Shown: one piece after another, positions 1 through 64,000 of the stretch
Position numbering within the stretch: the stretch's first letter is position 1
How the letters are laid out: every line of letters begins with the position of its first letter
Position numbers and translations under genes: made by a program
From: an uncultured Porphyromonadaceae bacterium
GTDB taxonomy: Bacteria > Bacteroidota > Bacteroidia > Bacteroidales > Muribaculaceae
Assembly (NCBI GenBank): GCA_946414395.1
Contig: CAMKOE010000001.1
Coordinates: 124,001-188,000 of the forward strand
Direction: 5' to 3'
Length of the DNA: 64,000 nucleotides
Notes under the pieces: model-generated
Told to the model about the DNA's origin: nothing
The model's input: the letters and a program-made list of their open reading frames with translations, nothing else
The model's database searches: none

Positions 1-2
1 AC

Positions 3-524
3 GACACATTCAAGCGTAAAAAAGATAAGGACAGGAAGAACGATGAGAAGAATCCGCCTCGCCAGAACATCAATAATGAATCACGTGACGGCAAGGATGA
101 GGAGGACAACAATAGCGGTGGCCCCACTACCGATCTGGAACTGATCGACGGCTACGCCAAGTGGGATTGCCCGTGGAACTTGACTGTGAATTATTCACTG
201 TCCTATGGCTACGGCGATTTCAACTATAAAAAGATGGAATATAATGGCCGGTGGACCCAGAACCTGAGTCTCAACGCCAGCATCAGACCCACTAAAAACT
301 GGTCGTTCTCGGCCTCGGCCAGTTACAATTTTGACACCCATAAAATCGCATACATGAATTGCAGCATCTCGCGGCAGATGCACTGCTTTGAGATGAGTGC
401 TAGTTTTGTTCCCGTGGGGCCCTACAAGAGTTACAACTTCCACATTGCTGTCAAGTCGTCCATCCTGCAGGATGTGAAGTATGACAAGCATTCCAGCATC
501 AACAATGGCGTCACCTGGTATTAA
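3..524 (+). CDS. lptD: LPS assembly protein LptD, C-terminal part (5' end outside window)
   Basis: An open frame enters from the left edge and ends at TAA 522-524, giving about 173 residues of C-terminus. It starts with a charged, low-complexity Lys/Asp/Asn loop (about residues 1-45), followed by alternating beta-strand sequence rich in Tyr, Trp, Asn and Ser. The tail holds the motif FVPVGPYKSYNFHIAVKSS and ends in aromatic Tyr, as expected for an outer-membrane barrel. In Bacteroidota LptD-like proteins the conserved end has this same form (Met-rich strand, then pro-Gly-pro-Tyr-Lys-Ser-Tyr). The protein would insert LPS into the outer leaflet, receiving it from the Lpt bridge powered by LptB (a candidate lptB lies at 35.2 kb). 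The next gene begins inside its 3' end. Family assignment from the C-terminus only. Confidence 0.75.
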   Translation, partial: DTFKRKKDKDRKNDEKNPPRQNINNESRDGKDEEDNNSGGPTTDLELIDGYAKWDCPWNLTVNYSLSYGYGDFNYKKMEYNGRWTQNLSLNASIRPTKNWSFSASASYNFDTHKIAYMNCSISRQMHCFEMSASFVPVGPYKSYNFHIAVKSSILQDVKYDKHSSINNGVTWY

Positions 525-1170
525 AAAGCGTCTTGTCCTGCTCTTGATGACACATTGCCTGTCCTTAGTGCTATTTGCCCGGGGCGATGCGCTTCAAGAG
601 GGTGATTTGCTCTTCTGCTGCAGCGAGGAGCCCAATGCCATCACGGCCGTGACGAGTGGGGTAGAACAGTTGCCCATCGACCATGTGGCCATCTTCCACC
701 GCATCGGTGGTGAGCACGGGCTGCCCTACGTTATCGAGGCGGTCAAGCCTTGCGTCCGGTTGACGCCCTTCATGACATTTGCCTCTTCCAACCCCTCGGT
801 GATTATTGGCCGGACGAACACTGATGTTGACATCCGTGCTTCTATCAGGCGATGCCTTGATATGGTGGGCAAGCCCTATGATGACTTGTACTTGCCGGGC
901 GATAGCGCTGTCTATTGCAGTGAATTGGTCCAGATGAACTATGTCACATCGAGGGGCGAACTGGTGTTTAATGCTATTCCCATGTCATTCCATGATGATT
1001 CAGGCCAGGTGACGGATTACTGGAATGCCTTCTACAAGCAGCGGGGAATGAAAGTGCCCGAGGGTGAGCCCGGGACCAATCCTGGGGAACTTTCACGCCG
1101 CCATCAAGTCACAATTATAGGCCGAATAAACTACTCCGACGATGATTTTTTGTTTCACTGGTACAGGTAA
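508..1170 (+). CDS. YiiX/YebB-like permuted papain-fold (NlpC/P60 superfamily) secreted hydrolase
   Basis: About 220 residues. The ATG at 508 is preferred because it gives a compact signal sequence (Lys-Lys-Arg then a Leu-rich core ending near Ala-Arg-Gly-Asp). An in-frame ATG at 481 would add nine residues. The mature part matches the permuted papain-fold family typified by YiiX: a His in DHVAIFHRIGG (about residue 59) comes before a Cys in VYCSELVQ (about residue 137), the order expected when the catalytic Cys and His are circularly permuted. Known relatives are lipid- or peptidoglycan-linked amidases, but the substrate here is not shown. The gene overlaps the 3' end of lptD by 17 nt and the next gene by 29 nt, so the three are probably co-translated. 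No promoter of its own is visible. Confidence 0.85.
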   Translation, partial: ASPGIKKRLVLLLMTHCLSLVLFARGDALQEGDLLFCCSEEPNAITAVTSGVEQLPIDHVAIFHRIGGEHGLPYVIEAVKPCVRLTPFMTFASSNPSVIIGRTNTDVDIRASIRRCLDMVGKPYDDLYLPGDSAVYCSELVQMNYVTSRGELVFNAIPMSFHDDSGQVTDYWNAFYKQRGMKVPEGEPGTNPGELSRRHQVTIIGRINYSDDDFLFHWYR

Positions 1171-1936
1171 CACGGGTTTTATAGCCCAGCGATTGGCCCA
1201 GGCGACGGGCGAACGCCTTGTTTGGATTGCCAAGGCCATAGTCAACGGCGTTTTTCAATATCGGCTCGACAAGGAAGAGCGCATAGCCTTCTGTTTCCCC
1301 ATTCATGGCTGGAGACCGCCGTTTGTTGTGCGTGACTTTGTCGAAAGCCTCAAGTTGGACGGATACGTTGGGCAGTACTGTTATGCCTTTGCAACCTGTG
1401 GAGATGATGTGGGCCTGGCTTTTGATTACCTGGAAGAAGATCTTAACGGGATATGCGTCAGGCTCGATAGCGCATTCTCGGTCATCATGCCCGAAACCTA
1501 TAATTTCCCGTTCATCGATCAAATCGACACGCCCGAGTCTGCCCGCAGCAAGGTTGCAGCGGCATGTGCCCGCCTGGACAGCATTTTGCCCGATATCATC
1601 GAGCGGCGCAGGGGCGTGAGGAAGTTCAATAAGAGCCGCTGGCCACGCATCAACAGCCGCCTGCTGGGCAGTTTCTTTCTCAAGCACTGGGTTACCGACT
1701 CCAAATTCACTGTTGCCCCCGATGCATGCATCCACTGCGGGAAGTGTGCCAGTGTTTGCCCCGTTGGCAATATCAAGTGTGACCCGCTGGGTTCCCCAGT
1801 GTGGCAGAATAATGGATTATGCACCACATGCTTTTCTTGTTATCACCATTGTCCGGCCCACGCGATTGACTTTGGTGGCCGCACCCGGGGCAAACGCCAG
1901 TATTTCTTCAATAACGACCTCCTAAACGACTTGTAG
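1142..1936 (+). CDS. EFR1-type flavodoxin-ferredoxin fusion protein
   Basis: This 264-residue protein begins with an FMN-binding flavodoxin-like loop (CFTGTGNTG, residues 4-12) and ends with a two-cluster ferredoxin domain. The first [4Fe-4S] motif is CIHCGKCASVCP (Cys 196, 199, 202, 206) and the second is CTTCFSCYHHCP (Cys 227, 230, 233, 237). This arrangement defines EFR1 family ferredoxins, soluble electron carriers common in anaerobes, whose redox partners are generally unknown. It overlaps the upstream papain-fold gene by 29 nt in another frame, suggesting translational coupling. Length is normal for the family. The physiological acceptor cannot be deduced from the sequence. Confidence 0.9.
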   Translation: MIFCFTGTGNTGFIAQRLAQATGERLVWIAKAIVNGVFQYRLDKEERIAFCFPIHGWRPPFVVRDFVESLKLDGYVGQYCYAFATCGDDVGLAFDYLEEDLNGICVRLDSAFSVIMPETYNFPFIDQIDTPESARSKVAAACARLDSILPDIIERRRGVRKFNKSRWPRINSRLLGSFFLKHWVTDSKFTVAPDACIHCGKCASVCPVGNIKCDPLGSPVWQNNGLCTTCFSCYHHCPAHAIDFGGRTRGKRQYFFNNDLLNDL

Positions 1937-1981
1937 TCAAAAAAATTGTCATCAATCCACCGGCGGCTGGAAACTTTTTTG

Positions 1982-1989
1982 TAATTTTG
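1982..1989 (+). promoter_or_regulatory. -7 box of LysE gene promoter
   Basis: TAATTTTG is an exact match to the Bacteroidota -7 consensus TAnnTTTG. Transcription would start near 1995, about 20 nt before the GTG at 2015, which supports that unusual start. No clear -33 TTTG is seen. Confidence 0.55.
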
Positions 1990-2014
1990 TACGTTTAACT
2001 GAGAAATCTCTTGA

Positions 2015-2671
2015 GTGGGTACAATCCTATCCATATTAATTGGCTGTGTGTCAATAGGTATTTTCCTGTCGGCACCCATGGGGCCTATTGGTATCCTGTG
2101 CATCCAGCGCACCCTTAATAATGGCCGTCGTTCGGGCTTTTTCACAGGTGTGGGCGCCGCAGCGAGCGATTTGTTCTATTGTCTGCTCGTTGGGCTAGGT
2201 ATTTCACTGGTCACCGATTTCATTGCCAATCATGTCAATATCCTGCAGATTGTGGGCAGCATCATCCTGATTGCCTATGCTATCTACATGATTGTTCACA
2301 ATCCCGTCAGCCAGATTAAGGAGAGCATCGACCCGCGCAATGATCGCTGGCGTGACATGGTGACAGGTTTCCTGTTCACCTTGAGCAACCCGCTCATCAT
2401 GTTCCTGATTATCCCCCTGTTCGCGCGATTCAACTTCCCGCTGCCCGAGTACAGGTTCTACCACATTATCCTGGGTTATGCCTCAATTGTGTTGGGGGCG
2501 TTATTGTGGTGGGCGGTCATCACGTTTTTTGTCGATAAGGTGCGCACCCACTTCAACATCCGTTCCATGTGGCTCATCAACCGCATCATCGGCACAATCA
2601 TCCTGATACTGTCACTTTATGGTTTAATCACCGGTGTCATTGCCTATCTGCAGCAACTGGGCATCATCTGA
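2015..2671 (+). CDS. LysE/RhtB family amino-acid exporter
   Basis: This is a 218-residue polytopic inner-membrane protein with about six hydrophobic segments. The N-terminal hairpin carries the LysE-family signature (APMGPIGILCIQRTLNNGRR, residues 20-39), a Pro/Gly-rich reentrant turn followed by a basic loop. The family exports amino acids or related small metabolites using the proton motive force; the substrate cannot be read from the sequence. Translation starts at GTG 2015; no upstream ATG keeps the signature in frame, and a -7 promoter box lies 26 nt upstream. It is a single-gene unit closed by a strong hairpin that also serves the convergent butyrate kinase gene. Confidence 0.88.
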   Translation: MGTILSILIGCVSIGIFLSAPMGPIGILCIQRTLNNGRRSGFFTGVGAAASDLFYCLLVGLGISLVTDFIANHVNILQIVGSIILIAYAIYMIVHNPVSQIKESIDPRNDRWRDMVTGFLFTLSNPLIMFLIIPLFARFNFPLPEYRFYHIILGYASIVLGALLWWAVITFFVDKVRTHFNIRSMWLINRIIGTIILILSLYGLITGVIAYLQQLGII

Positions 2672-2685
2672 CCGGCATAAGAATC

Positions 2686-2727
2686 ATCAAACGGGGACAA
2701 AACTCTAGAGTCTTGTCCCCGTTTGAT
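2686..2727. terminator. Bidirectional hairpin between LysE gene and buk
   Basis: Perfect 15-bp arms ATCAAACGGGGACAA (2686-2700) and TTGTCCCCGTTTGAT (2713-2727) flank a 12-nt loop. The loop contains the palindrome ACTCTAGAGT. It lies between convergent genes. Confidence 0.7.
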
Positions 2728-2760
2728 ATGTTAACTGGATCCAGCGATCGGGTAGGGAAA

Positions 2761-3813
2761 TCAATACTTGCCCACCTCAATCTCGCCACGCAGGGCTGCA
2801 GCGGCATTGTCTGCCAGTGCCGACATCTCGTCCTCACCAGGATAGACATGCACGGGAGCCATCCAGCCGACGCGTTTCTTCAACTCGTCAACGATATAAC
2901 TCCAGTAAGCGATGCCGCCAGTGATGATGATGGCGTCCATCTTGCCGCAAAGCACAGCGCCTTTCTCGGCAATGGCCTTAGCGATATGGTAAATCATGGA
3001 ATCCACGACCAGTCTGGCCTTCTCGTCACCGTTGTCCATGCGCTTTTCAACCTCAATCATGTCGGTTGTGCCCAGGTGTGAGAACACGCCACCCTTGCCC
3101 GAAAGCATCTTGATGATCTGCTCCTTGGTGTACTCGCCACTGAAGCACAGGTTCACCAGGTCACGGGCAGGCAGGCTACCGGCACGCTCGGGTGAGAACG
3201 GGCCCTCACCGTCCAGGCAGTTGTTCACGTCAACGGCACGGCCGTGATCGTGGGCAGCAACCGAGATACCACCACCCAGGTGGGCAATAATCAGGTTCAG
3301 GTCCTCATAGCGCTTGCCATTCTCCTTGGCAAAGCGGCGGGCGATGGCGCGCTGGTTGAGCGCGTGCCAGATGCTGATGCGCGAGAACATGGCATTGCCG
3401 CAGACGCGGGCATAGTCATTCAACTCATCGGACACTGCAGGGTCGGCGATATAGCAGGGGCATTCACCATTTGAAATCTCGCGGGCAATGACACAACCCA
3501 GGTCGGTGGCATGCTGATGTTCGGATTCAAATGTAGCCTTGATCATATTCTCGTCGATGGCATACACGCCGCAGGGAACAGGCTTGGTCAAGCCGCCGCG
3601 GGCGACGATAGCGTCAAACTTGGTGGGGATACCTGCCTTCTCAAGTTCGCCCAGAATCATCTGACGGCGGAAATCGAGTTGGTCGGTGATTTTGGGGAAC
3701 GGGGCAAGTTCCTCGGCGGTGTGCCTGATGGTCTTCTGCAAACGTGCCTCGCCATTTTCAAAAACAGCAATCTTGGTTGAAGTGGAACCGGGATTAATGA
3801 CTAAAATAATCAT
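2761..3813 (-). CDS. buk: Butyrate kinase
   Basis: This 350-residue protein belongs to the acetokinase (ASKHA) family. It starts with the phosphate-binding segment INPGSTSTKIAVFENGE (residues 6-22) and has the second nucleotide-binding region AHLGGGISVAAHDHGRAVDV (about residues 190-210) plus a late IITGGIAYW motif. Butyrate kinase converts butyryl phosphate and ADP to butyrate and ATP in the cytoplasm. It lies 45 nt downstream of ptb on the same strand, the usual ptb-buk pair. Close relatives also accept isobutyryl or propionyl phosphate, so the physiological acid is uncertain. Length is standard (about 350-360 residues). Confidence 0.93.
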   Translation of the reverse strand: MIILVINPGSTSTKIAVFENGEARLQKTIRHTAEELAPFPKITDQLDFRRQMILGELEKAGIPTKFDAIVARGGLTKPVPCGVYAIDENMIKATFESEHQHATDLGCVIAREISNGECPCYIADPAVSDELNDYARVCGNAMFSRISIWHALNQRAIARRFAKENGKRYEDLNLIIAHLGGGISVAAHDHGRAVDVNNCLDGEGPFSPERAGSLPARDLVNLCFSGEYTKEQIIKMLSGKGGVFSHLGTTDMIEVEKRMDNGDEKARLVVDSMIYHIAKAIAEKGAVLCGKMDAIIITGGIAYWSYIVDELKKRVGWMAPVHVYPGEDEMSALADNAAAALRGEIEVGKY

Positions 3814-3858
3814 GGGTATGTTAGTTGAAAAATGTAATTATTAATGTTGGACATGCAA

Positions 3859-4770
3859 TTATTCGGCGGCCATGGTGGCTACAGCGAGGCTGTAGAACTT
3901 AGACTGGCTGCTGTCGGCGCGTGAGGGCACGACGGCAGGGCACTTGGCACCCAGGAGCAGGCCAGCGGTGCTGGCGCCGGCAAACAGGGTGATAGCCTTG
4001 TAGAAGACGTTACCGGCCTCGATGTCGGGCATGATGAGCACATCACTGTCACCCTGCAGGGGAGATGAGAGGCCCTTGGCCTCCATGGCGTGCATGCTGC
4101 ATGCGCACTTGGCGTCAAGAGGACCGTCAACGATGCACTTGCCGAGTTCACCCTTGTTGGCCATCTCGATGATCACGGGATAGTCCTCGGTGAAGGGGAA
4201 ATGCTTGCCGTTAACCTTCTCGGTGCAGTGGATGAGGGCTACCTTGGGCTCTTCGATACCGAAGTTGCGGGCCACGTTAGACATGTATTTCACCATCTCG
4301 ATGCGCTGTTCGCGATTGGGATAAGGAATCACGGCAGCATCGGTGAAGATCAAGAACTTGTGATAACTGGGAATGGAAGCCACTGCAGCATGGGTGAGCA
4401 CGTTGCCCTTGGGCAGAATGCCGGTTTCCTTGTTGAGCACGGCACGCAGCAGGTTGTCGGTGTTGATGAGGCCCTTCATCAGCACGTCGGCTTTGTTTTC
4501 ACGCACGAGGGCGACGGCCTTGGCAGCGGCATCGTCGGCGTCACTGGCATCAACATAACTGATGCTGGCAGCAAAGGGTTTCAGTGCCTCGTTGGCCTTG
4601 AGTTTTTCCTCGCAGCCCACAAAGATGGCCTCGATGAATCCGGCCTCAAGTGCCATGGCACATGCGGCGGGAGTCTTCTCGTCGGCTGCCCAAACGACAG
4701 CAACACGTTTCTTTACATTGTTCTCCTTGAGGTGAGCAATCAACTCGTCGAAATTCTTAATGGTATTCAT
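3859..4770 (-). CDS. ptb: Phosphate butyryltransferase (phosphotransacylase family)
   Basis: This 303-residue protein of the PTA/PTB family contains LMKGLINTDNLLRAVL (about residues 97-112), the C-terminal AGNVFYKAITLFAGASTAGL segment and the LLGAKCPAVVPSRADSS motif that lines the CoA site. It interconverts butyryl-CoA plus phosphate with butyryl phosphate plus CoA. With the downstream buk it gives substrate-level ATP from an acyl-CoA. It is first in the two-gene unit, and a -7 box on the minus strand lies about 45 nt upstream. A broader acyl-CoA range is possible. No upstream crotonyl-CoA pathway genes are present in this window, so butyrate output cannot be concluded. Confidence 0.9.
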   Translation of the reverse strand: MNTIKNFDELIAHLKENNVKKRVAVVWAADEKTPAACAMALEAGFIEAIFVGCEEKLKANEALKPFAASISYVDASDADDAAAKAVALVRENKADVLMKGLINTDNLLRAVLNKETGILPKGNVLTHAAVASIPSYHKFLIFTDAAVIPYPNREQRIEMVKYMSNVARNFGIEEPKVALIHCTEKVNGKHFPFTEDYPVIIEMANKGELGKCIVDGPLDAKCACSMHAMEAKGLSSPLQGDSDVLIMPDIEAGNVFYKAITLFAGASTAGLLLGAKCPAVVPSRADSSQSKFYSLAVATMAAE

Positions 4771-4813
4771 TAATGTATGTAATGTATAAAAGAAGTTAAT
4801 GGTTTTCGATGCC

Positions 4814-4845
4814 CAAAATTACTACATTTTTGCCACATAGCACAA
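4814..4845 (-). promoter_or_regulatory. ptb-buk promoter
   Basis: Read on the minus strand, TAATTTTG (4814-4821) matches TAnnTTTG exactly. A TTG (4843-4845) sits 21 nt upstream as a partial -33 box. The transcript would begin near 4808. Confidence 0.55.
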
Positions 4846-4893
4846 TTTTTGGGGAGTTTTTATTCATTTAGCCGATAAGTAAAAAAAAAGTAT

Positions 4894-4901
4894 TACATTT
4901 G
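4894..4901 (+). promoter_or_regulatory. -7 box of tatAC promoter
   Basis: TACATTTG matches TAnnTTTG exactly and lies 11 nt before the tatA ATG at 4913. The resulting leader is very short (about 7 nt). Confidence 0.5.
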
Positions 4902-4912
4902 CATCAACATTA

Positions 4913-5152
4913 ATGATTAATTCTCAAGTAACTATGATACTGAATGGATTACTGGCGTTTCTGAACCTTGGAACCGGCGAGATCATCGCCATCGTTGTTG
5001 TCATTCTGCTCCTATTCGGCGGGAAAAAGATTCCCGAACTCATGCGTGGACTGGGCAAGGGCGTCAAGAGTTTCAAGCAGGGGATGAACGAAGTGGAAGA
5101 CGAAATAAAAAAACCGCTGGAGGAACTCGATAGAAACGACGAGAAGAAGTAG
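4913..5152 (+). CDS. tatA: Twin-arginine translocase subunit TatA
   Basis: This 79-residue protein has the TatA layout: a short N-terminal region, one transmembrane helix (about residues 21-38, IIAIVVVILLLFGGKKIP), the FGGKKIPELMRGLGKG hinge and an amphipathic helix with a charged C-terminal tail rich in Glu, Lys and Asp. TatA oligomerises to form the conduit for folded proteins carrying RR signal peptides. Its stop TAG shares the last G with the GTG start of tatC, so the two are translationally coupled. No separate tatB is present; in Bacteroidota a single TatA-type protein commonly serves with TatC. An in-frame ATG seven codons later (4934) is an alternative start. Confidence 0.93.
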   Translation: MINSQVTMILNGLLAFLNLGTGEIIAIVVVILLLFGGKKIPELMRGLGKGVKSFKQGMNEVEDEIKKPLEELDRNDEKK

Positions 5153-5961
5153 TGGCCCAAGAGCAGTTACAGGAGATGTCCTTCTGGGACCACATCGACG
5201 CGTTGCGCTCGGTGCTGGTTCGCATTGTCGTTGTCCTGGTGGTCGCGGCAGTTGTGCTGTTTGGCGCGATGCCCTATCTGTTTGACAACGTGATCCTGGC
5301 TCCCTGCCATGGCGATTTTGTCCTGTATCGGCTCTTTGAACGCATGACGTCGTCCGTTTCCTGGTTACCAGGCTTCACGACCGCTGGTTTTGAGGTCGAG
5401 TTGATCAACATCAAGTTGGCATCCCAGTTTTTTATCCACATGTCCACCTCGTTCTGGCTGGCACTGGTGCTGATGTTCCCCTTTGTCCTCTATGAGTTAT
5501 GGACCTTTATCGCTCCGGCACTGTATCCTCATGAGAAGCGTGGTGTCAAGACCGCATTCCTCATTGGTTGCCTGATGTTCTTCCTGGGCGTCGCTGTAGG
5601 CTATTTCATCGTGTTTCCCGTGACGTTGCGTTTTCTGGCCGACTATCACGTCAGCCAGATGGTTCCCAATCAGATCTCTCTCGACAGTTACATGGACACA
5701 TTCCTGATGCTGATATTTGTCATGGGCATCATCTTTGAATTACCGCTAGTTTCATGGCTATTGGGGGTATTGGGTGTATTGAACCGCTCATTCTTCAGGA
5801 ACTACAGGCGGCACGCGATTGTCGTGCTGCTGGCCCTGGCCGCAATCATTACCCCAACGGGAGACCCCTTCACACTCATGGTCGTCTTTCTGCCGATTTA
5901 CATCCTGTTTGAAATCAGCGCCTATCTTGTACCTAAATCCCAACCCCAGGCCGACGAATAG
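5152..5961 (+). CDS. tatC: Twin-arginine translocase subunit TatC
   Basis: This 269-residue protein has six transmembrane segments. The N-terminal MSFWDHIDALRSVLVRI is the Bacteroidota form of the FxxHLxELRxR motif that binds the RR signal peptide; the usual Glu is Ala here, and it is presumably replaced functionally by neighbours. The long periplasmic loop between TM1 and TM2 (about residues 50-85) and the ALYPHEKRG cytoplasmic loop are typical. Translation begins at GTG 5152, one base overlapping the tatA stop. It forms the receptor part of the Tat translocon in the inner membrane. No obvious terminator follows; the next 115 nt are AT-rich up to the next promoter. Confidence 0.94.
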   Translation: MAQEQLQEMSFWDHIDALRSVLVRIVVVLVVAAVVLFGAMPYLFDNVILAPCHGDFVLYRLFERMTSSVSWLPGFTTAGFEVELINIKLASQFFIHMSTSFWLALVLMFPFVLYELWTFIAPALYPHEKRGVKTAFLIGCLMFFLGVAVGYFIVFPVTLRFLADYHVSQMVPNQISLDSYMDTFLMLIFVMGIIFELPLVSWLLGVLGVLNRSFFRNYRRHAIVVLLALAAIITPTGDPFTLMVVFLPIYILFEISAYLVPKSQPQADE

Positions 5962-6076
5962 CCGACCATTCACATACTGTTCTCTAAAACTAACCAGAAT
6001 CGGTAGTTTTTCGTGTCTTGAAATAAAACTGCAATAAATTATTGGCAAAAATGTAAAATTAGTAAAGAAAATGTAT

Positions 6077-6084
6077 TATTTTTG
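6077..6084 (+). promoter_or_regulatory. -7 box of the first dockerin protein gene
   Basis: TATTTTTG matches TAnnTTTG. It would give a leader of about 140 nt before ATG 6229. Inside that leader AAACAG (6133-6138) can pair with CTGTTT (6177-6182), which runs into a T tract, a weak attenuator-like arrangement. Confidence 0.45.
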
Positions 6085-6228
6085 CCAAAAATAAAACATA
6101 ACCAAGTCAATAATGCCTCAAACCCTTATTTAAAACAGTCGATATTCAGACTCAGAGGCCATTTGATAGTGTTCATCTGTTTTTTAGTGTTAACTCCATA
6201 TTTTATTAATTTTTAAATTCTAACATTT

Positions 6229-7911
6229 ATGAAAAAATTATTGTTCTTATTGTTAGGTGCCGCAGTTGCTGTATCAGCATCGGCAGGCATAACCCGTACA
6301 AACCTGGACAAGAAGGTTGCTAATCACAAGGCCTTGACGACCAAGGTGACTAAAGCCACCCGTGGCAACTCTGTGATCACACCTACTGTTCCTGGTCAAT
6401 TCTTCGGATGGGACAGGCAGGCTAAAGCCTTGTTGAGGTCCGATCAGGCCATTACCTGGGACTTTGAGGACGCTGCTCAGTTTGCCGACTTCAATTGCAT
6501 TGACAACGATGGTGACGGCTATAACTGGTACTATCACAGCAACACTGGCTTGACTACTGGCCGGATGACCGCTCATGGTGGCGATGGCCTCATCTGCTCC
6601 GAGAGTTTCCACAACAATGAAGACGGCTCTGGTGGCACGGCTCTCACCCCCGACAACTGGCTGGTTTCTCCCGAGGTGACCCTGGGTGGTGTTTTGAGTC
6701 TCTGGGCTATGGGACAGGATGCCAATTATTGTGATGAGGTATTTGGCGTATATATTTGCGTCGGCACCCCCAGTGGTGTTACCGATTTTGTTCAGGTAGG
6801 CGCCGATATCACTGTCACTGGTGAATATGTAAATTATGAATTTGACCTGAGCGCTTATCAGGGCCAGGTAGGTCACTTCGCTATCGTTCACCACAACGTG
6901 TCTGACATGTTCATCCTGAATGTCGATGACATCGTTCTGGATGCTGGCGCCGTGATCTTGCCTACTCCTGCTGTTCCTGAGGTATCTGTTACTCCTGCCG
7001 CAACCACTGCCGATGTAGCATGGGCCGCCGATGAGGCCGCCGATGGCTGGGACCTGCGCTACAGGCCCTATGTTGACGTCATGGGCAACCCCATTGACTG
7101 TCACTTCACCCTTGACTCCTACGAGCAGGATATGGCTAACTGGTCTATCTATGATGCCGATGGCGATGGCAACTACTGGGGCTTAGCCTATTCAGATGAC
7201 ACTCATACCGACGTTTGCCTCTACTCTGAATCATGGTCCTATGATACTTATAGCGCCCTTACCCCCGACAACTACCTGATTTCGGCTGACCTCTACCTGA
7301 AGGGCATTCTGCGTTTCACCTATTGGGGCGCTTCCAACACCTATGTAGAGAATTTCATGGTTTACGCTTTGGTTGGTGAAAATCTGTATCCTCTCGCCGA
7401 TGCCGACTATGTTACCTCGACGACTCACCAGACTGTAGAGATTGATCTGAGCCAGTTCGGTGGTGAAGTCGGTTGCATCGTCTTCCGTCACTATAACTGC
7501 AGCGACCAGATGGCCATGTATCTTGACGACATCTTCATCGGTGATCCCAATGCCGAGGTTGTTGAACCTGCCGAGTGGATCTATGTCAACAACTTGACCG
7601 AGCCCAACTACACCATCGAGGGCTTGACTCCCGAGACCGAGTATGAGGTTCAGGTAATGGCTTACAATGAGGCTCATGAGTCAGCATGGAGCAATATTGT
7701 GAACTTCTGGACCACCGAAGAGGTTGTTGAGCAATTTGAACTGGGTGATGTTAACCACGACGGTGCCGTGAACATCTCGGACGTTACCGCTCTTATCGAC
7801 TACATCCTTGGTAATGGCGAAATCTTTGTCGAACAAGCCGATCTGACGCAAGACGGTGCTGTGAATATCAGCGATGTTACGAACTTGATCGACAAGATTC
7901 TTGGCAACTGA
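6229..7911 (+). CDS. Secreted multidomain protein with two choice-of-anchor/cleaved-adhesin domains, FN3 and C-terminal dockerin
   Basis: 560 residues. Residues 1-20 are a classical signal peptide (Lys-Lys, Leu-rich core, Ala-Ser-Ala-Gly). Two related beta-sandwich modules follow: about 80-245 (WDFEDAAQFADF start, LTPDNWLVSPEV, LNVDDIVLDAG end) and about 290-440 (LTPDNYLISADL, MYLDDIFIGD end), both like choice-of-anchor J/cleaved-adhesin domains. A split FN3-like module shows DLRYRPY near 275 and the closing strand ITPETEYEVQVMAYNE-like segment near 465. Residues 505-560 are a type I dockerin with two calcium loops, DVNHDGAVNISD and DLTQDGAVNISD, each followed by a LID helix. Probably a surface or exported carbohydrate- or protein-binding factor. 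No enzyme motif is seen and no cohesin is present in the window. Confidence 0.85.
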   Translation: MKKLLFLLLGAAVAVSASAGITRTNLDKKVANHKALTTKVTKATRGNSVITPTVPGQFFGWDRQAKALLRSDQAITWDFEDAAQFADFNCIDNDGDGYNWYYHSNTGLTTGRMTAHGGDGLICSESFHNNEDGSGGTALTPDNWLVSPEVTLGGVLSLWAMGQDANYCDEVFGVYICVGTPSGVTDFVQVGADITVTGEYVNYEFDLSAYQGQVGHFAIVHHNVSDMFILNVDDIVLDAGAVILPTPAVPEVSVTPAATTADVAWAADEAADGWDLRYRPYVDVMGNPIDCHFTLDSYEQDMANWSIYDADGDGNYWGLAYSDDTHTDVCLYSESWSYDTYSALTPDNYLISADLYLKGILRFTYWGASNTYVENFMVYALVGENLYPLADADYVTSTTHQTVEIDLSQFGGEVGCIVFRHYNCSDQMAMYLDDIFIGDPNAEVVEPAEWIYVNNLTEPNYTIEGLTPETEYEVQVMAYNEAHESAWSNIVNFWTTEEVVEQFELGDVNHDGAVNISDVTALIDYILGNGEIFVEQADLTQDGAVNISDVTNLIDKILGN

Positions 7912-7952
7912 TGTTCGGATATATCTCTGAGTGATATAAGAGTTAATCCCTT

Positions 7953-7986
7953 CGAGGGTGCCATTCACATGGCATCCTCGATTTTA
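7953..7986 (+). terminator. Terminator after first dockerin gene
   Basis: CGAGGGTGCCAT (7953-7964) pairs with ATGGCATCCTCG (7969-7980), with one G-T wobble and a TCAC loop. ATTTTA follows. Confidence 0.7.
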
Positions 7987-8221
7987 TACTATTGAATTTG
8001 TTTTTCAATCCAGTGGTGAATATAATTGATATTGAATTTGGCCCGAACCCTGCGGGGCTAATGCTGATTTCACGAATTAGTTATATTTTATCACGAATAG
8101 TGTTGATTTTTTTCTTAAAAATACGTTTTCTTAGCGAAATTGGCTTCGCCCAACTATAGGTTCGCTTTAAAACTTTTCAAGGCCAACTGCTATATTGTTT
8201 CCATATTTTGCTGAATTGTTG
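7987..8221. other. Non-coding AT-rich spacer between the dockerin genes
   Basis: No convincing reading frame. It holds a small hairpin, ATTGAA (7991-7996) with TTCAAT (8004-8009), and a direct repeat CACGAAT at 8071-8077 and 8092-8098 (21 nt apart). It also holds a nested fold, AGCGAA (8133-8138) with TTCGCT (8161-8166), enclosing TTGG/CCAA. The direct repeats could be an operator; no function is assigned. Confidence 0.4.
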
Positions 8222-8229
8222 TAAATTTG
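8222..8229 (+). promoter_or_regulatory. -7 box of the second dockerin protein gene
   Basis: TAAATTTG matches TAnnTTTG exactly. TTG at 8195-8197 is a distant partial -33 box. The leader to ATG 8311 would be about 75 nt. Confidence 0.5.
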
Positions 8230-8310
8230 CATGCAGGATGTGGCAACATGTCTTTTTGGTATGAGAATGTGATTACTTTTTGAATTGTTTAATAATATAA
8301 TCCAACGCTT

Positions 8311-9045
8311 ATGAAAAAAATCCTTTTCTTTATCGCGATGACAATCGGACTCAACATCATTGCCGTTTCACAAAACGCCATTCCCAAGCCCAAGAATCCC
8401 ATGGCCGATTACTACAACGACTATGGCGCATTTGCGGCCGAATTTGGCATCAATGAGTTCCAATACACCATCTATCCCGAGGACGTGGATGGGAATCCCC
8501 TGGATTCCACAAAACTGTCCTTCAGCGTTTTCACCGATTTTGATGAGATTTACACCTTCCAGGCCCATTATTACTACGAGAGTTCACAGAACTTTTCCAC
8601 CTATTGGGCCGATGGCGTTGACCGAACCGAGATTCCTTATCTGATTTTCAAGGAGGATCCCAACTTCACGATTTGGACGTCACCCATCTATGGCTCAACC
8701 GACACCACTCTCAATGATGATGAGCGACTTTTCCTGTGGCGAATCGGCATTCAGGTGTATTACACCGACAATGGCATGAAATCGGCCTCGGACATTGTCT
8801 ATGTGCAATACCAGCCCGATCCCAACTACTGGCCCCCCGGTGGCGGTGTGTTTCCCAAACCCGTGAGCGTGCTGGGAGATGTCAATGATGATGGCATTGT
8901 CAACATCTCGGATATCACGGCTCTGATAGATTATTTGCTGGGAAACGAAGTTGAAAAGATCAACAAGTTCAATGCCGATATCCAGGATGATGCCTCGCTC
9001 AACATCTCGGACGTGACATCGCTGATTGACTACGTGCTCAATTAG
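8311..9045 (+). CDS. Secreted protein of unknown function with C-terminal type I dockerin
   Basis: 244 residues. Residues 1-20 form a signal peptide (MKKILFF core, end near VSQ). Residues 21-185 are an acidic, aromatic-rich region (many Asp, Tyr, Phe) of predicted beta structure that I do not recognise; it ends in a Pro/Gly linker (WPPGGG). Residues 188-244 are a type I dockerin. The first calcium loop (DVNDDGIVNISD) is intact, the second (DIQDDASLNISD) lacks the usual Gly after the second Asp. Its dockerin is very close to that of the gene at 6229, sharing the NISD-(V/I)-T-x-LID core in all four repeats. It has its own promoter and a strong terminator, so it is monocistronic. Confidence 0.8.
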   Translation: MKKILFFIAMTIGLNIIAVSQNAIPKPKNPMADYYNDYGAFAAEFGINEFQYTIYPEDVDGNPLDSTKLSFSVFTDFDEIYTFQAHYYYESSQNFSTYWADGVDRTEIPYLIFKEDPNFTIWTSPIYGSTDTTLNDDERLFLWRIGIQVYYTDNGMKSASDIVYVQYQPDPNYWPPGGGVFPKPVSVLGDVNDDGIVNISDITALIDYLLGNEVEKINKFNADIQDDASLNISDVTSLIDYVLN

Positions 9046-9068
9046 CCGGCTCGGCACGTCAACACATG

Positions 9069-9108
9069 AAACGCCAGTGACCCGATGAGAGGATTACTGG
9101 CGTTTTTT
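9069..9108. terminator. Bidirectional terminator
   Basis: Perfect arms AAACGCCAGT (9069-9078) and ACTGGCGTTT (9096-9105) are followed by a T tract. It lies between the dockerin gene and the convergent antiporter gene. Confidence 0.75.
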
Positions 9109-9125
9109 CTTCTACTGGCAATCTG

Positions 9126-11369
9126 TTATCCCTTGAGGGCTGCAAGTTGCTTGGGATTGCCCACGATCCATAGGATGTCCCCTGACTGGAATTTCAGGTC
9201 CAGGGTGGGGGAGATGTACTCGTCTTCACCTCTCTGTACTGCGACAAGAAGGGCTCCGTAGTCTTCGCGAAGCCGTGTGTCCTCGAGACGCACACCCACA
9301 ATAGGAGAGTCCTTGCTGATCGCAAAATGGGTGAACTTGACCTCATAGTCGGGAGTCGCACCGCCAGCGTGCTGGGCTTCGACGAGGGGTAGCATGCGCT
9401 GGATTTCATCCTCGGTGGCGATCACTCCGAGGACATCACCGGGAAAGATGCGCATGTCGCCCGATGGCACCGGATGCAACTTGCCGGCACGATGGATGTT
9501 GACCAGGTTCACACCATAGCGAGTGCGCAAGTCCAGGTTGCGCAATCTCTCTCCCACAAACGGGCAATCGTGTCCCACCGTCATGTAGGCCAGGTGCAAG
9601 TCGCTCACGAGGTTGTTCTCATGGCCGGTGCGGCGGTTCTCACGCTCGTTGATGTTGCTGACGAAGCGTTTCTCGATGAGGTTGATGCGCTTGCGCAACG
9701 GGTTGGGCAGGAATGAGATGACAAACAATGTCGCCATTGCGAGCAAGATTGAGACTATCACTGCAACCGCACTGGGATATACGCCCTGAAGCAGCGATGC
9801 GACAAAGGCAATCGAGAGTGTGACACTGATGATGAGCATGACGACGATGGGGACATAGGAGACTGTCCCTGTCGATTCCACGAGTTTTTCTTGCTCGACG
9901 CGTTTCACCGTTGGCATGATGATCGACACGATGAATGGCGCAACGATAATCAGCGATGCCAGTGCGCGCGCCAGTCGTGACAACGCGCCATCACCCATCC
10001 ACCGCTGTATCAAGGGCATCAAGTAGGTGCGGCACAGGACTATCAGGGCGATGATGATTACCGAGTACACTACCATCCTGATCAGGTAGCGGGTAATAAT
10101 CGATTTCCACAGTGATGAGGTCTCGCTGGAGACACTCTCATTGGCATCATGGCTATAACCGTTCAGCACGCGTGTCCAACTCTTGGGCAAGACCTTGTAT
10201 AACCGTTCATAGCATGGCACGGCCTGCTTGATGAAGAACGGGGTCGTGAAAGTGGTGATCACCGACACGGCCACGATAATCGGATAAATGCTCTTGTCAA
10301 GCACTCCCAGTCCTGTGCCCAGGGTCGCTATAATAAAGGAGAATTCACCGATCTGTGTCAACGAGAAGCCGGATTCCATCGCCAGGCGCAGCGGCTGGCC
10401 GGTTGCCAGCATGCCGAATGTGCCAAAGACGATCATGCCCCCAATGACCACAGCGGCCAGCAAGGCAATCACGCTCCAGTGCTGGGTCATCACGGTGGGG
10501 TTCACCATCATGCCAACCGAGATGAAGAACACGGCGCCAAACAGGTCCTTGACAGGGGAGATGAGGCGCTCGATGCGCTCGGCCTCGATGGTGCCGGCGA
10601 GAATCGATCCCATCACAAAGGCTCCCAATGCGGCCGAGAAGCCCGAATTGATCGAGAACAGCACCATGGCAAAACACAATCCCATCGCGATGATCAACAT
10701 CTGCTCGTCGCTGATATAGCGCTTGAAGCGCTTGAACAGAGTGGGAATCGCAAAGATGCCCACAGTGAACCACATGATCAAGAAGAATGACAGTTTGAGA
10801 ATGCTCTCCAACATCGCGTCACCCTTGACCTTGCCAGTCACTGCAATAGAGGATAGTATCACCATCATCACCACGGCAAAGAGGTCCTCGACAATGAGAA
10901 CGGCCAGCGTCATGGGCACAAAGCGGCGTTGCCTCATGTTCAGGTCGGTCAAGGCCTTAATTATGATAGTTGTTGAAGACATGGAAATCATGCCGCCCAG
11001 GAAAATGCTGTTGACAAGACCATACCCCAGGAACTTGCCCACCACAAAACCCAGGCTCATCATGCCCAGCACAATGATGAGGGCCGTGATGATAGCCGAC
11101 CCTCCCACGTCGATCAGTTTCTTAAAACTGAATTCCAATCCCAGCGAGAACAGCAGGACAACGATGCCGATCTGTGCCCAAAATTCGATATTCGCCTCCA
11201 CTGCCACCGATGGCAACAAGGCAAAATGAGGACTGGCCAGGAAGCCGGCAACGATATAGCCGAGCACAATGGGTTGTTTCAGCATCTTGAAGATGACAGT
11301 CGCGATTGCGCCCAGCACGAGAATCAACGCCAAGTCGCTAATCAGACTATTGATATCGAGAGATTCCAT
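9126..11369 (-). CDS. CPA2-family monovalent cation:proton antiporter (KefB/YbaL-like) with RCK-C domains
   Basis: 747 residues. The first 400 or so residues form the Na+/H+ exchanger membrane domain (about 12 hydrophobic segments; GYIVAGFLASPH near residue 38 and SMSSTTIIIKAL near 130 are characteristic). A second hydrophobic block near 420-570 is an extension beyond a minimal antiporter. The cytoplasmic end carries two TrkA-C/RCK-C-type regulatory modules (around 600-670 and 675-745; VGERLRNLDLRTRYGVNLV and VGVRLEDTRLREDYGALLV). No full NAD-binding Rossmann domain is evident between membrane part and RCK-C. Such transporters exchange K+ or Na+ for protons. It is 42 nt downstream of mgtC in the same transcript. 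Confidence 0.88.
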   Translation of the reverse strand: MESLDINSLISDLALILVLGAIATVIFKMLKQPIVLGYIVAGFLASPHFALLPSVAVEANIEFWAQIGIVVLLFSLGLEFSFKKLIDVGGSAIITALIIVLGMMSLGFVVGKFLGYGLVNSIFLGGMISMSSTTIIIKALTDLNMRQRRFVPMTLAVLIVEDLFAVVMMVILSSIAVTGKVKGDAMLESILKLSFFLIMWFTVGIFAIPTLFKRFKRYISDEQMLIIAMGLCFAMVLFSINSGFSAALGAFVMGSILAGTIEAERIERLISPVKDLFGAVFFISVGMMVNPTVMTQHWSVIALLAAVVIGGMIVFGTFGMLATGQPLRLAMESGFSLTQIGEFSFIIATLGTGLGVLDKSIYPIIVAVSVITTFTTPFFIKQAVPCYERLYKVLPKSWTRVLNGYSHDANESVSSETSSLWKSIITRYLIRMVVYSVIIIALIVLCRTYLMPLIQRWMGDGALSRLARALASLIIVAPFIVSIIMPTVKRVEQEKLVESTGTVSYVPIVVMLIISVTLSIAFVASLLQGVYPSAVAVIVSILLAMATLFVISFLPNPLRKRINLIEKRFVSNINERENRRTGHENNLVSDLHLAYMTVGHDCPFVGERLRNLDLRTRYGVNLVNIHRAGKLHPVPSGDMRIFPGDVLGVIATEDEIQRMLPLVEAQHAGGATPDYEVKFTHFAISKDSPIVGVRLEDTRLREDYGALLVAVQRGEDEYISPTLDLKFQSGDILWIVGNPKQLAALKG

Positions 11370-11411
11370 ATCTTCTTTTCAGTAGAATAAATTAGATGTA
11401 GTAGGTTGTCT

Positions 11412-12128
11412 TTACATGTTCATCTCGTTGGTGATGGTAATCGAGATGGCGTTGCTCTTCTCCTTGAGTTCGTTAAACATCATGGGGACATTAACGTTAT
11501 TCTTGCTCCTGACCATGAAGTTGACGATAGTCAATTGGTTGTCATACTCATACTTCATGTACTCGTCGCTGATGTGCACTTCGTTGGCCATGAGCACATC
11601 GCGCAGCGACTGGATATCGTCCAGGATGCCATGCACCTTGACCCGTATGATCTTTGACTCCCACAGGAAATTGTGCCGTTGCTCGATACGCTCGATGTTC
11701 ACCAGGATGAAAATGATGAGGAGCGTTGCAATTATCGACACTAGATACATGCCCGATCCTACTGCCAGGCCGATGCATGCCGCCATCCAGATGCCGGCGG
11801 CAGTGGTCAGTCCCCTCACCGAACCTTTCATCTGGATAATTGCGCCGGCGCCCAGAAAACCGACGCCGCTCACCACTTGAGCCGCAATGCGGCCCGGGTC
11901 GCCGTTCTTGAGGCCCATATACTCCTGCGGTATGTATATCGAGATGAGCATGGCCAGTGTGGCACCCATCGAGATGAGCGCAAAGGTGCGCAGGCCGGCG
12001 ATTTGTCCTTTGCGGCGCCGCTCCATGCCGATGGTGGCGCCCAGCACAAGACTTAACAGTAATTTAGTGATAGCCCCTACCAGATTGACTTCTGGACTGA
12101 TGATATCGCGATAAATGTTTTCTAACAT
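11412..12128 (-). CDS. MgtC/SapB family inner-membrane protein
   Basis: About 238 residues from the ATG at 12128. A longer frame reaches 12194, but the minus-strand -7 box at 12152-12159 puts the transcript start downstream of that, so the shorter start is chosen. Four or five transmembrane segments occupy the first 150 residues and contain the family signature GATIGMERRRKGQIAGLRTF and VVSGVGFLGAGAI. The C-terminal 90 residues form a soluble ACT-like domain. MgtC proteins modulate membrane potential or magnesium and phosphate adaptation; the exact role varies. It is first in a two-gene operon with the CPA2 antiporter, which supports a role in ion homeostasis. Confidence 0.88.
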   Translation of the reverse strand: MLENIYRDIISPEVNLVGAITKLLLSLVLGATIGMERRRKGQIAGLRTFALISMGATLAMLISIYIPQEYMGLKNGDPGRIAAQVVSGVGFLGAGAIIQMKGSVRGLTTAAGIWMAACIGLAVGSGMYLVSIIATLLIIFILVNIERIEQRHNFLWESKIIRVKVHGILDDIQSLRDVLMANEVHISDEYMKYEYDNQLTIVNFMVRSKNNVNVPMMFNELKEKSNAISITITNEMNM

Positions 12129-12151
12129 GGTCAACAATATATATTTTCCTG

Positions 12152-12182
12152 CAAATTTAGCCTTTTTGCTGCACTTTTGCAA
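12152..12182 (-). promoter_or_regulatory. mgtC promoter
   Basis: On the minus strand the -7 box TAAATTTG (12152-12159) is an exact consensus match, with TTG (12180-12182) as the -33 element 20 nt upstream. That -33 element abuts the -33 of the divergent promoter. Confidence 0.65.
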
Positions 12183-12209
12183 CCCAATGTGCAAAAATAC
12201 CTATATTTG
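12176..12209 (+). promoter_or_regulatory. Promoter of the secreted endonuclease/phosphatase gene
   Basis: The -33 TTTG (12176-12179), a 22-nt spacer and the -7 TATATTTG (12202-12209) make a full Bacteroidota promoter. Its -33 box touches that of the divergent mgtC promoter. Confidence 0.7.
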
Positions 12210-12241
12210 CACCTAATAATCAATAACCGAAAGTATTTACA

Positions 12242-13171
12242 ATGAAAAGAATCCAATTCTTACTCCTATTCCTGGCTATTGCCTCGACACAGATAAGCGC
12301 CCAGATGCTTGTGGGTACCTATAACATCCGCTACAAGAACGGCGGCGACAGCGTTAAGGGTAATGAGTGGACCAAGCGCTGCCAGGTGATATGTGACCAA
12401 CTGAATTTCATGTCCCCAGCCATCGTCGGCACCCAAGAGGTGCTTCATGGGCAACTCCTTGACATGCTGGACCGTCTTGACGGATATGGCTACATCGGCG
12501 TTGGCCGTGACGACGGCAAGCAAGGAGGAGAATATGCCGCTGTTTTTTACAAGAAGGACCAGGTACGCCTCCTTGACCAGGGCAACTTCTGGCTCAGCGA
12601 GACGCCCGACCGTCCCGGCCTTGGATGGGATGCGGCGTGTGTGCGCGTCTGCACTTGGGGCAAGTTTGCCGGGCAAACGGCTACCGACGATGAGGCATTC
12701 TATTTTTTCAATTTGCACATGGACCACGTGGGCGTTGTCGCCCGCCGCGAAGGCGCCAAACTGATTGTGAGGAAAATCCGTGAGATTGCAGGCAATATGC
12801 CGGTAATCGTGACCGGGGACTTCAATGTGGACCAGAATGACGAGATTTATTCCATATTCACACAATCTGGTTTATTGAAGGATTCCTTTGTTGCCGCTCG
12901 CCTGCGTTTTGCCGAGAACGGCACGTTCAATTCCTTTGATACCGATCTTTTCACCGCAAGCCGCATTGACCACATCTTTGTATCGCCAAGCATGCAGGTG
13001 GATTCCTATGGAGTGCTCACCAACAGTTACTGGACTCCTGACGAGGCTTCTGGCACTCGTGTAAAGGGTCATGATGCTCCCCAAGAGATCACCTTCAGCA
13101 AGTACACCCGCCGACAGCCGTCGGATCATTACCCGGTATTTGTGCGCCTGAATCAGTGCCCTGCGCGGTAA
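12242..13171 (+). CDS. Secreted endonuclease/exonuclease/phosphatase family protein
   Basis: 309 residues with a signal peptide (about 1-20). The EEP (DNase I-like) fold is shown by GTYNIR (Asn 28), GTQEV (metal ligand Glu 66), the FNLHMDHVG strand with catalytic His, VTGDFNVD, RIDHIFVS and the closing SDHYPVFVRL. All expected catalytic residues are present. Family members cleave DNA, RNA or phosphodiester/phosphomonoester bonds of nucleotides, lipids or inositol phosphates. Export suggests nutrient phosphate scavenging or extracellular nucleic-acid degradation, but the substrate is not determined. A short stem (TAACGA/TCGTTA) overlaps the stop codon. It is transcribed alone from a strong promoter. 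Confidence 0.9.
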   Translation: MKRIQFLLLFLAIASTQISAQMLVGTYNIRYKNGGDSVKGNEWTKRCQVICDQLNFMSPAIVGTQEVLHGQLLDMLDRLDGYGYIGVGRDDGKQGGEYAAVFYKKDQVRLLDQGNFWLSETPDRPGLGWDAACVRVCTWGKFAGQTATDDEAFYFFNLHMDHVGVVARREGAKLIVRKIREIAGNMPVIVTGDFNVDQNDEIYSIFTQSGLLKDSFVAARLRFAENGTFNSFDTDLFTASRIDHIFVSPSMQVDSYGVLTNSYWTPDEASGTRVKGHDAPQEITFSKYTRRQPSDHYPVFVRLNQCPAR

Positions 13172-13263
13172 CGATCATGCGCGTCGTTATGGATTCAATC
13201 TCACAAAAGTCTTCTTAACTTATTTTAATCGGCCCATCCTGCAACAAAGTGCAAAAAAAACAT

Positions 13264-13271
13264 TAATTTTG
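13264..13271 (+). promoter_or_regulatory. -7 box of the nrnA operon
   Basis: TAATTTTG matches TAnnTTTG, 23 nt before ATG 13295. No -33 TTTG is visible. Confidence 0.5.
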
Positions 13272-13294
13272 CCGATTCATGTGATTTAAAGACA

Positions 13295-14359
13295 ATGATT
13301 AGTCCCATTATTGACGAGAATAAACTAGAGCGGCTGCGTGCGCTCATCAACAGCGCGCAACGCATCGCGATCACCTGTCACAAGTCACCCGACGGCGATG
13401 CGCTGGGCTCTTCACTCGCCCTGTGCCACGTGTTGCGGCGACTCGGCAAGGAGGCTGTGGTTGTCACCCCCGACATGGCCCCGAAGGCCCTGGAGTTCAT
13501 TCCAGGCGTGCGGGAACTCGTGGTGTTCACCAAGCATGAGTTGCGGGCCCGCAATGTGCTGGGCGAGGCACAACTCATCTTCTGCCTCGACTTCAATTCC
13601 ATGAAGCGCATCGACCGCCTGGCCGAGGTTGTCGAGCCTCTCAAGACCAAGCGGGTGCTCATTGACCATCATCTGGATCCAGATGACGCGTTTGACGTTT
13701 TGATTTCGCATCCCGAAGCATCCTCCACATGTGAACTGGTTTTCCGGGTGCTCATGCAGATGGGACTGTTGCGTTTCATGGACCGCCAAGCGGCCAGTTG
13801 CCTGTATGTAGGGTTGTTGACCGACACGGGCGGCTTTGCCTATAGCAGTGATAATCCTGAATTCTACGAGATTCTGGCTTCCATCATGCGGCGACGCATC
13901 GATCGCGCCACCCTCTATAACAAGGCGATGAACACCTTCAGCGAGAATAGCCTGCGCCTTCAGGGATATGCCATCAATGAGAAGATGCGCCTCTTTCCCG
14001 AACAGGGCGCCGCTCTCATTGTCTTGAGCCAGGAAGAACTGGAACGCTTCAACTACAGCCGTGGCGATACCGAGACGCTCGTCAACAAGCCGCTGGCCAT
14101 TCCAGGTATCTACTGGAGTGTGTTCTTGCGCGAGGATGCCGACAGGATTAAGGTCTCCTGCCGATCCCAGGGGGACTTCTCGGTGAGCGACATCTGCGCC
14201 CGCTACTTCAACGGTGGGGGCCACTCCAATGCCGCCGGTGGCGACTTCATCGGTACGCTTGACCAGGCCGTGAGTGTGTTCGAACAGGTGCTCAGCGACC
14301 TTTTCCCCAATACAAATTCTACTGATAATCAACCAACACAAGAAATAACAACATCATGA
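13295..14359 (+). CDS. DHH/DHHA1 family nanoRNase/PAP phosphatase (NrnA-like)
   Basis: 354 residues. The DHH domain has HKSPDGDALGSSLAL near residue 29, CLDFNS near 98, the DHH triad at 124-126 (IDHHLDP) and the TDTGGF motif near 176. The DHHA1 domain ends with NGGGHSNAAGG (G307-H310 region). These are the metal- and substrate-binding elements of NrnA, which degrades 2-5 nt RNAs to mononucleotides and dephosphorylates 3'-phosphoadenosine 5'-phosphate (PAP). Cytoplasmic. Its stop overlaps the start of the DUF4827 gene by ATGA, so the two are translationally coupled. A role in cyclic dinucleotide linear product (pApA) turnover is also known in the wider family. Confidence 0.92.
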   Translation: MISPIIDENKLERLRALINSAQRIAITCHKSPDGDALGSSLALCHVLRRLGKEAVVVTPDMAPKALEFIPGVRELVVFTKHELRARNVLGEAQLIFCLDFNSMKRIDRLAEVVEPLKTKRVLIDHHLDPDDAFDVLISHPEASSTCELVFRVLMQMGLLRFMDRQAASCLYVGLLTDTGGFAYSSDNPEFYEILASIMRRRIDRATLYNKAMNTFSENSLRLQGYAINEKMRLFPEQGAALIVLSQEELERFNYSRGDTETLVNKPLAIPGIYWSVFLREDADRIKVSCRSQGDFSVSDICARYFNGGGHSNAAGGDFIGTLDQAVSVFEQVLSDLFPNTNSTDNQPTQEITTS

Positions 14360-14931
14360 AGAATTATTCTGTTTTAATGTCGATTGTGCTGCTGGCACTC
14401 GCCGCACTGTCATCATGCAACAACGACCAGAGTTATGCCGACCGACTCAACGAGGAGCGCAATGCCGTCAATGCCTATCTGGCCAATCACCGCGTCGTGA
14501 TGTCGGTGCCCGAGGACTCTGTCTTTGAGGTGGGCGAGAACGCGCCTTTCTACCGCCTGGATCCCGATGGTAACATCTATATGCAGGTCCTCAATGCAGG
14601 TGACCGCCATGGTGACAAGGCCAAGGTGGGTGAGCCCATCTACTTCCGCTACTCCCGCTATAATCTTTCAATGTGGTATGCCGACGGGACATGGACATTG
14701 TATAGCGGGAACGAGAACACGATGGACTCGCAGTCATGCACATTCAACTATTCTGACTACACGTTGCCCACATCATCGCAGTGGGGCTACGGCTTGCAAT
14801 ACCCGCTCATTTACCTGGGCGTGGAGTGCGAGGTCAATCTGATTATCAAGTCGCAGTTCGGCTTCACCAGCGAACTATCCTACGTGATGCCGTTCTATTA
14901 TCACGTGCGTTATTATCACAGTCAAATCTAA
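14356..14931 (+). CDS. DUF4827-family lipoprotein
   Basis: 191 residues. A lipoprotein signal ends at the lipobox LSSC with Cys 21 followed by Asn-Asn-Asp, so the mature protein should be lipid-anchored; the Bacteroidota +2 rule often leads to outer-membrane or surface placement, but I cannot fix the side. The remainder is rich in Tyr and Asp. A central GEPIYFRYSRYNLS segment and a C-terminal FYYHVRYY end match my memory of the DUF4827 family, which has an FKBP-like fold but no assigned activity. Overlap with nrnA (ATGA) implies linked expression, and the gene is 67 nt upstream of glmM, suggesting a cell-envelope operon. Confidence 0.8.
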   Translation: MKNYSVLMSIVLLALAALSSCNNDQSYADRLNEERNAVNAYLANHRVVMSVPEDSVFEVGENAPFYRLDPDGNIYMQVLNAGDRHGDKAKVGEPIYFRYSRYNLSMWYADGTWTLYSGNENTMDSQSCTFNYSDYTLPTSSQWGYGLQYPLIYLGVECEVNLIIKSQFGFTSELSYVMPFYYHVRYYHSQI

Positions 14932-14998
14932 ACGTGGTTTCCCGCTTCCAGGCGTTATGGCCAAGGTGGGACACTTCAATTCAACCAATTCAACAAAT

Positions 14999-16387
14999 AT
15001 GTCACTCATTAAGTCTATATCAGGAATTCGTGGCACCATCGGCGGTAAAGCCGGCGAAGGACTCACGCCGCTGGATATTGTCAAGTTCACCTCGGCCTAT
15101 GCCACATTCATGCGCCGCAATTCACCCGTGAAGTCCAATGTCATTGTCGTGGGACGCGACGCGCGCCTTTCGGGACGCATGGTTCTCAACACCGTTATCG
15201 GCACCTTGACCGGCATGGGATTTGACGTTGTCAACATCGGCTTGGCAACGACACCGACCACCGAACTTGCCGTGGTGGGTGAGCATGCCTGCGGTGGCAT
15301 TATCATCACCGCCAGCCACAATCCCCGCCAGTGGAATGCACTCAAACTGCTCAATCACAATGGTGAGTTCCTCACCGATGCCGAGGGCAAGGAAGTGCTG
15401 CGACTGGCCGAGGCTCAGGACTTTGACTATGCCAGTGTGGACCACTTGGGCCGTGAGCAGAAGAATTACACCTGGTTGCGCCGTCACATCGATCATGTCC
15501 TCTCACTGGAGTTGGTGGATGTGGACGCCATCCGTGCCGCTCATTTCAAGGTTGCCGTCGATGCGGTCAACTCGGTCGGCGGTATTGCCATTCCCCAGTT
15601 GCTGGAGGCGCTGGGTGTTGAGCACGTGGAGAAACTCTATTGCGATCCTACTGGGAACTTTGGTCACACGCCTGAGCCCATTCCGCAGAATCTGACCGCC
15701 ATCAGCAATCACATGCGCGAGAGTGGCGCTGATGTGGGCTTTGTGGTCGATCCCGACGTGGACCGCCTGGCCATCGTCATGGAGAACGGCGAATTCTTTG
15801 TCGAGGAATACACACTGGTTGCCGTGGCCGATTATGTGCTGTCGCGCACGCCTGGCTCCACCGTCAGCAACCTGTCCTCTTCCAGGGCCCTGCGTGACGT
15901 GACCGTCAAGCATGGATGCTCCTACAGTGCTGCCGCTGTTGGTGAGGTCAACGTGACGACCGAGATGAGGCGCACGGGTGCTGTCATCGGGGGCGAGGGC
16001 AACGGCGGTGTGATCTATCCTGCCAGCCATTACGGTCGTGATGCGCTCGTGGGCGTTGCTCTGTTCCTCTCGTTGCTGGCTCGCAGCGGCAAGACCGTCA
16101 GCCAACTCAAGCAGACTTATCCTCAATACTGCATCGTCAAGGACCGCATCGACCTTGACCCGGCAATGGATGTGGATGCGATTCTGAAGGCTGTCGAGCA
16201 ACACTATCAGGGCGAACAAGTCACCACGATTGATGGTGTGAAAGTTGACTTTGAAGAAGGATGGGTACACCTGCGTCGCAGCAACACCGAACCCATCATC
16301 CGCATCTATAGCGAGGCTCACACCCAGGAGCAGGCCCAGCAACTGGCCGACAGCGTCAAGAAAATCATGCGATCACTGATGCCCTGA
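14999..16387 (+). CDS. glmM: Phosphoglucosamine mutase
   Basis: 462 residues from ATG 14999 (MSLIKSISGIRGTIGGKAGE), which matches the usual Bacteroidales N-terminus. An upstream in-frame ATG at 14957 adds 14 unlike residues and is less likely. The active-site phosphoserine loop TASHNPRQWNALKLL has Ser 106; the magnesium loop is DPDVDRLAI (Asp 251, 253, 255); the sugar-binding loop GEGNGGVIYP and the C-terminal phosphate site RRSNTEPIIRIY are intact. It interconverts glucosamine-6-phosphate and glucosamine-1-phosphate for UDP-GlcNAc, feeding peptidoglycan and lipid A (the lpx genes lie at 28-31 kb). A phosphomannomutase or phosphoglucomutase side activity is possible because the superfamily is promiscuous. 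Confidence 0.92.
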   Translation: MSLIKSISGIRGTIGGKAGEGLTPLDIVKFTSAYATFMRRNSPVKSNVIVVGRDARLSGRMVLNTVIGTLTGMGFDVVNIGLATTPTTELAVVGEHACGGIIITASHNPRQWNALKLLNHNGEFLTDAEGKEVLRLAEAQDFDYASVDHLGREQKNYTWLRRHIDHVLSLELVDVDAIRAAHFKVAVDAVNSVGGIAIPQLLEALGVEHVEKLYCDPTGNFGHTPEPIPQNLTAISNHMRESGADVGFVVDPDVDRLAIVMENGEFFVEEYTLVAVADYVLSRTPGSTVSNLSSSRALRDVTVKHGCSYSAAAVGEVNVTTEMRRTGAVIGGEGNGGVIYPASHYGRDALVGVALFLSLLARSGKTVSQLKQTYPQYCIVKDRIDLDPAMDVDAILKAVEQHYQGEQVTTIDGVKVDFEEGWVHLRRSNTEPIIRIYSEAHTQEQAQQLADSVKKIMRSLMP

Positions 16388-16421
16388 CGGGAAGCCCTCG
16401 CCCGAGTGCATATCCAACTCA

Positions 16422-16468
16422 CGGTTCCATTGATACAGTCATTCGTGTAACAATGGAACCGCTTTTTT
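16422..16468. terminator. Terminator between glmM and comEC
   Basis: CGGTTCCATTG (16422-16432) pairs perfectly with CAATGGAACCG (16451-16461), followed by TTTTTT. It lies between convergent genes. Confidence 0.8.
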
Positions 16469-16473
16469 GTCAT

Positions 16474-18528
16474 TTAACGGATAACTAAAGCCCCCAGGCG
16501 TGACAGGTCGTGGACTTCTACCCTGGATGTGTCGCTGCCATGATATAAAGCGTCTGTGTCATAATATGCCCCCGAAACGACCACCCGCTTCACGTCACAT
16601 AGTTCAAGCAACTTGTCAATCGATGCGTGAAACCGCTTGGTGATGATGACCTCATCCAGGGCCATCTTGCTAGATGACGTCATGTGTTTCCACTGCCCTG
16701 GACCGGCAATCATCATGCGGTGCCCCATGAGGAAGGCATAGGGCGGCTTGATCATGCATTCGTCAAGTTGCAGGGTATCATCACTGGAGAGAAACTGCAG
16801 GCGATTGATGCCATGGTGGGCAAGAAACCCCGAATAATAACGGGAAAAAGTGATGGAGTCAACCTCTTCATCATCAGGATCCCAGACATATCCTGTTCCG
16901 TCATGATAATATATAATAGGTGTTGATGTATAGGAATTGAAAATGACAAGCCCGCGATGAGGAGTGCGCGTTTCAACCCACAATGAATGCAGGAGCATGA
17001 CTGCTATCGCCGCACCAGCCGCTATCATGAATCGATGATCCTTGAGGTAAAGCCACAGTATGACTAGCAGCAAGACTGTAAAATAGGCGATCACACCAAA
17101 GCCCGTTACATAAATGCCGCCCAAGTGTGACCATGACACGCCGTTAATCACCTCGGTTATCCAATGGATGTATTGATAAATCGCGTCCAGCAAGCCATTA
17201 AGCCATGCCCATTCAAACCCCGCCGCAGTCACTAGCAGGAAGAGAGCCCCAAGCACCATGAAAAAGGGTAGAATCGGCACGATAGCGAGGTTGGATAGCA
17301 GCGACATGATGGAAACCGTGTGGAAATAATATGCGTTCAAGGCCAATGTCGCCAGCATGGCCACAATCGACGCTATGGCGGTCGAGGTCAGGTAATTGAC
17401 GACCCTATAGCGGCTCCGCATTGATTTGGGCAGCCGGGCAAAAAGCAGTATGGCCCCAATCGTGATGAAACTCAACTGGAAACCGACGCCATAAATTGCC
17501 GATGGATTGAAAACAAGAATGATGAGAGCCGCCAGTGCCAGGGCATTAAACGAAACTGACCGGCGGTAAAAGATAAATGAGATAAACACCATGCCAATCA
17601 TGATTGTGGAACGGACCACACTGGGTGAAAGGCCGGTATATACCGCAAACAGGCTTATCGCAGCGATTGTGATGCCGAGGCGCAGTTTCTTGAGCCGGAA
17701 ATAATCAAGCGGAAACAGCATCCACCAGATGATCAGGGAAATGAATCCCACGTGGAGTCCGCTCAACGCAAGCACGTGAGCCACGCCAGCAGCACAGAAT
17801 TCCTGTCGTGTCGCTTTGTCGATAAACCCGCTGTTTCCAAGCAATACCGCAACGATAAAATGCTGACTGGGCGGTGAAAGGGTTGAATTGAATACCTTGA
17901 GTTGCAAGTCACGCCTGGAGTTGGCCAACCGTGTGAACAGGGTGGGAGAGTGGCCAATTCTCTTTACATGATGAACAGGCAAATGCTGCTGGTAACGCAC
18001 GCCCTTGCTGTCAATCAGGTAGTTGGCATAATCCATCTCGTCAGGATTGCCTAGGGACCCCACCTCTTTCAGTCCTGCTTTCCAGGCAACCAAGTCTCCG
18101 GCGCGCATGGTGTAGTCACACCCTCTGGTCGATAGCAGCACTTTGCAACGCGGGATGTCACGGGAAAGCAATTCCACGGTCATGCGCATCGAGAAGTCGG
18201 TATATTCCAGATTGACGACGCGGCCGCAATATGCTTTTCCATGCAATTGCTCCTCAGTCAGTTGCTGTGGATAATGGACAATGGCCGTAATCCATCCCAA
18301 CGCCATCGCAGCCACTGCAAGAGTGACGGTCATGAGCGACCTCCACTTCAAGCGGGCGGAAGGCGATTGCGCACGTCTGGAAATCAGCAGGTGGATGATG
18401 ATCGCCGCTCCCAGTATCGCCAGCGGTGGCAGCCATGAATGAACAACCCGCTGCAAGAGAATACCCATTGCGAATGGTGTGACCACTCGCAAGACTGGCA
18501 TCCTCGACAATATATGGGTTGATGACAT
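16474..18528 (-). CDS. comEC: ComEC/Rec2-family DNA-uptake membrane protein
   Basis: 684 residues. An N-terminal hydrophobic pair and DUF4131-like OB region (about 1-200, with KAYCGRVVNLEYTDFSMRM) come before the competence core (about 225-500), which contains the diagnostic AGVAHVLALSGLHVGFIS and GLSPSVVRSTIM motifs in many membrane helices. The last 170 residues are soluble but lack the HxHxDH metal motif of the metallo-beta-lactamase domain found in longer ComEC proteins. ComEC forms the inner-membrane channel for single-stranded DNA in natural transformation. It lies 40 nt downstream of aroE, in one transcript. No other competence gene is in view. Confidence 0.88.
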   Translation of the reverse strand: MSSTHILSRMPVLRVVTPFAMGILLQRVVHSWLPPLAILGAAIIIHLLISRRAQSPSARLKWRSLMTVTLAVAAMALGWITAIVHYPQQLTEEQLHGKAYCGRVVNLEYTDFSMRMTVELLSRDIPRCKVLLSTRGCDYTMRAGDLVAWKAGLKEVGSLGNPDEMDYANYLIDSKGVRYQQHLPVHHVKRIGHSPTLFTRLANSRRDLQLKVFNSTLSPPSQHFIVAVLLGNSGFIDKATRQEFCAAGVAHVLALSGLHVGFISLIIWWMLFPLDYFRLKKLRLGITIAAISLFAVYTGLSPSVVRSTIMIGMVFISFIFYRRSVSFNALALAALIILVFNPSAIYGVGFQLSFITIGAILLFARLPKSMRSRYRVVNYLTSTAIASIVAMLATLALNAYYFHTVSIMSLLSNLAIVPILPFFMVLGALFLLVTAAGFEWAWLNGLLDAIYQYIHWITEVINGVSWSHLGGIYVTGFGVIAYFTVLLLVILWLYLKDHRFMIAAGAAIAVMLLHSLWVETRTPHRGLVIFNSYTSTPIIYYHDGTGYVWDPDDEEVDSITFSRYYSGFLAHHGINRLQFLSSDDTLQLDECMIKPPYAFLMGHRMMIAGPGQWKHMTSSSKMALDEVIITKRFHASIDKLLELCDVKRVVVSGAYYDTDALYHGSDTSRVEVHDLSRLGALVIR

Positions 18529-18568
18529 CGATAGCAGTGACTAAAACAATCTTCCCAGACAAGAAGTG

Positions 18569-19345
18569 TCAAGTCGTGGCCGGTTGTGTCCAGATGTCAT
18601 AGGCTTCTATGGCCTGCAACAGGAGCATCTCGATACCGTTCATAGTCTGTGCACCTTGGCTGGCCGCATGCTTGAGGAAAAGGGTCTCTTCAGGATTATA
18701 GATCAAGTCATAGCACAGGTGATGAGCGGTGAGAAAGCGATAGGGAAAGTCAGGACAGCGATCCACCTCGGGATACATGCCCACAGGCGTGGCATTAACC
18801 ACAAGACGGCATGATGTGACCATCGCGCGAGTAATTTCCTCTGGTACAAGTATATCTGCGGCCTTGCGTCTCGACACGGGTTGAACTGCAATACCACGAC
18901 TGGCGAGCGCGGCGCCAACCGCCTTGGCTGCGCCTCCGGTACCCAGGACCATGGCCTTATCGCCCGCTTCTAGGGTTGAGGGCAACGTTGCGCCAAAGGC
19001 AGTAACGTCGGTATTATAACCCCGCAAGCCTGTCAAAACGCCGGAGTCCGCATCGCGCATGAAGCGAATCACATTGACCGCGCCCACGACGCGGGCGCTC
19101 TCGTCCAGGTCATCCAGCAAGGGAATGACTGCCTCCTTGTAGGGCGCCGTGACATTGAGGCCATCGAGCATCGGGTTATCGGCGATGATGCCCGTCAACT
19201 GGTCGATGTCGGTGATGTCGAAGTTGACATATTGCGCATTGATACCCTCGTCTTGGAACTTCTGGTTAAAAAAGTCACGCGAGAAGGAATGAGTCAACGG
19301 ATGACCGATGAGGCCGTAAAGGCGCTTGTCTAGTGGAGATTCCAT
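18569..19345 (-). CDS. aroE: Shikimate dehydrogenase
   Basis: 258 residues from ATG 19345 (MESPLDKRLYGLIGHPL). An in-frame GTG at 19369 would add eight residues and is less likely. The substrate domain has YGLIGHPLTHSFS (shikimate-binding Ser pair) and NVTAPYKEAV with the catalytic Lys; GYNTDVTAF supplies the catalytic Asp. The NADP domain has VLGTGGAAKAVGAAL. It reduces 3-dehydroshikimate to shikimate with NADPH in aromatic amino-acid synthesis. It leads the aroE-comEC transcript, with a -7 box 67 nt upstream. The association with comEC has no obvious functional logic. Confidence 0.93.
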   Translation of the reverse strand: MESPLDKRLYGLIGHPLTHSFSRDFFNQKFQDEGINAQYVNFDITDIDQLTGIIADNPMLDGLNVTAPYKEAVIPLLDDLDESARVVGAVNVIRFMRDADSGVLTGLRGYNTDVTAFGATLPSTLEAGDKAMVLGTGGAAKAVGAALASRGIAVQPVSRRKAADILVPEEITRAMVTSCRLVVNATPVGMYPEVDRCPDFPYRFLTAHHLCYDLIYNPEETLFLKHAASQGAQTMNGIEMLLLQAIEAYDIWTQPATT

Positions 19346-19411
19346 ATTGTCGCTATCGGTTAAAGTCACAGTTTATCTGAATAACTAGGGGCAAAATCGC
19401 TTGCCTAGCCG

Positions 19412-19419
19412 CAAATATA
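19412..19419 (-). promoter_or_regulatory. -7 box of aroE-comEC promoter
   Basis: Minus-strand TATATTTG matches TAnnTTTG. Immediately downstream CTAGG (19385-19389) can pair with CCTAG (19404-19408), around the expected transcription start. Confidence 0.5.
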
Positions 19420-19506
19420 GTGACAATTGCCCAAATCATCGCTCTAAAGAGCCGAAAAAGTGAAAAAAACCTCCTCTAACGACAACAATTATTGGCAACT
19501 TATGTG

Positions 19507-19514
19507 TAACTTTG
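19507..19514 (+). promoter_or_regulatory. -7 box of the mlaD-like gene
   Basis: TAACTTTG matches TAnnTTTG. The transcript would start about 30 nt before ATG 19549. Confidence 0.5.
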
Positions 19515-19548
19515 CGCCAATAATCAAGAATAATCATTTATAAGGAAC

Positions 19549-20451
19549 ATGAAATTTCTGACAAAGAATGTCAAGATAGCGCTTACCGTGATTGTGGGCA
19601 TGGCGCTTCTCTACTGGGGCATCAACTACCTGAAAGGCGTCAACCTGTTGACTCCTGCCAACCGATATTTTACTGAGGTCAAGAGCACTGATGGGCTTCT
19701 TGAGGCCGCACCGGTTACCGTCAACGGTTTCCAAGTGGGCCAGGTGAGAGAAATCAACTACGACTACCAGAAGAACAAGATCACCGTCATGCTGGCCATG
19801 GACAAGGACATGACCATCCCCGAGGGAAGCACGCTCAACATGGTGACGGGTCTGATGGGTGGTGCCTCGCTGGTGCTTAACCTGGGTGATGGCGCAGCCA
19901 TGAAGCCCGGCAGTTATATCCCTACAACTGATATACCCGGACTGATGGACCACGTGACCGAGAATGTGTTGCCCATGGTGAATGGCATGCTGCCCAAGGT
20001 GGACTCCATCATGAACAACGTGAATGGCTTGACAGGTGACCCGGCTCTTGCCGCAGCCCTCATGCGCCTCGATGCCATTACCCGCCAGTTGCAGAACAGT
20101 TCGCAGCAACTCACCCTGCTGTTGACCAACCTGAACCGCAGTGTCCCCACCGTGATGGGCAATGTGAACGGTATCGCCGGCAACCTGAACGGCGCCTCGA
20201 GCGATATTACCGACTTTACTGCCTCACTCAAGCAATTACCGCTGGATTCCACGGTGAAGACACTGAACACCACTCTGGCCAACCTGCAGGCACTGAGTGA
20301 GCAACTGAATGATAAGAATTCAACCCTGGGCAAGGTCATGAACGACCGCGAACTCTATGACAACGCCAACCACGCCATTGCCAGTCTTGACTCGCTGTTG
20401 ACCGACATCAAGGCACATCCCAAGCGTTACATCAATGTGAAGGTCTTTTAA
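19549..20451 (+). CDS. MlaD family (MCE domain) lipid-transport protein
   Basis: 300 residues. One N-terminal membrane anchor (about residues 9-26, VKIALTVIVGMALLYWGIN) precedes a single MCE domain (about 38-120, YFTEVKSTDGLLEAAPVTVNG-type start, then VGQVREI and IPEGSTLNMVTGL). The rest is a long, polar, helical region with repeated Leu/Asn/Thr heptads (about 130-300), likely coiled coil or amphipathic stalk. MCE proteins bind lipids and hand phospholipids between inner and outer membranes with MlaE permease and MlaF ATPase. Neither partner is adjacent here, so the complex must be completed elsewhere. It is monocistronic with its own promoter and terminator. Confidence 0.88.
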   Translation: MKFLTKNVKIALTVIVGMALLYWGINYLKGVNLLTPANRYFTEVKSTDGLLEAAPVTVNGFQVGQVREINYDYQKNKITVMLAMDKDMTIPEGSTLNMVTGLMGGASLVLNLGDGAAMKPGSYIPTTDIPGLMDHVTENVLPMVNGMLPKVDSIMNNVNGLTGDPALAAALMRLDAITRQLQNSSQQLTLLLTNLNRSVPTVMGNVNGIAGNLNGASSDITDFTASLKQLPLDSTVKTLNTTLANLQALSEQLNDKNSTLGKVMNDRELYDNANHAIASLDSLLTDIKAHPKRYINVKVF

Positions 20452-20519
20452 AATCAGGACTTAACGATGGAATGGCCTCTTGAAAACCCATAGTTGAAAA
20501 CTAAAAAACGCCTAAAGAG

Positions 20520-20556
20520 AACTCTATTTGGACTCAATCTAAATAGAGTTTTTTTT
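20520..20556 (+). terminator. Terminator after mlaD-like gene
   Basis: AACTCTATTT (20520-20529) pairs perfectly with AAATAGAGTT (20541-20550), followed by a run of T. Confidence 0.8.
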
Positions 20557-20867
20557 GAAATTTACCGATTTCAGCCTTTGGCGTTTTGAATCATCGAAAT
20601 AATAATGGATTGCGACAGTGCCGAAAATCATAGTCCTCAGTCATAGATAAACTAAAGCGCTGATTAACAACGATGTGAAAAAATGACGGGAACCAAAAAT
20701 ATTAAAAAAAATTAATTGAGATATAACCATTTGTTTTTCAATATCGTTACGCTTAAAATGAGATTTCCAAATTTTTAAAGCATTTTTTTAAAAGAAATTA
20801 TTAACCGAAATTTGTACTGCTAAAAAGCACCTAACAAACCAACCATTACTAAGTAAAATATCAGAAA
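20557..20867. other. AT-rich dnaA upstream region
   Basis: About 310 nt without a gene. A weak -7-like GAAATTTG lies at 20807-20814, about 55 nt before dnaA. I looked for TTATnCACA boxes, expected if this were the origin, and saw none. A-rich runs are frequent. Confidence 0.4.
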
Positions 20868-22271
20868 ATGTCTAACGTTGCACAACAGTGGAACCGCTGC
20901 CTTGACGCCATCAAGGCAAACCTGCCGGCCGAACAGTTTGATGTTTGGTTCGCTCCCATTGTAGCCGTTGACTTTGAACCTGAAACCAGCCGTGTAACAC
21001 TGCGCGTGCCCTCACAGTTCTTTGTAGAGCAGATCGAGGGCCGATACATTAATGTGCTCTCAGCAGCGCTGAAGAAGGTCTTCGGCGAGAATGTCAAACT
21101 CACCTATAAATATAATGTGGTGGGCAATGACGACGCTAGTGCGGTGGAGCAATCCGAAGACAACTCAAGCGTTAAACTCAAGCGGGAACTCAAGATCCAC
21201 AAGCCCCGTGTCGCTAACCCGTTTGACAGCGAAGACAACCTTGAGGACATAGACCCGCAACTCAACCCGCGGTACACCTTCGAGAACTACTGCGGCAGCA
21301 TGAGCAACAAACTCGCGCTGAGCATCGGTCAGGCCATCGCCGAGCATCCCGAGGTGAAGACCTACAATCCGCTGTTTGTCTTTGGCTCCACTGGAGTGGG
21401 CAAGACCCATCTCCTGCAGGCCATCGGCATCAAACTCAAGGAGAACAATCCCCGCACGCGGGTTCTATATGTGACCGCAAGGGTGTTTGAGAGTCAGTAC
21501 ACGACTGCTGTAAAACAAAACAAGATCAACGACTTCATTAATTTTTATCAGAGTATTGACGTGCTCTTGCTTGACGATATTCAGGAATTTGCAGGCAAGA
21601 CAGGCACGCAGAATACATTCTTCCACATCTTCAACCATCTGCACCAGCACCAGCGTCAACTGGTGATGTCCAGCGACTGCCGTCCCAGCGACCTCGATGG
21701 CATGGTGCCCAGGTTGATTTCCCGCTTTAAGTGGGGCATGACGGTGGAACTGGAGAAGCCCGACCTGGAATTGCGCCGCAAGTTCCTCGCTATGAAAGCA
21801 GCCCAGGATGGTCTCAACATCAGCAACGAAGTCCTTGACTTCATTGCCACTAGCGTCACCGAAAACGTGCGCGAACTGGAGGGCGTCATGGTCGCATTGC
21901 TGGCCCATGCCACCATGCTGGGACAGGACATCACCATCGACCTTGCCCGTAGCGTGATTGGCAACACCGTCAAGGTGAGCCAGCGCCAGGTGACCTTTGA
22001 GTCCATCGCCGAGACGGTGGCCGATTACTACAATCTGCCCACCAACCTGCTCTACGGCAAGTCCCGCAAGCGCGAGATCAGCGATGCCCGGCAACTGGTG
22101 ATGTACCTGGCCAAAAAGGAGGCACAGATGTCATCGACCAGCATCGGAGCCAAACTCGACCGCACTCATGCCACCGTGCTTCATGCCTGCATCCAGATTG
22201 AGCAGCGCATGTCGATCGAGAAGGATTTTTCTAAGGAAGTTCAGGCAATTACTGCCAGCCTAACTCAATAG
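20868..22271 (+). CDS. dnaA: Chromosomal replication initiator DnaA
   Basis: 467 residues with all four DnaA regions. Domain I (about 1-85, MSNVAQQWNRCLDAIK start) is the oligomerisation and helicase-loading module; a short acidic linker (about 88-125) follows. The AAA+ core (about 135-345) has Walker A GSTGVGKTH (Lys 179), Walker B LLLDDIQEF and sensor/arginine-finger region MVPRLISRFKWG. The DNA-binding domain IV ends in the signature DRTHATVLHACIQIE near residue 440. It opens the chromosomal origin and also acts as a transcription factor. Transcribed alone with a strong hairpin behind it. Confidence 0.97.
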   Translation: MSNVAQQWNRCLDAIKANLPAEQFDVWFAPIVAVDFEPETSRVTLRVPSQFFVEQIEGRYINVLSAALKKVFGENVKLTYKYNVVGNDDASAVEQSEDNSSVKLKRELKIHKPRVANPFDSEDNLEDIDPQLNPRYTFENYCGSMSNKLALSIGQAIAEHPEVKTYNPLFVFGSTGVGKTHLLQAIGIKLKENNPRTRVLYVTARVFESQYTTAVKQNKINDFINFYQSIDVLLLDDIQEFAGKTGTQNTFFHIFNHLHQHQRQLVMSSDCRPSDLDGMVPRLISRFKWGMTVELEKPDLELRRKFLAMKAAQDGLNISNEVLDFIATSVTENVRELEGVMVALLAHATMLGQDITIDLARSVIGNTVKVSQRQVTFESIAETVADYYNLPTNLLYGKSRKREISDARQLVMYLAKKEAQMSSTSIGAKLDRTHATVLHACIQIEQRMSIEKDFSKEVQAITASLTQ

Positions 22272-22296
22272 AGACTCAAGTCAAGTAAATCATTAT

Positions 22297-22340
22297 TCAG
22301 TGGGGGTGAATCCGTCAGCCGACAGATTCACCCCCACTGA
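22297..22340. terminator. Bidirectional terminator after dnaA
   Basis: Perfect 16-bp arms TCAGTGGGGGTGAATC (22297-22312) and GATTCACCCCCACTGA (22325-22340) lie between convergent dnaA and the exonuclease gene. Confidence 0.75.
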
Positions 22341-22364
22341 TTTATGCGTACAGTCGGTAAATGT

Positions 22365-22856
22365 TCAGAGCAGGGTGATGGCAATGTGGGCACAGGCCTC
22401 GGCATCGGCCAGTGCGTTGTGGTGGTTGCGCAGGTCAAATCCGCAATAGGCGGCAACGGTGTCGAGTTTGTGGTCGGGCAGTTGCTTGAGCAGCCTTTTA
22501 GAGGCCTGGCATGTGCAGTAAAACCTATAGTCGGGGTAATCCATCTGGTAACAGCGAAAAACCGCCTTCAGGCAACTCTCGTCAAAGGACTTGTTGTGCG
22601 CTACCAGGGGCAAGCCCTCGATGAGCGGCTCGATGCGTGCCCACACATCGGGAAATACCGGGGCATCATCGGTATCCTCATGCCCCAGGCCGTGGACACG
22701 CTGGCACCAGTAGTTGTAATAATTGGGTTCGGGCTGAATGAGAGAGTAGAACGTGTCGGCAATTTCGCCGCCACGAACAACGACAACACCAACCGAGCAG
22801 ACGCTGGTGCGCTCGCTGTTGGCCGTCTCAAAATCTATTGCCGCAAAGTCCTGCAT
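22365..22856 (-). CDS. DEDDh-type 3'-5' exonuclease (DnaQ-like)
   Basis: 163 residues, a stand-alone exonuclease domain. The DEDDh residues are all present: DFE (Asp 8, Glu 10), HNKSFD (Asp 92) and HHNALADAEA (His 146, Asp 151). Short members like this resemble the DNA polymerase III epsilon subunit without its tau/alpha-binding tail, so it may be a proofreading subunit, a repair nuclease or an RNase T-like enzyme; the sequence alone does not decide. The dnaE polymerase is encoded separately at 46.5 kb. It is monocistronic, convergent with dnaA and divergent from gyrA. Confidence 0.88.
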   Translation of the reverse strand: MQDFAAIDFETANSERTSVCSVGVVVVRGGEIADTFYSLIQPEPNYYNYWCQRVHGLGHEDTDDAPVFPDVWARIEPLIEGLPLVAHNKSFDESCLKAVFRCYQMDYPDYRFYCTCQASKRLLKQLPDHKLDTVAAYCGFDLRNHHNALADAEACAHIAITLL

Positions 22857-22883
22857 ATCACTGATTCCTTATTAAAATTGTGA

Positions 22884-22891
22884 CAAAAATA
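22884..22891 (-). promoter_or_regulatory. -7 box of the exonuclease gene
   Basis: Minus-strand TATTTTTG matches TAnnTTTG, 27 nt upstream of the start codon. Confidence 0.45.
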
Positions 22892-22998
22892 CTAATTATA
22901 TGCCACAATCAAGATAATTTTCACAGGGTTTTAAACATTTTCGGGTCAACTCAGTCAAAAAGTGGCGCAAATCCAATGGTTGATAGAAAAATTATGCG

Positions 22999-23019
22999 TA
23001 AATTTGTAGGTTAAACCTA
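22999..23019 (+). promoter_or_regulatory. gyrA -7 box with palindrome at the start site
   Basis: TAAATTTG (22999-23006) matches TAnnTTTG. It is followed at once by the palindrome TAGGTTAAACCTA (23007-23019), which covers the expected transcription start. The roughly 90-nt leader also has CGAG (23024-23027) with CTCG (23031-23034) and a GC-rich stretch unlike the surrounding spacer. Confidence 0.5.
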
Positions 23020-23102
23020 ATATCGAGGTACTCGTGCTAGCCTGGGGCGCATTTTAGCCTGCGGTGCGGTGCCCGGAACAGATTTAAAAGAATAAAAAAA
23101 GA

Positions 23103-25655
23103 ATGGACAACGATCGAATTCTAGAGATCAACATTGAGAATGAAATGAAGACCAGTTACATCGACTACTCGATGTCGGTCATCGTTTCACGCGCGCTACC
23201 CGACGTGCGAGACGGCTTTAAGCCCGTGCACCGCAGGGTACTCTACGGCATGGACAAGTTGCGTAACTATTCCAATGCCCCCTACAAGAAGTCGGCCCGT
23301 ATCGTGGGTGACGTGCTCGGTAAGTACCACCCCCACGGCGATTCATCGGTTTATTTTGCTATGGTCCGTCTGGCTCAGGAATGGGCCATGCGCTACCCGC
23401 TGGTTGACGGCCAGGGTAACTTCGGATCGGTTGACGGTGACAGCCCTGCTGCCATGCGTTACACCGAGGTGCGTCTCGACAAGATGGGCGAGAGCATGAT
23501 GGAAGACATGGACAAGGACACCGTTGACTTTGTGCCCAACTTTGACAACACCCTCGAGGAACCCTCGGTGCTGCCCACCCGCATCCCCAACCTGCTGGTG
23601 AACGGTGCAACGGGTATTGCCGTCGGCATGGCCACCAACATGGCCCCCCACAACTTGGGTGAGTGTATCGACGGTTGCCTGGCATTGCTCGAAGATCCCG
23701 AGATGGAGGTGAGCGACCTGATGAACTACATCAAGGCTCCCGACTTCCCCACGGGCGGTATCATCTACGGATATCAGGGCGTGAAAGACGCCTTTGAGAC
23801 TGGACGCGGACGCATCGTCGTGCGGGCCAAGGCCGAGATTGAGACCGAACACAACCACGAGCGCATTGTCGTTAACGAGATTCCCTACAACGTCAACAAG
23901 AAAGACCTGATCGAGAACATCGCCCGCCTGGTCGAGGAAAAGAAGATTGAAGGCATTGCCGACATCAATGACGAGAGTGACCGCCACGGTATGCGCATCG
24001 TCATCGATGTCAAGAAGGACTTCAACCCCAGCGTGCTGCTCAACAAACTCTACAAGATGACCGAGTTGCAGTCATCCTTCAGTGTCAACAACGTGTGTCT
24101 GGTTAATGGCCGCCCCATGCTGCTGAACCTCAAGCAATTGTTGCACTACTTTCTGGAGCACCGCCATGAGGTGGTTATCCGTCGTACCCAGTATGACCTC
24201 AAGAAGGCCAAGGAACGTGCCCACATCCTGGAAGGACTCATCATTGCCAGCGACAATATAGATGAGGTAATCGCCATCATCAAGAGCAGTGACTCGACCG
24301 AACATGCCATCCAGCGCCTGTGTGAGCGTTTCAGCCTCACCGAGGTCCAGGCACGAGCCATCGTGGAGATGCGCTTGCGCCAGTTGACAGGCTTGGAGCA
24401 AGAGAAACTGCACAACGAGTTGGCCGAGGTGCGCAAGACCATCGAGCACCTGCAAGCCATCCTGGACGATCCCGCCGAGTGCCGCAAGGTCATCGAGGAG
24501 GAATTGCTCGAAGTCAAGGAAAAATTCGGCGACGAACGCCGCACCCAGATTGAATATTCCAGCGAGGAGATGAATGCAGAGGACTTCTACAGTGACGATC
24601 CCATGATCATCACCATCTCCCACTTCGGTTATATCAAGCGCACCCCGCTCAAGGAATACCGTGCCCAGGCACGTGGCGGCGTGGGTGCCAAGGGCAGTGA
24701 CACACGCGATGAGGACTTCATCGAGTATGTCTATGAAGCCACCAACCACAATTACATGTTGTTCTTCACCGCCACGGGCCGCTGCTTCTGGCTGCGTGTG
24801 TTTGAGATTCCCGAGGGCGCCAAGAACAGCAAGGGCCGTGCTATCCAGAATCTGCTCAACCTGGATGCCGAGAACCGTATCATGGCGTTTGTCCGTGCAA
24901 CGGCTCTCACCGATCCCGACTATAACCAGTCACATTATATTGTATTTGCCACCAAGAATGGTGTCGTCAAGCGCACGCGCTTGAGTGAGTATTCTCGTCC
25001 CCGCGCCAACGGTGTTCGCGCCCTCAACATCAATGAGGACGACCGCCTGGTGGGCGCCATCCTCACCGAGGGTGACAGCGAGGTGATCCTGGCCAACAGC
25101 AAGGGCTACGCCATCCGCTTCAACGAGAACCAGGTGCGCTCGATGGGCCGTACTGCCACCGGCGTCAGGGGCATGAGCCTGAGCGAGGGTGACGAGGTGA
25201 TCGGCATGATCTGCATGCGTGCCGGAACCCGTGACGACGTGCTCGTCGTTTCGGAGCAGGGCATGGGCAAACGCAGTGCCCTCGAGGACTACCGCGTGAC
25301 TCATCGTGGCGGAAAGGGTGTTAAAACCATTAACATCACGCCCAAGACTGGCAAGTTAATTGCAATTAAGAATGTGAATGACGATAACGACCTTGTCATT
25401 ATCAACAAGAGCGGCATCGCCATCAGGCTACGAGTTAGTTCACTGCGTGTAATGGGACGCGCCACTCAGGGTGTAAGGCTGATCAACCTGGAGAAGAAAA
25501 ACGACGAGATAGCAAGCGTTTGCAAGGTTGACACCGAACCCGAGACGACCGACGAGGATAGCGTTCGCGACGCCTTCAACGACGATATTAACGAACATAC
25601 TCCTCAAGAAGAGAACTCCGAGAACTCTGAGAACTCCGAGAACCAACAAGAATGA
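23103..25655 (+). CDS. gyrA: DNA gyrase subunit A
   Basis: 850 residues. The breakage-reunion domain starts with [20 protein letters not shown]. The quinolone-determining segment is [14 protein letters not shown] (Ser 81 equals E. coli Ser83 and Phe 85 equals Asp87, a Bacteroidota-type residue), and the DNA-linking Tyr is Tyr 120 in AMRYTEVRL. Six GyrA-C blades follow from about residue 500; the GyrA box region reads [15 protein letters not shown], the hallmark that separates gyrase from topoisomerase IV. The tail (about 815-850) is acidic and ends in a [10 protein letters not shown] tract. The enzyme adds negative supercoils with GyrB, which is not in the window. The gene lies upstream of a TPR gene by 40 nt and may be co-transcribed with it. 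Confidence 0.96.
25611..25643 (+). repeat. 9-nt tandem repeat at the 3' end of gyrA
   Basis: Three copies of GAGAACTC(C/T) (25611-25619, 25620-25628, 25629-25637) plus a partial fourth (25638-25643) encode the repeated Glu-Asn-Ser of the GyrA tail. Copy-number change would keep the frame. Confidence 0.85.
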
Positions 25656-25695
25656 TAAAAAACAAACATTATAAACCAATTTAATTGTTAATAAA

Positions 25696-26838
25696 ATGAA
25701 AAAGATGATTCTTTTGGGCGCCGCCGCCATCATGATGGCTTCGAGCGCATCGGCTCAGATGAGCCTCGTGAAAGACCTCGCCAAGAAGGCAGCATCTAGC
25801 AACCCGATGGAACTGGCCACTGTTCTCGAGCAGATTGAGCCCGCTTTCACCAATCCCGAGAGTGCTAATGACGTCCTCACATGGTACACCGCCGGTAAGG
25901 CAGCCTTCGGCATGTATGACGCTATGTATGGCATGAAGTCCCTGGGTCAGCCTGTTGACGACAATATGATGTGCCAGGCACTGAGCGCCGGCTTTGAGTT
26001 CTACCAGAACGCCCTTCCCCTTGACTCGGTTGTCGAGAAGGACAAGAATGGCATGCCCAAACTCAACAAGGACGGCAGCAAGAAGATCAAGACCAAGTAT
26101 AGCAAGGACATCATCGGTGTTCTGACGGCCCACATGGGTGACATCGCCAACGCAGGTAACATTTATCTGCAGAACAGCGACTGGGCAAACGCTGCTGACG
26201 CCTTCGGCAACTATGCCGACATCGCTTCATCGGCATTTGCTATCGCCAATAATGTCGCCGCTCCCGACAGCACGCTGAGCCAGGTGCGTTTCTTCCAGGG
26301 TTACTCACAGTACCAGATCCAGAAGTTTGCCGAGGCTTATGAGAGTTTCACCAAGGCCCGCAAACTGGGTTACACCGAGAACAACATCGTTGACTTCCAG
26401 ACCTCGTCGCTGGCCAACATGGTACAGGGCATGCTCGACAAGAACGAGTATGAAAAGGCCAACGCCTTTATCGACAACGCCCTCAAGGGTGATCCCATGA
26501 ACGGCACCCTGCACGACATCAAGGGCTTTACTACCGAGTTGAAGGATGGCGTTGATGCCGCTCTGCCTTTCTACCGCAAGGCTACCGAGGTTGATCCCGA
26601 CTATGCCAACGCTTTCTTTGATGTAGGCCGCTGCCTCTACCTGCAGGCACAGAAGATCATCGACGAGAATCCCAATGCCACCAACAAGGAACTCGTTCCC
26701 AAGATCAAGCCCATCTATGACGAGGCTATTCCCTTCCTGCAGAAGGCCATTGACCTTAACACCAATCCCGATGACAAGAAGGCCAAGAACGTGCTGGATG
26801 ACATTCTGTACAAGTTTGAGGTCATGGGTGTGAAGTAA
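25696..26838 (+). CDS. Exported tetratricopeptide-repeat protein (paralogue 1)
   Basis: 380 residues with a signal peptide (about 1-20, ending ASSASAQ). No enzyme motif is visible. The middle shows a Lys-rich insert, KDKNGMPKLNKDGSKKIKTK (about 115-135), then TPR-like helix pairs (about 150-360) such as QGYSQYQIQKFAEAYESFTK and LPFYRKATEVDPDYANAFFD. The next gene has the same architecture and the matching Lys-rich insert, so the two are tandem duplicates. It sits 40 nt after gyrA with no clear promoter between, so it may ride on the gyrA transcript. TPR proteins scaffold partner proteins; a periplasmic or outer-membrane role is inferred from the signal peptide only. Confidence 0.82.
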   Translation: MKKMILLGAAAIMMASSASAQMSLVKDLAKKAASSNPMELATVLEQIEPAFTNPESANDVLTWYTAGKAAFGMYDAMYGMKSLGQPVDDNMMCQALSAGFEFYQNALPLDSVVEKDKNGMPKLNKDGSKKIKTKYSKDIIGVLTAHMGDIANAGNIYLQNSDWANAADAFGNYADIASSAFAIANNVAAPDSTLSQVRFFQGYSQYQIQKFAEAYESFTKARKLGYTENNIVDFQTSSLANMVQGMLDKNEYEKANAFIDNALKGDPMNGTLHDIKGFTTELKDGVDAALPFYRKATEVDPDYANAFFDVGRCLYLQAQKIIDENPNATNKELVPKIKPIYDEAIPFLQKAIDLNTNPDDKKAKNVLDDILYKFEVMGVK

Positions 26839-26862
26839 TCAACTGATCATTAATTCTTTTAA

Positions 26863-26898
26863 CAGTGAGCGCTGGAGTCTGTCTCTAGTGCTCACTGC
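26863..26898 (+). terminator. Hairpin between the two TPR genes
   Basis: CAGTGAGC (26863-26870) pairs with GCTCACTG (26891-26898), with flanking TTAA/TTAA pairing after a small bulge. No T tract follows, so termination is only likely. Confidence 0.5.
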
Positions 26899-26931
26899 TG
26901 TTAAAGGGACATCTGTAATCGGTGACAATAG

Positions 26932-26962
26932 TTGCACAAGAGCGGATTTTTCAGTAATTTTG
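26932..26962 (+). promoter_or_regulatory. Promoter of TPR paralogue 2
   Basis: TTG (26932-26934), a 20-nt spacer and TAATTTTG (26955-26962) fit the -33/-7 pattern. A rare Shine-Dalgarno-like AAGGAG (26975-26980) precedes the GTG start by 8 nt. Confidence 0.6.
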
Positions 26963-26988
26963 CCGCCGATTTTTAAGGAGAGAAGATT

Positions 26989-28233
26989 GTGAAGAAGACA
27001 TCCGCTATAATTATGACCATGGTGCTGTGTGCGGCATTTTCAGCCAGTTCACAGCATTTGCTTGTTAGTCAGGCCAAGAAAGACATCTCGGGGCTGACCA
27101 TGACTGTGGACAGTTACAATAAGGCTTTCAACAGGCTCAAGCCTGCACTTACCCACGAAGAGACCTGCGACCGGGCCGAGACATGGGCTCTCGCCAGCCG
27201 CATCAAGATTGAGCAATACGACAAATACATGGATAACCGCAGGGTGGGGAAGAAGATTGATGTCAAAGCAATGGGACACACGCTCATCGATGCCTATGAT
27301 TACAGCCTTAAAGCCCTCAATCTCGATACAATTCGCATTCTTGACAAGAAGGGCCAACCCGCGATGGACAAGAAGACCAAACGGCCCAAGGTGAAAACCA
27401 AGTTTAGCAAAGAAGTGCTGAACCGCCTCGTCATGCACCATGACAACTACCGCATCGTGGGAAGCGAACTGTACAACATCAAGGATTGGGATGGTGCCTA
27501 CAAGGCATGGGACGATTATTGCCAGATGGCGGCACGCACCGATGACTCGCGGTGGATCAAGCCCGACAGCATCGTTGCCGAGGTGAGATATTACCAGGGC
27601 ATTGCCGCATGGCAGAAGACCGACACCATCGACGCCGTGAGACTCTTCAGCATTGCCCGCCACTCGGGGTATAACCGCAAGGAGGCCTATGACTATGCCC
27701 TGGTGTGCTTGAGCGACTTGGGTAATGAGAGAGAAGTGGTGAGGCTGGCATGGGAAGCATATCTCAAGTTTGGCACTGTTGATCCGCAATACATCCGCAT
27801 CCTGATCAATGATTTCATTTCCCGAGAGGATTACTCTGGTGCTAATGATTTGATTGACGATGCGATTGCGGCCAATGCCTATGACGATGAATTGCTCAAC
27901 CTCAAGGGGCTTGTCGTGGAGAGCCAGCAGGACATCTACGAGGCATTTCCTTACTACCAGCGTTGCATCGAACTCAATGACAGCAATGCCAGCGGTCTCT
28001 TCAATGTGGGGCGCTATTTCTACAACAAGGCGATGGAAACTCGCAAGAACAGCCGCCTGTATGGCAAGAAACTGGCCGACCTTGTCAACCCCATTTACCG
28101 AGAGGCCTTGCCCTATCTGGAAAAATCCTATGCCATTAATCCCAACAACCAGGATGTGATTAATGCCCTACGCGACATCTATTACAAACTGGGTGAAGCG
28201 CAAAAACTGCAGGCTATCGAGGCTAAGTCCTGA
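26989..28233 (+). CDS. Exported tetratricopeptide-repeat protein (paralogue 2)
   Basis: 414 residues starting at GTG 26989 (MKKTSAIIM), supported by an AAGGAG 8 nt upstream and a promoter at 26955. A signal peptide covers about residues 1-22 (ending SASSQ). It shares layout with the preceding gene: LDKKGQPAMDKKTKRPKVKT (about 105-125) aligns with the Lys-rich insert of paralogue 1, followed by FSKEVLN versus YSKDIIG, and then TPR-like repeats (about 160-400), for example AFPYYQRCIELNDSNASGLF. It lacks catalytic motifs. Divergence between the copies is large, so the duplication is old. It has its own promoter, so it can be regulated apart from gyrA. Confidence 0.82.
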   Translation: MKKTSAIIMTMVLCAAFSASSQHLLVSQAKKDISGLTMTVDSYNKAFNRLKPALTHEETCDRAETWALASRIKIEQYDKYMDNRRVGKKIDVKAMGHTLIDAYDYSLKALNLDTIRILDKKGQPAMDKKTKRPKVKTKFSKEVLNRLVMHHDNYRIVGSELYNIKDWDGAYKAWDDYCQMAARTDDSRWIKPDSIVAEVRYYQGIAAWQKTDTIDAVRLFSIARHSGYNRKEAYDYALVCLSDLGNEREVVRLAWEAYLKFGTVDPQYIRILINDFISREDYSGANDLIDDAIAANAYDDELLNLKGLVVESQQDIYEAFPYYQRCIELNDSNASGLFNVGRYFYNKAMETRKNSRLYGKKLADLVNPIYREALPYLEKSYAINPNNQDVINALRDIYYKLGEAQKLQAIEAKS

Positions 28234-28271
28234 TAAAGCCTGCACCTCATTCTTTTTAACCCCCAATAACG

Positions 28272-28313
28272 ATCAACCGTGGCCATGTCAATGACAAGTT
28301 GGCCACGGTTGAT
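28272..28313. terminator. Hairpin between TPR gene and lpxA
   Basis: Perfect 14-bp arms ATCAACCGTGGCCA (28272-28285) and TGGCCACGGTTGAT (28300-28313) lie between convergent genes. There is no T tract. Confidence 0.65.
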
Positions 28314-28342
28314 TGTCGTATCTGCTTCTATTGTGAGCGAGA

Positions 28343-29116
28343 TCAGGGCTTGCGAACGATGCCACGCTTGCTGGCGCGCACAAAGTCGATGACGATATCA
28401 CGCTCGGGACTAGCCGGCAGTTTGACGGCTTCTTCCAGCGACTGGGTGATGTTCAGGCCAGCGTCATAGATGGTGCGATATACATCGGCAATAGCATCGA
28501 TCTGCTCGCTGGTATAGCCGCGGCGATGCAGTCCCACCCTGTTGATGCCCTCATAGGCGATGGGGTAGCGAGCAGCCATGCAGTAGGGCGGAATGTCCTT
28601 GTTGACCAGCGCGCCGCCCTGGATCATCACGTGGCAACCTATCTGGGTGAATTGGTGTACCAGCGCACCGCCACCGATGATGGCCCAGTCGCCCACTACT
28701 ACCTCTCCAGCCAGTTGTGCGGCATTGGACATGATGACATGGTCGCCCACCACACAGTCATGAGCCACGTGGCAGTAGGCCATGATGAGACAATTGCTCC
28801 CTACAACAGTCTTCCCCTTGGAAGCCGTGCCGCGATGGATGGTGACAAACTCACGGATGACTGTGTTGTCGCCGACAATCGCAACAGTGTCCTCGCCCTG
28901 GAACTTGAGGTCCTGGGGAATGTCACACACCACGGCATTGGAGTGAATGTGACAGTTCTTGCCGATGCGCGCACCACTGCGCACGACGGCTCCGCTGTCG
29001 ATGATGGTGCCGTCACCAATCTCCACATTGGCGTCGATGGTCACAAAGGGACCGATTTTCACGTCTTTTCCTATTTTAGCGTCGGGATGGACGACGGCAA
29101 ACTGATGAATTTCCAT
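28343..29116 (-). CDS. lpxA: UDP-N-acetylglucosamine acyltransferase LpxA
   Basis: 257 residues, close to the usual length. The N-terminal two-thirds is a left-handed beta helix made of hexapeptide repeats (HPDAKIGKDVKIGPFVTID onward). The catalytic His lies in the segment YCHVAHDCVVGDH near residue 120, and the C-terminal helical cap follows MAARYPIAYEGINRVGLHRRG. It transfers a 3-hydroxyacyl chain from acyl-ACP to UDP-GlcNAc, the first lipid A step, in the cytoplasm. It is last in a three-gene operon, 51 nt after lpxC-fabZ. Confidence 0.95.
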   Translation of the reverse strand: MEIHQFAVVHPDAKIGKDVKIGPFVTIDANVEIGDGTIIDSGAVVRSGARIGKNCHIHSNAVVCDIPQDLKFQGEDTVAIVGDNTVIREFVTIHRGTASKGKTVVGSNCLIMAYCHVAHDCVVGDHVIMSNAAQLAGEVVVGDWAIIGGGALVHQFTQIGCHVMIQGGALVNKDIPPYCMAARYPIAYEGINRVGLHRRGYTSEQIDAIADVYRTIYDAGLNITQSLEEAVKLPASPERDIVIDFVRASKRGIVRKP

Positions 29117-29167
29117 TATTTTTGTATTGTGATTTTTAATATGTTCAATTACCTGATTACAGTTTCT

Positions 29168-30562
29168 CTAGACCGGGTTCTTGACAATCTGGGCCATGAA
29201 CTCGGCCTCGGTGACAATCTTCTCACCCACAAAGGCATATCCCTTCATGATTGCGGTGCCGCGACGGATGGGCGTCATCAGCGACAGGTGGAAGATGAGG
29301 GTGTCGCCCGGAACGACCTTGTGGCGGAACTTCACATTGTCAATCTTCAGGAAGTAGGTGGAATAATTAGAGGGATCGTCCACGCTGCTGAGCACGAGGA
29401 TGCCGCCCACCTGGGCCATGGCCTCGACCTGTAGCACACCGGGCATGATGGGCTCGTTGGGAAAATGTCCCTGGAAGAAAGGCTCGTTGGCCGTCACGTT
29501 CTTCACGCCCACAACATGCTTCTTGCCCTTGTCGATAATCTTGTCAACAAGCAGCATGGGATAGCGGTGGGGGAGCATCTTGCGTATCTCGTTGATGTCG
29601 TACAGCGGCTCCTTGTTGGGGTCATAGATGGGAGCCTGCACATTCTGGTAACGCAGTTCCTGACGGATTTTCTTGGAGAGTTGAGTGTTGATGGTATGAC
29701 CTGGGCGGGTAGCGACAATACGGCCCTTCAACGGACGGCCGATGAGGGCCAGATCACCCAGCACGTCGAGAAGTTTGTGTCTTGCAGGCTCATTCTTGAA
29801 TGCCAGGGGTTTATTGTTCAAGTATCCCAGTTCGTTAGATGGTTTGTGGGGCACATTCATCACGTCGGCCATGTGATCGAGATCTTCTTGCTTCATGGGT
29901 GTGTCATAGATCACAATGGCATTATCAAGATCGCCACCCTTGATGAGGTTGAGTTGGATGAGCGGCTGGACCTCGCGCACAAACACAAAAGTGCGGCTGG
30001 CGGCGATCTCATTCTTGAAATTGCGTATGTCGGTCAACGAAGCGAACTGGTTGCCCAGCACGGGAGAGTCAAACTCGATCATGCAGTCAATCGAGAAATC
30101 ATCATCGGGTAGGACAATCAGGGACGACCCTGTCTCCTTGTCAACAACCTTGATGCGCTGCTTGACAACATAAAACTCCTTCTCGGCCTCCTGCTCAACG
30201 ATTCCAGCCTTTTCAATCTCCTGACACCAGATGATGGCGCTGCCGTCAAGGATGGGCACCTCGCCGCAGTTCACCTCAATCAGGCAGTTGTCAATGCCAG
30301 CGGCATACAGGGCTGCCATCGCATGCTCGATCGTGCTCACGCGTGCCTCCTTATTGGTCTTGCTGGCGATGACAGTGCCGCGTGTCGTCTCGATGACATG
30401 CTCGGCCAGGGCTTGAATAGTAGGCTGGCCTTCAAGGTCCATACGCTTGAAAACATACCCGGTGTTCACATCAGCGGGCTTGAATGTGGCCGTTGACATT
30501 TGGCCAGTATGTAATCCTTTGCCAGTAACGGTAAAGGCACTCTTCAATGTTTGTTGTTTCAT
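29168..30562 (-). CDS. lpxC/fabZ: Bifunctional UDP-3-O-acyl-N-acetylglucosamine deacetylase / (3R)-hydroxyacyl-ACP dehydratase
   Basis: 464 residues, a fusion characteristic of Bacteroidota. LpxC (about 1-305) has the zinc motif STIEHAMAALYAAGIDNC and the HKLLDVLGDLALIGRPL segment with His and Asp ligands. FabZ (about 315-464) has LPHRYPMLLVDKII with catalytic His and GHFPNEPIMPGVLQVEAMAQ with catalytic Glu. LpxC performs the committed deacetylation of lipid A synthesis; FabZ dehydrates hydroxyacyl-ACP for fatty-acid elongation, drawing on the same hydroxyacyl-ACP pool that LpxA and LpxD use. The fusion ties both demands to one polypeptide. It lies in an operon between lpxD and lpxA. Confidence 0.96.
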   Translation of the reverse strand: MKQQTLKSAFTVTGKGLHTGQMSTATFKPADVNTGYVFKRMDLEGQPTIQALAEHVIETTRGTVIASKTNKEARVSTIEHAMAALYAAGIDNCLIEVNCGEVPILDGSAIIWCQEIEKAGIVEQEAEKEFYVVKQRIKVVDKETGSSLIVLPDDDFSIDCMIEFDSPVLGNQFASLTDIRNFKNEIAASRTFVFVREVQPLIQLNLIKGGDLDNAIVIYDTPMKQEDLDHMADVMNVPHKPSNELGYLNNKPLAFKNEPARHKLLDVLGDLALIGRPLKGRIVATRPGHTINTQLSKKIRQELRYQNVQAPIYDPNKEPLYDINEIRKMLPHRYPMLLVDKIIDKGKKHVVGVKNVTANEPFFQGHFPNEPIMPGVLQVEAMAQVGGILVLSSVDDPSNYSTYFLKIDNVKFRHKVVPGDTLIFHLSLMTPIRRGTAIMKGYAFVGEKIVTEAEFMAQIVKNPV

Positions 30563-30617
30563 TATCTCAGTTGTGAATTGTCTAGACGTGTAACCCTTCC
30601 AGTTGGCATGGCAACAG

Positions 30618-31640
30618 TTACTGATTGATTTTCTTTTTCAGATCCTTGATGTCACTGTACATCTCGCCCAGGCGTTTCAGATATACCGTCTGGCGGGCAA
30701 ATTCCATCGCAGGTTGAACCGGTGCGCCCAGCCACTTGCCATTACTGCCGATGCTGTTATCGACACCCGTCTGAGCACCGATGCCGTTCTTGTCGCCCAC
30801 GGTGATGTGCCCGGCAAATCCCACCTGGCCGCCCACCATGTTGTACTTGCCGATTTTAGTGGAACCGGCAACACCCACCTGAGCCGCCATGACGGTGCTC
30901 TCGCCGACCTCCACATTGTGGGCGATCTGGATGAGGTTATCGAGTTTAGCGCCTTTCTTGACCACTGTTGCTCCCATCGTGGCCCGATCGATTGTCGTGT
31001 TGGCTCCGATTTCCACATCATCCTCCAGAATGACGATACCCACTTGAGAGATTTTCTCATAGGTGCCATCCTGTTTGGGTGCGAACCCAAAGCCGTCACC
31101 ACCGATCACGGCGCCACCTTGAACGATACAACGGTTGCCGATGCGGCAGCCATGATAGATTTTAACACCGGGATACAGAATGACGTCGTCACCCAGGGTC
31201 ACGCCATCACCCACATAAACCTGCGGATAAATCTTCACATTCCTGCCGATGGTCACGCCATCGCCGATGTAGGCAAATGCGCCGACATAGACGTCATCGG
31301 GCAGAGTAGTCCCTTGACCGACATGAACGGGCTCTTCCACACCGCGCTTCTCGGGGCGCTGGCTGTTCACGAAGTTCAGCAGGTCGGCCAGCGTCTTGTA
31401 GGGGTCCTCAACGCGGATGAGTGTGGCCTTGACTTCCTGCTCCGGCTCAAAATCCTTGCGGACGAGTACGGCCGAAGCCTGTGTGGTGTAGATGAAATGA
31501 GTATATTTGGGATTAGCAAGAAACGTTAAGCATCCTGCTGTGGCTTCCTCGATTTTAGCGTAATTGTTAATCACGGTTGATGCATCACCATCGACCGTAC
31601 CATTAACCATTGCTGCAAGTTGTTGTGCAGTAATTTCCAT
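30618..31640 (-). CDS. lpxD: UDP-3-O-(3-hydroxyacyl)glucosamine N-acyltransferase LpxD
   Basis: 340 residues. The uridine-binding N-terminal domain (about 1-100, [15 protein letters not shown]) is followed by a long hexapeptide-repeat beta helix (about 105-300, with [20 protein letters not shown] and the catalytic His in [11 protein letters not shown]), and a C-terminal helix with Lys-rich end. It adds the N-linked hydroxyacyl chain in the third lipid A step. It heads the lpxD-lpxC/fabZ-lpxA operon with gaps of 55 and 51 nt. A minus-strand promoter-like sequence lies 45 nt upstream. Confidence 0.95.
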
Positions 31641-31684
31641 GATGTAGTTATATATTGACTAATCCGTTATTTCAAATTTGGCTG

Positions 31685-31715
31685 CAAAGTTCGCAAAAAA
31701 AACACAATATCACAA
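31685..31715 (-). promoter_or_regulatory. Probable lpxD promoter
   Basis: Minus-strand GAACTTTG (31685-31692) has one mismatch to TAnnTTTG. TTG (31713-31715) lies 20 nt upstream. Confidence 0.4.
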
Positions 31716-31748
31716 CTTTATCGACGATACTTTATTTAATAATGTGCC

Positions 31749-31773
31749 AAAAAGGACATTTTATTGTCCTTTT
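31749..31773 (-). terminator. Terminator of the LolC/E-like permease gene
   Basis: On the minus strand, AAAAGGACA, a 6-nt loop and TGTCCTTTT form a perfect 9-bp stem running into a T tract, 53 nt after the stop codon. Confidence 0.75.
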
Positions 31774-31826
31774 AGTGTTATGCCAGGGGCAATTATGGCT
31801 TTGCAATAGCAGGGACATTTTGTGCC

Positions 31827-33080
31827 CTACTCGAATCGCATCGTCGCGGTGGGTTTGATTGTCGAAATGATGTGGCTGGATCCCAACAAGGTCAGATAAG
31901 AAATGATGACAATGCCGATGTTCAGTGCCAACAGTGCGAAGATATTCAAGGAAATAGGCACGTAGGGCATGTAATAGGCCGTTGGGTCAAGACGGACAAC
32001 ATGGCCGTATCGTTGAATCAGTGCAATGCCGATGCCGATGATGTTACCGATGATAAGTGCCTTGATGAACAGTTTCCCCGTCAGGTAAATGAAGATGCGG
32101 CGGATGGAACCGTTGGTTGCCCCCATCGCCTTGAAATTGCCGATGACGCGGATGCGTTCCAGCACAATCATTAACATGGCTGAAATCAGCGTGAAGGCGG
32201 CCACTATCATCATCAGTGTGAGGATGATAATGACATTCATGTCAAGCATCTGCAGCCAGGCGAAAAACGGCAGGTTGTTCTGGTGGGTTGACGTGACGAT
32301 GAACAGGCTGTTGCTCCCGTGTTGCACAGTGCTCTCGGCCAACATGGTGTAGAGTTTATAGCCGTCGGCGTCAAGGTCACCGGTGTCTTTCATGTCAACG
32401 GCCACATGGGTGCCGGTGTCACCATTCCACCCATTAACGTCCTGAACGATGGAGATTCCGCCGATGATATAGGCATTATCAAACGCCTCCAGATCGGTTT
32501 CAAATACGCCTGTGATCTTCAACTGCCTGTACTTGATGTTATTGTCGATGAAGTAGGAGAGCACTTTGTCGCCAGCATGGAGTTGGAGCCTGTCGGCGAC
32601 GACCTTGGATATCGCTATCTCGTTGCTGGTCACAGTGTCGGCAACATTCGGCACCCGACCCTCAATCAGTCTGGAATTGAGGTAGTTGAAATCATAACCA
32701 TAATCCACACCGCGCATGATAATGCCCATGAAATCATTGTCAGTCTTGAGGATGGCGCTCTTGTCGGCAATGAGGCTGACGCTCTTGACAAGGCGCGAGA
32801 AGCCCTCGTCCTCAACAATCGATTCCCGTATCTCGCGACCATTCACCGTGGCGTAGTTATCATCCAGGCCAAGGGCGGCATTGGTGACCTTGAGGTGGGC
32901 ATCAAGATTCATGATTTTTCCTGTAATCTCTCCCTTGAACCCCATCACGATGGCAAGAGAGAGAATCATGACGACCACAGCAAGCACAATGCCGATGAGC
33001 GCGACAGTCAGGCTGGGAGAGCCTTTTTGCCGGTCACTGCTCAATGACATGCGTCTGGCTATAAATAGTTCATGATTCAT
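31827..33080 (-). CDS. FtsX-like ABC transporter permease (LolC/LolE type)
   Basis: 417 residues. The layout is one N-terminal transmembrane helix (about 25-48), a large extracytoplasmic MacB-like domain (about 50-270) and three C-terminal helices (about 275-400), as in lipoprotein-releasing LolC/LolE permeases. The motif near the second helix (FTLISAMLMIVLERIRVIGNFKAMG) is the usual FtsX cytoplasmic coupling segment. It would act with a LolD-like ATPase, not encoded here, to extract lipoproteins from the inner membrane. The C-terminus ends in STIKPTATMRFE. Single gene, divergent from the phosphoesterase gene. Other FtsX-like functions cannot be excluded. Confidence 0.86.
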   Translation of the reverse strand: MNHELFIARRMSLSSDRQKGSPSLTVALIGIVLAVVVMILSLAIVMGFKGEITGKIMNLDAHLKVTNAALGLDDNYATVNGREIRESIVEDEGFSRLVKSVSLIADKSAILKTDNDFMGIIMRGVDYGYDFNYLNSRLIEGRVPNVADTVTSNEIAISKVVADRLQLHAGDKVLSYFIDNNIKYRQLKITGVFETDLEAFDNAYIIGGISIVQDVNGWNGDTGTHVAVDMKDTGDLDADGYKLYTMLAESTVQHGSNSLFIVTSTHQNNLPFFAWLQMLDMNVIIILTLMMIVAAFTLISAMLMIVLERIRVIGNFKAMGATNGSIRRIFIYLTGKLFIKALIIGNIIGIGIALIQRYGHVVRLDPTAYYMPYVPISLNIFALLALNIGIVIISYLTLLGSSHIISTIKPTATMRFE

Positions 33081-33088
33081 ATTCGGCG

Positions 33089-33124
33089 CAAAAGTACTAA
33101 AATTTGTTCAAGCCGCGCCACAAA
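33089..33124 (-). promoter_or_regulatory. Promoter of the LolC/E-like permease gene
   Basis: Minus-strand TACTTTTG (33089-33096) matches TAnnTTTG, and TTTG (33121-33124) sits 24 nt upstream. Confidence 0.5.
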
Positions 33125-33161
33125 AGCCTATAAAATTCGATTTACTTTAAGGTCAATACTT

Positions 33162-33193
33162 TTTGGCAAACTGGGATGAAATGTGTATTTTTG
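33162..33193 (+). promoter_or_regulatory. Promoter of the phosphoesterase/beta-propeller gene
   Basis: TTTG (33162-33165), a 20-nt spacer and TATTTTTG (33186-33193) form a full -33/-7 promoter 34 nt before ATG 33228. Confidence 0.7.
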
Positions 33194-33227
33194 TCACTGA
33201 ATTTCATCAATCAAACAATAGTGTATT

Positions 33228-35075
33228 ATGAATAATCGTTTGTTTTTAACCCTACTGGCTCTATTCGTCTTGTCGCTGGCAATGCAGGGTGGGGTAGTCC
33301 GGTTGGCCATCCTGAGCGATGTGCATGTGACCCCGGGCAATGCCAATGAGGGCAAACTGCGTGAAGCGGTTGCCGAGATCAATGCGACCGACGTCGATGC
33401 CGTGATGTTAACCGGCGACCTCACCAACGAGGGCAGTGACGAGCAATTGCGCAACATCAAGGGCATTCTGGACGGCATTACCCATCCGCTCTATGTCATC
33501 CCCGGCAATCACGAGAACAACTGGAGCCAGAGCGCCTGCAAGACGTTCAATGACTTGTGGGGCAGCGACCGATTTGTCTTTACCGTCGATAATCTGGTTG
33601 TCGTGGGCATGAACTGCGGCCCGTTCATGAAGATGGGCGACGGACACATCAAGCAGGAAGACCTGCTGTGGCTCGACAGCACGCTCAACGTCATGGTGAA
33701 GCCCGGCATGCAAGTGCTTAGCGTCAACCACTATCCCATACTTGATGACCTGGACAACTATCGGGCATACGTCGATGTCCTCAAGAAATACCCTGTCATC
33801 ACCCACGAGTGCGGCCATTATCACCGCTGGCGCCTCTATGAGACCGACGGCATCAATGGCGTGATTGTGCGCGCCCTGGACATGGGTGGCGGCAACTATG
33901 GTTACACACTGATGACCATCGACCTCGACCGCCAGTGGATTGAGGTATATAATAAGGTGATTGGCAATGAGCCAGAGGTCATGTTCTCTTACCGCATCAA
34001 CACCGATTTCTACATGTCCCAACAGCCCCAAGAGCACTATACAGTGCCGTCTGACTTCACCGTCGAGCGCATTGTGGCCGATAATGCGTCTATCTTTACT
34101 CGCCTGGGTGTCGATGACAAGAATATCTACTTTGGCAACTCGCTGGGCTATTGCAAGGCCGTGGATAAAAGGACGGGGGCACTGCGCTGGCAGTACAAGA
34201 CCGATGCTATGCTCTTCTCGCGCCCTGCGGTGAGTGACAAATACGTGGTGCTGCCCACGAGCGACAAGCGGCTCATCTGGCTCGACAAGAAGACCGGCAA
34301 GGCCCGCTGGCAATATCAAGCCGATGGCCCCTATGTGGCCGACGGCGTCGTGAGTGGCGGCATCCTGTATCAGGGAGGCTACAAGACTTTTCAGGCATGG
34401 GACGTGAAGCGGCATCGCCTGTTATGGCAATATGACAGCATCAACAACTATTGCCAGGCAGCGCCTGTGATTGATGGCAACGATGTCATCTTTGGCGCAT
34501 GGGATACGAACCTGCGCTCACTCAACCGTCGCACAGGCAAATTGAACTGGCAATGGAACAATGGCAAGAGCGCCAACCTCTACAGTCCTGGCAATGTCGT
34601 GCCCGTAGTGACTCAAGACCACGTGATTATTGTTGCCCCCGACCGTGTGACTACCGCTATCGACCGCCGTGATGGCACTCAGGTTTGGCGCGAGAAGAAT
34701 GAGAACAAGGTGCGTGAGAGTCTGGGCTATAGCGCCGATGGAAACGTGGCCTATGCCAAGACGATGGACGGCACCCTCGTCGCCATGAGCACCGGCGGCA
34801 AGTATCAATTTCTGTGGGAGGTGGATCTGGGTTTCGGCTACGAGCATGCCCCATGCATCATCCTCGAGCGTTACGGCCACATCTATTGCGGATCGCGCCG
34901 TGGCATGCTGGCCGTTGTCAATGCCGCTACCCATGAGTTGGAGTTCACCTATCGCCTGGGCACCAGCGAGGTCAACGGTTTTGACTATGACGACGAGGGA
35001 AATGTCTATTGCTCCCTCATTGAGGGCACCATCTGGCGCATCAACACCGACCTCCACATCGTCTCCTGCGACTGA
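33228..35075 (+). CDS. Secreted calcineurin-like phosphoesterase fused to a PQQ-like beta-propeller
   Basis: 615 residues with a signal peptide (about 1-20). The metallophosphoesterase domain (about 24-240) has every metal motif: SDVH (Asp 31, His 33), GDLTNE (Asp 64), GNHE (93-96), NHYP and CGHYHRWR. From about 270 to 610 there are repeated blades of WLDKKTGKARWQYQ, DVKRHRLLWQYD, LNRRTGKLNWQWN and IDRRDGTQVWREK type, which is the PQQ/Pyrrolo-quinoline-like propeller (Asp-x-x-Thr-Gly-x-x-x-Trp). The propeller lacks evidence of bound PQQ and probably acts as a binding or docking module. The substrate may be a phosphodiester, phosphoprotein or nucleotide. It is transcribed alone. Confidence 0.86.
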   Translation: MNNRLFLTLLALFVLSLAMQGGVVRLAILSDVHVTPGNANEGKLREAVAEINATDVDAVMLTGDLTNEGSDEQLRNIKGILDGITHPLYVIPGNHENNWSQSACKTFNDLWGSDRFVFTVDNLVVVGMNCGPFMKMGDGHIKQEDLLWLDSTLNVMVKPGMQVLSVNHYPILDDLDNYRAYVDVLKKYPVITHECGHYHRWRLYETDGINGVIVRALDMGGGNYGYTLMTIDLDRQWIEVYNKVIGNEPEVMFSYRINTDFYMSQQPQEHYTVPSDFTVERIVADNASIFTRLGVDDKNIYFGNSLGYCKAVDKRTGALRWQYKTDAMLFSRPAVSDKYVVLPTSDKRLIWLDKKTGKARWQYQADGPYVADGVVSGGILYQGGYKTFQAWDVKRHRLLWQYDSINNYCQAAPVIDGNDVIFGAWDTNLRSLNRRTGKLNWQWNNGKSANLYSPGNVVPVVTQDHVIIVAPDRVTTAIDRRDGTQVWREKNENKVRESLGYSADGNVAYAKTMDGTLVAMSTGGKYQFLWEVDLGFGYEHAPCIILERYGHIYCGSRRGMLAVVNAATHELEFTYRLGTSEVNGFDYDDEGNVYCSLIEGTIWRINTDLHIVSCD

Positions 35076-35096
35076 CACCACAGCATCATAAACAAT

Positions 35097-35139
35097 CAAC
35101 CGGGACAACATCATTCTACAAAAGTTGTCCCGGTTGTTT
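35097..35139. terminator. Terminator between phosphoesterase gene and lptB
   Basis: Perfect 13-bp arms CAACCGGGACAAC (35097-35109) and GTTGTCCCGGTTG (35124-35136) are followed by TTT. It lies between convergent genes. Confidence 0.75.
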
Positions 35140-35177
35140 ATCGTTGTACTTGTTGTTTGAACACAGGATGTGTGGTG

Positions 35178-36041
35178 TCAGTCGAAGTGCTTGCGGCGGA
35201 AGACGAAGTTGTGGCCCAGGTACTTGTCGCGAACGGTGGGATTGTCGGCGAGTTCCTCGCTAGTGCCCTGGAACAGGATTTTGCCCTCAAACAGCAGGTA
35301 GGCCCTGTCGGTGATGCTCAGCGTCTCGGGGGCGTTGTGGTCGGTGATGAGGATGCCGATGTTCTTGCTCTTGAGGCTATAGACGATGCTCTGGATGTCC
35401 TCGACGGCAATGGGATCGACGCCGGCAAATGGCTCATCGAGCATGATGAAGTGCGGGTTGATGGCCAGGCCGCGTGCAATCTCGGTGCGGCGGCGCTCAC
35501 CGCCCGAGAGGCGGTTACCCAGGTTCTTGCGCACCTTCTGCAAGTGGAACTCGCTGATGAGTTGTTCCAGACGGTCCTTCTGCTCGGCAGGCGTGAGGGT
35601 GGTCATCTCGAGCACGGTGCGGATGTTGTCCTCGACACTGAGCGTGCGGAACACCGACGCCTCCTGCGGCAGATAGCCGACACCCAACTGGGCACGACGG
35701 TAAACAGGCAGGGTGGTGATGTCCACATCATTGAGAAACACACGGCCCTCATTGGGCGTGACAAGGCCGGTTGTCATATAGAAGGTGGTGGTCTTGCCAG
35801 CGCCATTGGGTCCTAACAGGCCGACGATCTCACCCTGGTGCACGTTGATGGACACGTGGTTCACCACCGTGCGCTGGCGGTATTTCTTGACCAGGTTGTC
35901 GGTGCTGAGCACAAGCGAGCCCTCGTCGCCCGAGGCCTTAAGCCTAGCCACAGTTTCCTTGTCCGTTCGCTTAGTGGTTCGTCGGGGAGTGCCATTCTCG
36001 CCGTCGGCCGGTTTGCCGTTGTGTTGCCAGGGCAGTTTCAT
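35178..36041 (-). CDS. lptB: LPS export ABC transporter ATP-binding protein LptB
   Basis: 287 residues, about 40 longer than E. coli LptB. Residues 1-42 are a basic, low-complexity extension (many Lys, Arg, Thr, Gly); from about residue 43 the ATPase runs with Walker [11 protein letters not shown]-loop [11 protein letters not shown], signature [18 protein letters not shown] and Walker [14 protein letters not shown], all typical of LptB. It powers extraction of LPS from the inner membrane together with LptF/G/C. An lptD-like end lies at the left edge of the window, but the permease genes are not seen. Its start overlaps the udk stop by 4 nt. The N-terminal extension could be a false start, yet the overlap supports it. 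Confidence 0.93.
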
Positions 36042-36661
36042 TTCTTTTTATTGGCCGTCAGGCGACCCTTGATGTAGTCGGTAATCAGGTTGATGGCAAC
36101 CTCATTGTTGCCGCCCTCGGGGATGATAATGTTGGCAAACTTCTTGGTCGGCTCGATGTGCAACTGGTGCATGGGCTTGAGCACGCGCTGGTAGCGGTCG
36201 ATCACCGCCTCGGCAGTGCGGCCACGCTCGATGCAGTCACGCGAGATGACACGGATGAGGCGGTCATCACCGTCGGCATCGACAAACACCTTGATGTCCA
36301 TCATCTTCCTCAGGCGGGGATCACTCAATGCCATGATACCCTCGATGAGCACTACGTCATGCGGGCCCATGGGGACGGTCTCCTTCTGGCGGGAACAGGT
36401 GAGGTAACTGTATGTGGGCATCTCGATGGGCTCGCCACGCTTGAGCATCTTGACATGCTCGAGCAGCAGGTTCCAGTCAAAAGCGGCAGGCTCGTCAAAG
36501 TTGATGTTCTGGCGCTCCTCGACAGGGACATGACTTGAATCTTTATAATAGGAATCCTGAGAAATCACGCCGACTTCGCCTTCGGGCAGTCGTTCCATGA
36601 TTTTGCGCACTACAGTAGTTTTACCAGAGCCGGTACCGCCGGCAATACCGATGATAATCAT
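36038..36661 (-). CDS. udk: Uridine kinase
   Basis: 207 residues. Walker [11 protein letters not shown] lies at residues 8-17, with QDSYYKD (substrate loop), [10 protein letters not shown] and IEGIMAL (Walker B-like) following, as in the bacterial uridine/cytidine kinase family. It phosphorylates uridine and cytidine to UMP and CMP in pyrimidine salvage. The C-terminus ends in a Lys-rich tail. The gene precedes lptB and shares four bases with it, so it drives lptB translation. No metabolic link between pyrimidine salvage and LPS export is obvious, so the pairing is likely transcriptional convenience or dosage balance. Confidence 0.95.
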
Positions 36662-36728
36662 AACATTTACTTGTTTTAGAGGTCACACTTTATGTCCGAA
36701 AAGGCCCCTTGGGCACGATTCAAACACA

Positions 36729-36764
36729 CAAAGGTAGCAAAAAAACGTCACACTAGGGGCCAAA
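36729..36764 (-). promoter_or_regulatory. udk-lptB promoter
   Basis: Minus-strand TACCTTTG (36729-36736) matches TAnnTTTG and TTTG (36761-36764) lies 24 nt upstream. Between this and dnaK the remaining spacer carries no gene. Confidence 0.5.
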
Positions 36765-37012
36765 TTTCTAGAAAAGTAAAGAAAAATTTCATTTTGACCT
36801 CTATTCTCGAGTTCGACATAACTGTTGACTCATCAAAATTTTCTCAATGCGAATTTCACGGATCACATAACTTTTCATCCGGATAGTTGAATCATAATTG
36901 GCAGTTGCCTCGCAGGGCTCGGGACAACATCTATATTATTTCACTCTACTGCCACTGGTGACAAATTCACGCGGAAAACATGCTTTTCACCGTCATGAAA
37001 CTGACATATTTG

Positions 37013-37027
37013 CTGACAATGTGTCAG
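37013..37027. promoter_or_regulatory. Inverted repeat in the dnaK control region
   Basis: CTGACA (37013-37018), ATG and TGTCAG (37022-37027) form a perfect inverted repeat just upstream of the -24 element. A third half site CTGACA lies at 37001-37006. Confidence 0.55.
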
Positions 37028-37038
37028 TGTGCTGATTT

Positions 37039-37054
37039 TGGCACACGGTTTGCA
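37039..37054 (+). promoter_or_regulatory. Sigma-54 (RpoN) type -24/-12 promoter of dnaK
   Basis: TGGCAC (37039-37044), five bases and TTGCA (37050-37054) agree fully with the sigma-54 core TGGCAC-N5-TTGCA. The GG and GC dinucleotides are separated by exactly 10 nt. Transcription would start near 37066, about 83 nt before the dnaK ATG. No exact TAnnTTTG box is visible in this region; CATATTTG (37005-37012) has one mismatch. Confidence 0.65.
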
Positions 37055-37065
37055 TGAATAAGGGC

Positions 37066-37088
37066 GTGACATGTGCTAAAAATGTCAC
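37066..37088 (+). promoter_or_regulatory. Inverted repeat at the expected dnaK transcript start
   Basis: GTGACAT (37066-37072) and ATGTCAC (37082-37088) are perfect complements with a 9-nt spacer. They could act as an operator or as a 5'-end hairpin in the mRNA. Confidence 0.5.
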
Positions 37089-37148
37089 TACGACATCGAT
37101 TATTAACAACATTAAAAACATAAAAACAAAGAAAGAGAGACATTTATT

Positions 37149-39080
37149 ATGGGAAAGATTATTGGTATCGATTTAGGAACGACTAACTCGTGTGTTTCGG
37201 TTCTGGAAGGCTCCAAGCCTGTTGTGATTCCCAACAGCGAAGGCCGCAACACGACGCCTTCGGTAGTTGCCTTTAAGGATGGTGGCGAGCGCATCGTGGG
37301 AGATCCCGCCAAGCGTCAGGCCATCATGAACCCCACGGGTACCGTATTTTCTATCAAGCGTTTCATGGGCGAGACTTTTGATCACGTTACCAAGGATGTG
37401 GAACGCATGCCCTATAAGGTAGTGAACAACGGCAGCAACCAGCCTCGCGTGGAGATTGCCGGCCGCCAGTACACCCCGCAAGAGATTTCGGCAATGATTC
37501 TCCAGAAGATGAAGAAAACTGCCGAGGATTACCTGGGCACCACCGTTGACGAGGCCGTCATCACCGTGCCTGCATACTTCAACGACGCCCAGCGCAAGGC
37601 CACCAAGGAGGCCGGTGAGATTGCCGGATTGAAGGTGCAGCGCATCGTCAACGAGCCCACCGCTGCCGCTTTGGCCTATGGTCTGGACAAGGACAACAGC
37701 GACAAGAGGATTGCCGTGTTTGACTTGGGTGGCGGTACATTTGATATTTCTATCCTAGAACTTGGTGACGGCGTGTTTGAGGTGAAGGCCACCAATGGTG
37801 ACACCCACCTGGGCGGTGACGACTTCGACCAGCGCATCATCACCTGGCTCGCTGATGAGTTCCAGCAGGAGAACGGCATGGACCTGCGCAAGGATCCCAT
37901 GGCCCTGCAGCGCCTGAAAGAGGCTGCCGAGAAGGCCAAAATCGAACTTTCAAGTTCGACCAGCACTGAGATCAACCTGCCCTATATCACCCAACTCGAC
38001 GGCATGCCCAAGCACTTGGTAAAGACCCTGTCGCGCGCCAAGTTTGAGCAACTGTGCGACGACCTGATCCAGAGCACCATCGAGCCCTGCCGCAAGGCTC
38101 TCCAGGATGCCGGCTTGAGCACCAGCGACATCAATGAGGTGATCCTCGTGGGCGGTTCTACCCGTATCCCCGCTGTTCAGCAGGTCGTTGAGAAATTCTT
38201 CGGCAAGGCTCCGTCCAAGGGTGTTAACCCCGATGAGGTTGTTGCTGTGGGTGCCGCCATCCAGGGCGGTGTGCTCACCGGTGATGTCAAGGACGTGCTG
38301 CTGCTCGATGTAGTGCCCCTGAGCGTGGGTATTGAGACCCTCGGTGGCGTGATGACCAAACTGATTGAGGCCAACACCACAATTCCCGCCCGCCGCAGCC
38401 AGGTCTTCTCGACCGCTGCCGACAATCAGCCCGAGGTTGAGATCCACGTGCTGCAGGGAGAGCGTCCCATGGCTAAGGACTGCAAGACCCTGGGTCGTTT
38501 CCACCTCGATGGCATCGCTCCCGCACCCCGTGGCATTCCTCAGATTGAGGTGACCTTTGAGGTCGATGCCAACGGTATCATGAACGTGAGCGCCAAGGAC
38601 AAGGCTACCGGCAAGGAGCAGAGCATCCGCATTGAGGCTTCGAGCGGCCTGAGCGACGCCGAAATCCAGCGCATGAAGGACGAGGCTACCGCCAACGCCG
38701 CCGCCGATGCCGCCGAGAAGGAGCGCATCGACAAGATCAACGGCGCTGATGCCCTCATCTTCCAGACCGAGAAGGTGCTCAAGGACAGCGGCGACAAGTT
38801 GCCCGCCGACATCAAGGGCCAGATTGAGGGTGCGTTGAACAAACTGAAAGATGCCCACAAGAGCCAAGACCTCGCTGCCATCGATACCGCTACCGCCGAA
38901 CTGAACTCCCTGTTCGAGAAGATGTATCAGCAGGCCGGTGGTGCACAAGGCCAGCCCGGTGCAGGTTTTGATCCCAACAACATGGGTGGCGCTGGCTTCC
39001 AGGGTGGTCCTCAGCAGGGTGGCAATCCCGGTCAAGGTGGCGACAACGTCGAGGACACCACCTATGAGGAAGTGAAGTAA
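37149..39080 (+). CDS. dnaK: Molecular chaperone DnaK (Hsp70)
   Basis: 643 residues, standard length. The ATPase domain starts [18 protein letters not shown] and includes [15 protein letters not shown] and the [11 protein letters not shown] motif; the substrate-binding domain starts near [18 protein letters not shown]. The C-terminal lid has Gln/Gly-rich linker and ends [10 protein letters not shown], the usual EEVK-like tail. It refolds and protects proteins with DnaJ and GrpE, which are not adjacent. Upstream are a sigma-54-type promoter and several TGACA/TGTCA repeats instead of CIRCE or a sigma-32 promoter; no CIRCE inverted repeat (TTAGCACTC-type) was seen. It is a single-gene transcript ended by a strong terminator. 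Confidence 0.97.
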
Positions 39081-39111
39081 TTTGAATTCATAATGGTGAA
39101 ATAATAGCGAT

Positions 39112-39148
39112 GAGGCGCTGGACAATGATGTCTGGCGCCTCTTTTTTT
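39112..39148 (+). terminator. dnaK terminator
   Basis: GAGGCGC (39112-39118) pairs with GCGCCTC (39135-39141) followed by TTTTTTT. Confidence 0.85.
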
Positions 39149-39262
39149 CTTCATTGAACAGGCTATTGTGGCAGTAAAACGATTGCATACATGATAATCG
39201 GCTGAATGTCAGTGCAAAACATTATGGTTTTATTAGAATGGAGCAGATGTGCAACTCGTTGA

Positions 39263-39315
39263 TTATCACAATAATGCACGAGAATCCAGTTCTCGGGTCA
39301 TGATTATTGTGACAA
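39263..39315. promoter_or_regulatory. Nested palindrome upstream of the glycogen genes
   Basis: TTATCACAATAAT (39263-39275) is complementary to ATTATTGTGACAA (39303-39315) at 12 of 13 positions. Inside it CGAGAA (39279-39284) pairs with TTCTCG (39290-39295). The element ends 27 nt before the -7 box and covers the -33 region, so it is well placed for an operator or activator site. The rest of the 302-nt gap from dnaK holds only the dnaK terminator and the promoter. Confidence 0.55.
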
Positions 39316-39342
39316 GATCATGGAAAATTGATGAATTTTTTG

Positions 39343-39350
39343 TACCTTTG
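39343..39350 (+). promoter_or_regulatory. -7 box of the glycogen operon
   Basis: TACCTTTG matches TAnnTTTG exactly, 32 nt before ATG 39383. Confidence 0.55.
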
Positions 39351-39382
39351 TGCCCAAATTTTCAAGTCTTAAAGAATAACTC

Positions 39383-41035
39383 ATGTTGGACTTACTGTTT
39401 GAAACTAGTTGGGAAGTGTGCAATAAGGTCGGCGGCATCTATGCCGTTCTCTCGACCAAAGCCAAGACTCTCCATCAACGATATAAAGACAATCTGATAT
39501 TCATCGGCCCTGACCTGTGGACAGCCGAGAGGCCCTCACCGTCATTTGTCGAGGTCAGGACACCTCTTGCCTCATGGCTTCGTCAGGCAGATCTGCCCAG
39601 CGGCATGAACGTGAGGGTAGGGCGATGGGACGTCCCCGGCAGGCCCATTGCCGTATTGGTGACTTTTGATTCGCTCTACCGCTTCAAGGACGCTCTCTAC
39701 ACCGACATGTGGCAACGCTATCGTGTGGACTCGCTGCATGCCTATGGCGACTATGACGAGTCATGCATGTTTGCCTATGCCGCCGCTCTGGTCATCGAGA
39801 GCATCATCAAGTGGAAAAATAATCCCGGCATGAGGGTCGTGGCCCACTTTGACGAGTGGACAACGGGCATGGGACTGCTTTATGTCAAGGCTCATCTGCC
39901 ACAGGTGGCCACCGTGTTCACCACCCACGCCACGAGCATCGGCCGCAGCATCTGCGGCAATGGCAAGCCGTTGTATGACTACATGCCTGGCTACTTTGGC
40001 GACCAGATGGCCGGAGAACTGAACATGCAGTCCAAGCATTCGCTAGAAAAGGCTGCGGTTCATGCCGCCGATGCGTTCACCACCGTCAGCGACGTGACAG
40101 CCCGCGAGTGCCACCAGTTACTGGAACGGCGACCGCTGGTAACGCCCAATGCCTTTGAGCAGCATTATGTCCCCAAGGGTGCCAAATTCACCAGTCAGCG
40201 TTCCGCCGCCCGCAAGCGCATGCTGCAGGTTGCCGGTGCCCTCACTGGCCAGGAGTATCCCGACGACACCATGATCATTGCCACCTCGGGACGTCTGGAG
40301 ATGCGCAATAAGGGTATTGACGTTTACCTCGACGCTCTCTCGGCCTTGCGTTGTTCGCTTGACAACCTGACAGGCGTTAAGCGTAAGGTTGTGGCATTTG
40401 TCCTGGTGCCTGCATGGATGAAATCGGCACGGACCGACCTTGCCGAAGCGATGGCTGGTGGTGGCAGTCATTACCGCCTTTTTGACCCGGTCATCACCCA
40501 TAATCTGTACAATCCAGACAGTGACCCGGTTTACACCAGGATCAACGCCATGGGCATCCACAACGAGGTAAATGACAAGGTGACTGTAATTGATGTCCCG
40601 TCCTATCTCAATGGCGATGACGGCATCTTCAACATGACATATTATGACTTGCTTGCAGGTCTTGACGCGGCGGTGTTCCCATCTTATTATGAACCATGGG
40701 GCTACACTCCTCTCGAGAGTGCGGCCTTCGGCGTGCCCACCATCACGACCGACCTTGCAGGGTTCGGGCAGTGGGTACTAGACCGCTTCGGTGACGACAG
40801 CGACAAGAGCGGCGTCAAGGTGATTCACCGCAACGACAGCAACTACAACGAGACGGTACAGGCCATCGTCATGAGCCTGATCAACCTGTATGTGATGGAT
40901 GACAAGCAGATGCGCGCGGTGCGCCGCGGTGCCCGCGCCACCAGCAAGGAAGCGTCATGGGAGAACTTTATCGGTTTTTATGACAAAGCCTATGAGCATG
41001 CGCTTGACCAAGCGCAGCAGCGGAAGAAGCAATAA
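39383..41035 (+). CDS. Glycogen synthase, eukaryote-like (GT3) type
   Basis: 550 residues. The N-terminus [20 protein letters not shown] is the UDP-glucose-binding loop of the GYS/GT3 family, unlike ADP-glucose-using GlgA (GT5, KTGGL). The C-terminal E-x7-E site lies in [17 protein letters not shown] (about 430-447). It elongates alpha-1,4-glucan from a nucleotide sugar; animal and fungal relatives use UDP-glucose, and that is inferred here. It is followed after 35 nt by the phosphorylase, so storage and mobilisation are in one operon. No branching enzyme or pyrophosphorylase is in the window. ATG 39383 gives the conserved FETSWEV near residue 5. Confidence 0.9.
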
Positions 41036-41070
41036 CAAGAATAATCAAAACATTATATATAATTAGAATT

Positions 41071-43623
41071 ATGAAATTTAAAGTCAGCAACAGCAACGAG
41101 CCTCAATGGAGGAACATAACAGTAAAGTCGGAATTACCTGGCAAACTGAAAAAACTCAACGAGATGTCCCGCAACCTGTGGTGGGCATGGAATGTAGAGG
41201 GCAAGACCCTGTTCCATGACCTGGATCGCGACACCTGGCGGGCCACCAGTGAGAACCCCGTCAAGATGCTGCAGCGTCTGAGCAATGACAAGATCGACGC
41301 CATCCAGTTGGACAACGCCATGTTGTCACGCATCGACAGCACCTATGAGGTATATAAGGAATACATGAAGAAGCCCTTGCGCACCGACAAGCCCTCAATC
41401 GCCTACTTCTGCATGGAATACGGCCTGTGCAATGCCCTCAAGATTTATTCGGGAGGCCTGGGCATCTTGGCCGGTGACTATGTCAAGGAGGCCAGCGACC
41501 GTTGCGTGAACATGACAGCCGTGGGTTTCCTGTATCGCTACGGATATTTCACCCAGACCCTGGACATGGATGGCCAGCAGATTGCTAACTATGAGGCCCA
41601 GAACTTCCACCAGTTGCCCATCGAGCCCGTTCTCGACGAGAATGGCGACCAACTGGTTCACGAGGTACCTTACCCCGGCCGCACCATCTATGCCAACGTG
41701 TGGAAAGCCAACGTGGGTCGTGTCACCCTTTACCTGCTCGACACCGACATGGACAAGAACAGCGAGTATGACCGCGAGATCACCCACAAACTGTATGGTG
41801 GCGACTGGGAGAACCGCATCAAGCAAGAGTACCTCCTGGGCATCGGTGGCGTCCTGCTGCTCAAGCGATTGGGCATCAAGGCCGACATCTATCACTGCAA
41901 TGAGGGACATGCCGCATTGCTCAACCTGCAACGCCTGGTGGACTATGTCCAGGAAGAAGGCCTTGATTTCAACGAGGCGCTTGAGATTGTCCGCGCCACG
42001 TCACTTTACACGGTTCACACTCCCGTGCCTGCCGGCCACGACTACTTTGACGAGGAACTCTTCGGCAAATACATGGGCGGTTTCCCCGAGCGTCTGGGTA
42101 TCACTTGGCAGGAACTCATGGATATGGGACGCGAGAACCCCGGCAGCAATGAGCGCTTCTGCATGAGCACATTCGCCCTCAATACCACCCAGGAGAGTAA
42201 CGGTGTCAGTTGGTTGCATGGCGAAGTGAGCAAGAAGATGTTCTCCGGCATTTGGAAGGGTTATGCCCCCGAAGAGTCTCATGTGGGTTATGTCACTAAC
42301 GGTGTCCACATGCCCACCTGGGCTGCCAGCGAGTGGAAGGTATTCTACAAGAAGGTGCTCGGTGACGACTTCATGGAGAAGCAGGAACTCGAGTCCACCT
42401 GGGCTCCGTTGATGAATGTTCCCGACGAGGAGATATGGAAAATGCGCATGACATTGAAGCAGAAGTTCATCCGCTTTGTCAAGCGCGACTTCATGGAGAG
42501 TTGGCTCAAGAACCAGGGTGATCCCACCCGCATCACCAGCATCGTCGACAAGATTAATCCCGACGCACTGCTGATCGGCTTTGCCCGTCGTTTTGCTACC
42601 TACAAGCGCGCTTACCTGCTCTTCAACGACCTGGAACGCCTGAAAAAGATTGTCAACAACGAGCGTTACCCTGTGCAGTTCATCTTTGCCGGTAAGGCTC
42701 ACCCCGCCGATGGTGCCGGCCAGGGCCTGATCAAGCGCATCATCGAGATCAGCAAGATGCCGGAGTTCCTGGGCAAGATCATCTTCCTCGAGAACTATGA
42801 CATGACGCTCTCCAAGCGACTCATCACCGGCGTTGATGTGTGGCTGAACACTCCGACCCGTCCCCTGGAGGCATCGGGCACTTCGGGCGAAAAGGCCGAG
42901 ATGAATGGCCTGCTCAACTTCTCGGTGCTCGACGGCTGGTGGTACGAAGGCTACCGCGAGGGTGCAGGTTGGGCATTGACCAGCAAGCGCACCTATACCG
43001 ATCAGGCTCAGCAGGACAAACTCGACTCTGCCACGATTTACTCCATGCTTGAGAATGAGATTATCCCCTTGTACTTCGCCAAGAACAGCAAGGGTTATTC
43101 TCCCGAATGGATCCAATACATCAAGAACTCCATCGTGCACATCGCTCCCAATTACACGATGTCCCGCATGATTCGCGACTACTTTGAGAAATTCTATTGT
43201 CCGCAAGCCGAGCGTGCCCACCACCTAATGGACAACGGCTATGCCGAGGCCAAGCAGATTGTCGCTTGGAAAAAGAACGTCGCCGCGCATTGGGATGATG
43301 TGCACCTCGTGGGTGACATCATGGGCAACCGTGAGGCTATCGCCAACGGCCTGGCCGACATTGAGGTTACCATGCGTCTCGACACTGCCGGCTTGGGACG
43401 CGACGTCAAACTCGAACTCGTCGTTTACCGTGAGCAAGACGGTCATACCCAGTTCTATCGTGCTGAGCAACTGAATGTTGTTGCCGAGGACGGTAATGTT
43501 CTGACCTACAATTGCAAGGTTCCCTTCCGCGAGAACGGTCTCTTCCGCTATGCTTATCGTGCTTACCCCTGGTGTGATGCACTGCCTCACCGCCAGGACT
43601 TTGCCTACGTCAAGTGGTTCTGA
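41071..43623 (+). CDS. glgP: Alpha-glucan (glycogen) phosphorylase, GT35
   Basis: 850 residues. The front (about 20-110) is a DUF3417-like region, [14 protein letters not shown], found in the phosphorylase subgroup shared by Bacteroidota, archaea and actinobacteria. The catalytic part includes [32 protein letters not shown] and the pyridoxal-phosphate site [14 protein letters not shown] with its active-site Lys. It releases glucose-1-phosphate from glycogen or maltodextrins with inorganic phosphate. It is the second gene of the glycogen operon. The extreme C-terminus ends in a DUF-like beta region (about 760-850). Confidence 0.93.
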
Positions 43624-43648
43624 TTCCCACGATGTGGATAACCCTATC

Positions 43649-43689
43649 ATGCTGCCCGCTGGACCCTTGTCTTGCGGGCATGCATTTTA
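43649..43689 (+). terminator. Probable terminator after glgP
   Basis: GCCCGC (43654-43659) pairs with GCGGGC (43674-43679), with flanking ATGC/GCAT pairing after a bulge and ATTTTA behind. Confidence 0.5.
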
Positions 43690-43754
43690 TGGTACGCCTC
43701 ACGGGGTATGGTCATTATTTGCCCAAACCAGTGGGTGACATCTGAAAAAATGCC

Positions 43755-43762
43755 TAATTTTG
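43755..43762 (+). promoter_or_regulatory. -7 box abutting the GTG start of the DUF5686 gene
   Basis: TAATTTTG matches TAnnTTTG and ends four nt before the GTG at 43767. The transcript should therefore start at or beside that codon. Confidence 0.5.
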
Positions 43763-43766
43763 TGGC

Positions 43767-46316
43767 GTGATAAGAAAGCACGTGTCTCATATAGTCATCT
43801 TTATCCTGCTCGTGGCGGCTTCTCTGGGTGCCATAGCACAGCAAGTGCCCATAACCCAGATAACAGGCCTCGTGAGGGACTCTGTCACGCGCGAAGGCAT
43901 CCCTTATGCCTCGATTTCGCTGGTGGGTACCAGCGAGGGCACGCTGGCCAACGACAAGGGCGGCTTCACCATCAACTCCCGCTCCAGTTTTTCAAGAATC
44001 CATGTCTCGGCAATGGGTTATGCAAGTAAGGACGTTGAGGTCAAGCCTGGACAGGGTAGCGTGATGCTTATCGACATGACCGCCTCGGGTGTGGAATTGC
44101 AGGAAATTGTCGTCCACAAGGGGAAGGAGAAGTATAGCAAGAAGAATAACCCGGCAGTGGAGATGATCAAGCGGTTGAGGGAGCGCCGCGATGATAACGA
44201 CCCCAGGCGACATGACTATTACGGATATGCGCAATATGAGAAAATGATGTACGGCCTTGGCAATCTGGATGAACTCATCAAGAAGCCTGAGGACCAGCAA
44301 TGGGCTGAGCAATATGCCGACACCTCGTTGCTCACCGGCAAGCGCATCCTGCCCGTGTCGATCAAGGAAACCGTTGCCCGCGATTATTACAGCCGTCAGC
44401 CAGATACCCACAAGCAGGTGATTATCGGTGTCAAGAGTGCGGGACTGGACGAGCGCATCGATCAGGAAAACGTCAAGAAGGTGCTGGATGATTTCATGGG
44501 GGAGATCGATATCTTCCAGAATGATGTCACGTTGCTCACCAATCGTTTTGTCAGTCCGTTGTCGCGCATCGCCGTTGACTTCTACAAGTTCTATCTCAAT
44601 GACACGGTTGACGTGGACGGCGAGCGATGTGCTGTCCTGAGTTTCGTGCCATTCACGCCACAGACCTTCGGTTTCCTCGGTCGCTTGTATGTTTCGCTCG
44701 AGGACACAACGATGTTTATCAAGCGTGTCTCGATGGGAGTGCCCCATGACATCAACCTCAACTATGTGGACCGCATGAGCATCCTTCAGGACTTTGAGCG
44801 CGCGCCCGACGGCTCCCGGCTGAAGGTCAAGGATCATGTGGAAATCAGCATGAGGATTATATCAAGTCTGCCCGAGTTATTTGCCCGTCGTGAAACCTAT
44901 TATCGCGACCACAATTTTGAGCGTCCGCAAGCAGGGGTGCTCAACAACAAGGCCGAGAAGACCGTTGGCGGTAACGCTACGTTCATGCCCGACGAGTTCT
45001 GGCAGGAGTATCGTCCTGCCGAGAGCCGTGCCACGGCCGGGTCGATGGCTAGCCTGATGCAACGCCTGCGCGGGTCCAAGTTGTTCTACTGGGCCGAACA
45101 AGTGGTTGTCGCCATGGTGAACGGTTATGTGCCCACTGGCCGCGTCAGCAAGTTTGACATCGGCCCTCTCAACACGATGATTAGCGGCAATTCGCTGGAA
45201 GGCGTGCGGTTGCGTCTGGGTGGCATGACCAATGTGAACCTGAGCCGCCACTGGTTTGCCCGTGGCTATGTCGCCTATGGCACCCGTGACAAGAAATTCA
45301 AGTACATGGGGTCGCTGGAATATTCCTTCACGCCCAAGAAGTCGATGGACCAGGAGTTTCCCATCCACAGCCTGCGCCTGACCCACAAGTATGACATTGA
45401 CAAGTTGGCCCAGCACTACCTGTACACCAACGCCGATAACGTCTTCCTGACACTGCGCCGCCACAAGGATGTCAGGATGCAATACCTGCGCACCAGCCGC
45501 CTGGAGTACCGCCACGAGTGGTACAACCACTTCTCGATTGCGCTAGGCATTGAGCACAATGTCCACGAGGCCACACCGTATGTCCCGTTTGTATTTAACG
45601 ACGGAACCTCAAGGTTGCGTTATACCCAGGCCGGCTTCACGGCCCAACTTCGATTTGCACCCGGGGAGACATTTTACCAAGCACGTTCCTATCGCATCCC
45701 CATCAACATGGATGCTCCCATCATCACCTTGACCCAGACTTATATGCCCAAGGGCTTCATGGGCAGCCTGCACGAGGTCAACAAGACCGAGTTGGGCTTG
45801 CAGAAGCGCTTCTGGTTCTCGGCATTCGGTTATGCCGACGTCATTGTGAAGGGTGAGAAGGTGTGGAGCCGTGTGGCATACCCTGACCTGCTCATGCCCA
45901 ATGTCAATCTTTCCTACACCATCCAGCCCGAGAGTTACACCCTGATGAAACCCATGGAATTCATCGGTGACCAAGCCTTTTCATGGGACTTGACCTACTG
46001 GGGCAATGGTGTGCTGATGAACCGCTTGCCACTAGTCAAGCGCCTGCGCCTGCGCGAGGTGTTGACGTTGAGGGGCATCTGGGGCAGCCTGAGCGACAAG
46101 AACAATCCTGCGCTTGACAAGCAACAATGCCTTTTTGCTTTGCCTGCCGGTGTACCATGCAAGTCGCTGGACGGCAAGCCCTATATGGAAGCAGGTATCG
46201 GCCTTGACAACATCTTCACGATTCTCAGGGTGGACTACGTGTGGCGTCTCACCTATCGAGAAGGTGCAGGTGCCGACCGTCATGGCGTGCGGGTCCAACT
46301 TCACTTCAACTTCTAG
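43767..46316 (+). CDS. DUF5686 outer-membrane protein with N-terminal carboxypeptidase-regulatory-like domain
   Basis: 849 residues from GTG 43767 (MIRKHVSHIVIFILL), a signal sequence ending near AIAQQ. A carboxypeptidase-regulatory-like beta-sandwich (about 30-112) has the typical GLVRDSVTREGIPYASISL and GTLANDKGGFTI strands. The remainder is the DUF5686 family: a long region rich in Tyr/Phe beta strands with a C-terminal barrel-like end (final residues GVRVQLHFNF, a terminal aromatic as in outer-membrane barrels). It may be an outer-membrane receptor or assembly factor; no enzyme motif is seen. It is transcribed alone, between glgP and dnaE. Function of DUF5686 is not known. Confidence 0.84.
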   Translation: MIRKHVSHIVIFILLVAASLGAIAQQVPITQITGLVRDSVTREGIPYASISLVGTSEGTLANDKGGFTINSRSSFSRIHVSAMGYASKDVEVKPGQGSVMLIDMTASGVELQEIVVHKGKEKYSKKNNPAVEMIKRLRERRDDNDPRRHDYYGYAQYEKMMYGLGNLDELIKKPEDQQWAEQYADTSLLTGKRILPVSIKETVARDYYSRQPDTHKQVIIGVKSAGLDERIDQENVKKVLDDFMGEIDIFQNDVTLLTNRFVSPLSRIAVDFYKFYLNDTVDVDGERCAVLSFVPFTPQTFGFLGRLYVSLEDTTMFIKRVSMGVPHDINLNYVDRMSILQDFERAPDGSRLKVKDHVEISMRIISSLPELFARRETYYRDHNFERPQAGVLNNKAEKTVGGNATFMPDEFWQEYRPAESRATAGSMASLMQRLRGSKLFYWAEQVVVAMVNGYVPTGRVSKFDIGPLNTMISGNSLEGVRLRLGGMTNVNLSRHWFARGYVAYGTRDKKFKYMGSLEYSFTPKKSMDQEFPIHSLRLTHKYDIDKLAQHYLYTNADNVFLTLRRHKDVRMQYLRTSRLEYRHEWYNHFSIALGIEHNVHEATPYVPFVFNDGTSRLRYTQAGFTAQLRFAPGETFYQARSYRIPINMDAPIITLTQTYMPKGFMGSLHEVNKTELGLQKRFWFSAFGYADVIVKGEKVWSRVAYPDLLMPNVNLSYTIQPESYTLMKPMEFIGDQAFSWDLTYWGNGVLMNRLPLVKRLRLREVLTLRGIWGSLSDKNNPALDKQQCLFALPAGVPCKSLDGKPYMEAGIGLDNIFTILRVDYVWRLTYREGAGADRHGVRVQLHFNF

Positions 46317-46345
46317 CATCATCTCTCACAAAGTGATCGCTATCT

Positions 46346-46376
46346 CGTTTTCGGGCAGGTATGAGTCCTGAAAACG
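46346..46376 (+). terminator. Hairpin after the DUF5686 gene
   Basis: CGTTTTC (46346-46352) pairs with GAAAACG (46370-46376), with CAGG/CCTG inside. There is no T tract. Confidence 0.35.
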
Positions 46377-46394
46377 GTACCATGTTAATAACTT

Positions 46395-46448
46395 TATTTT
46401 TGTACTTTGGGAAAATAGTGTAATTTTACACTCTTCAAAATATCTTTG
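46395..46448 (+). promoter_or_regulatory. Tandem -7 boxes upstream of dnaE
   Basis: TATTTTTG (46395-46402) and TATCTTTG (46441-46448) both match TAnnTTTG exactly. The near match TAATTTTA lies at 46421-46428. The downstream one is 40 nt before ATG 46489. An AGGAGG (46466-46471) lies 17 nt from the start, too far for a normal Shine-Dalgarno. Confidence 0.5.
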
Positions 46449-46488
46449 TTTGACACCTTAATAACAGGAGGAGAAATAAGAGACTACA

Positions 46489-49400
46489 ATGATACCTTTT
46501 GTACATCTGCACGTACATTCACAATACTCGATCCTTGACGGCCAGGCTCCCGTTAAGGCGCTGGTTGACAAAGCAATTGCCAACGGCATGCGCGGCATGG
46601 CCATCACCGACCACGGCAACATGTTCGGCATCAAGGAGTTTCACGACTATGTGAACAAACTGAACAAGAAACGCAGTGGAGAGAGTGGCGACGAGAAGTT
46701 CAAGCCGATATTCGGTTGCGAAGTCTATGTCGCCAACAAGTCGCGACATGACCGCATTGACAAGCGCGACAACGGCAACCACCTCATCCTGCTGGCCAAG
46801 AACCTGAAAGGATACAAGAACCTCATCAAGATCGTGTCACACGCGTGGACCGAGGGCATGTACTACCATCCCCGCACCGACCATAGCGAACTGGAGAAAT
46901 ATCATGAGGGCATCATCTGCTGCTCGGCATGCCTGGGTGGCGAGGTGCCACAGTTGATCATGCATGGCCAGATGGCCCAGGCGCGTGAGACCATCCAATG
47001 GTTCAAGAGCGTCTTTGGCGACGATTACTACCTGGAATTGCAGCGACACAAGGCTACCGTGGCCCGGGCTAATCATGAGACCTATGAGAAACAATGCCTC
47101 GTCAACGATGCCTTGATCCAATTTGCCCGCGAACTGGACATCAAACTCATTTGTACCAATGATTCCCACTTTGTCAACGAGGAGGATGCCGATGCCCACG
47201 AGCGTCTCATCTGCCTCTCGACAGGCAAGAAACTGACTGATGAGAACGTGATGCTCTACAGCAAGCAAGAGTGGTTTAAGACGCAGGAAGAGATGAACGA
47301 GGTGTTTGCCGACGTGCCCGAGGCGCTGCAAAACACCAGCGAAATCCTGGACAAGGTCGAGATCTACAGCATTGACCATGGCCCCATCTTGCCCGATTTC
47401 CCGTTGCCCGACGGGTTTAAGGATGAGGACGATTACCTGCGATATCTGGTCTATGAGGGCGCCAAGGAGCGGTGGCCCGAACTCACCGAGGAACAGCGCG
47501 AACGTCTTGACTTTGAGTTGGAAACCATCAAGAACATGGGATTTCCCGGTTACTTCCTCATCGTGCAGGACTACATCAAGATGGCTCCCAAACTGGGGTG
47601 CACCGTGGGACCGGGCCGTGGCTCGGCGGCTGGCTCGGCCGTAGCCTACTGTCTGGGCATCACCAAGATTGACCCGTTGAAGTATGACTTGCTGTTTGAG
47701 CGCTTCCTGAATCCTGACCGCATCTCGTTGCCTGATATCGACACAGACTTTGACGATGATGGCCGCGCAGCCGTGCTCAACTATGTGACCGAGAAATACG
47801 GAGCCGAGAAAGTGGCTCACATCGTGACCTACGGCACCATGGCGGCCAAGAGCGCCATCAAGGATGTCGCCCGCGTCGAGGACTTGCCCTTGCCCGAGAG
47901 CAACAGGTTGGCCAAGTTCATTCCGTCAAGCCCCAATGAGATGCCCGAGGACAAGAACGGCAAGAAATACAAGATCACGGTGAAGAACTGCCTGGAATGT
48001 TTCCCTGATTTCCGTGCCGAACTCGACAATCAGGATCCCAGGGTGGGCGAGACCATCCGTTTTGCCGAGAAACTGGAAGGCAGTGTGCGCAGCACTGGTG
48101 TTCATGCCTGTGGAGTCATCATCGGTCGTGACGATATCACCGACTGGGTTCCCGTGAGCACGGCCACCGACAGCGATGGCGAGAAAATCATCGTTACCCA
48201 GTATGAGGGTGGCGTTATCGAGAGTACCGGCCTCATCAAGATGGACTTCTTGGGATTGAAGAACCTCTCCATCATCAATGAGGCACTTGCCAACATCAAA
48301 CTCAATCATGGCATCGACATCGACATCGAGAAGATTCCCATCGATGATCCCAAGACCTATGAACTCTATTGCAAGGGCCAGACCTCTGGCACCTTCCAGT
48401 TTGAGTCGGCAGGCATGCAGAAGTACCTCATTGAACTGCATCCCACCTGCTTTGAGGACCTGATTGCCATGAATGCCCTGTATCGACCGGGCCCCATGGA
48501 CTACATTCCCCAGTTCATCAACCGCAAGCAGGGCAGGGAAGCCATCGTGTATGACATCCCGTGCATGGAGAAGTACCTCAAGGAGACCTATGGCATCACC
48601 GTCTATCAGGAGCAGGTCATGCTGCTCTCCCGACAGTTGGCGGGCTTCACCCGTGGCCAGAGCGACACACTGCGCAAGGCAATGGGAAAGAAACAGATCG
48701 AGAAGATGAATGAGTTGGAAACGCTCTTCTATGAGGGCGGTGAGAAAAACGGCCATGACAAGAAGGTGCTTAACAAGATATGGGAAGACTGGAAGAAATT
48801 TGCGTCCTATGCCTTCAACAAGTCGCATGCTACCTGTTATAGTTGGGTGGCCTATCAGACCGCCTATCTCAAGGCCAACTATCCTAGCGAATACATGGCA
48901 GCCGTGCTGAGCAGCAATCTCAATGATGTGGACAAACTCTCCAAGTACATGGACGAGTGCCGCGCCATGGGGATTGAGGTGTTGGGGCCGAATATTAACG
49001 AGTCCTACAAGAACTTCAGCGCTACCAAGGATGGCCGCATCCGTTTCGGCCTTGCCGGTATCAAGGGCGTGGGCGTCAGTTGTGTCGAGTCGATTGTTGA
49101 GGAGCGCAAGAAGAACGGTGCCTATAAGGACATCTTTGACTTTGTGCAACGCATCAATCAAGGCGCATGCAACCGCAAGGCCCTCGAATCAATGGCACTG
49201 GCTGGAGCATTTGACGACTTCAAGGAAATTAAGCGCGAGGACTTCTTCGAGACCAATCCTCGTGGAGAAGCCTTCAGCGAGACGTTGATGCGCTTTGGCC
49301 AGCGTTATCAGGCCAGCCTACAAGAAATGCAGAATTCGCTCTTTGGCGCACTAGGTGGCGTTGAGGTGGCCACACCGACCATTCCCAATGCCGAACCCTG

Positions 49401-50043
49401 GTCACAATTGGAACGCTTGAACCGCGAGCGCGACCTGGTGGGCATGTACCTGTCGGCCCATCCGCTGGATCCCTATTATATGGAGGTGACCTATGGTTGT
49501 GACACCCCGCTAGCCGAGGTGAAAAACCGTGACAACCAAGTGGACAAGGAACTGACCATGGGCGGCCTGGTCGTCGATTTCCAAACCCGCATGGGCAAGA
49601 AGGGCGGCCAGTTTGGCATTCTCAAGATCGAGGATTACAGCGGCTCGTTCGAGTTTATGTTGTTCGGCAACAAGTTTGTTGACTACCAGAAGTTTGGCGT
49701 TCCCGGTTTTGCTATCGTCGTGCGTGGGGCCTACGAGAAAGGCTTCAAAGACAACGTCCGTTTCAATGTCAGGTCAATAGACCTGCTGGACAACCTTAAG
49801 GGTAAGATGGTCAGGAACCTCGTCATCACTTTGAGGGACGATGACCTGGGTAACGTGGAATTCTTGAAACAGTACCTGGGTAGCAAGGGTGACAACCAGT
49901 GCGATCTGTACTTCCGCATGAAGGATCAGGTGAGCGGCAACTATGTCATGCTGCGCTCCAAGAAACTCATTGCAGTGGATAAACGACTGATGGAATCGCT
50001 GCGCGAGGCACATATCCAGTTCAGGGTCAATGCCCGCGTGTGA
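46489..50043 (+). CDS. dnaE: DNA polymerase III subunit alpha
   Basis: 1184 residues, normal for DnaE1. The PHP domain starts VHLHVHSQYSILDGQ (about 4-18) and continues GMAITDHGNMFG. The catalytic palm has FLNPDRISLPDIDTDFDDDGR with the PDxDxDF carboxylates, and RSTGVHACGVIIG follows. Finger segment QVMLLSRQLAGFTRGQSDTLRKAMGKK is intact, and an OB fold (about 1010-1090) and C-terminal region complete the protein. It is the replicative polymerase, which needs the beta clamp and an epsilon-type exonuclease supplied elsewhere. It is followed by trxA after 81 nt, probably in one transcript. Confidence 0.97.
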   Translation: MIPFVHLHVHSQYSILDGQAPVKALVDKAIANGMRGMAITDHGNMFGIKEFHDYVNKLNKKRSGESGDEKFKPIFGCEVYVANKSRHDRIDKRDNGNHLILLAKNLKGYKNLIKIVSHAWTEGMYYHPRTDHSELEKYHEGIICCSACLGGEVPQLIMHGQMAQARETIQWFKSVFGDDYYLELQRHKATVARANHETYEKQCLVNDALIQFARELDIKLICTNDSHFVNEEDADAHERLICLSTGKKLTDENVMLYSKQEWFKTQEEMNEVFADVPEALQNTSEILDKVEIYSIDHGPILPDFPLPDGFKDEDDYLRYLVYEGAKERWPELTEEQRERLDFELETIKNMGFPGYFLIVQDYIKMAPKLGCTVGPGRGSAAGSAVAYCLGITKIDPLKYDLLFERFLNPDRISLPDIDTDFDDDGRAAVLNYVTEKYGAEKVAHIVTYGTMAAKSAIKDVARVEDLPLPESNRLAKFIPSSPNEMPEDKNGKKYKITVKNCLECFPDFRAELDNQDPRVGETIRFAEKLEGSVRSTGVHACGVIIGRDDITDWVPVSTATDSDGEKIIVTQYEGGVIESTGLIKMDFLGLKNLSIINEALANIKLNHGIDIDIEKIPIDDPKTYELYCKGQTSGTFQFESAGMQKYLIELHPTCFEDLIAMNALYRPGPMDYIPQFINRKQGREAIVYDIPCMEKYLKETYGITVYQEQVMLLSRQLAGFTRGQSDTLRKAMGKKQIEKMNELETLFYEGGEKNGHDKKVLNKIWEDWKKFASYAFNKSHATCYSWVAYQTAYLKANYPSEYMAAVLSSNLNDVDKLSKYMDECRAMGIEVLGPNINESYKNFSATKDGRIRFGLAGIKGVGVSCVESIVEERKKNGAYKDIFDFVQRINQGACNRKALESMALAGAFDDFKEIKREDFFETNPRGEAFSETLMRFGQRYQASLQEMQNSLFGALGGVEVATPTIPNAEPWSQLERLNRERDLVGMYLSAHPLDPYYMEVTYGCDTPLAEVKNRDNQVDKELTMGGLVVDFQTRMGKKGGQFGILKIEDYSGSFEFMLFGNKFVDYQKFGVPGFAIVVRGAYEKGFKDNVRFNVRSIDLLDNLKGKMVRNLVITLRDDDLGNVEFLKQYLGSKGDNQCDLYFRMKDQVSGNYVMLRSKKLIAVDKRLMESLREAHIQFRVNARV

Positions 50044-50124
50044 CAAAATGCCACTTGGCATCCTATTTGCAATAGAACAATCAAGAAATTATTCATATCA
50101 ATCATTTTAAAACAGAATAGAAAA

Positions 50125-50439
50125 ATGGCAAAAGAAATTAACGACGCTAATTACAAGGAGTTATTGGAATCGGGCAAGCCCGTTGTGATCGACTTTTGGG
50201 CTCCCTGGTGTGGTCCCTGCCGCAGCATTGCCCCCATTGTAGAGGAATTGGCAACCGCCTATGAGGACCGTGTCATCATCGGCAAGTACAATGTTGATGA
50301 GGATACAGACCTGGGTGTGGAATACGGCATCCGCAACATCCCCACCATGCTCTTCTTCAAGGACGGCAAGATGGTGGACAAGCATGTGGGTACTATCACC
50401 CGTGATGCTCTCACCGCTAAGATTGAAGCGCTGCTGTAA
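50125..50439 (+). CDS. trxA: Thioredoxin
   Basis: 104 residues, a single thioredoxin domain. The redox motif is WAPWCGPCRSIAP (Cys 29 and Cys 32), with the cis-Pro loop RNIPTMLFFKDG near residue 73. It reduces disulfides in the cytoplasm; there is no signal peptide. It is 81 nt after dnaE and probably shares its transcript, a common linkage among Bacteroidales. A double-layer hairpin follows. Thioredoxin reductase is not in the window. The canonical CGPC argues against a specialised secreted isoform. Confidence 0.95.
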   Translation: MAKEINDANYKELLESGKPVVIDFWAPWCGPCRSIAPIVEELATAYEDRVIIGKYNVDEDTDLGVEYGIRNIPTMLFFKDGKMVDKHVGTITRDALTAKIEALL

Positions 50440-50463
50440 AATCCCCAGCAGAAAGAAATCCCT

Positions 50464-50520
50464 GAATAATCCGGAGAATTCTGACCTTGTGGTCAGTTGT
50501 TTTCCGGGTTATTCCTTTTT
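50464..50520. terminator. Two-layer terminator after trxA
   Basis: The outer stem GAATAATCCGGA (50464-50475) pairs with TCCGGGTTATTC (50503-50514) with one wobble. The inner stem CTGACC (50481-50486) pairs with GGTCAG (50491-50496), and CTTTTT follows. The 3' side overlaps the end of the convergent hydE. Confidence 0.7.
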
Positions 50521-51558
50521 CTGGGGAGAATCACCTCGTGACCAATCGATGTGATAACCGATGGTTGCGAGTTCATCGGCAAGTAGATGAACCCCTTTGG
50601 CCGACTCGGCTCCCAGTGACGCCTTGTTATCATAGAGGGCATACATCTTGCGCGTGTCTGTCGGCGACAGATTGGGCATGACCACGTTGGCCCCGGCAAG
50701 AATGCCCCGCAAGCGTCCATCGGGTGCCAGACTAGCCATCGCAGTCGTACTAGGAATCAACGCTTGAGGCAGGGCAAGCCGCAAGATGGCATACAACCGT
50801 TGGGTCAATTCCACACTACCAGCAGGGAAACGGCCCAATGGCGTATCATGCTGCGGAATAAAAGGCCCCATGCCGATCATGTGGGGCTTAAATCTCACCA
50901 GATACTCAACATCCTCGACAATGCTTCCGATAGTCTGAAATGGAGCCCCCACCATGATTCCGGTGCCCACCTGATAGCCTAACTCCATCAGCCAGTCCAA
51001 GCACTGCAAGCGGTGGGCCGATGTCATCTCCCGTGGATGCAGCAGACCATATAGCCGCTGGTTGTGGGTCTCGTGCCGCAACAGGTAACGGTCGGCACCG
51101 GCATCACGCCACAGGGCATAAGTCTCACGGGGATGCTCACCTAGAGACAAGGTGATGGCGCAATCGGGCCAACGAGACTTGATTTCCCTTATCAAATCGG
51201 CAATCCAGGGCGAGCGCTCCTCCCCCCATTCCCCACCTTGAATGACAAAGGTCCGGAAGCCTATGTCATAGCCCTGCTCACAGCAAGCCATCACTTGCTC
51301 ACGGTTGAGGTTATAACGGGAAACATGGCAGTTGCCACGGCGAATACCGCAATACAGGCAGTTGTTACGGCACACGTTGGACAACTCGATGAGACCTCTC
51401 AAGTAGATAGATCGCCCAAAATGCCGTTGTGACACCTCACGGGCCTGGCCAAACAGGTATTCAATGTCTTGAGGGTCATGCATGATGAGCAGGGAGCGAT
51501 ACTCCTCGGAATCCAGTTCATGGCGCTCACGCAACTTGTCAACCAGCCGTTTCATCAC
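50509..51558 (-). CDS. hydE: [FeFe]-hydrogenase H-cluster radical SAM maturase HydE
   Basis: 349 residues. The radical SAM cluster motif is CRNNCLYC (Cys 63, 67, 70) inside LIELSNVCRNNCLYCGIRRGN. The distinct SAM site is FVIQGGEWG, and the barrel ends in a BATS-like region near 280-330. HydE helps build the dithiolate bridge of the [FeFe]-hydrogenase H-cluster together with HydF and HydG; neither is in the window. It overlaps the transglutaminase-like gene by 4 nt on the same strand, so it is translationally coupled to a protein with no known link to hydrogenase. Related radical SAM enzymes (PylB, BioB) differ in their Cys spacing context. Assignment is strong, but activity needs the missing partners. 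Confidence 0.9.
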   Translation of the reverse strand: MMKRLVDKLRERHELDSEEYRSLLIMHDPQDIEYLFGQAREVSQRHFGRSIYLRGLIELSNVCRNNCLYCGIRRGNCHVSRYNLNREQVMACCEQGYDIGFRTFVIQGGEWGEERSPWIADLIREIKSRWPDCAITLSLGEHPRETYALWRDAGADRYLLRHETHNQRLYGLLHPREMTSAHRLQCLDWLMELGYQVGTGIMVGAPFQTIGSIVEDVEYLVRFKPHMIGMGPFIPQHDTPLGRFPAGSVELTQRLYAILRLALPQALIPSTTAMASLAPDGRLRGILAGANVVMPNLSPTDTRKMYALYDNKASLGAESAKGVHLLADELATIGYHIDWSRGDSPQKKE

Positions 51559-54128
51559 TTGTCCAGGTTGTTAATGACCTTGATTAACTGCTCTCCCAAG
51601 CCGATGGTATAGCCCTGAGAGCAGAAGACCACCCGGTTGAAGGTGTCGGCCAGGATGAACAAGGGCAATTGGGTCTCGCTCTGTAATTTCATTTCCTGGG
51701 CAATCTGGCGGCGAATGCTGCCGTCGGTATCGATGCCATAGACAATGTTGTGAGGCAGGTTGCCGTAATTCTCCTGCTGGAATTTACGGGCCTCGACCTC
51801 GTTCTCAAAAAGGAGAACTAAAGGCCGTCCCCACTTGTCAAGGGCCTTATTCATCTTGGCAATGTCACGAATGGCATGATTGGTCGGTTCTTGACCCACA
51901 CCCAGAACACCCACGACGAAATAACCACGACCTGTTTGGGAAAGAATGCTCACCTCGTCGTTGCCGACAGGCTGCATGTCACGCGAGAGCAGTTGGAACT
52001 TGGATTCTGAGTTAAAGTTGCCGATCACTGCCACAATGTCATCACTCTGCCGCATGGTCAGATTGATGATTGTGGTTTCGCCAGGCTTGACAGTGAAGAT
52101 GCGATTGGCGACCAGCACTTTGCCGCTGGCGGCGCGTGTTCCACTGGTCAGCATATAGGTGCCGGCATCCAGCGTGGTGCCATTCTGGAATGTGTTGCTC
52201 CATGACGAGCCTTCCTCCAGGCCTGAATCACCCTCGTCATAATTCAGTAGTTGCGTTGTGCCATCGTCCAGGATGCGCGACAGGGAGAAGTGGTGATAGT
52301 ACTTGGGATCGTCAAGGGCTGGAGTGGGGGTATAACGCAGTTTCAGCGTGCCTGTCAAGGCATTCTGCTGCTCTACAGCCTCGAAATTCACATCTTGCCA
52401 ATCATCACCACTGCGATAGTGGACCTTGCCGGTGACAGGATCCATGCGCGACTCGATGTCGAGCGAGCGGGCCAGATCAACAAAGAAGATGTCGCGTCCC
52501 CGATTGTCGGCGACACGGGAGCGCCACACGCCCATCGGCGTCTGAGCAATGTGCAGGGCATTCTCTTCGGGACGGATGTCGATGTGGTCACGCACCCAGG
52601 CGACCAGCAGCGACGGGTCGGCTTGGAATCGGGCGACGGTCGCAGCATCAAACGCATCCTGCAATTCCTGCTTGAACGGCGAGGTAATCATTTCATACTC
52701 CACGCGTTGCGACAATTGACTGCTGCGAGCATTGAACGCATCATCGAGGATAGCCATCGGCACGTCACGCATGTCCTTGTCATTAAGTCCGTTGAGGACT
52801 CCGATTGCGCGGTCCAGATTATCCTTGTGTTTGTCCAGGAACTCCAGGATCACACTCCAATTGCCTCGCGCCTTGACAAGGTAATCGGTAGCGGACGGGT
52901 ACAACTGCTGCGCACGGTCACGGGTGATGAATGTGGATTCGTAGGCCTTGCGGATAGAGTCTTCACGGGAAAAACGAGCCTTATTGGCCGCCGCTTTTTC
53001 GGGTGTGACTTTGGGCATGTTGGCTTTTTCTACTGGCGGAACGATGTCAAATGTTTCATAGGTGGGTCCGCTCTTGAGCGAATTGTTGCGTGTGAGCATG
53101 ATATCGACGCTGCCGTCTTTTCCAAAGGAGACCTTGCGGTAACCATACCACCCGTCCTTGCTGGCCCACACGAGCATGTCGCCTTTTCCAGCGGTCAGCG
53201 AAGTTTTGCCCTGGCTGTCGGTATATTTGGTCGCGGCAGGGTAGAACTCACCATAATTATAGATGCGGAACTCGACACGTGCCCCGTTGACGGGCTTGCC
53301 ACCCTTGTCAAATACCTGTACCTGGACAGAGGCTGTCGCGGCGTAATTGCTGATGAGGTTGATCTCGGTAAAGTTGCGGGTGCGCAACATGACCTCCTCG
53401 GGGCCCTTATAGTCACCGAATGCGCGGGTGTGCATCAGCAGTGCTCTGGAAGCCGGGGCATTGAACCATCCCAGGTCCAGCACGGCTTCGGGCTCACAGG
53501 CGCCCATGAAGTGCCACTGGCCGTCGGCCCACGCCTCAACCCAGGCATGATTGTCGTCGGTATGTGCCCAGCGAGGGGTATATACCTGACGAGCGGGGAT
53601 GCCGATAGAGCGGAGGGCTGCAACGGTGAATGTGGATTCTTCGCCACAACGTCCTATTGCGGTCTTCATGCAAGCCAGAGGCGACAACGTGCGGGCATCG
53701 CTCGGCTGATAGGTCACATGCTCGTGGCACCAGTGGTTGACCTCGAGGATAGCCTCCTCCATGCTCATGCCCTGGACACGCTCTTTCAATTCCTTGAAGA
53801 AAACGGGTCGTGACATGTCCAGTGCCTCATTATTGACGCGCAATGGCAACACAAAGTGATTGAACAACAGTTCAGGAACCTTTTTGCCCCAGGGCATCTG
53901 ATCCCGGGCTTCAAAGGTTGCGCGGACGTTATCCAGATGGAATTGAAGCGAATAGTCGGTGACATCAGCAAGTGGCATATAAGCATACAGGAACCGCAGC
54001 GCCTGCATCTCTTGTTCGTTCACGTCAAGCCCGCTGAAGTCAGGGTTCCTCAACTCCTCGACTGTCGCTGCCATCGACACGGTTGATACCGACAGCACAG
54101 CCATTAACAGCATAAATATCTTCTTCAT
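51555..54128 (-). CDS. Exported transglutaminase-like protein with C-terminal thioredoxin-like region
   Basis: 857 residues with a signal peptide (about 1-20). The transglutaminase core (about 120-215) has the triad Cys 161 (GRCGEES), His 194 (DDNHAWVEAW) and Asp 202. A carboxypeptidase-regulatory or Ig-like beta module follows (about 268-350, VQVFDKGGKPVNGARVEFRIYNYG). The middle (about 390-560) is helical and the end (about 720-857) resembles a thioredoxin-like domain without a visible CxxC (LPLFILADTFNRVVFCSQGY). Related proteins act as peptidases or crosslinking enzymes; the absence of Cys-x-x-Cys argues against redox activity. It is first in the transcript with hydE. Confidence 0.82.
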   Translation of the reverse strand: MKKIFMLLMAVLSVSTVSMAATVEELRNPDFSGLDVNEQEMQALRFLYAYMPLADVTDYSLQFHLDNVRATFEARDQMPWGKKVPELLFNHFVLPLRVNNEALDMSRPVFFKELKERVQGMSMEEAILEVNHWCHEHVTYQPSDARTLSPLACMKTAIGRCGEESTFTVAALRSIGIPARQVYTPRWAHTDDNHAWVEAWADGQWHFMGACEPEAVLDLGWFNAPASRALLMHTRAFGDYKGPEEVMLRTRNFTEINLISNYAATASVQVQVFDKGGKPVNGARVEFRIYNYGEFYPAATKYTDSQGKTSLTAGKGDMLVWASKDGWYGYRKVSFGKDGSVDIMLTRNNSLKSGPTYETFDIVPPVEKANMPKVTPEKAAANKARFSREDSIRKAYESTFITRDRAQQLYPSATDYLVKARGNWSVILEFLDKHKDNLDRAIGVLNGLNDKDMRDVPMAILDDAFNARSSQLSQRVEYEMITSPFKQELQDAFDAATVARFQADPSLLVAWVRDHIDIRPEENALHIAQTPMGVWRSRVADNRGRDIFFVDLARSLDIESRMDPVTGKVHYRSGDDWQDVNFEAVEQQNALTGTLKLRYTPTPALDDPKYYHHFSLSRILDDGTTQLLNYDEGDSGLEEGSSWSNTFQNGTTLDAGTYMLTSGTRAASGKVLVANRIFTVKPGETTIINLTMRQSDDIVAVIGNFNSESKFQLLSRDMQPVGNDEVSILSQTGRGYFVVGVLGVGQEPTNHAIRDIAKMNKALDKWGRPLVLLFENEVEARKFQQENYGNLPHNIVYGIDTDGSIRRQIAQEMKLQSETQLPLFILADTFNRVVFCSQGYTIGLGEQLIKVINNLDK

Positions 54129-54156
54129 CAGATTATTCCATTTTGATTCTATCCCA

Positions 54157-54164
54157 CAAAATTA
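54157..54164 (-). promoter_or_regulatory. -7 box of the transglutaminase-hydE transcript
   Basis: Minus-strand TAATTTTG matches TAnnTTTG, 28 nt before the start codon at 54128. Confidence 0.5.
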
Positions 54165-54241
54165 ATATAAACTATTGAGTTCTCATTTCTAATAATGCTT
54201 AAAACTTAGAGCCAGAGGCCGAAAAACTGGAAAAAAATGGT

Positions 54242-54249
54242 TACCTTTG
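54242..54249 (+). promoter_or_regulatory. -7 box of lepA
   Basis: TACCTTTG matches TAnnTTTG, 35 nt before ATG 54285. It is divergent from the minus-strand promoter above. Confidence 0.5.
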
Positions 54250-54284
54250 CACTCTTGTAACAAGAATACGACAACTAGACTGGA

Positions 54285-56072
54285 ATGAAGACAATACGCA
54301 ACTTCTGCATCGTGGCACACATCGACCACGGCAAGAGCACGCTCGCCGACCGCCTGCTCGAGTTCACCAACACCGTCGCTGGCAAGGACATGCAGGCCCA
54401 GGTGCTTGATGACATGGACCTGGAACGTGAGCGTGGCATCACCATCAAGAGCCATGCGATCCAGATGGACTATATGAAAGATGGCACAAAATTCACGCTC
54501 AACCTGATTGATACCCCGGGACATGTGGACTTCTCCTATGAGGTGTCTCGATCGATTGCGGCATGCGAGGGTGCATTGCTGGTAGTGGATGCCACACAGG
54601 GTGTGCAGGCCCAGACAATCAGCAACCTGTATATGGCGATTGACAACGGGCTCGAGATTATTCCCGTTATCAACAAGATTGACATGGACAGTGCTCACCC
54701 CGATGAGGTCGAAGACGAGATTGTGGAATTGCTAGGTTGTGACCCCAGTGACATCATCCGTTGCAGTGCCCGCACCGGTGAAGGTGTGCCGGCCATCCTT
54801 GATGCTATTGTTGACCGCATTCCCGCCCCCGAAGGTGACCCCGAGGCTCCGTTGCAGGCGCTGATTTTTGACTCGGTATTCAATTCATTCCGTGGCATTA
54901 TTGTTTATTTCAAGATATTGAACGGTTCGATTGCCAAGGGCGACTTCGTCAAGTTTGTCAACACCGAGAAGGAGTATAACATCGACGAATTGGGTGTGCT
55001 CAAACTTCGCCAGCATCCCTGTGATCGGTTATCGGCCGGCAATGTGGGTTACATCATTTCAGGTATCAAGAATTCGACCGAGGTGCGCGTGGGCGATACC
55101 ATCACCCATGTGCAGCGCCCGTGTGATAGTGCGATCGAGGGTTTCCAGGAAGTGAAACCGATGGTGTTTGCCGGCGTTTATCCTATAGATCCTGAGGACT
55201 TTGAGAACCTGCGTGCCTCGCTCGAGAAACTGCAACTCAACGATGCAGCATTGACGTTCACGCCCGAGTCCTCGGTAGCCCTGGGATTCGGTTTCCGTTG
55301 CGGATTCCTGGGACTGCTTCACATGGAGATCGTCCAGGAACGCTTGAGCCGCGAGTTCAACATGGAGGTTATCACCACTGTGCCTAACGTTTCCTACAAG
55401 GTATATGACAAGAAAGGCGGATTGACCGAGGTGCACAACCCAGCCGGACTGCCCGATATCGCCATCATTGAGAAAATTGAGGAGCCCTACATCCGCGCTT
55501 CAATCATTACCCAGAGTGAATACATGGGGCCGATTATCACCCTGTGCCTGTCCAAGCGCGGCGAATTGGCCAAGCAGGAGTACATCTCGGGCAACCGTCT
55601 GGAACTCACCTTCGACATCCCCCTGGGCGAGATTGTCATCGATTTCTATGACAAGTTGAAGAGCATCAGCAAGGGCTATGCCTCGTTTGATTACTTTATC
55701 AATGGTTACCGCGAGTCAAAACTCATCAAGTTGGACATCCTGCTGAATGGCCAGCCGGTCGATGCCTTGAGCACGTTGACCCATGTTGACAATGCTGTGT
55801 CGCTGGGCCGCCGCATGTGTGAGAAACTCAAGGAACTGATTCCGCGCCAGCAGTATGATATCGCCATCCAGGCTGCCATCGGTGCCAAGATTATCGCCCG
55901 CGAAACCGTCAAGCAGGTGCGCAAGGATGTGACTGCCAAGTGCTATGGCGGTGACGTGAGCCGCAAGCGCAAACTGCTCGAGAAACAAAAGGCCGGTAAA
56001 AAACGCATGAAACAGATTGGCACGGTGCAGGTGCCCCAGAAGGCGTTCCTCGCGGTGCTCAAACTGGATTAA
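54285..56072 (+). CDS. lepA: Elongation factor 4 (LepA)
   Basis: 595 residues, standard length. The GTPase domain shows [16 protein letters not shown] (G1), RGITIKS (switch), DTPGHVDF (G3) and NKIDM (G4). EF-G-like domains II, III and V follow, and the unique C-terminal LepA domain starts near residue 490 ([21 protein letters not shown]) and ends with [24 protein letters not shown]. It back-translocates or remodels stalled ribosomes and binds GTP. It probably heads a transcript with the helicase gene 38 nt downstream. A promoter box and divergent gene lie upstream. Confidence 0.96.
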
Positions 56073-56110
56073 GTCATCAAAATACAGCAATGCGATAGGG
56101 TAGGGATGCT

Positions 56111-58201
56111 ATGGCAGAAAACGATTTGAGCCATATTGACCTGGACAACCCTGAATTTCAGGATGCTTGGAGCGTGATTACACGCACCAACCGTTCGGTG
56201 TTCCTCACGGGAAAAGCCGGGACAGGCAAGAGCACATTCCTGAAATACATCTGTGCCAACACCAAGAAGAAACACATCGTGCTGGCACCGACTGGCATCG
56301 CTGCCGTCAATGTTGGAGGCCAGACGATGCACTCCTTCTTCAAAATCCCGTTCAAGCCGCTGTTGCCCGATGATCCCGATATAGCAAATATCACCCGCTT
56401 GCGCAAAATGCTGCGGTACACCAAGGAGAAAGTCAAACTCATACGCGAACTCGACTTGATCATTATTGATGAGATTTCTATGGTCAGGGCCGACGTGATT
56501 GACTTTGTGGACAGGGTGCTGCGTGTGTATTCCGGTAACATGCGGGAACCCTTCGGCGGCAAGCAATTGCTGCTTGTGGGCGACATTTTCCAGTTGGAAC
56601 CTGTCGTGACCCATGACATGCGCGACATCCTGCGCAGGTACTATAAGAATTTCTTTTTCTTTAATGCACGTGCATTTGCTCAAATCAATTTGGTCTCAGT
56701 TGAATTAAAAAAGATCTACCGCCAGACCGATAGTGACTTCATCTCGCTGCTGGACCGTGTGCGAGTCAATCGTGCTACCAGCAACGACATCGCGCGGTTG
56801 AACCAGCGCTGCAATCCTGATTATCAGGAAGTCAACGAGACTTTTGCCATCACGCTGGCCACACGACGAGATACTGTTGATGCCATCAACGACGAGCACA
56901 TGCAGGCACTCAAGACCCCGGAATATACCTATCATGGCCGAATTGAAGGTGATTTTCCCGAAAACAGTCTCCCGACGGCATTACGCCTGGTCCTCAAGGA
57001 AGGGGCCCAGGTCATTTTCATCCGCAATGATAAGGAGGGCCGCTGGTATAATGGGACCATCGGCAAGGTGACTAGATTGAATGATGATCAAGTGTATGTT
57101 ACTCTCGAGAATGGTGAAGAGATGGATGTATTGCCCGAAATCTGGGAAAACATGCAATACACCTACAATGAAAAAGAGAAAAAGGTAGAAGAGAAGGTCT
57201 TGGGTACCTTCATGCAGATTCCCATCAAGCCAGCATGGGCTCTCACTGTTCACAAGAGCCAGGGCCTCACTTTCAATCATGTCGTGATTGACTTTGTGGG
57301 CGGGGCTTTTACGGGTGGACAGACCTATGTGGCGCTGTCGCGTTGCACATCGATGGAGGGCATCACCTTGCTCAAGCCATTGAGCGAACGGGATATCATC
57401 GTCAATATGGCGGTAGTGGATTTCAGCAGGCAGTTCAACGACCGGCAGATGCTCAACGACGCTATGGAACAGGAACGCGCCAACCAGTTGTATCGCCGCG
57501 CAGTCCATGCGTTTGACCATCAAGAGTTTGAAGAATGTGTCAAATGCTTCACCCAGGCGATGAAGATTAAAGATAACATTCAGGATGAGGCTGTCAAGCG
57601 ACTGATTTCCAAAAAATTGAATTCGTTCAAGAAACAGGCAAGAACTATTGAGCGTCTAGAGCAAGTCATTGATAGTCAGCAAAAACTGCTCCGTGAACTC
57701 GCCCTTGAGTATGCTTCGATGGGGGACCAGGCACTGTCCATCAATGAGCAAAGTGGAGTAGTGGGCGAGGGGAGCATCCACTATGGCAAGCGGCTTGACG
57801 ACATCGCAATCCGTTCGGCATTAGCCAATTACAATAAGGCATTACGCATTGCACCCGACTGTATCGAGGCGATGATAGGCAAGGCAAAATTAATGATGAT
57901 TATAGATCAGTTGGAAAATGCCGAGGTGGAATTGAAAAAGGCTCTCGAGATAGACAAGAATAACTATGATGCGCACATGACCATGGGTGAACTGATGGAA
58001 CTGTTAAAAGACATTCCCGAAGCCATCAAGTCTTATAAAAGAGCGGCTAAATCAGACAAGAAGCGCCCCGAACCCCATGAACGCCTCCATGAGATTTACC
58101 TTAACATTGGGTTTGAAGATCTGGCTGATGGGGAAAAAGAAACAGCCAACCGGCTGAGAAAAGCCCTCTACAAGAAAACCTCAACCAAGCGAAAAAAATA
58201 A
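56111..58201 (+). CDS. PIF1-like AAA ATPase/helicase with C-terminal TPR region
   Basis: 696 residues. The first 435 or so residues are a superfamily 1 helicase core: Walker A FLTGKAGTGKSTFLKY (about 31-46), APTGIAAVNVGGQT, Walker B LIIIDEISMV, GDIFQLEPV and the late motif ALTVHKSQGLTFNHVVIDF and YVALSRCTS, matching PIF1/RecD2-type enzymes. From about 460 the chain is helical with tetratricopeptide-like units, such as YRRAVHAFDHQEFEECVKCF and ALANYNKALRIAPDCIEAMIGK, ending in a Lys-rich tail. PIF1-family helicases unwind 5'-3' DNA and resolve G-quadruplex or replication obstacles. The TPR part suggests docking to a partner. It follows lepA by 38 nt. Confidence 0.88.
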   Translation: MAENDLSHIDLDNPEFQDAWSVITRTNRSVFLTGKAGTGKSTFLKYICANTKKKHIVLAPTGIAAVNVGGQTMHSFFKIPFKPLLPDDPDIANITRLRKMLRYTKEKVKLIRELDLIIIDEISMVRADVIDFVDRVLRVYSGNMREPFGGKQLLLVGDIFQLEPVVTHDMRDILRRYYKNFFFFNARAFAQINLVSVELKKIYRQTDSDFISLLDRVRVNRATSNDIARLNQRCNPDYQEVNETFAITLATRRDTVDAINDEHMQALKTPEYTYHGRIEGDFPENSLPTALRLVLKEGAQVIFIRNDKEGRWYNGTIGKVTRLNDDQVYVTLENGEEMDVLPEIWENMQYTYNEKEKKVEEKVLGTFMQIPIKPAWALTVHKSQGLTFNHVVIDFVGGAFTGGQTYVALSRCTSMEGITLLKPLSERDIIVNMAVVDFSRQFNDRQMLNDAMEQERANQLYRRAVHAFDHQEFEECVKCFTQAMKIKDNIQDEAVKRLISKKLNSFKKQARTIERLEQVIDSQQKLLRELALEYASMGDQALSINEQSGVVGEGSIHYGKRLDDIAIRSALANYNKALRIAPDCIEAMIGKAKLMMIIDQLENAEVELKKALEIDKNNYDAHMTMGELMELLKDIPEAIKSYKRAAKSDKKRPEPHERLHEIYLNIGFEDLADGEKETANRLRKALYKKTSTKRKK

Positions 58202-58339
58202 GTCTTCAAACTTACTGTCTGTTTATAATACATCATTAAAAATGATCTTCCCAAATTATCGGGATTGTCGTCATGGGGTGGCAAAAGGTAAAATTGCTTT
58301 TGCTTATTTTACATAATATCAATATTTATCTTTTTAGGG

Positions 58340-58513
58340 ATGTCTCCAGAATACATAGAGTTAACCGTAAATGATGCCTCATTTCCCGATCAACATAAAG
58401 AAATTCATGGATTTTTAAATCTCAGCAAGTTGAGTATCGAGTTAATGATCCACTATTCGGCACATAGTCAATATGATAAGCGATTTGTTGCCATGTATAG
58501 ATTCGATTGCTGA
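58340..58513 (+). CDS. Possible small protein, unknown
   Basis: A 57-codon frame from ATG to TGA lies inside the AT-rich island, too short to be proven by length. Its codons are AT-rich, unlike all neighbouring genes, and the protein is acidic near the front and ends in MYRFDC. A near -7 box (TATCTTTT, 58327-58334) lies just upstream, with TTTG at 58299-58302 as a loose -33. I do not recognise the family. It may be a remnant or a chance frame in AT-rich DNA. Confidence 0.25.
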   Translation: MSPEYIELTVNDASFPDQHKEIHGFLNLSKLSIELMIHYSAHSQYDKRFVAMYRFDC

Positions 58514-59082
58514 AAACTTCAGATATTTGATTCGATTACATTCTCACAGATATTTCATCACTAAAATGAGATTCTCCATTTCTATAAAAAAATTATTGCT
58601 CTTATCTTGACGATTTCTTGATCGATGACACACAGTATCTCAAGTAATGATTTAAAATACATGAGTTCAATGCTTAGCAAGCATCAAGAGATAGTCCTTA
58701 TAATTTATTATACTAGATAGTAAAACAATAATTCACATGTATTACAGTAGATTAAACGATATACCTTTTAGTAAATATTTAATTAATAATTAGCGATTGA
58801 TTGAAATCCTAGAAATTCTGTTAGCATGATTGGCCGACTAATACAAATATTCGCCATAATTAAACAAAATTATCAATCCTCAATTCATTGTTATTTAGAT
58901 ATTTAAAACTACAATTTTAAACAAAATATTTATATAACTATTTGCATGATAATTTCCTCAAAAACAAAGCCTTATCAATCATCATGATTAAGACCTCACT
59001 CATTTAATGTGACCACTGTACATTTATCTTTAAAAACAGCCAATATGTCTATTCTTGTGTTACAAAACCGATGTTTTTTATG

Positions 59083-59090
59083 TAATTTTG
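59083..59090 (+). promoter_or_regulatory. -7 box of the ABC exporter operon
   Basis: TAATTTTG matches TAnnTTTG, 29 nt before ATG 59120. Confidence 0.5.
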
Positions 59091-59119
59091 TGGCAATATT
59101 CTCAATCATCTAATCAATA

Positions 59120-60886
59120 ATGTTAAAAATCTTGCTCCAACAAGTCAAGCAGTATAAGACGGCATCACTATTGGCGCCCGTTTTCATCATGCTTGAAGTC
59201 GTGCTTGACGTGCTCATCCCCTATGTGACCGCCAAACTCATCGACAACGGCATCAGTGCGGGACACATGCCCAGCGTGTACAAGTACGGCCTCATCATGC
59301 TCGTCATGGCATTCCTCAGCATGATGGCCGCAATCTTGGCAGGCAAATATGCGTCCTATGCTTCGTCTGGCTTTGCCTGCAACCTGCGCGATGCCATGTA
59401 CAAGAACATCCAGCGGTTCGCATTCAGTGACATCGACAAGTATAGCACATCAGGCCTTGTGACCCGCATGACGACCGATGTCACCAACCTGCAGAACGCA
59501 TACCAGCAGATTATCCGCACGTCGGTTCGCGCACCGTTCAACCTGTTGTCCAGTATCGTGATGTGCTTTGTCATCAGTCCGCAATTGAGTCTCATCTTCA
59601 TCATTGCCAGCATAGTGCTGGGAGTTATTTTGGCGCTGATTATCACTAAGGTGTCCAAGATGTTTGCTCTGGTCTTCAAGCAATATGACGTGCTGAATGG
59701 TGTCGTACAGGAAAATGTGTCGGGCATTCGCGTTGTCAAGGCATTTGTTCGCGAGGACTTCGAGAAAGACAAGTTCTGGCAAGCATCCAAGCGGCTCTAT
59801 GACCTCAACGTCAAGGCCGAGAGTCTGATGGCACTCAATAGTCCGGTGATGAACATGGTCGTCTATGGTTGCATCATCGCCATTTCATGGTTTGGAGCCC
59901 AATTTGTTGTGGGCGGCAGCCTCACAACAGGCCAATTGACCTCGTTGTTCACCTATGTGATGACCATCCTGTCCTCGCTGATGATGCTGAGCATGATTTT
60001 TGTAATCATTACTCAAAGTATCGCCAGTGGACAGCGTGTCACACAGGTGATTACCGAAGAGCCTGATATTGTCAACCCGGATCAAGCCGATACCGTCATT
60101 CCTGATGGTAGCATCGATTTCAACCATGTCTATTTTGCCTATAAGGGCGGTAGCGGCGAGTATGCACTCAACGACATTGATTTGCACATCCACAGCGGCG
60201 AGTCCATCGGCGTGATTGGCGGTACAGGTAGTGGCAAGTCATCCCTTATTAATATGGTAAGCCGCCTGTATGACGCCTCCAAGGGGAGCGTGATGATCGG
60301 CGGCAAAGATGTGAAGACCTACGACCTGGAGACCCTGCGCAACAACGTGTCGGTCGTGCTGCAAAAGAATGTCCTCTTCTCGGGGACAATTCTCGACAAC
60401 CTGCGCTGGGGAGACGATAGCGCTACCCTCGAGCAGTGTCGTGAGGCGTGCCGTGTGGCCAGCGCCGACGAATTCATCATGGATATGCCCGACGGCTATG
60501 AGACCCGCATCGAACAAGGTGGAGCCAATGTCTCGGGAGGCCAAAAGCAGCGCCTGTGTATCGCCCGCGCCCTCTTGAAGAGGCCCAAGGTCATGGTGCT
60601 GGACGACAGCACTAGCGCCTGTGACAACACGACTGATGCCCGCATCCGCGCCGCATTGCGTGACAACTTGCCCGACATGACCAAACTCATCATCTCGCAA
60701 CGCATCAGCAGCATCAGGGACTGTGACCGTATCCTGGTACTCGATGACGGCAAGATGGCTGGATTTGATACCCACGATAACCTGCTGCAATCCTGCCAGA
60801 TATACAAAGAAATCTGTGCGATACAAGAAGAGGCCGGCGGGGACTTTGACAAACCCATTAATGACAGAAAGGAGGTCCATCAATGA
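59120..60886 (+). CDS. ABC exporter subunit with degenerate ATP site
   Basis: 588 residues, a half-transporter: six transmembrane helices (about 20-315) and a C-terminal ATPase. Walker A is GGTGSGKSS (about 367-375), the signature is VSGGQKQ (471-477), and Walker B is VMVLDDSTSA, in which the catalytic Glu is Asp 496. The switch His is replaced by Gln 527 (ISQRIS). These two changes define the degenerate member of heterodimeric exporters such as TM287/288 or BmrC/D. It overlaps the next subunit by four nt (ATGA), so both are made together. Substrates are typically drugs, lipids or peptides; none can be specified here. Confidence 0.9.
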   Translation: MLKILLQQVKQYKTASLLAPVFIMLEVVLDVLIPYVTAKLIDNGISAGHMPSVYKYGLIMLVMAFLSMMAAILAGKYASYASSGFACNLRDAMYKNIQRFAFSDIDKYSTSGLVTRMTTDVTNLQNAYQQIIRTSVRAPFNLLSSIVMCFVISPQLSLIFIIASIVLGVILALIITKVSKMFALVFKQYDVLNGVVQENVSGIRVVKAFVREDFEKDKFWQASKRLYDLNVKAESLMALNSPVMNMVVYGCIIAISWFGAQFVVGGSLTTGQLTSLFTYVMTILSSLMMLSMIFVIITQSIASGQRVTQVITEEPDIVNPDQADTVIPDGSIDFNHVYFAYKGGSGEYALNDIDLHIHSGESIGVIGGTGSGKSSLINMVSRLYDASKGSVMIGGKDVKTYDLETLRNNVSVVLQKNVLFSGTILDNLRWGDDSATLEQCREACRVASADEFIMDMPDGYETRIEQGGANVSGGQKQRLCIARALLKRPKVMVLDDSTSACDNTTDARIRAALRDNLPDMTKLIISQRISSIRDCDRILVLDDGKMAGFDTHDNLLQSCQIYKEICAIQEEAGGDFDKPINDRKEVHQ

Positions 60887-62790
60887 GAGCACCCGGATCA
60901 CCCCACAACCGCAATGTCGTGGTCGATACCACGGGCGTGAACAAGCGCAACACCTTGTGGCGCCTTTTCAAGTTTGTGATGAAGAACTACAAGTTCTCGT
61001 TCCTCGCAGTTGCCGCCTGCATTGTCGTCACGGCCTGCACTACCCTAGCCTCTACCCTATTCACCCGCACACTCATCGACGATTACATCACTCCGCTGCT
61101 AGGCCAGGCCCACCCCGACTATGGTCCGTTGGCCCGGACTCTTATCATGCTGGGCGTGGTGCTCACCTTTGGCGCCCTGTGTTCCTACCTGCACAGCCGC
61201 CTGATGATCAACGTCAGCCAGGGTACAATGCTCAAGTTGCGCAATTCCACGTTTGACCACATGGAATCGTTGCCCATCAAGTACTTTGACACCCATTCCC
61301 ACGGCGACATCATGTCCACCTATACCAATGACGTGGACACCTTGCGCCAGATGATCAGCCACAGCCTCCCTCAAGCATTCAACTCCCTCATCACTCTGAC
61401 CATCACCTTTGCCAGCATGATTGTGATGAGTGTCCCCATGACATTGTTGTCGATCGTAATGGCCTTGATCATGGCCTGGTCCACGACCTATCTGGGCAAG
61501 CGATCCCGCAAGCACTTCAGGGTACAACAGCAGAAACTGGCCGAGGTCAACGGCTTCATCGAGGAAATGATGACCGGCCAAAAAGTCGTCAAGGTCTTTT
61601 GTCACGAGGATGAGGCCATCAAGCAGTTTGAGGTCATCAATGAGCAATTGCGCAGCAACACCTACGACGCCAACCGCATCGGCAACATCGTCATGCCCGT
61701 CAATGGCAACCTGGGGCACCTGAGTTATGTGCTCATGGGCGTGCTGGGCGCCGCCCTCATCATCGGCGGTCACAGTGGCATGACACTCGGCACACTGGTG
61801 GCTTTCCTCACGCTGAACAAGAGTTTTGCCCGCCCCATCGCCAGCATCAGTCAGCAGATCAACAGTGTGCTGAACGCCTCGGTGGGCGCCGACCGCGTCT
61901 TCAAGATCAACGACGAGACAGCCGAGCCTGATGCCGGTCAGGTCAAACTGGTCAACGCCAAGCGTGGCGAGGACGGTCTGTTGCACCCGTGTAACCATCA
62001 CACGGGCATCTGGGCATGGAAGATTCCTCAAGAAGACGGCAAGACGCGATATGTCAAGGTGGCCGGAGGCGTCAAGTTCAATGATGTGGACTTCGGCTAC
62101 AACGAGGAGAAGCAAGTACTGTTTGACATCGACATCGACGCCATGCCCGACCAGAAAATCGCCTTTGTTGGCGGCACTGGAGCAGGAAAAACGACCATTA
62201 CCAACCTGATTAACCGTTTCTATGACATCCAGGACGGTAAGGTGTTGCTCGACGGCATCAGTATCAACGACATCAGCAAGCGAGACCTGCGTCATGGCAT
62301 GGGCATGGTGCTGCAGGAGACCCACCTGTTCACGGGCACCGTGCTTGACAACATCCGCTATGGCCGGCTCGATGCCACCGACCAGGAATGCATCGAAGCC
62401 GCCAAACTCGTTAATGCCGACAGTTTCATCCGTCGCCTGAGTGACGGTTACCACACCGTACTCAATGCCGATGGTGGCAACCTGAGCCAAGGCGAACGCC
62501 AGTTGCTGGCCATCGCCCGCGCCGCCGTTGCCGATCCACCCATCCTCATCCTTGACGAGGCCACCAGCAGCATCGACACCCGCACCGAGACCCTCGTGCA
62601 GCGCGGCATGGACTCACTGATGAAAGGGCGCACCACATTTGTCATCGCCCATCGCCTCTCGACCGTGCGCAACAGCGACTGCATCATCGTTCTCGAGAAA
62701 GGCCGCATCATCGAGCGCGACACCCACGACGAACTCCTTGCCCAGCGCGGCAAGTACTACCAACTCTACACCGGCGGCGAAATCGCGTAA
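60883..62790 (+). CDS. ABC exporter subunit with consensus ATP site
   Basis: 635 residues, the partner half-transporter: six helices (about 40-340) and ATPase domain. Walker B ILILDEATSS has the catalytic Glu 559 and the switch is AHRLS with His 590. Its signature is LSQGERQ (534-540), less canonical, which complements the degenerate partner. Together one site (Walker motifs here, VSGGQ of the partner) is active and the other (Asp 496/Gln 527 of the partner, LSQGE here) is degenerate. An insert of about 40 residues with His/Trp (HPCNHHTGIWAWKIP, near 365-380) precedes the ATPase. A weak hairpin follows. Confidence 0.9.
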   Translation: MRAPGSPHNRNVVVDTTGVNKRNTLWRLFKFVMKNYKFSFLAVAACIVVTACTTLASTLFTRTLIDDYITPLLGQAHPDYGPLARTLIMLGVVLTFGALCSYLHSRLMINVSQGTMLKLRNSTFDHMESLPIKYFDTHSHGDIMSTYTNDVDTLRQMISHSLPQAFNSLITLTITFASMIVMSVPMTLLSIVMALIMAWSTTYLGKRSRKHFRVQQQKLAEVNGFIEEMMTGQKVVKVFCHEDEAIKQFEVINEQLRSNTYDANRIGNIVMPVNGNLGHLSYVLMGVLGAALIIGGHSGMTLGTLVAFLTLNKSFARPIASISQQINSVLNASVGADRVFKINDETAEPDAGQVKLVNAKRGEDGLLHPCNHHTGIWAWKIPQEDGKTRYVKVAGGVKFNDVDFGYNEEKQVLFDIDIDAMPDQKIAFVGGTGAGKTTITNLINRFYDIQDGKVLLDGISINDISKRDLRHGMGMVLQETHLFTGTVLDNIRYGRLDATDQECIEAAKLVNADSFIRRLSDGYHTVLNADGGNLSQGERQLLAIARAAVADPPILILDEATSSIDTRTETLVQRGMDSLMKGRTTFVIAHRLSTVRNSDCIIVLEKGRIIERDTHDELLAQRGKYYQLYTGGEIA

Positions 62791-62816
62791 AAACAACAAG
62801 ACTTTTTTAAAGAGAT

Positions 62817-62852
62817 GTCGCCCCAATAGGTGGATAAAGCCATTGGGGCGAC
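62817..62852 (+). terminator. Hairpin after the ABC exporter
   Basis: GTCGCCCCAAT (62817-62827) pairs perfectly with ATTGGGGCGAC (62842-62852). There is no T tract. A second small stem, GACATC (62874-62879) with GATGTC (62883-62888), precedes TTATT. Confidence 0.6.
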
Positions 62853-62919
62853 CATTGTATTATATGCCCGCTTGACATCCAAGATGTCTTATTCCACAAG
62901 AATCTGTTGATATAGATGC

Positions 62920-62938
62920 TTTTTGATGTTATCAAAAA
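62920..62938. promoter_or_regulatory. FNR/CRP-like palindrome upstream of the flavodiiron gene
   Basis: TTTTTGAT (62920-62927), GTT and ATCAAAAA (62931-62938) form a perfect 8-bp inverted repeat containing TTGAT and ATCAA half sites. The FNR consensus has four bases between half sites, here three. Its centre is about 64 nt upstream of the expected transcript start. Confidence 0.5.
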
Positions 62939-62980
62939 CATTTATTTCGCTATTTCGCTGCCAGTAAATGAAAAAAACAC

Positions 62981-62988
62981 TACCTTTG
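62981..62988 (+). promoter_or_regulatory. -7 box of the flavodiiron gene
   Basis: TACCTTTG matches TAnnTTTG. The leader before ATG 63103 would be about 110 nt and holds no obvious gene. Confidence 0.55.
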
Positions 62989-63102
62989 CAGATTGAATAA
63001 ACTTGGTGGCACCTCAGCAAATGACACCCATATCATTGCCCCTGGTGAGCACAAGTTTTGGAATCAGAACTTATTAACCGACTAGACATAAAACATTAAC
63101 AC

Positions 63103-64000
63103 ATGGCAAAGAAATTGACTGACCGAGTGACTTGGGTCGGAAAGGTGGACTGGGAACTGAAGCGTTTCCATGGTGACGAATTGTCCACCCACCGTGGCTC
63201 GAGTTACAATTCCTACTTGATTCGTGACAAAAAGAACGTGCTCATCGACACTGCATGGCTCCCTTACAGTCGCGAGTTTGTGGCCAACCTCAAGCAGGAG
63301 ATTGACCTGAACAAGATTGACTATATCGTGATGTGCCACAACGAGATTGACCACAGCGGTGCTCTCGTGGACCTGATGCGCGAAATTCCCGACACACCCA
63401 TCTATTGCACAGCCAAGGGCGAAGCCATCATCCGTGGCCATTACCACCAGGACTGGAACTTCGTGAACGTCAAGACGGGTGACACTCTGGAACTGGGCGA
63501 TACTACGCTCACCTTTATCGAGGCTACGATGCTGCACTGGCCCGACACGATGTTCTGCTACCTGAGTGGCGAGGAAATCCTGTTCAGCAACGACGGCTTC
63601 GGCCAGCACTATGCCACCGAGTCGCTCTATGACGACCAGGTGTGCATGGACGAGGTGCTGCAGGAGGCCGAGAAATACTATGCCAACATCCTTGCGCCCT
63701 TCAGCCCGCTGGTGGCTCGCAAGGTGAAGGAAATCCTGGGCATGAACCTGCCCGTGAAGATGATTTGCCCCAGTCACGGCATCATCTGGCGCAACAATCC
63801 CGGCTTGATTATCGAGAAGTACCAGCAGTGGAGCGATGCCTACCAGCAGGACCAGGTGACCATCGTCTATGACACGATGTGGCAGAGCACCCGCCTGATG
63901 GCCCAAGCCATTGCCGATGGCATTCGCCAGCAGTCGCCCTCGACGACCGTTAAGATCTACAATGCGGCCCAGAACGACAAGAACGACATCCTCACCGAGG
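63103..64000 (+). CDS. Flavodiiron protein (FprA family), 3' end outside window
   Basis: About 299 residues are visible from ATG 63103 (MAKKLTDRVTWVGKVDWELK) and the frame is open at the right edge. The N-terminal metallo-beta-lactamase-like domain carries the di-iron ligands: HNEIDH (His 79, Glu 81, Asp 83, His 84), a later LHWPDTMFCYL with His, SNDGFGQHYA with Asp, and PSHGIIWR with His. The flavodoxin domain begins near residue 250 with VTIVYDTMWQSTRLMAQAI, the FMN phosphate loop. These proteins reduce O2 to water or NO to N2O in anaerobes, with electrons from rubredoxin-like carriers. The N-terminus lacks a signal peptide. Its own promoter and FNR-like palindrome lie upstream. Confidence 0.93.
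   Translation, partial: MAKKLTDRVTWVGKVDWELKRFHGDELSTHRGSSYNSYLIRDKKNVLIDTAWLPYSREFVANLKQEIDLNKIDYIVMCHNEIDHSGALVDLMREIPDTPIYCTAKGEAIIRGHYHQDWNFVNVKTGDTLELGDTTLTFIEATMLHWPDTMFCYLSGEEILFSNDGFGQHYATESLYDDQVCMDEVLQEAEKYYANILAPFSPLVARKVKEILGMNLPVKMICPSHGIIWRNNPGLIIEKYQQWSDAYQQDQVTIVYDTMWQSTRLMAQAIADGIRQQSPSTTVKIYNAAQNDKNDILTE

Follow-up and report, generated by a model that had tools for sequence, protein, structure and literature searches.

A probable sigma-54 promoter of dnaK with a helically phased candidate activator site in the Bacteroidia

Judged from its sequence and from comparison with relatives, the dnaK heat-shock gene carried by the window (the whole 64,000-nucleotide stretch of DNA analyzed here), from an uncultured gut-type bacterium, is very probably transcribed from a sigma-54 promoter, with an activator site adjoining it in helical phase. 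That the promoter is real we hold with high confidence, and it is part of a class-wide chaperone regulon already known in outline: sigma-54 chaperone promoters have been reported for the phylum, and the phased dyad and the assignment of an enhancer-binding protein (EBP) are the parts that we have not found in the open-licence papers searched. In other phyla, the same chaperone genes are controlled by HrcA/CIRCE and by sigma-32. HrcA was detected in none of the 59 family genomes (the same search was positive in 7 of 14 control genomes), and sigma-32 is not known from the Bacteroidota. The window also holds no CIRCE element with up to three mismatches, so neither component of the HrcA/CIRCE system, the hrcA gene or the CIRCE site, was found here. 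The activator gene, candidate site and spacing rule described below make heat-shock control in the phylum testable.

Results

An exact and conserved sigma-54 site upstream of dnaK

The sequence TGGCACACGGTTTGCA, at positions 37039–37054 of the + strand, is an exact match to the sigma-54 consensus TGGCAC-N5-TTGCA, with ACGGT as the spacer, GG of the −24 element at 37040–37041, GC of the −12 element at 37052–37053 and 10 nt between them. Its last base is separated by 94 nt from the ATG of dnaK (37149–39080, + strand), the gene that it serves, which encodes a 643-residue Hsp70 chaperone recognized from its open reading frame and relatives. The order 5′ of the gene is ...TGACAATGTGTCA-GTGTGCTGATTT-TGGCACACGGTTTGCA-TGAATAAGG..., and the dnaK transcript is predicted to start near 37065. 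An inverted repeat, GTGACAT-N9-ATGTCAC, lies at 37066–37088 within the predicted 5′ untranslated region; it resembles the half-sites of the upstream dyad with a wider gap.

The first-pass annotation had singled out this motif, correctly as to form and position, and had put its chance frequency at 0.03 in the window. That figure is valid only for equal base use and is about five-fold too low, since dinucleotide shuffling gives 0.15 expected exact matches per window and 14 of 100 shuffles contain at least one. The exact consensus occurs once in the window, at the dnaK site. Exact TGGCAC-N5-TTGCW sites number 21 in the whole genome, and many of these are probably due to chance because several sit inside genes; with up to one mismatch allowed there are 188 sites, compared with 129 for the reversed pattern. 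A bare match to the motif therefore proves little, and the significance of the dnaK site comes from its conservation and from the phased dyad rather than from the match alone.

Conservation is extensive. TGGCAY-N5-TTG precedes dnaK in 14 of 15 genus members (the present genome included), 13/13 family, 2/2 order and 21/27 class genomes, compared with 0.12, 0.10, 0.04 and 0.16 expected from shuffling the same regions, and it is absent from the opposite strand of the dnaK upstream regions in all four sets; two family rows were left out of this count, one having only 33 nt of upstream sequence (L056) and the other a gene start that was not found (L065). With 60 more regions included, the shorter pattern TGGCA-N7-TG was present in 14/15 genus, 33/33 family, 2/2 order and 38/47 class genomes, and in 5 of 20 upstream regions from outside the class. 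This sample, made up of the best 30 matches of each search and the 60 regions picked for spread over genera and families, covers 15 of the 16 listed genus genomes, 33 others of the family, both of the order, 47 of 70 of the class and 20 others. The motif is thus kept in close and distant relatives, and with a promoter in 38 of 47 class genomes, control of dnaK by RpoN does not look unusual for Bacteroidota, contrary to the earlier expectation.

Because TGGCA-N7-TG and the dyad pattern TGNCA-N3-TGNCA were chosen after inspection of the first upstream regions, the 60 later regions and a separate set of named loci are the fairer tests. The latter began as 80 dnaK loci, from which five duplicates of earlier sequences were removed, and the resulting 75 still include near relatives of the first set; 63 of them carry the promoter, among them records from Dysgonomonas, Tannerella, Barnesiella, Alloprevotella and Mucilaginibacter. 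The nearest DnaK proteins, 98–99% identical, come from records of uncultured Prevotellaceae, Muribaculaceae or Bacteroidales.

The upstream regions in which the promoter was missed (1/15 in the genus, 9/47 in the class, 15/20 outside the class and 12/75 among the named loci) include several near variants. The one genus member concerned has CGGCACGGCCGTTGCT (CGGCAC-N5-TTGCT) at dnaK. Among the 12 named loci, CGGCATAATGATTG replaces TGGCA in three and the −12 element reads TTCG or TTAG in several; three upstream regions (L367, L369 and L385) show no similar site by eye. Across the dnaK promoters, the base 3′ of the −12 G is C, A or T.

A dyad in helical register with the promoter

A dyad, TGACA-ATG-TGTCA, at 37014–37026 (+ strand) begins 25 bp 5′ of the start of the dnaK promoter, and we regard it, from its conservation and helical phasing across genomes, as the candidate EBP site. 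An extra TGACA half-site 5′ of it, at 37002–37006 (+ strand), could belong to a second site. The exact pattern TGNCA-N3-TGNCA occurs at dnaK in 15/15 genus (0.16 expected) and 17/27 class genomes (0.22 expected), in 1/13 of the family (0.14 expected) and in 0/2 of the order; promoter plus exact dyad is likewise rare at dnaK in the family outside the genus (4/33). When one mismatch is allowed within the 140 bp before the dnaK promoter, the dyad is found in 14/14 genus, 27/33 family, 2/2 order and 38/38 class upstream regions, for which shuffling of the same stretches predicts 0.5, 1.4, 0.1 and 1.3.

Promoter and exact dyad occur together in 73 of 177 upstream regions of dnaK, groES and grpE, and in 114 with one mismatch in the dyad. 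None of 147 control upstream regions has the pair, whether the dyad is exact or has up to one mismatch; these controls are the open reading frames of at least 120 residues in 18 EBP neighborhoods, nine of them groEL. The dyad alone, with up to one mismatch, is present in 21 of the 147, and the window contains six exact dyads compared with 2.6 expected, so the dyad by itself is unspecific and dyad plus promoter is specific.

The distances between dyad and promoter vary widely, mostly in steps of the helical pitch. For 66 of 78 pairs, the distance falls within 2 bp of a ladder of 25 + 10.6k bp, so that the candidate activator site tends to keep the same helical phase relative to the promoter, as is characteristic of sigma-54 control; the 12 pairs off the ladder have distances of 17 (three), 33, 49, 65 (three), 93 (two), 104 and 133 bp. 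The best period over all 78 pairs is 10.6 bp (R = 0.74). For the 39 distinct gene/distance values R is 0.67, a level reached by 0 of 20,000 sets jittered by up to 5 bp, p-values here being indicative only because the rows are related by descent. Phasing is weaker in the named-loci set (R = 0.61; 0.53 for 15 distinct values), in which 20 of 27 distances lie within 2 bp of the ladder, with about 10 to 13 expected if they were evenly spread; the seven exceptions are 17 (three cases, each with an overlapping second dyad), 65, 75, 85 and 86 bp. Spacing in helical turns fits an activator that faces or touches the polymerase and is hard to explain by a repressor.

The same pair at other chaperone genes

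In the genome under study, this type of promoter also precedes groES-groEL, clpB and grpE, in the last case with a weak −24 element. The groES-groEL site is an exact TGGCACACTCGTTGCA (contig C1, position 2134) starting 79 nt before the groES ATG, with a one-mismatch dyad 36 bp from the promoter. The clpB gene, named by eye (contig C9), has TGGCATGAGTGTTGA, with GA at −12, and an exact dyad at 25 bp. At grpE (contig C23) the site is a weaker TTGGACTGGTTTTTGCA, its weak −24 being TTGGACTGG, and an exact dyad lies at 134 bp, about 3 bp out of phase. Across the family, where groES and grpE are each found in all 59 genomes and 30 loci of each were examined, the promoter is present at 26/30 groES and 20/30 grpE loci, the latter count being probably too low because an upstream Met served as the assumed start of several grpE genes; in class-level EBP neighborhoods, 7 of 8 groES genes have it. 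At many grpE loci, for example L130, L142, L149 and, in the present genome, L246, the dyad seems to fall within the 3′ end of the preceding gene, which is ispE-like by eye; a site for the activator would then form part of a coding region.

The window may contain a second regulon member. A dyad, TGACAAAATGCCA, at 50041–50053 (+ strand) begins 15 bp 5′ of a one-mismatch sigma-54-like site, TGGCATCCTATTTGCA, at 50056–50071 (+ strand), whose start is 69 bp from the ATG of a 104-residue open reading frame (50125–50439, + strand) that is thioredoxin-like by eye from its WCGPC motif. The dyad is about one helical turn closer to the site than at dnaK. A thioredoxin family gene also appears in the sigma-54 list for Flavobacterium psychrophilum in the main text of PMC9723704.

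Six further exact sites were kept out of the regulon. They start 61–102 nt before open reading frames that by eye are Clp-like, OmpA-like, YbjQ-like, glycine-zipper, LemA-like and aspartate-semialdehyde-dehydrogenase-like (L010, at contig C1 position 245690, L011, L017, L021, L026 and L027), and no dyad, with one mismatch allowed, lies 13–140 bp from any of them. Such sites may be chance matches, or they may be activated in a second way.

RpoN and a single detected candidate activator

The genome has one copy of rpoN (contig C3), which encodes both the Sigma54_CBD and the Sigma54_DBD domain, as the promoter assignment of the first-pass annotation presupposed. The gene is present in 294 of 296 phylum genomes, a retention that defeated the use of natural rpoN loss as a test. 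That annotation had also pointed out that an enhancer-binding activator would be required, and the genome supplies one candidate gene: a single EBP was detected (contig C62, a contig other than that of dnaK; PF00158 E-value 1.5e-65), and the four other PF00158 matches, which appear to be AAA+ proteins of other kinds, are weak (E-values no better than 3e-9, with three over the family cut-off). Because the assembly is 81% complete, another EBP may be missing from it. Exactly one EBP at an E-value of at most 1e-40 is found in 31 of 59 family genomes, the present one included, and two or more in 28. Orthologues of the protein occur in 193 of 198 family genomes, and 275 of 296 phylum genomes have a match at 1e-75 or better, the best match outside the class not necessarily being an orthologue; 20 of the 21 genomes without a match are listed, all of them outside the class.

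The candidate has 419 residues, with a AAA+ domain at 18–184, a lid at 190–270 and a Fis-type helix-turn-helix (HTH) at 373–414. No sensor or other Pfam domain was found at its N-terminus, the AAA+ domain beginning at residue 18; with the first Met taken as the start, 58 of the 59 orthologues have 39–57 residues ahead of the Walker motif, and L086 has 140. Its loop reads GSFTGA, a form of the GAFTGA loop of sigma-54 activators, and the loop is GAFTGA or GSFTGA in 56 of the 59 orthologues, GAFTDA in one and unmatched in two. In the recognition helix, I402 and E404–I411 are invariant in the 35 orthologues (of 59) that were aligned. The lptE gene lies directly downstream, followed by open reading frames that are TPR-like and SecG-like by eye. 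Of the class loci outside the order, 9 of 11 have groEL within the roughly 7 kb examined downstream; it is in none of the 5 loci from the order, family and genus and in neither of the 2 from outside the class. Neither a dyad nor a sigma-54 promoter was found in the 250 nt upstream of any of the 59 EBP genes, and autoregulation was rejected on that count.

PspF, the EBP of the psp operon, combines a AAA+ domain and a Fis-type HTH, has no N-terminal receiver or sensor domain, acts on stress-response targets and is controlled by a partner. The present protein is like it in architecture and in its proposed stress-response targets, whereas PspF differs in its particular targets, phylum and site, and the present protein has about 100 residues between the AAA+ lid and the HTH. 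PspF structures are among its structure matches, but NtrC-family and NifA chains score higher, so the likeness is one of architecture and not of closest kinship.

Discussion

We propose that the dnaK site is a working sigma-54 promoter, opened by a Fis-type EBP bound at the dyad and belonging to a chaperone regulon of the class, a reading to which we give a probability of roughly 85%. RNA polymerase carrying RpoN would occupy GG-N10-GC as a closed complex, and the EBP, bound to 37014–37026 on a fixed face of the helix and adjoining the polymerase, would open the promoter by ATP hydrolysis coupled through its GAFTGA-type loop. The likeliest activator is the only EBP detected, the sensorless protein of 419 residues whose gene precedes lptE on another contig. 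This pairing of promoter and dyad would serve groES-groEL, grpE, clpB and possibly a thioredoxin gene, and its sharing among these genes suggests a heat-shock type regulon of the class that takes the place of HrcA/CIRCE or sigma-32. If true, an ATP-driven activator would give heat-shock control a design distinct from those based on a sigma factor or a repressor.

Having no sensor domain, the EBP may itself be controlled by a partner, as PspF is, and heat or misfolded protein would be the likely signal. One speculation is that the restraining partner is free chaperone; either a PspF-like inhibitory protein or titration of chaperones could provide the sensing. More broadly, we lean slightly toward the idea that this sensorless, lptE-linked EBP, often encoded near groES-groEL, is the master regulator of chaperones in the Bacteroidia, reading the phased dyad at dnaK, groES, grpE and clpB and held back by a partner that may be free chaperones, in a sigma-54 switch that replaces sigma-32 and HrcA.

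Two alternatives deserve discussion, the first of which is compatible with our proposal. dnaK could be transcribed mainly from a promoter of the primary sigma factor, the sigma-54 site being minor or condition-specific. Some basal expression of chaperones is needed, the −7 box of Bacteroidota (TAnnTTTG type) is often degenerate, and a one-mismatch copy, TGATTTTG, overlaps the sigma-54 site. Moreover, the main text of a start-site map for Bacteroides thetaiotaomicron (PMC7366714) does not mention sigma-54 or RpoN, nor does that of PMC12596196; we treat this silence as neutral or slightly unfavorable to sigma-54 control. Against a primary-sigma promoter as the principal one, no exact TAnnTTTG lies on the + strand between 36901 and 37148, in agreement with the first-pass annotation, and the main text of PMC9723704 places the dnaK, groES, grpE, htpG, lon and clpB starts of F. 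psychrophilum under sigma-54-type promoters. We judge this arrangement unlikely, with perhaps one part in five of our belief.

The second alternative, which we consider less probable again, accepts the promoter and assigns the dyad to another factor, either a repressor or a different activator, or has the promoter activated by an EBP missing from the incomplete assembly. The family genomes with two or more EBPs fit this possibility, as does the dyad-free upstream region of the EBP gene, and in some promoters, that of dnaK here included, the dyad is close to −45, where a repressor could act. What tells against it is the single strong EBP in more than half of the family genomes, the proximity of the EBP gene to groEL in most class loci outside the order, and the range of dyad distances, from 15 to about 134 bp and mostly in steps of a helical turn, which fits contact with the polymerase better than steric repression. 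That the dnaK motif is a chance match, as the shuffled windows and intragenic sites might suggest, is negligible in likelihood given that its position, form and dyad are conserved across the class.

The proposal of a dyad-bound EBP at a sigma-54 promoter extends earlier work on the phylum. In F. psychrophilum, promoters of the same sigma factor and −24/−12 class (designated SM4) were assigned from mapped starts, and the main text of PMC9723704 lists dnaK, groES-groEL, grpE-dnaJ, htpG, lon, skp and clpB under the sigma-54-type motif; four of these targets (dnaK, groES-groEL, grpE and clpB) are shared with the present genome. Three EBPs were predicted there, and co-expression clusters were suggested to match distinct activators, so that the chaperone activator was left among the three, whereas here one EBP and a dyad are proposed. 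The locus tags given in that text agree with the order EBP-lptE-groEL (EBP 0733, LptE 0732, GroES 0729 and GroEL 0728). A phylum-wide survey (PMC12316311) shares the chaperone targets on statistical evidence: for Bacteroidota it reports sigma-54 promoters to be enriched upstream of the COGs for DnaK, GroEL, GroES, GrpE, DnaJ and IbpA. In neither paper does the main text contain the terms palindrome, dyad, inverted repeat or upstream activator, and we found no heat response in the main texts of the literature cited here. In a limited search of the main texts of open-licence PMC papers, no assignment of this EBP or this dyad was found. In its main text, the survey supports sigma-54 dependence of GrpE and GroES in B. 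thetaiotaomicron with a paper on nitrogen recycling in Blattabacterium (its reference 80), a citation that looks misplaced.

Some of the dnaK upstream regions from outside the class that lack TGGCA-N7-TG have a variant −24/−12 form, a close variant CCGGCACTGTTCTTGA in L186, L199 and L204 and ACGGCACCGTTCTTGA in L193, with TGAC or TGTC repeats nearby. The occurrence of such repeats beside a variant promoter suggests that this layout may predate the class.
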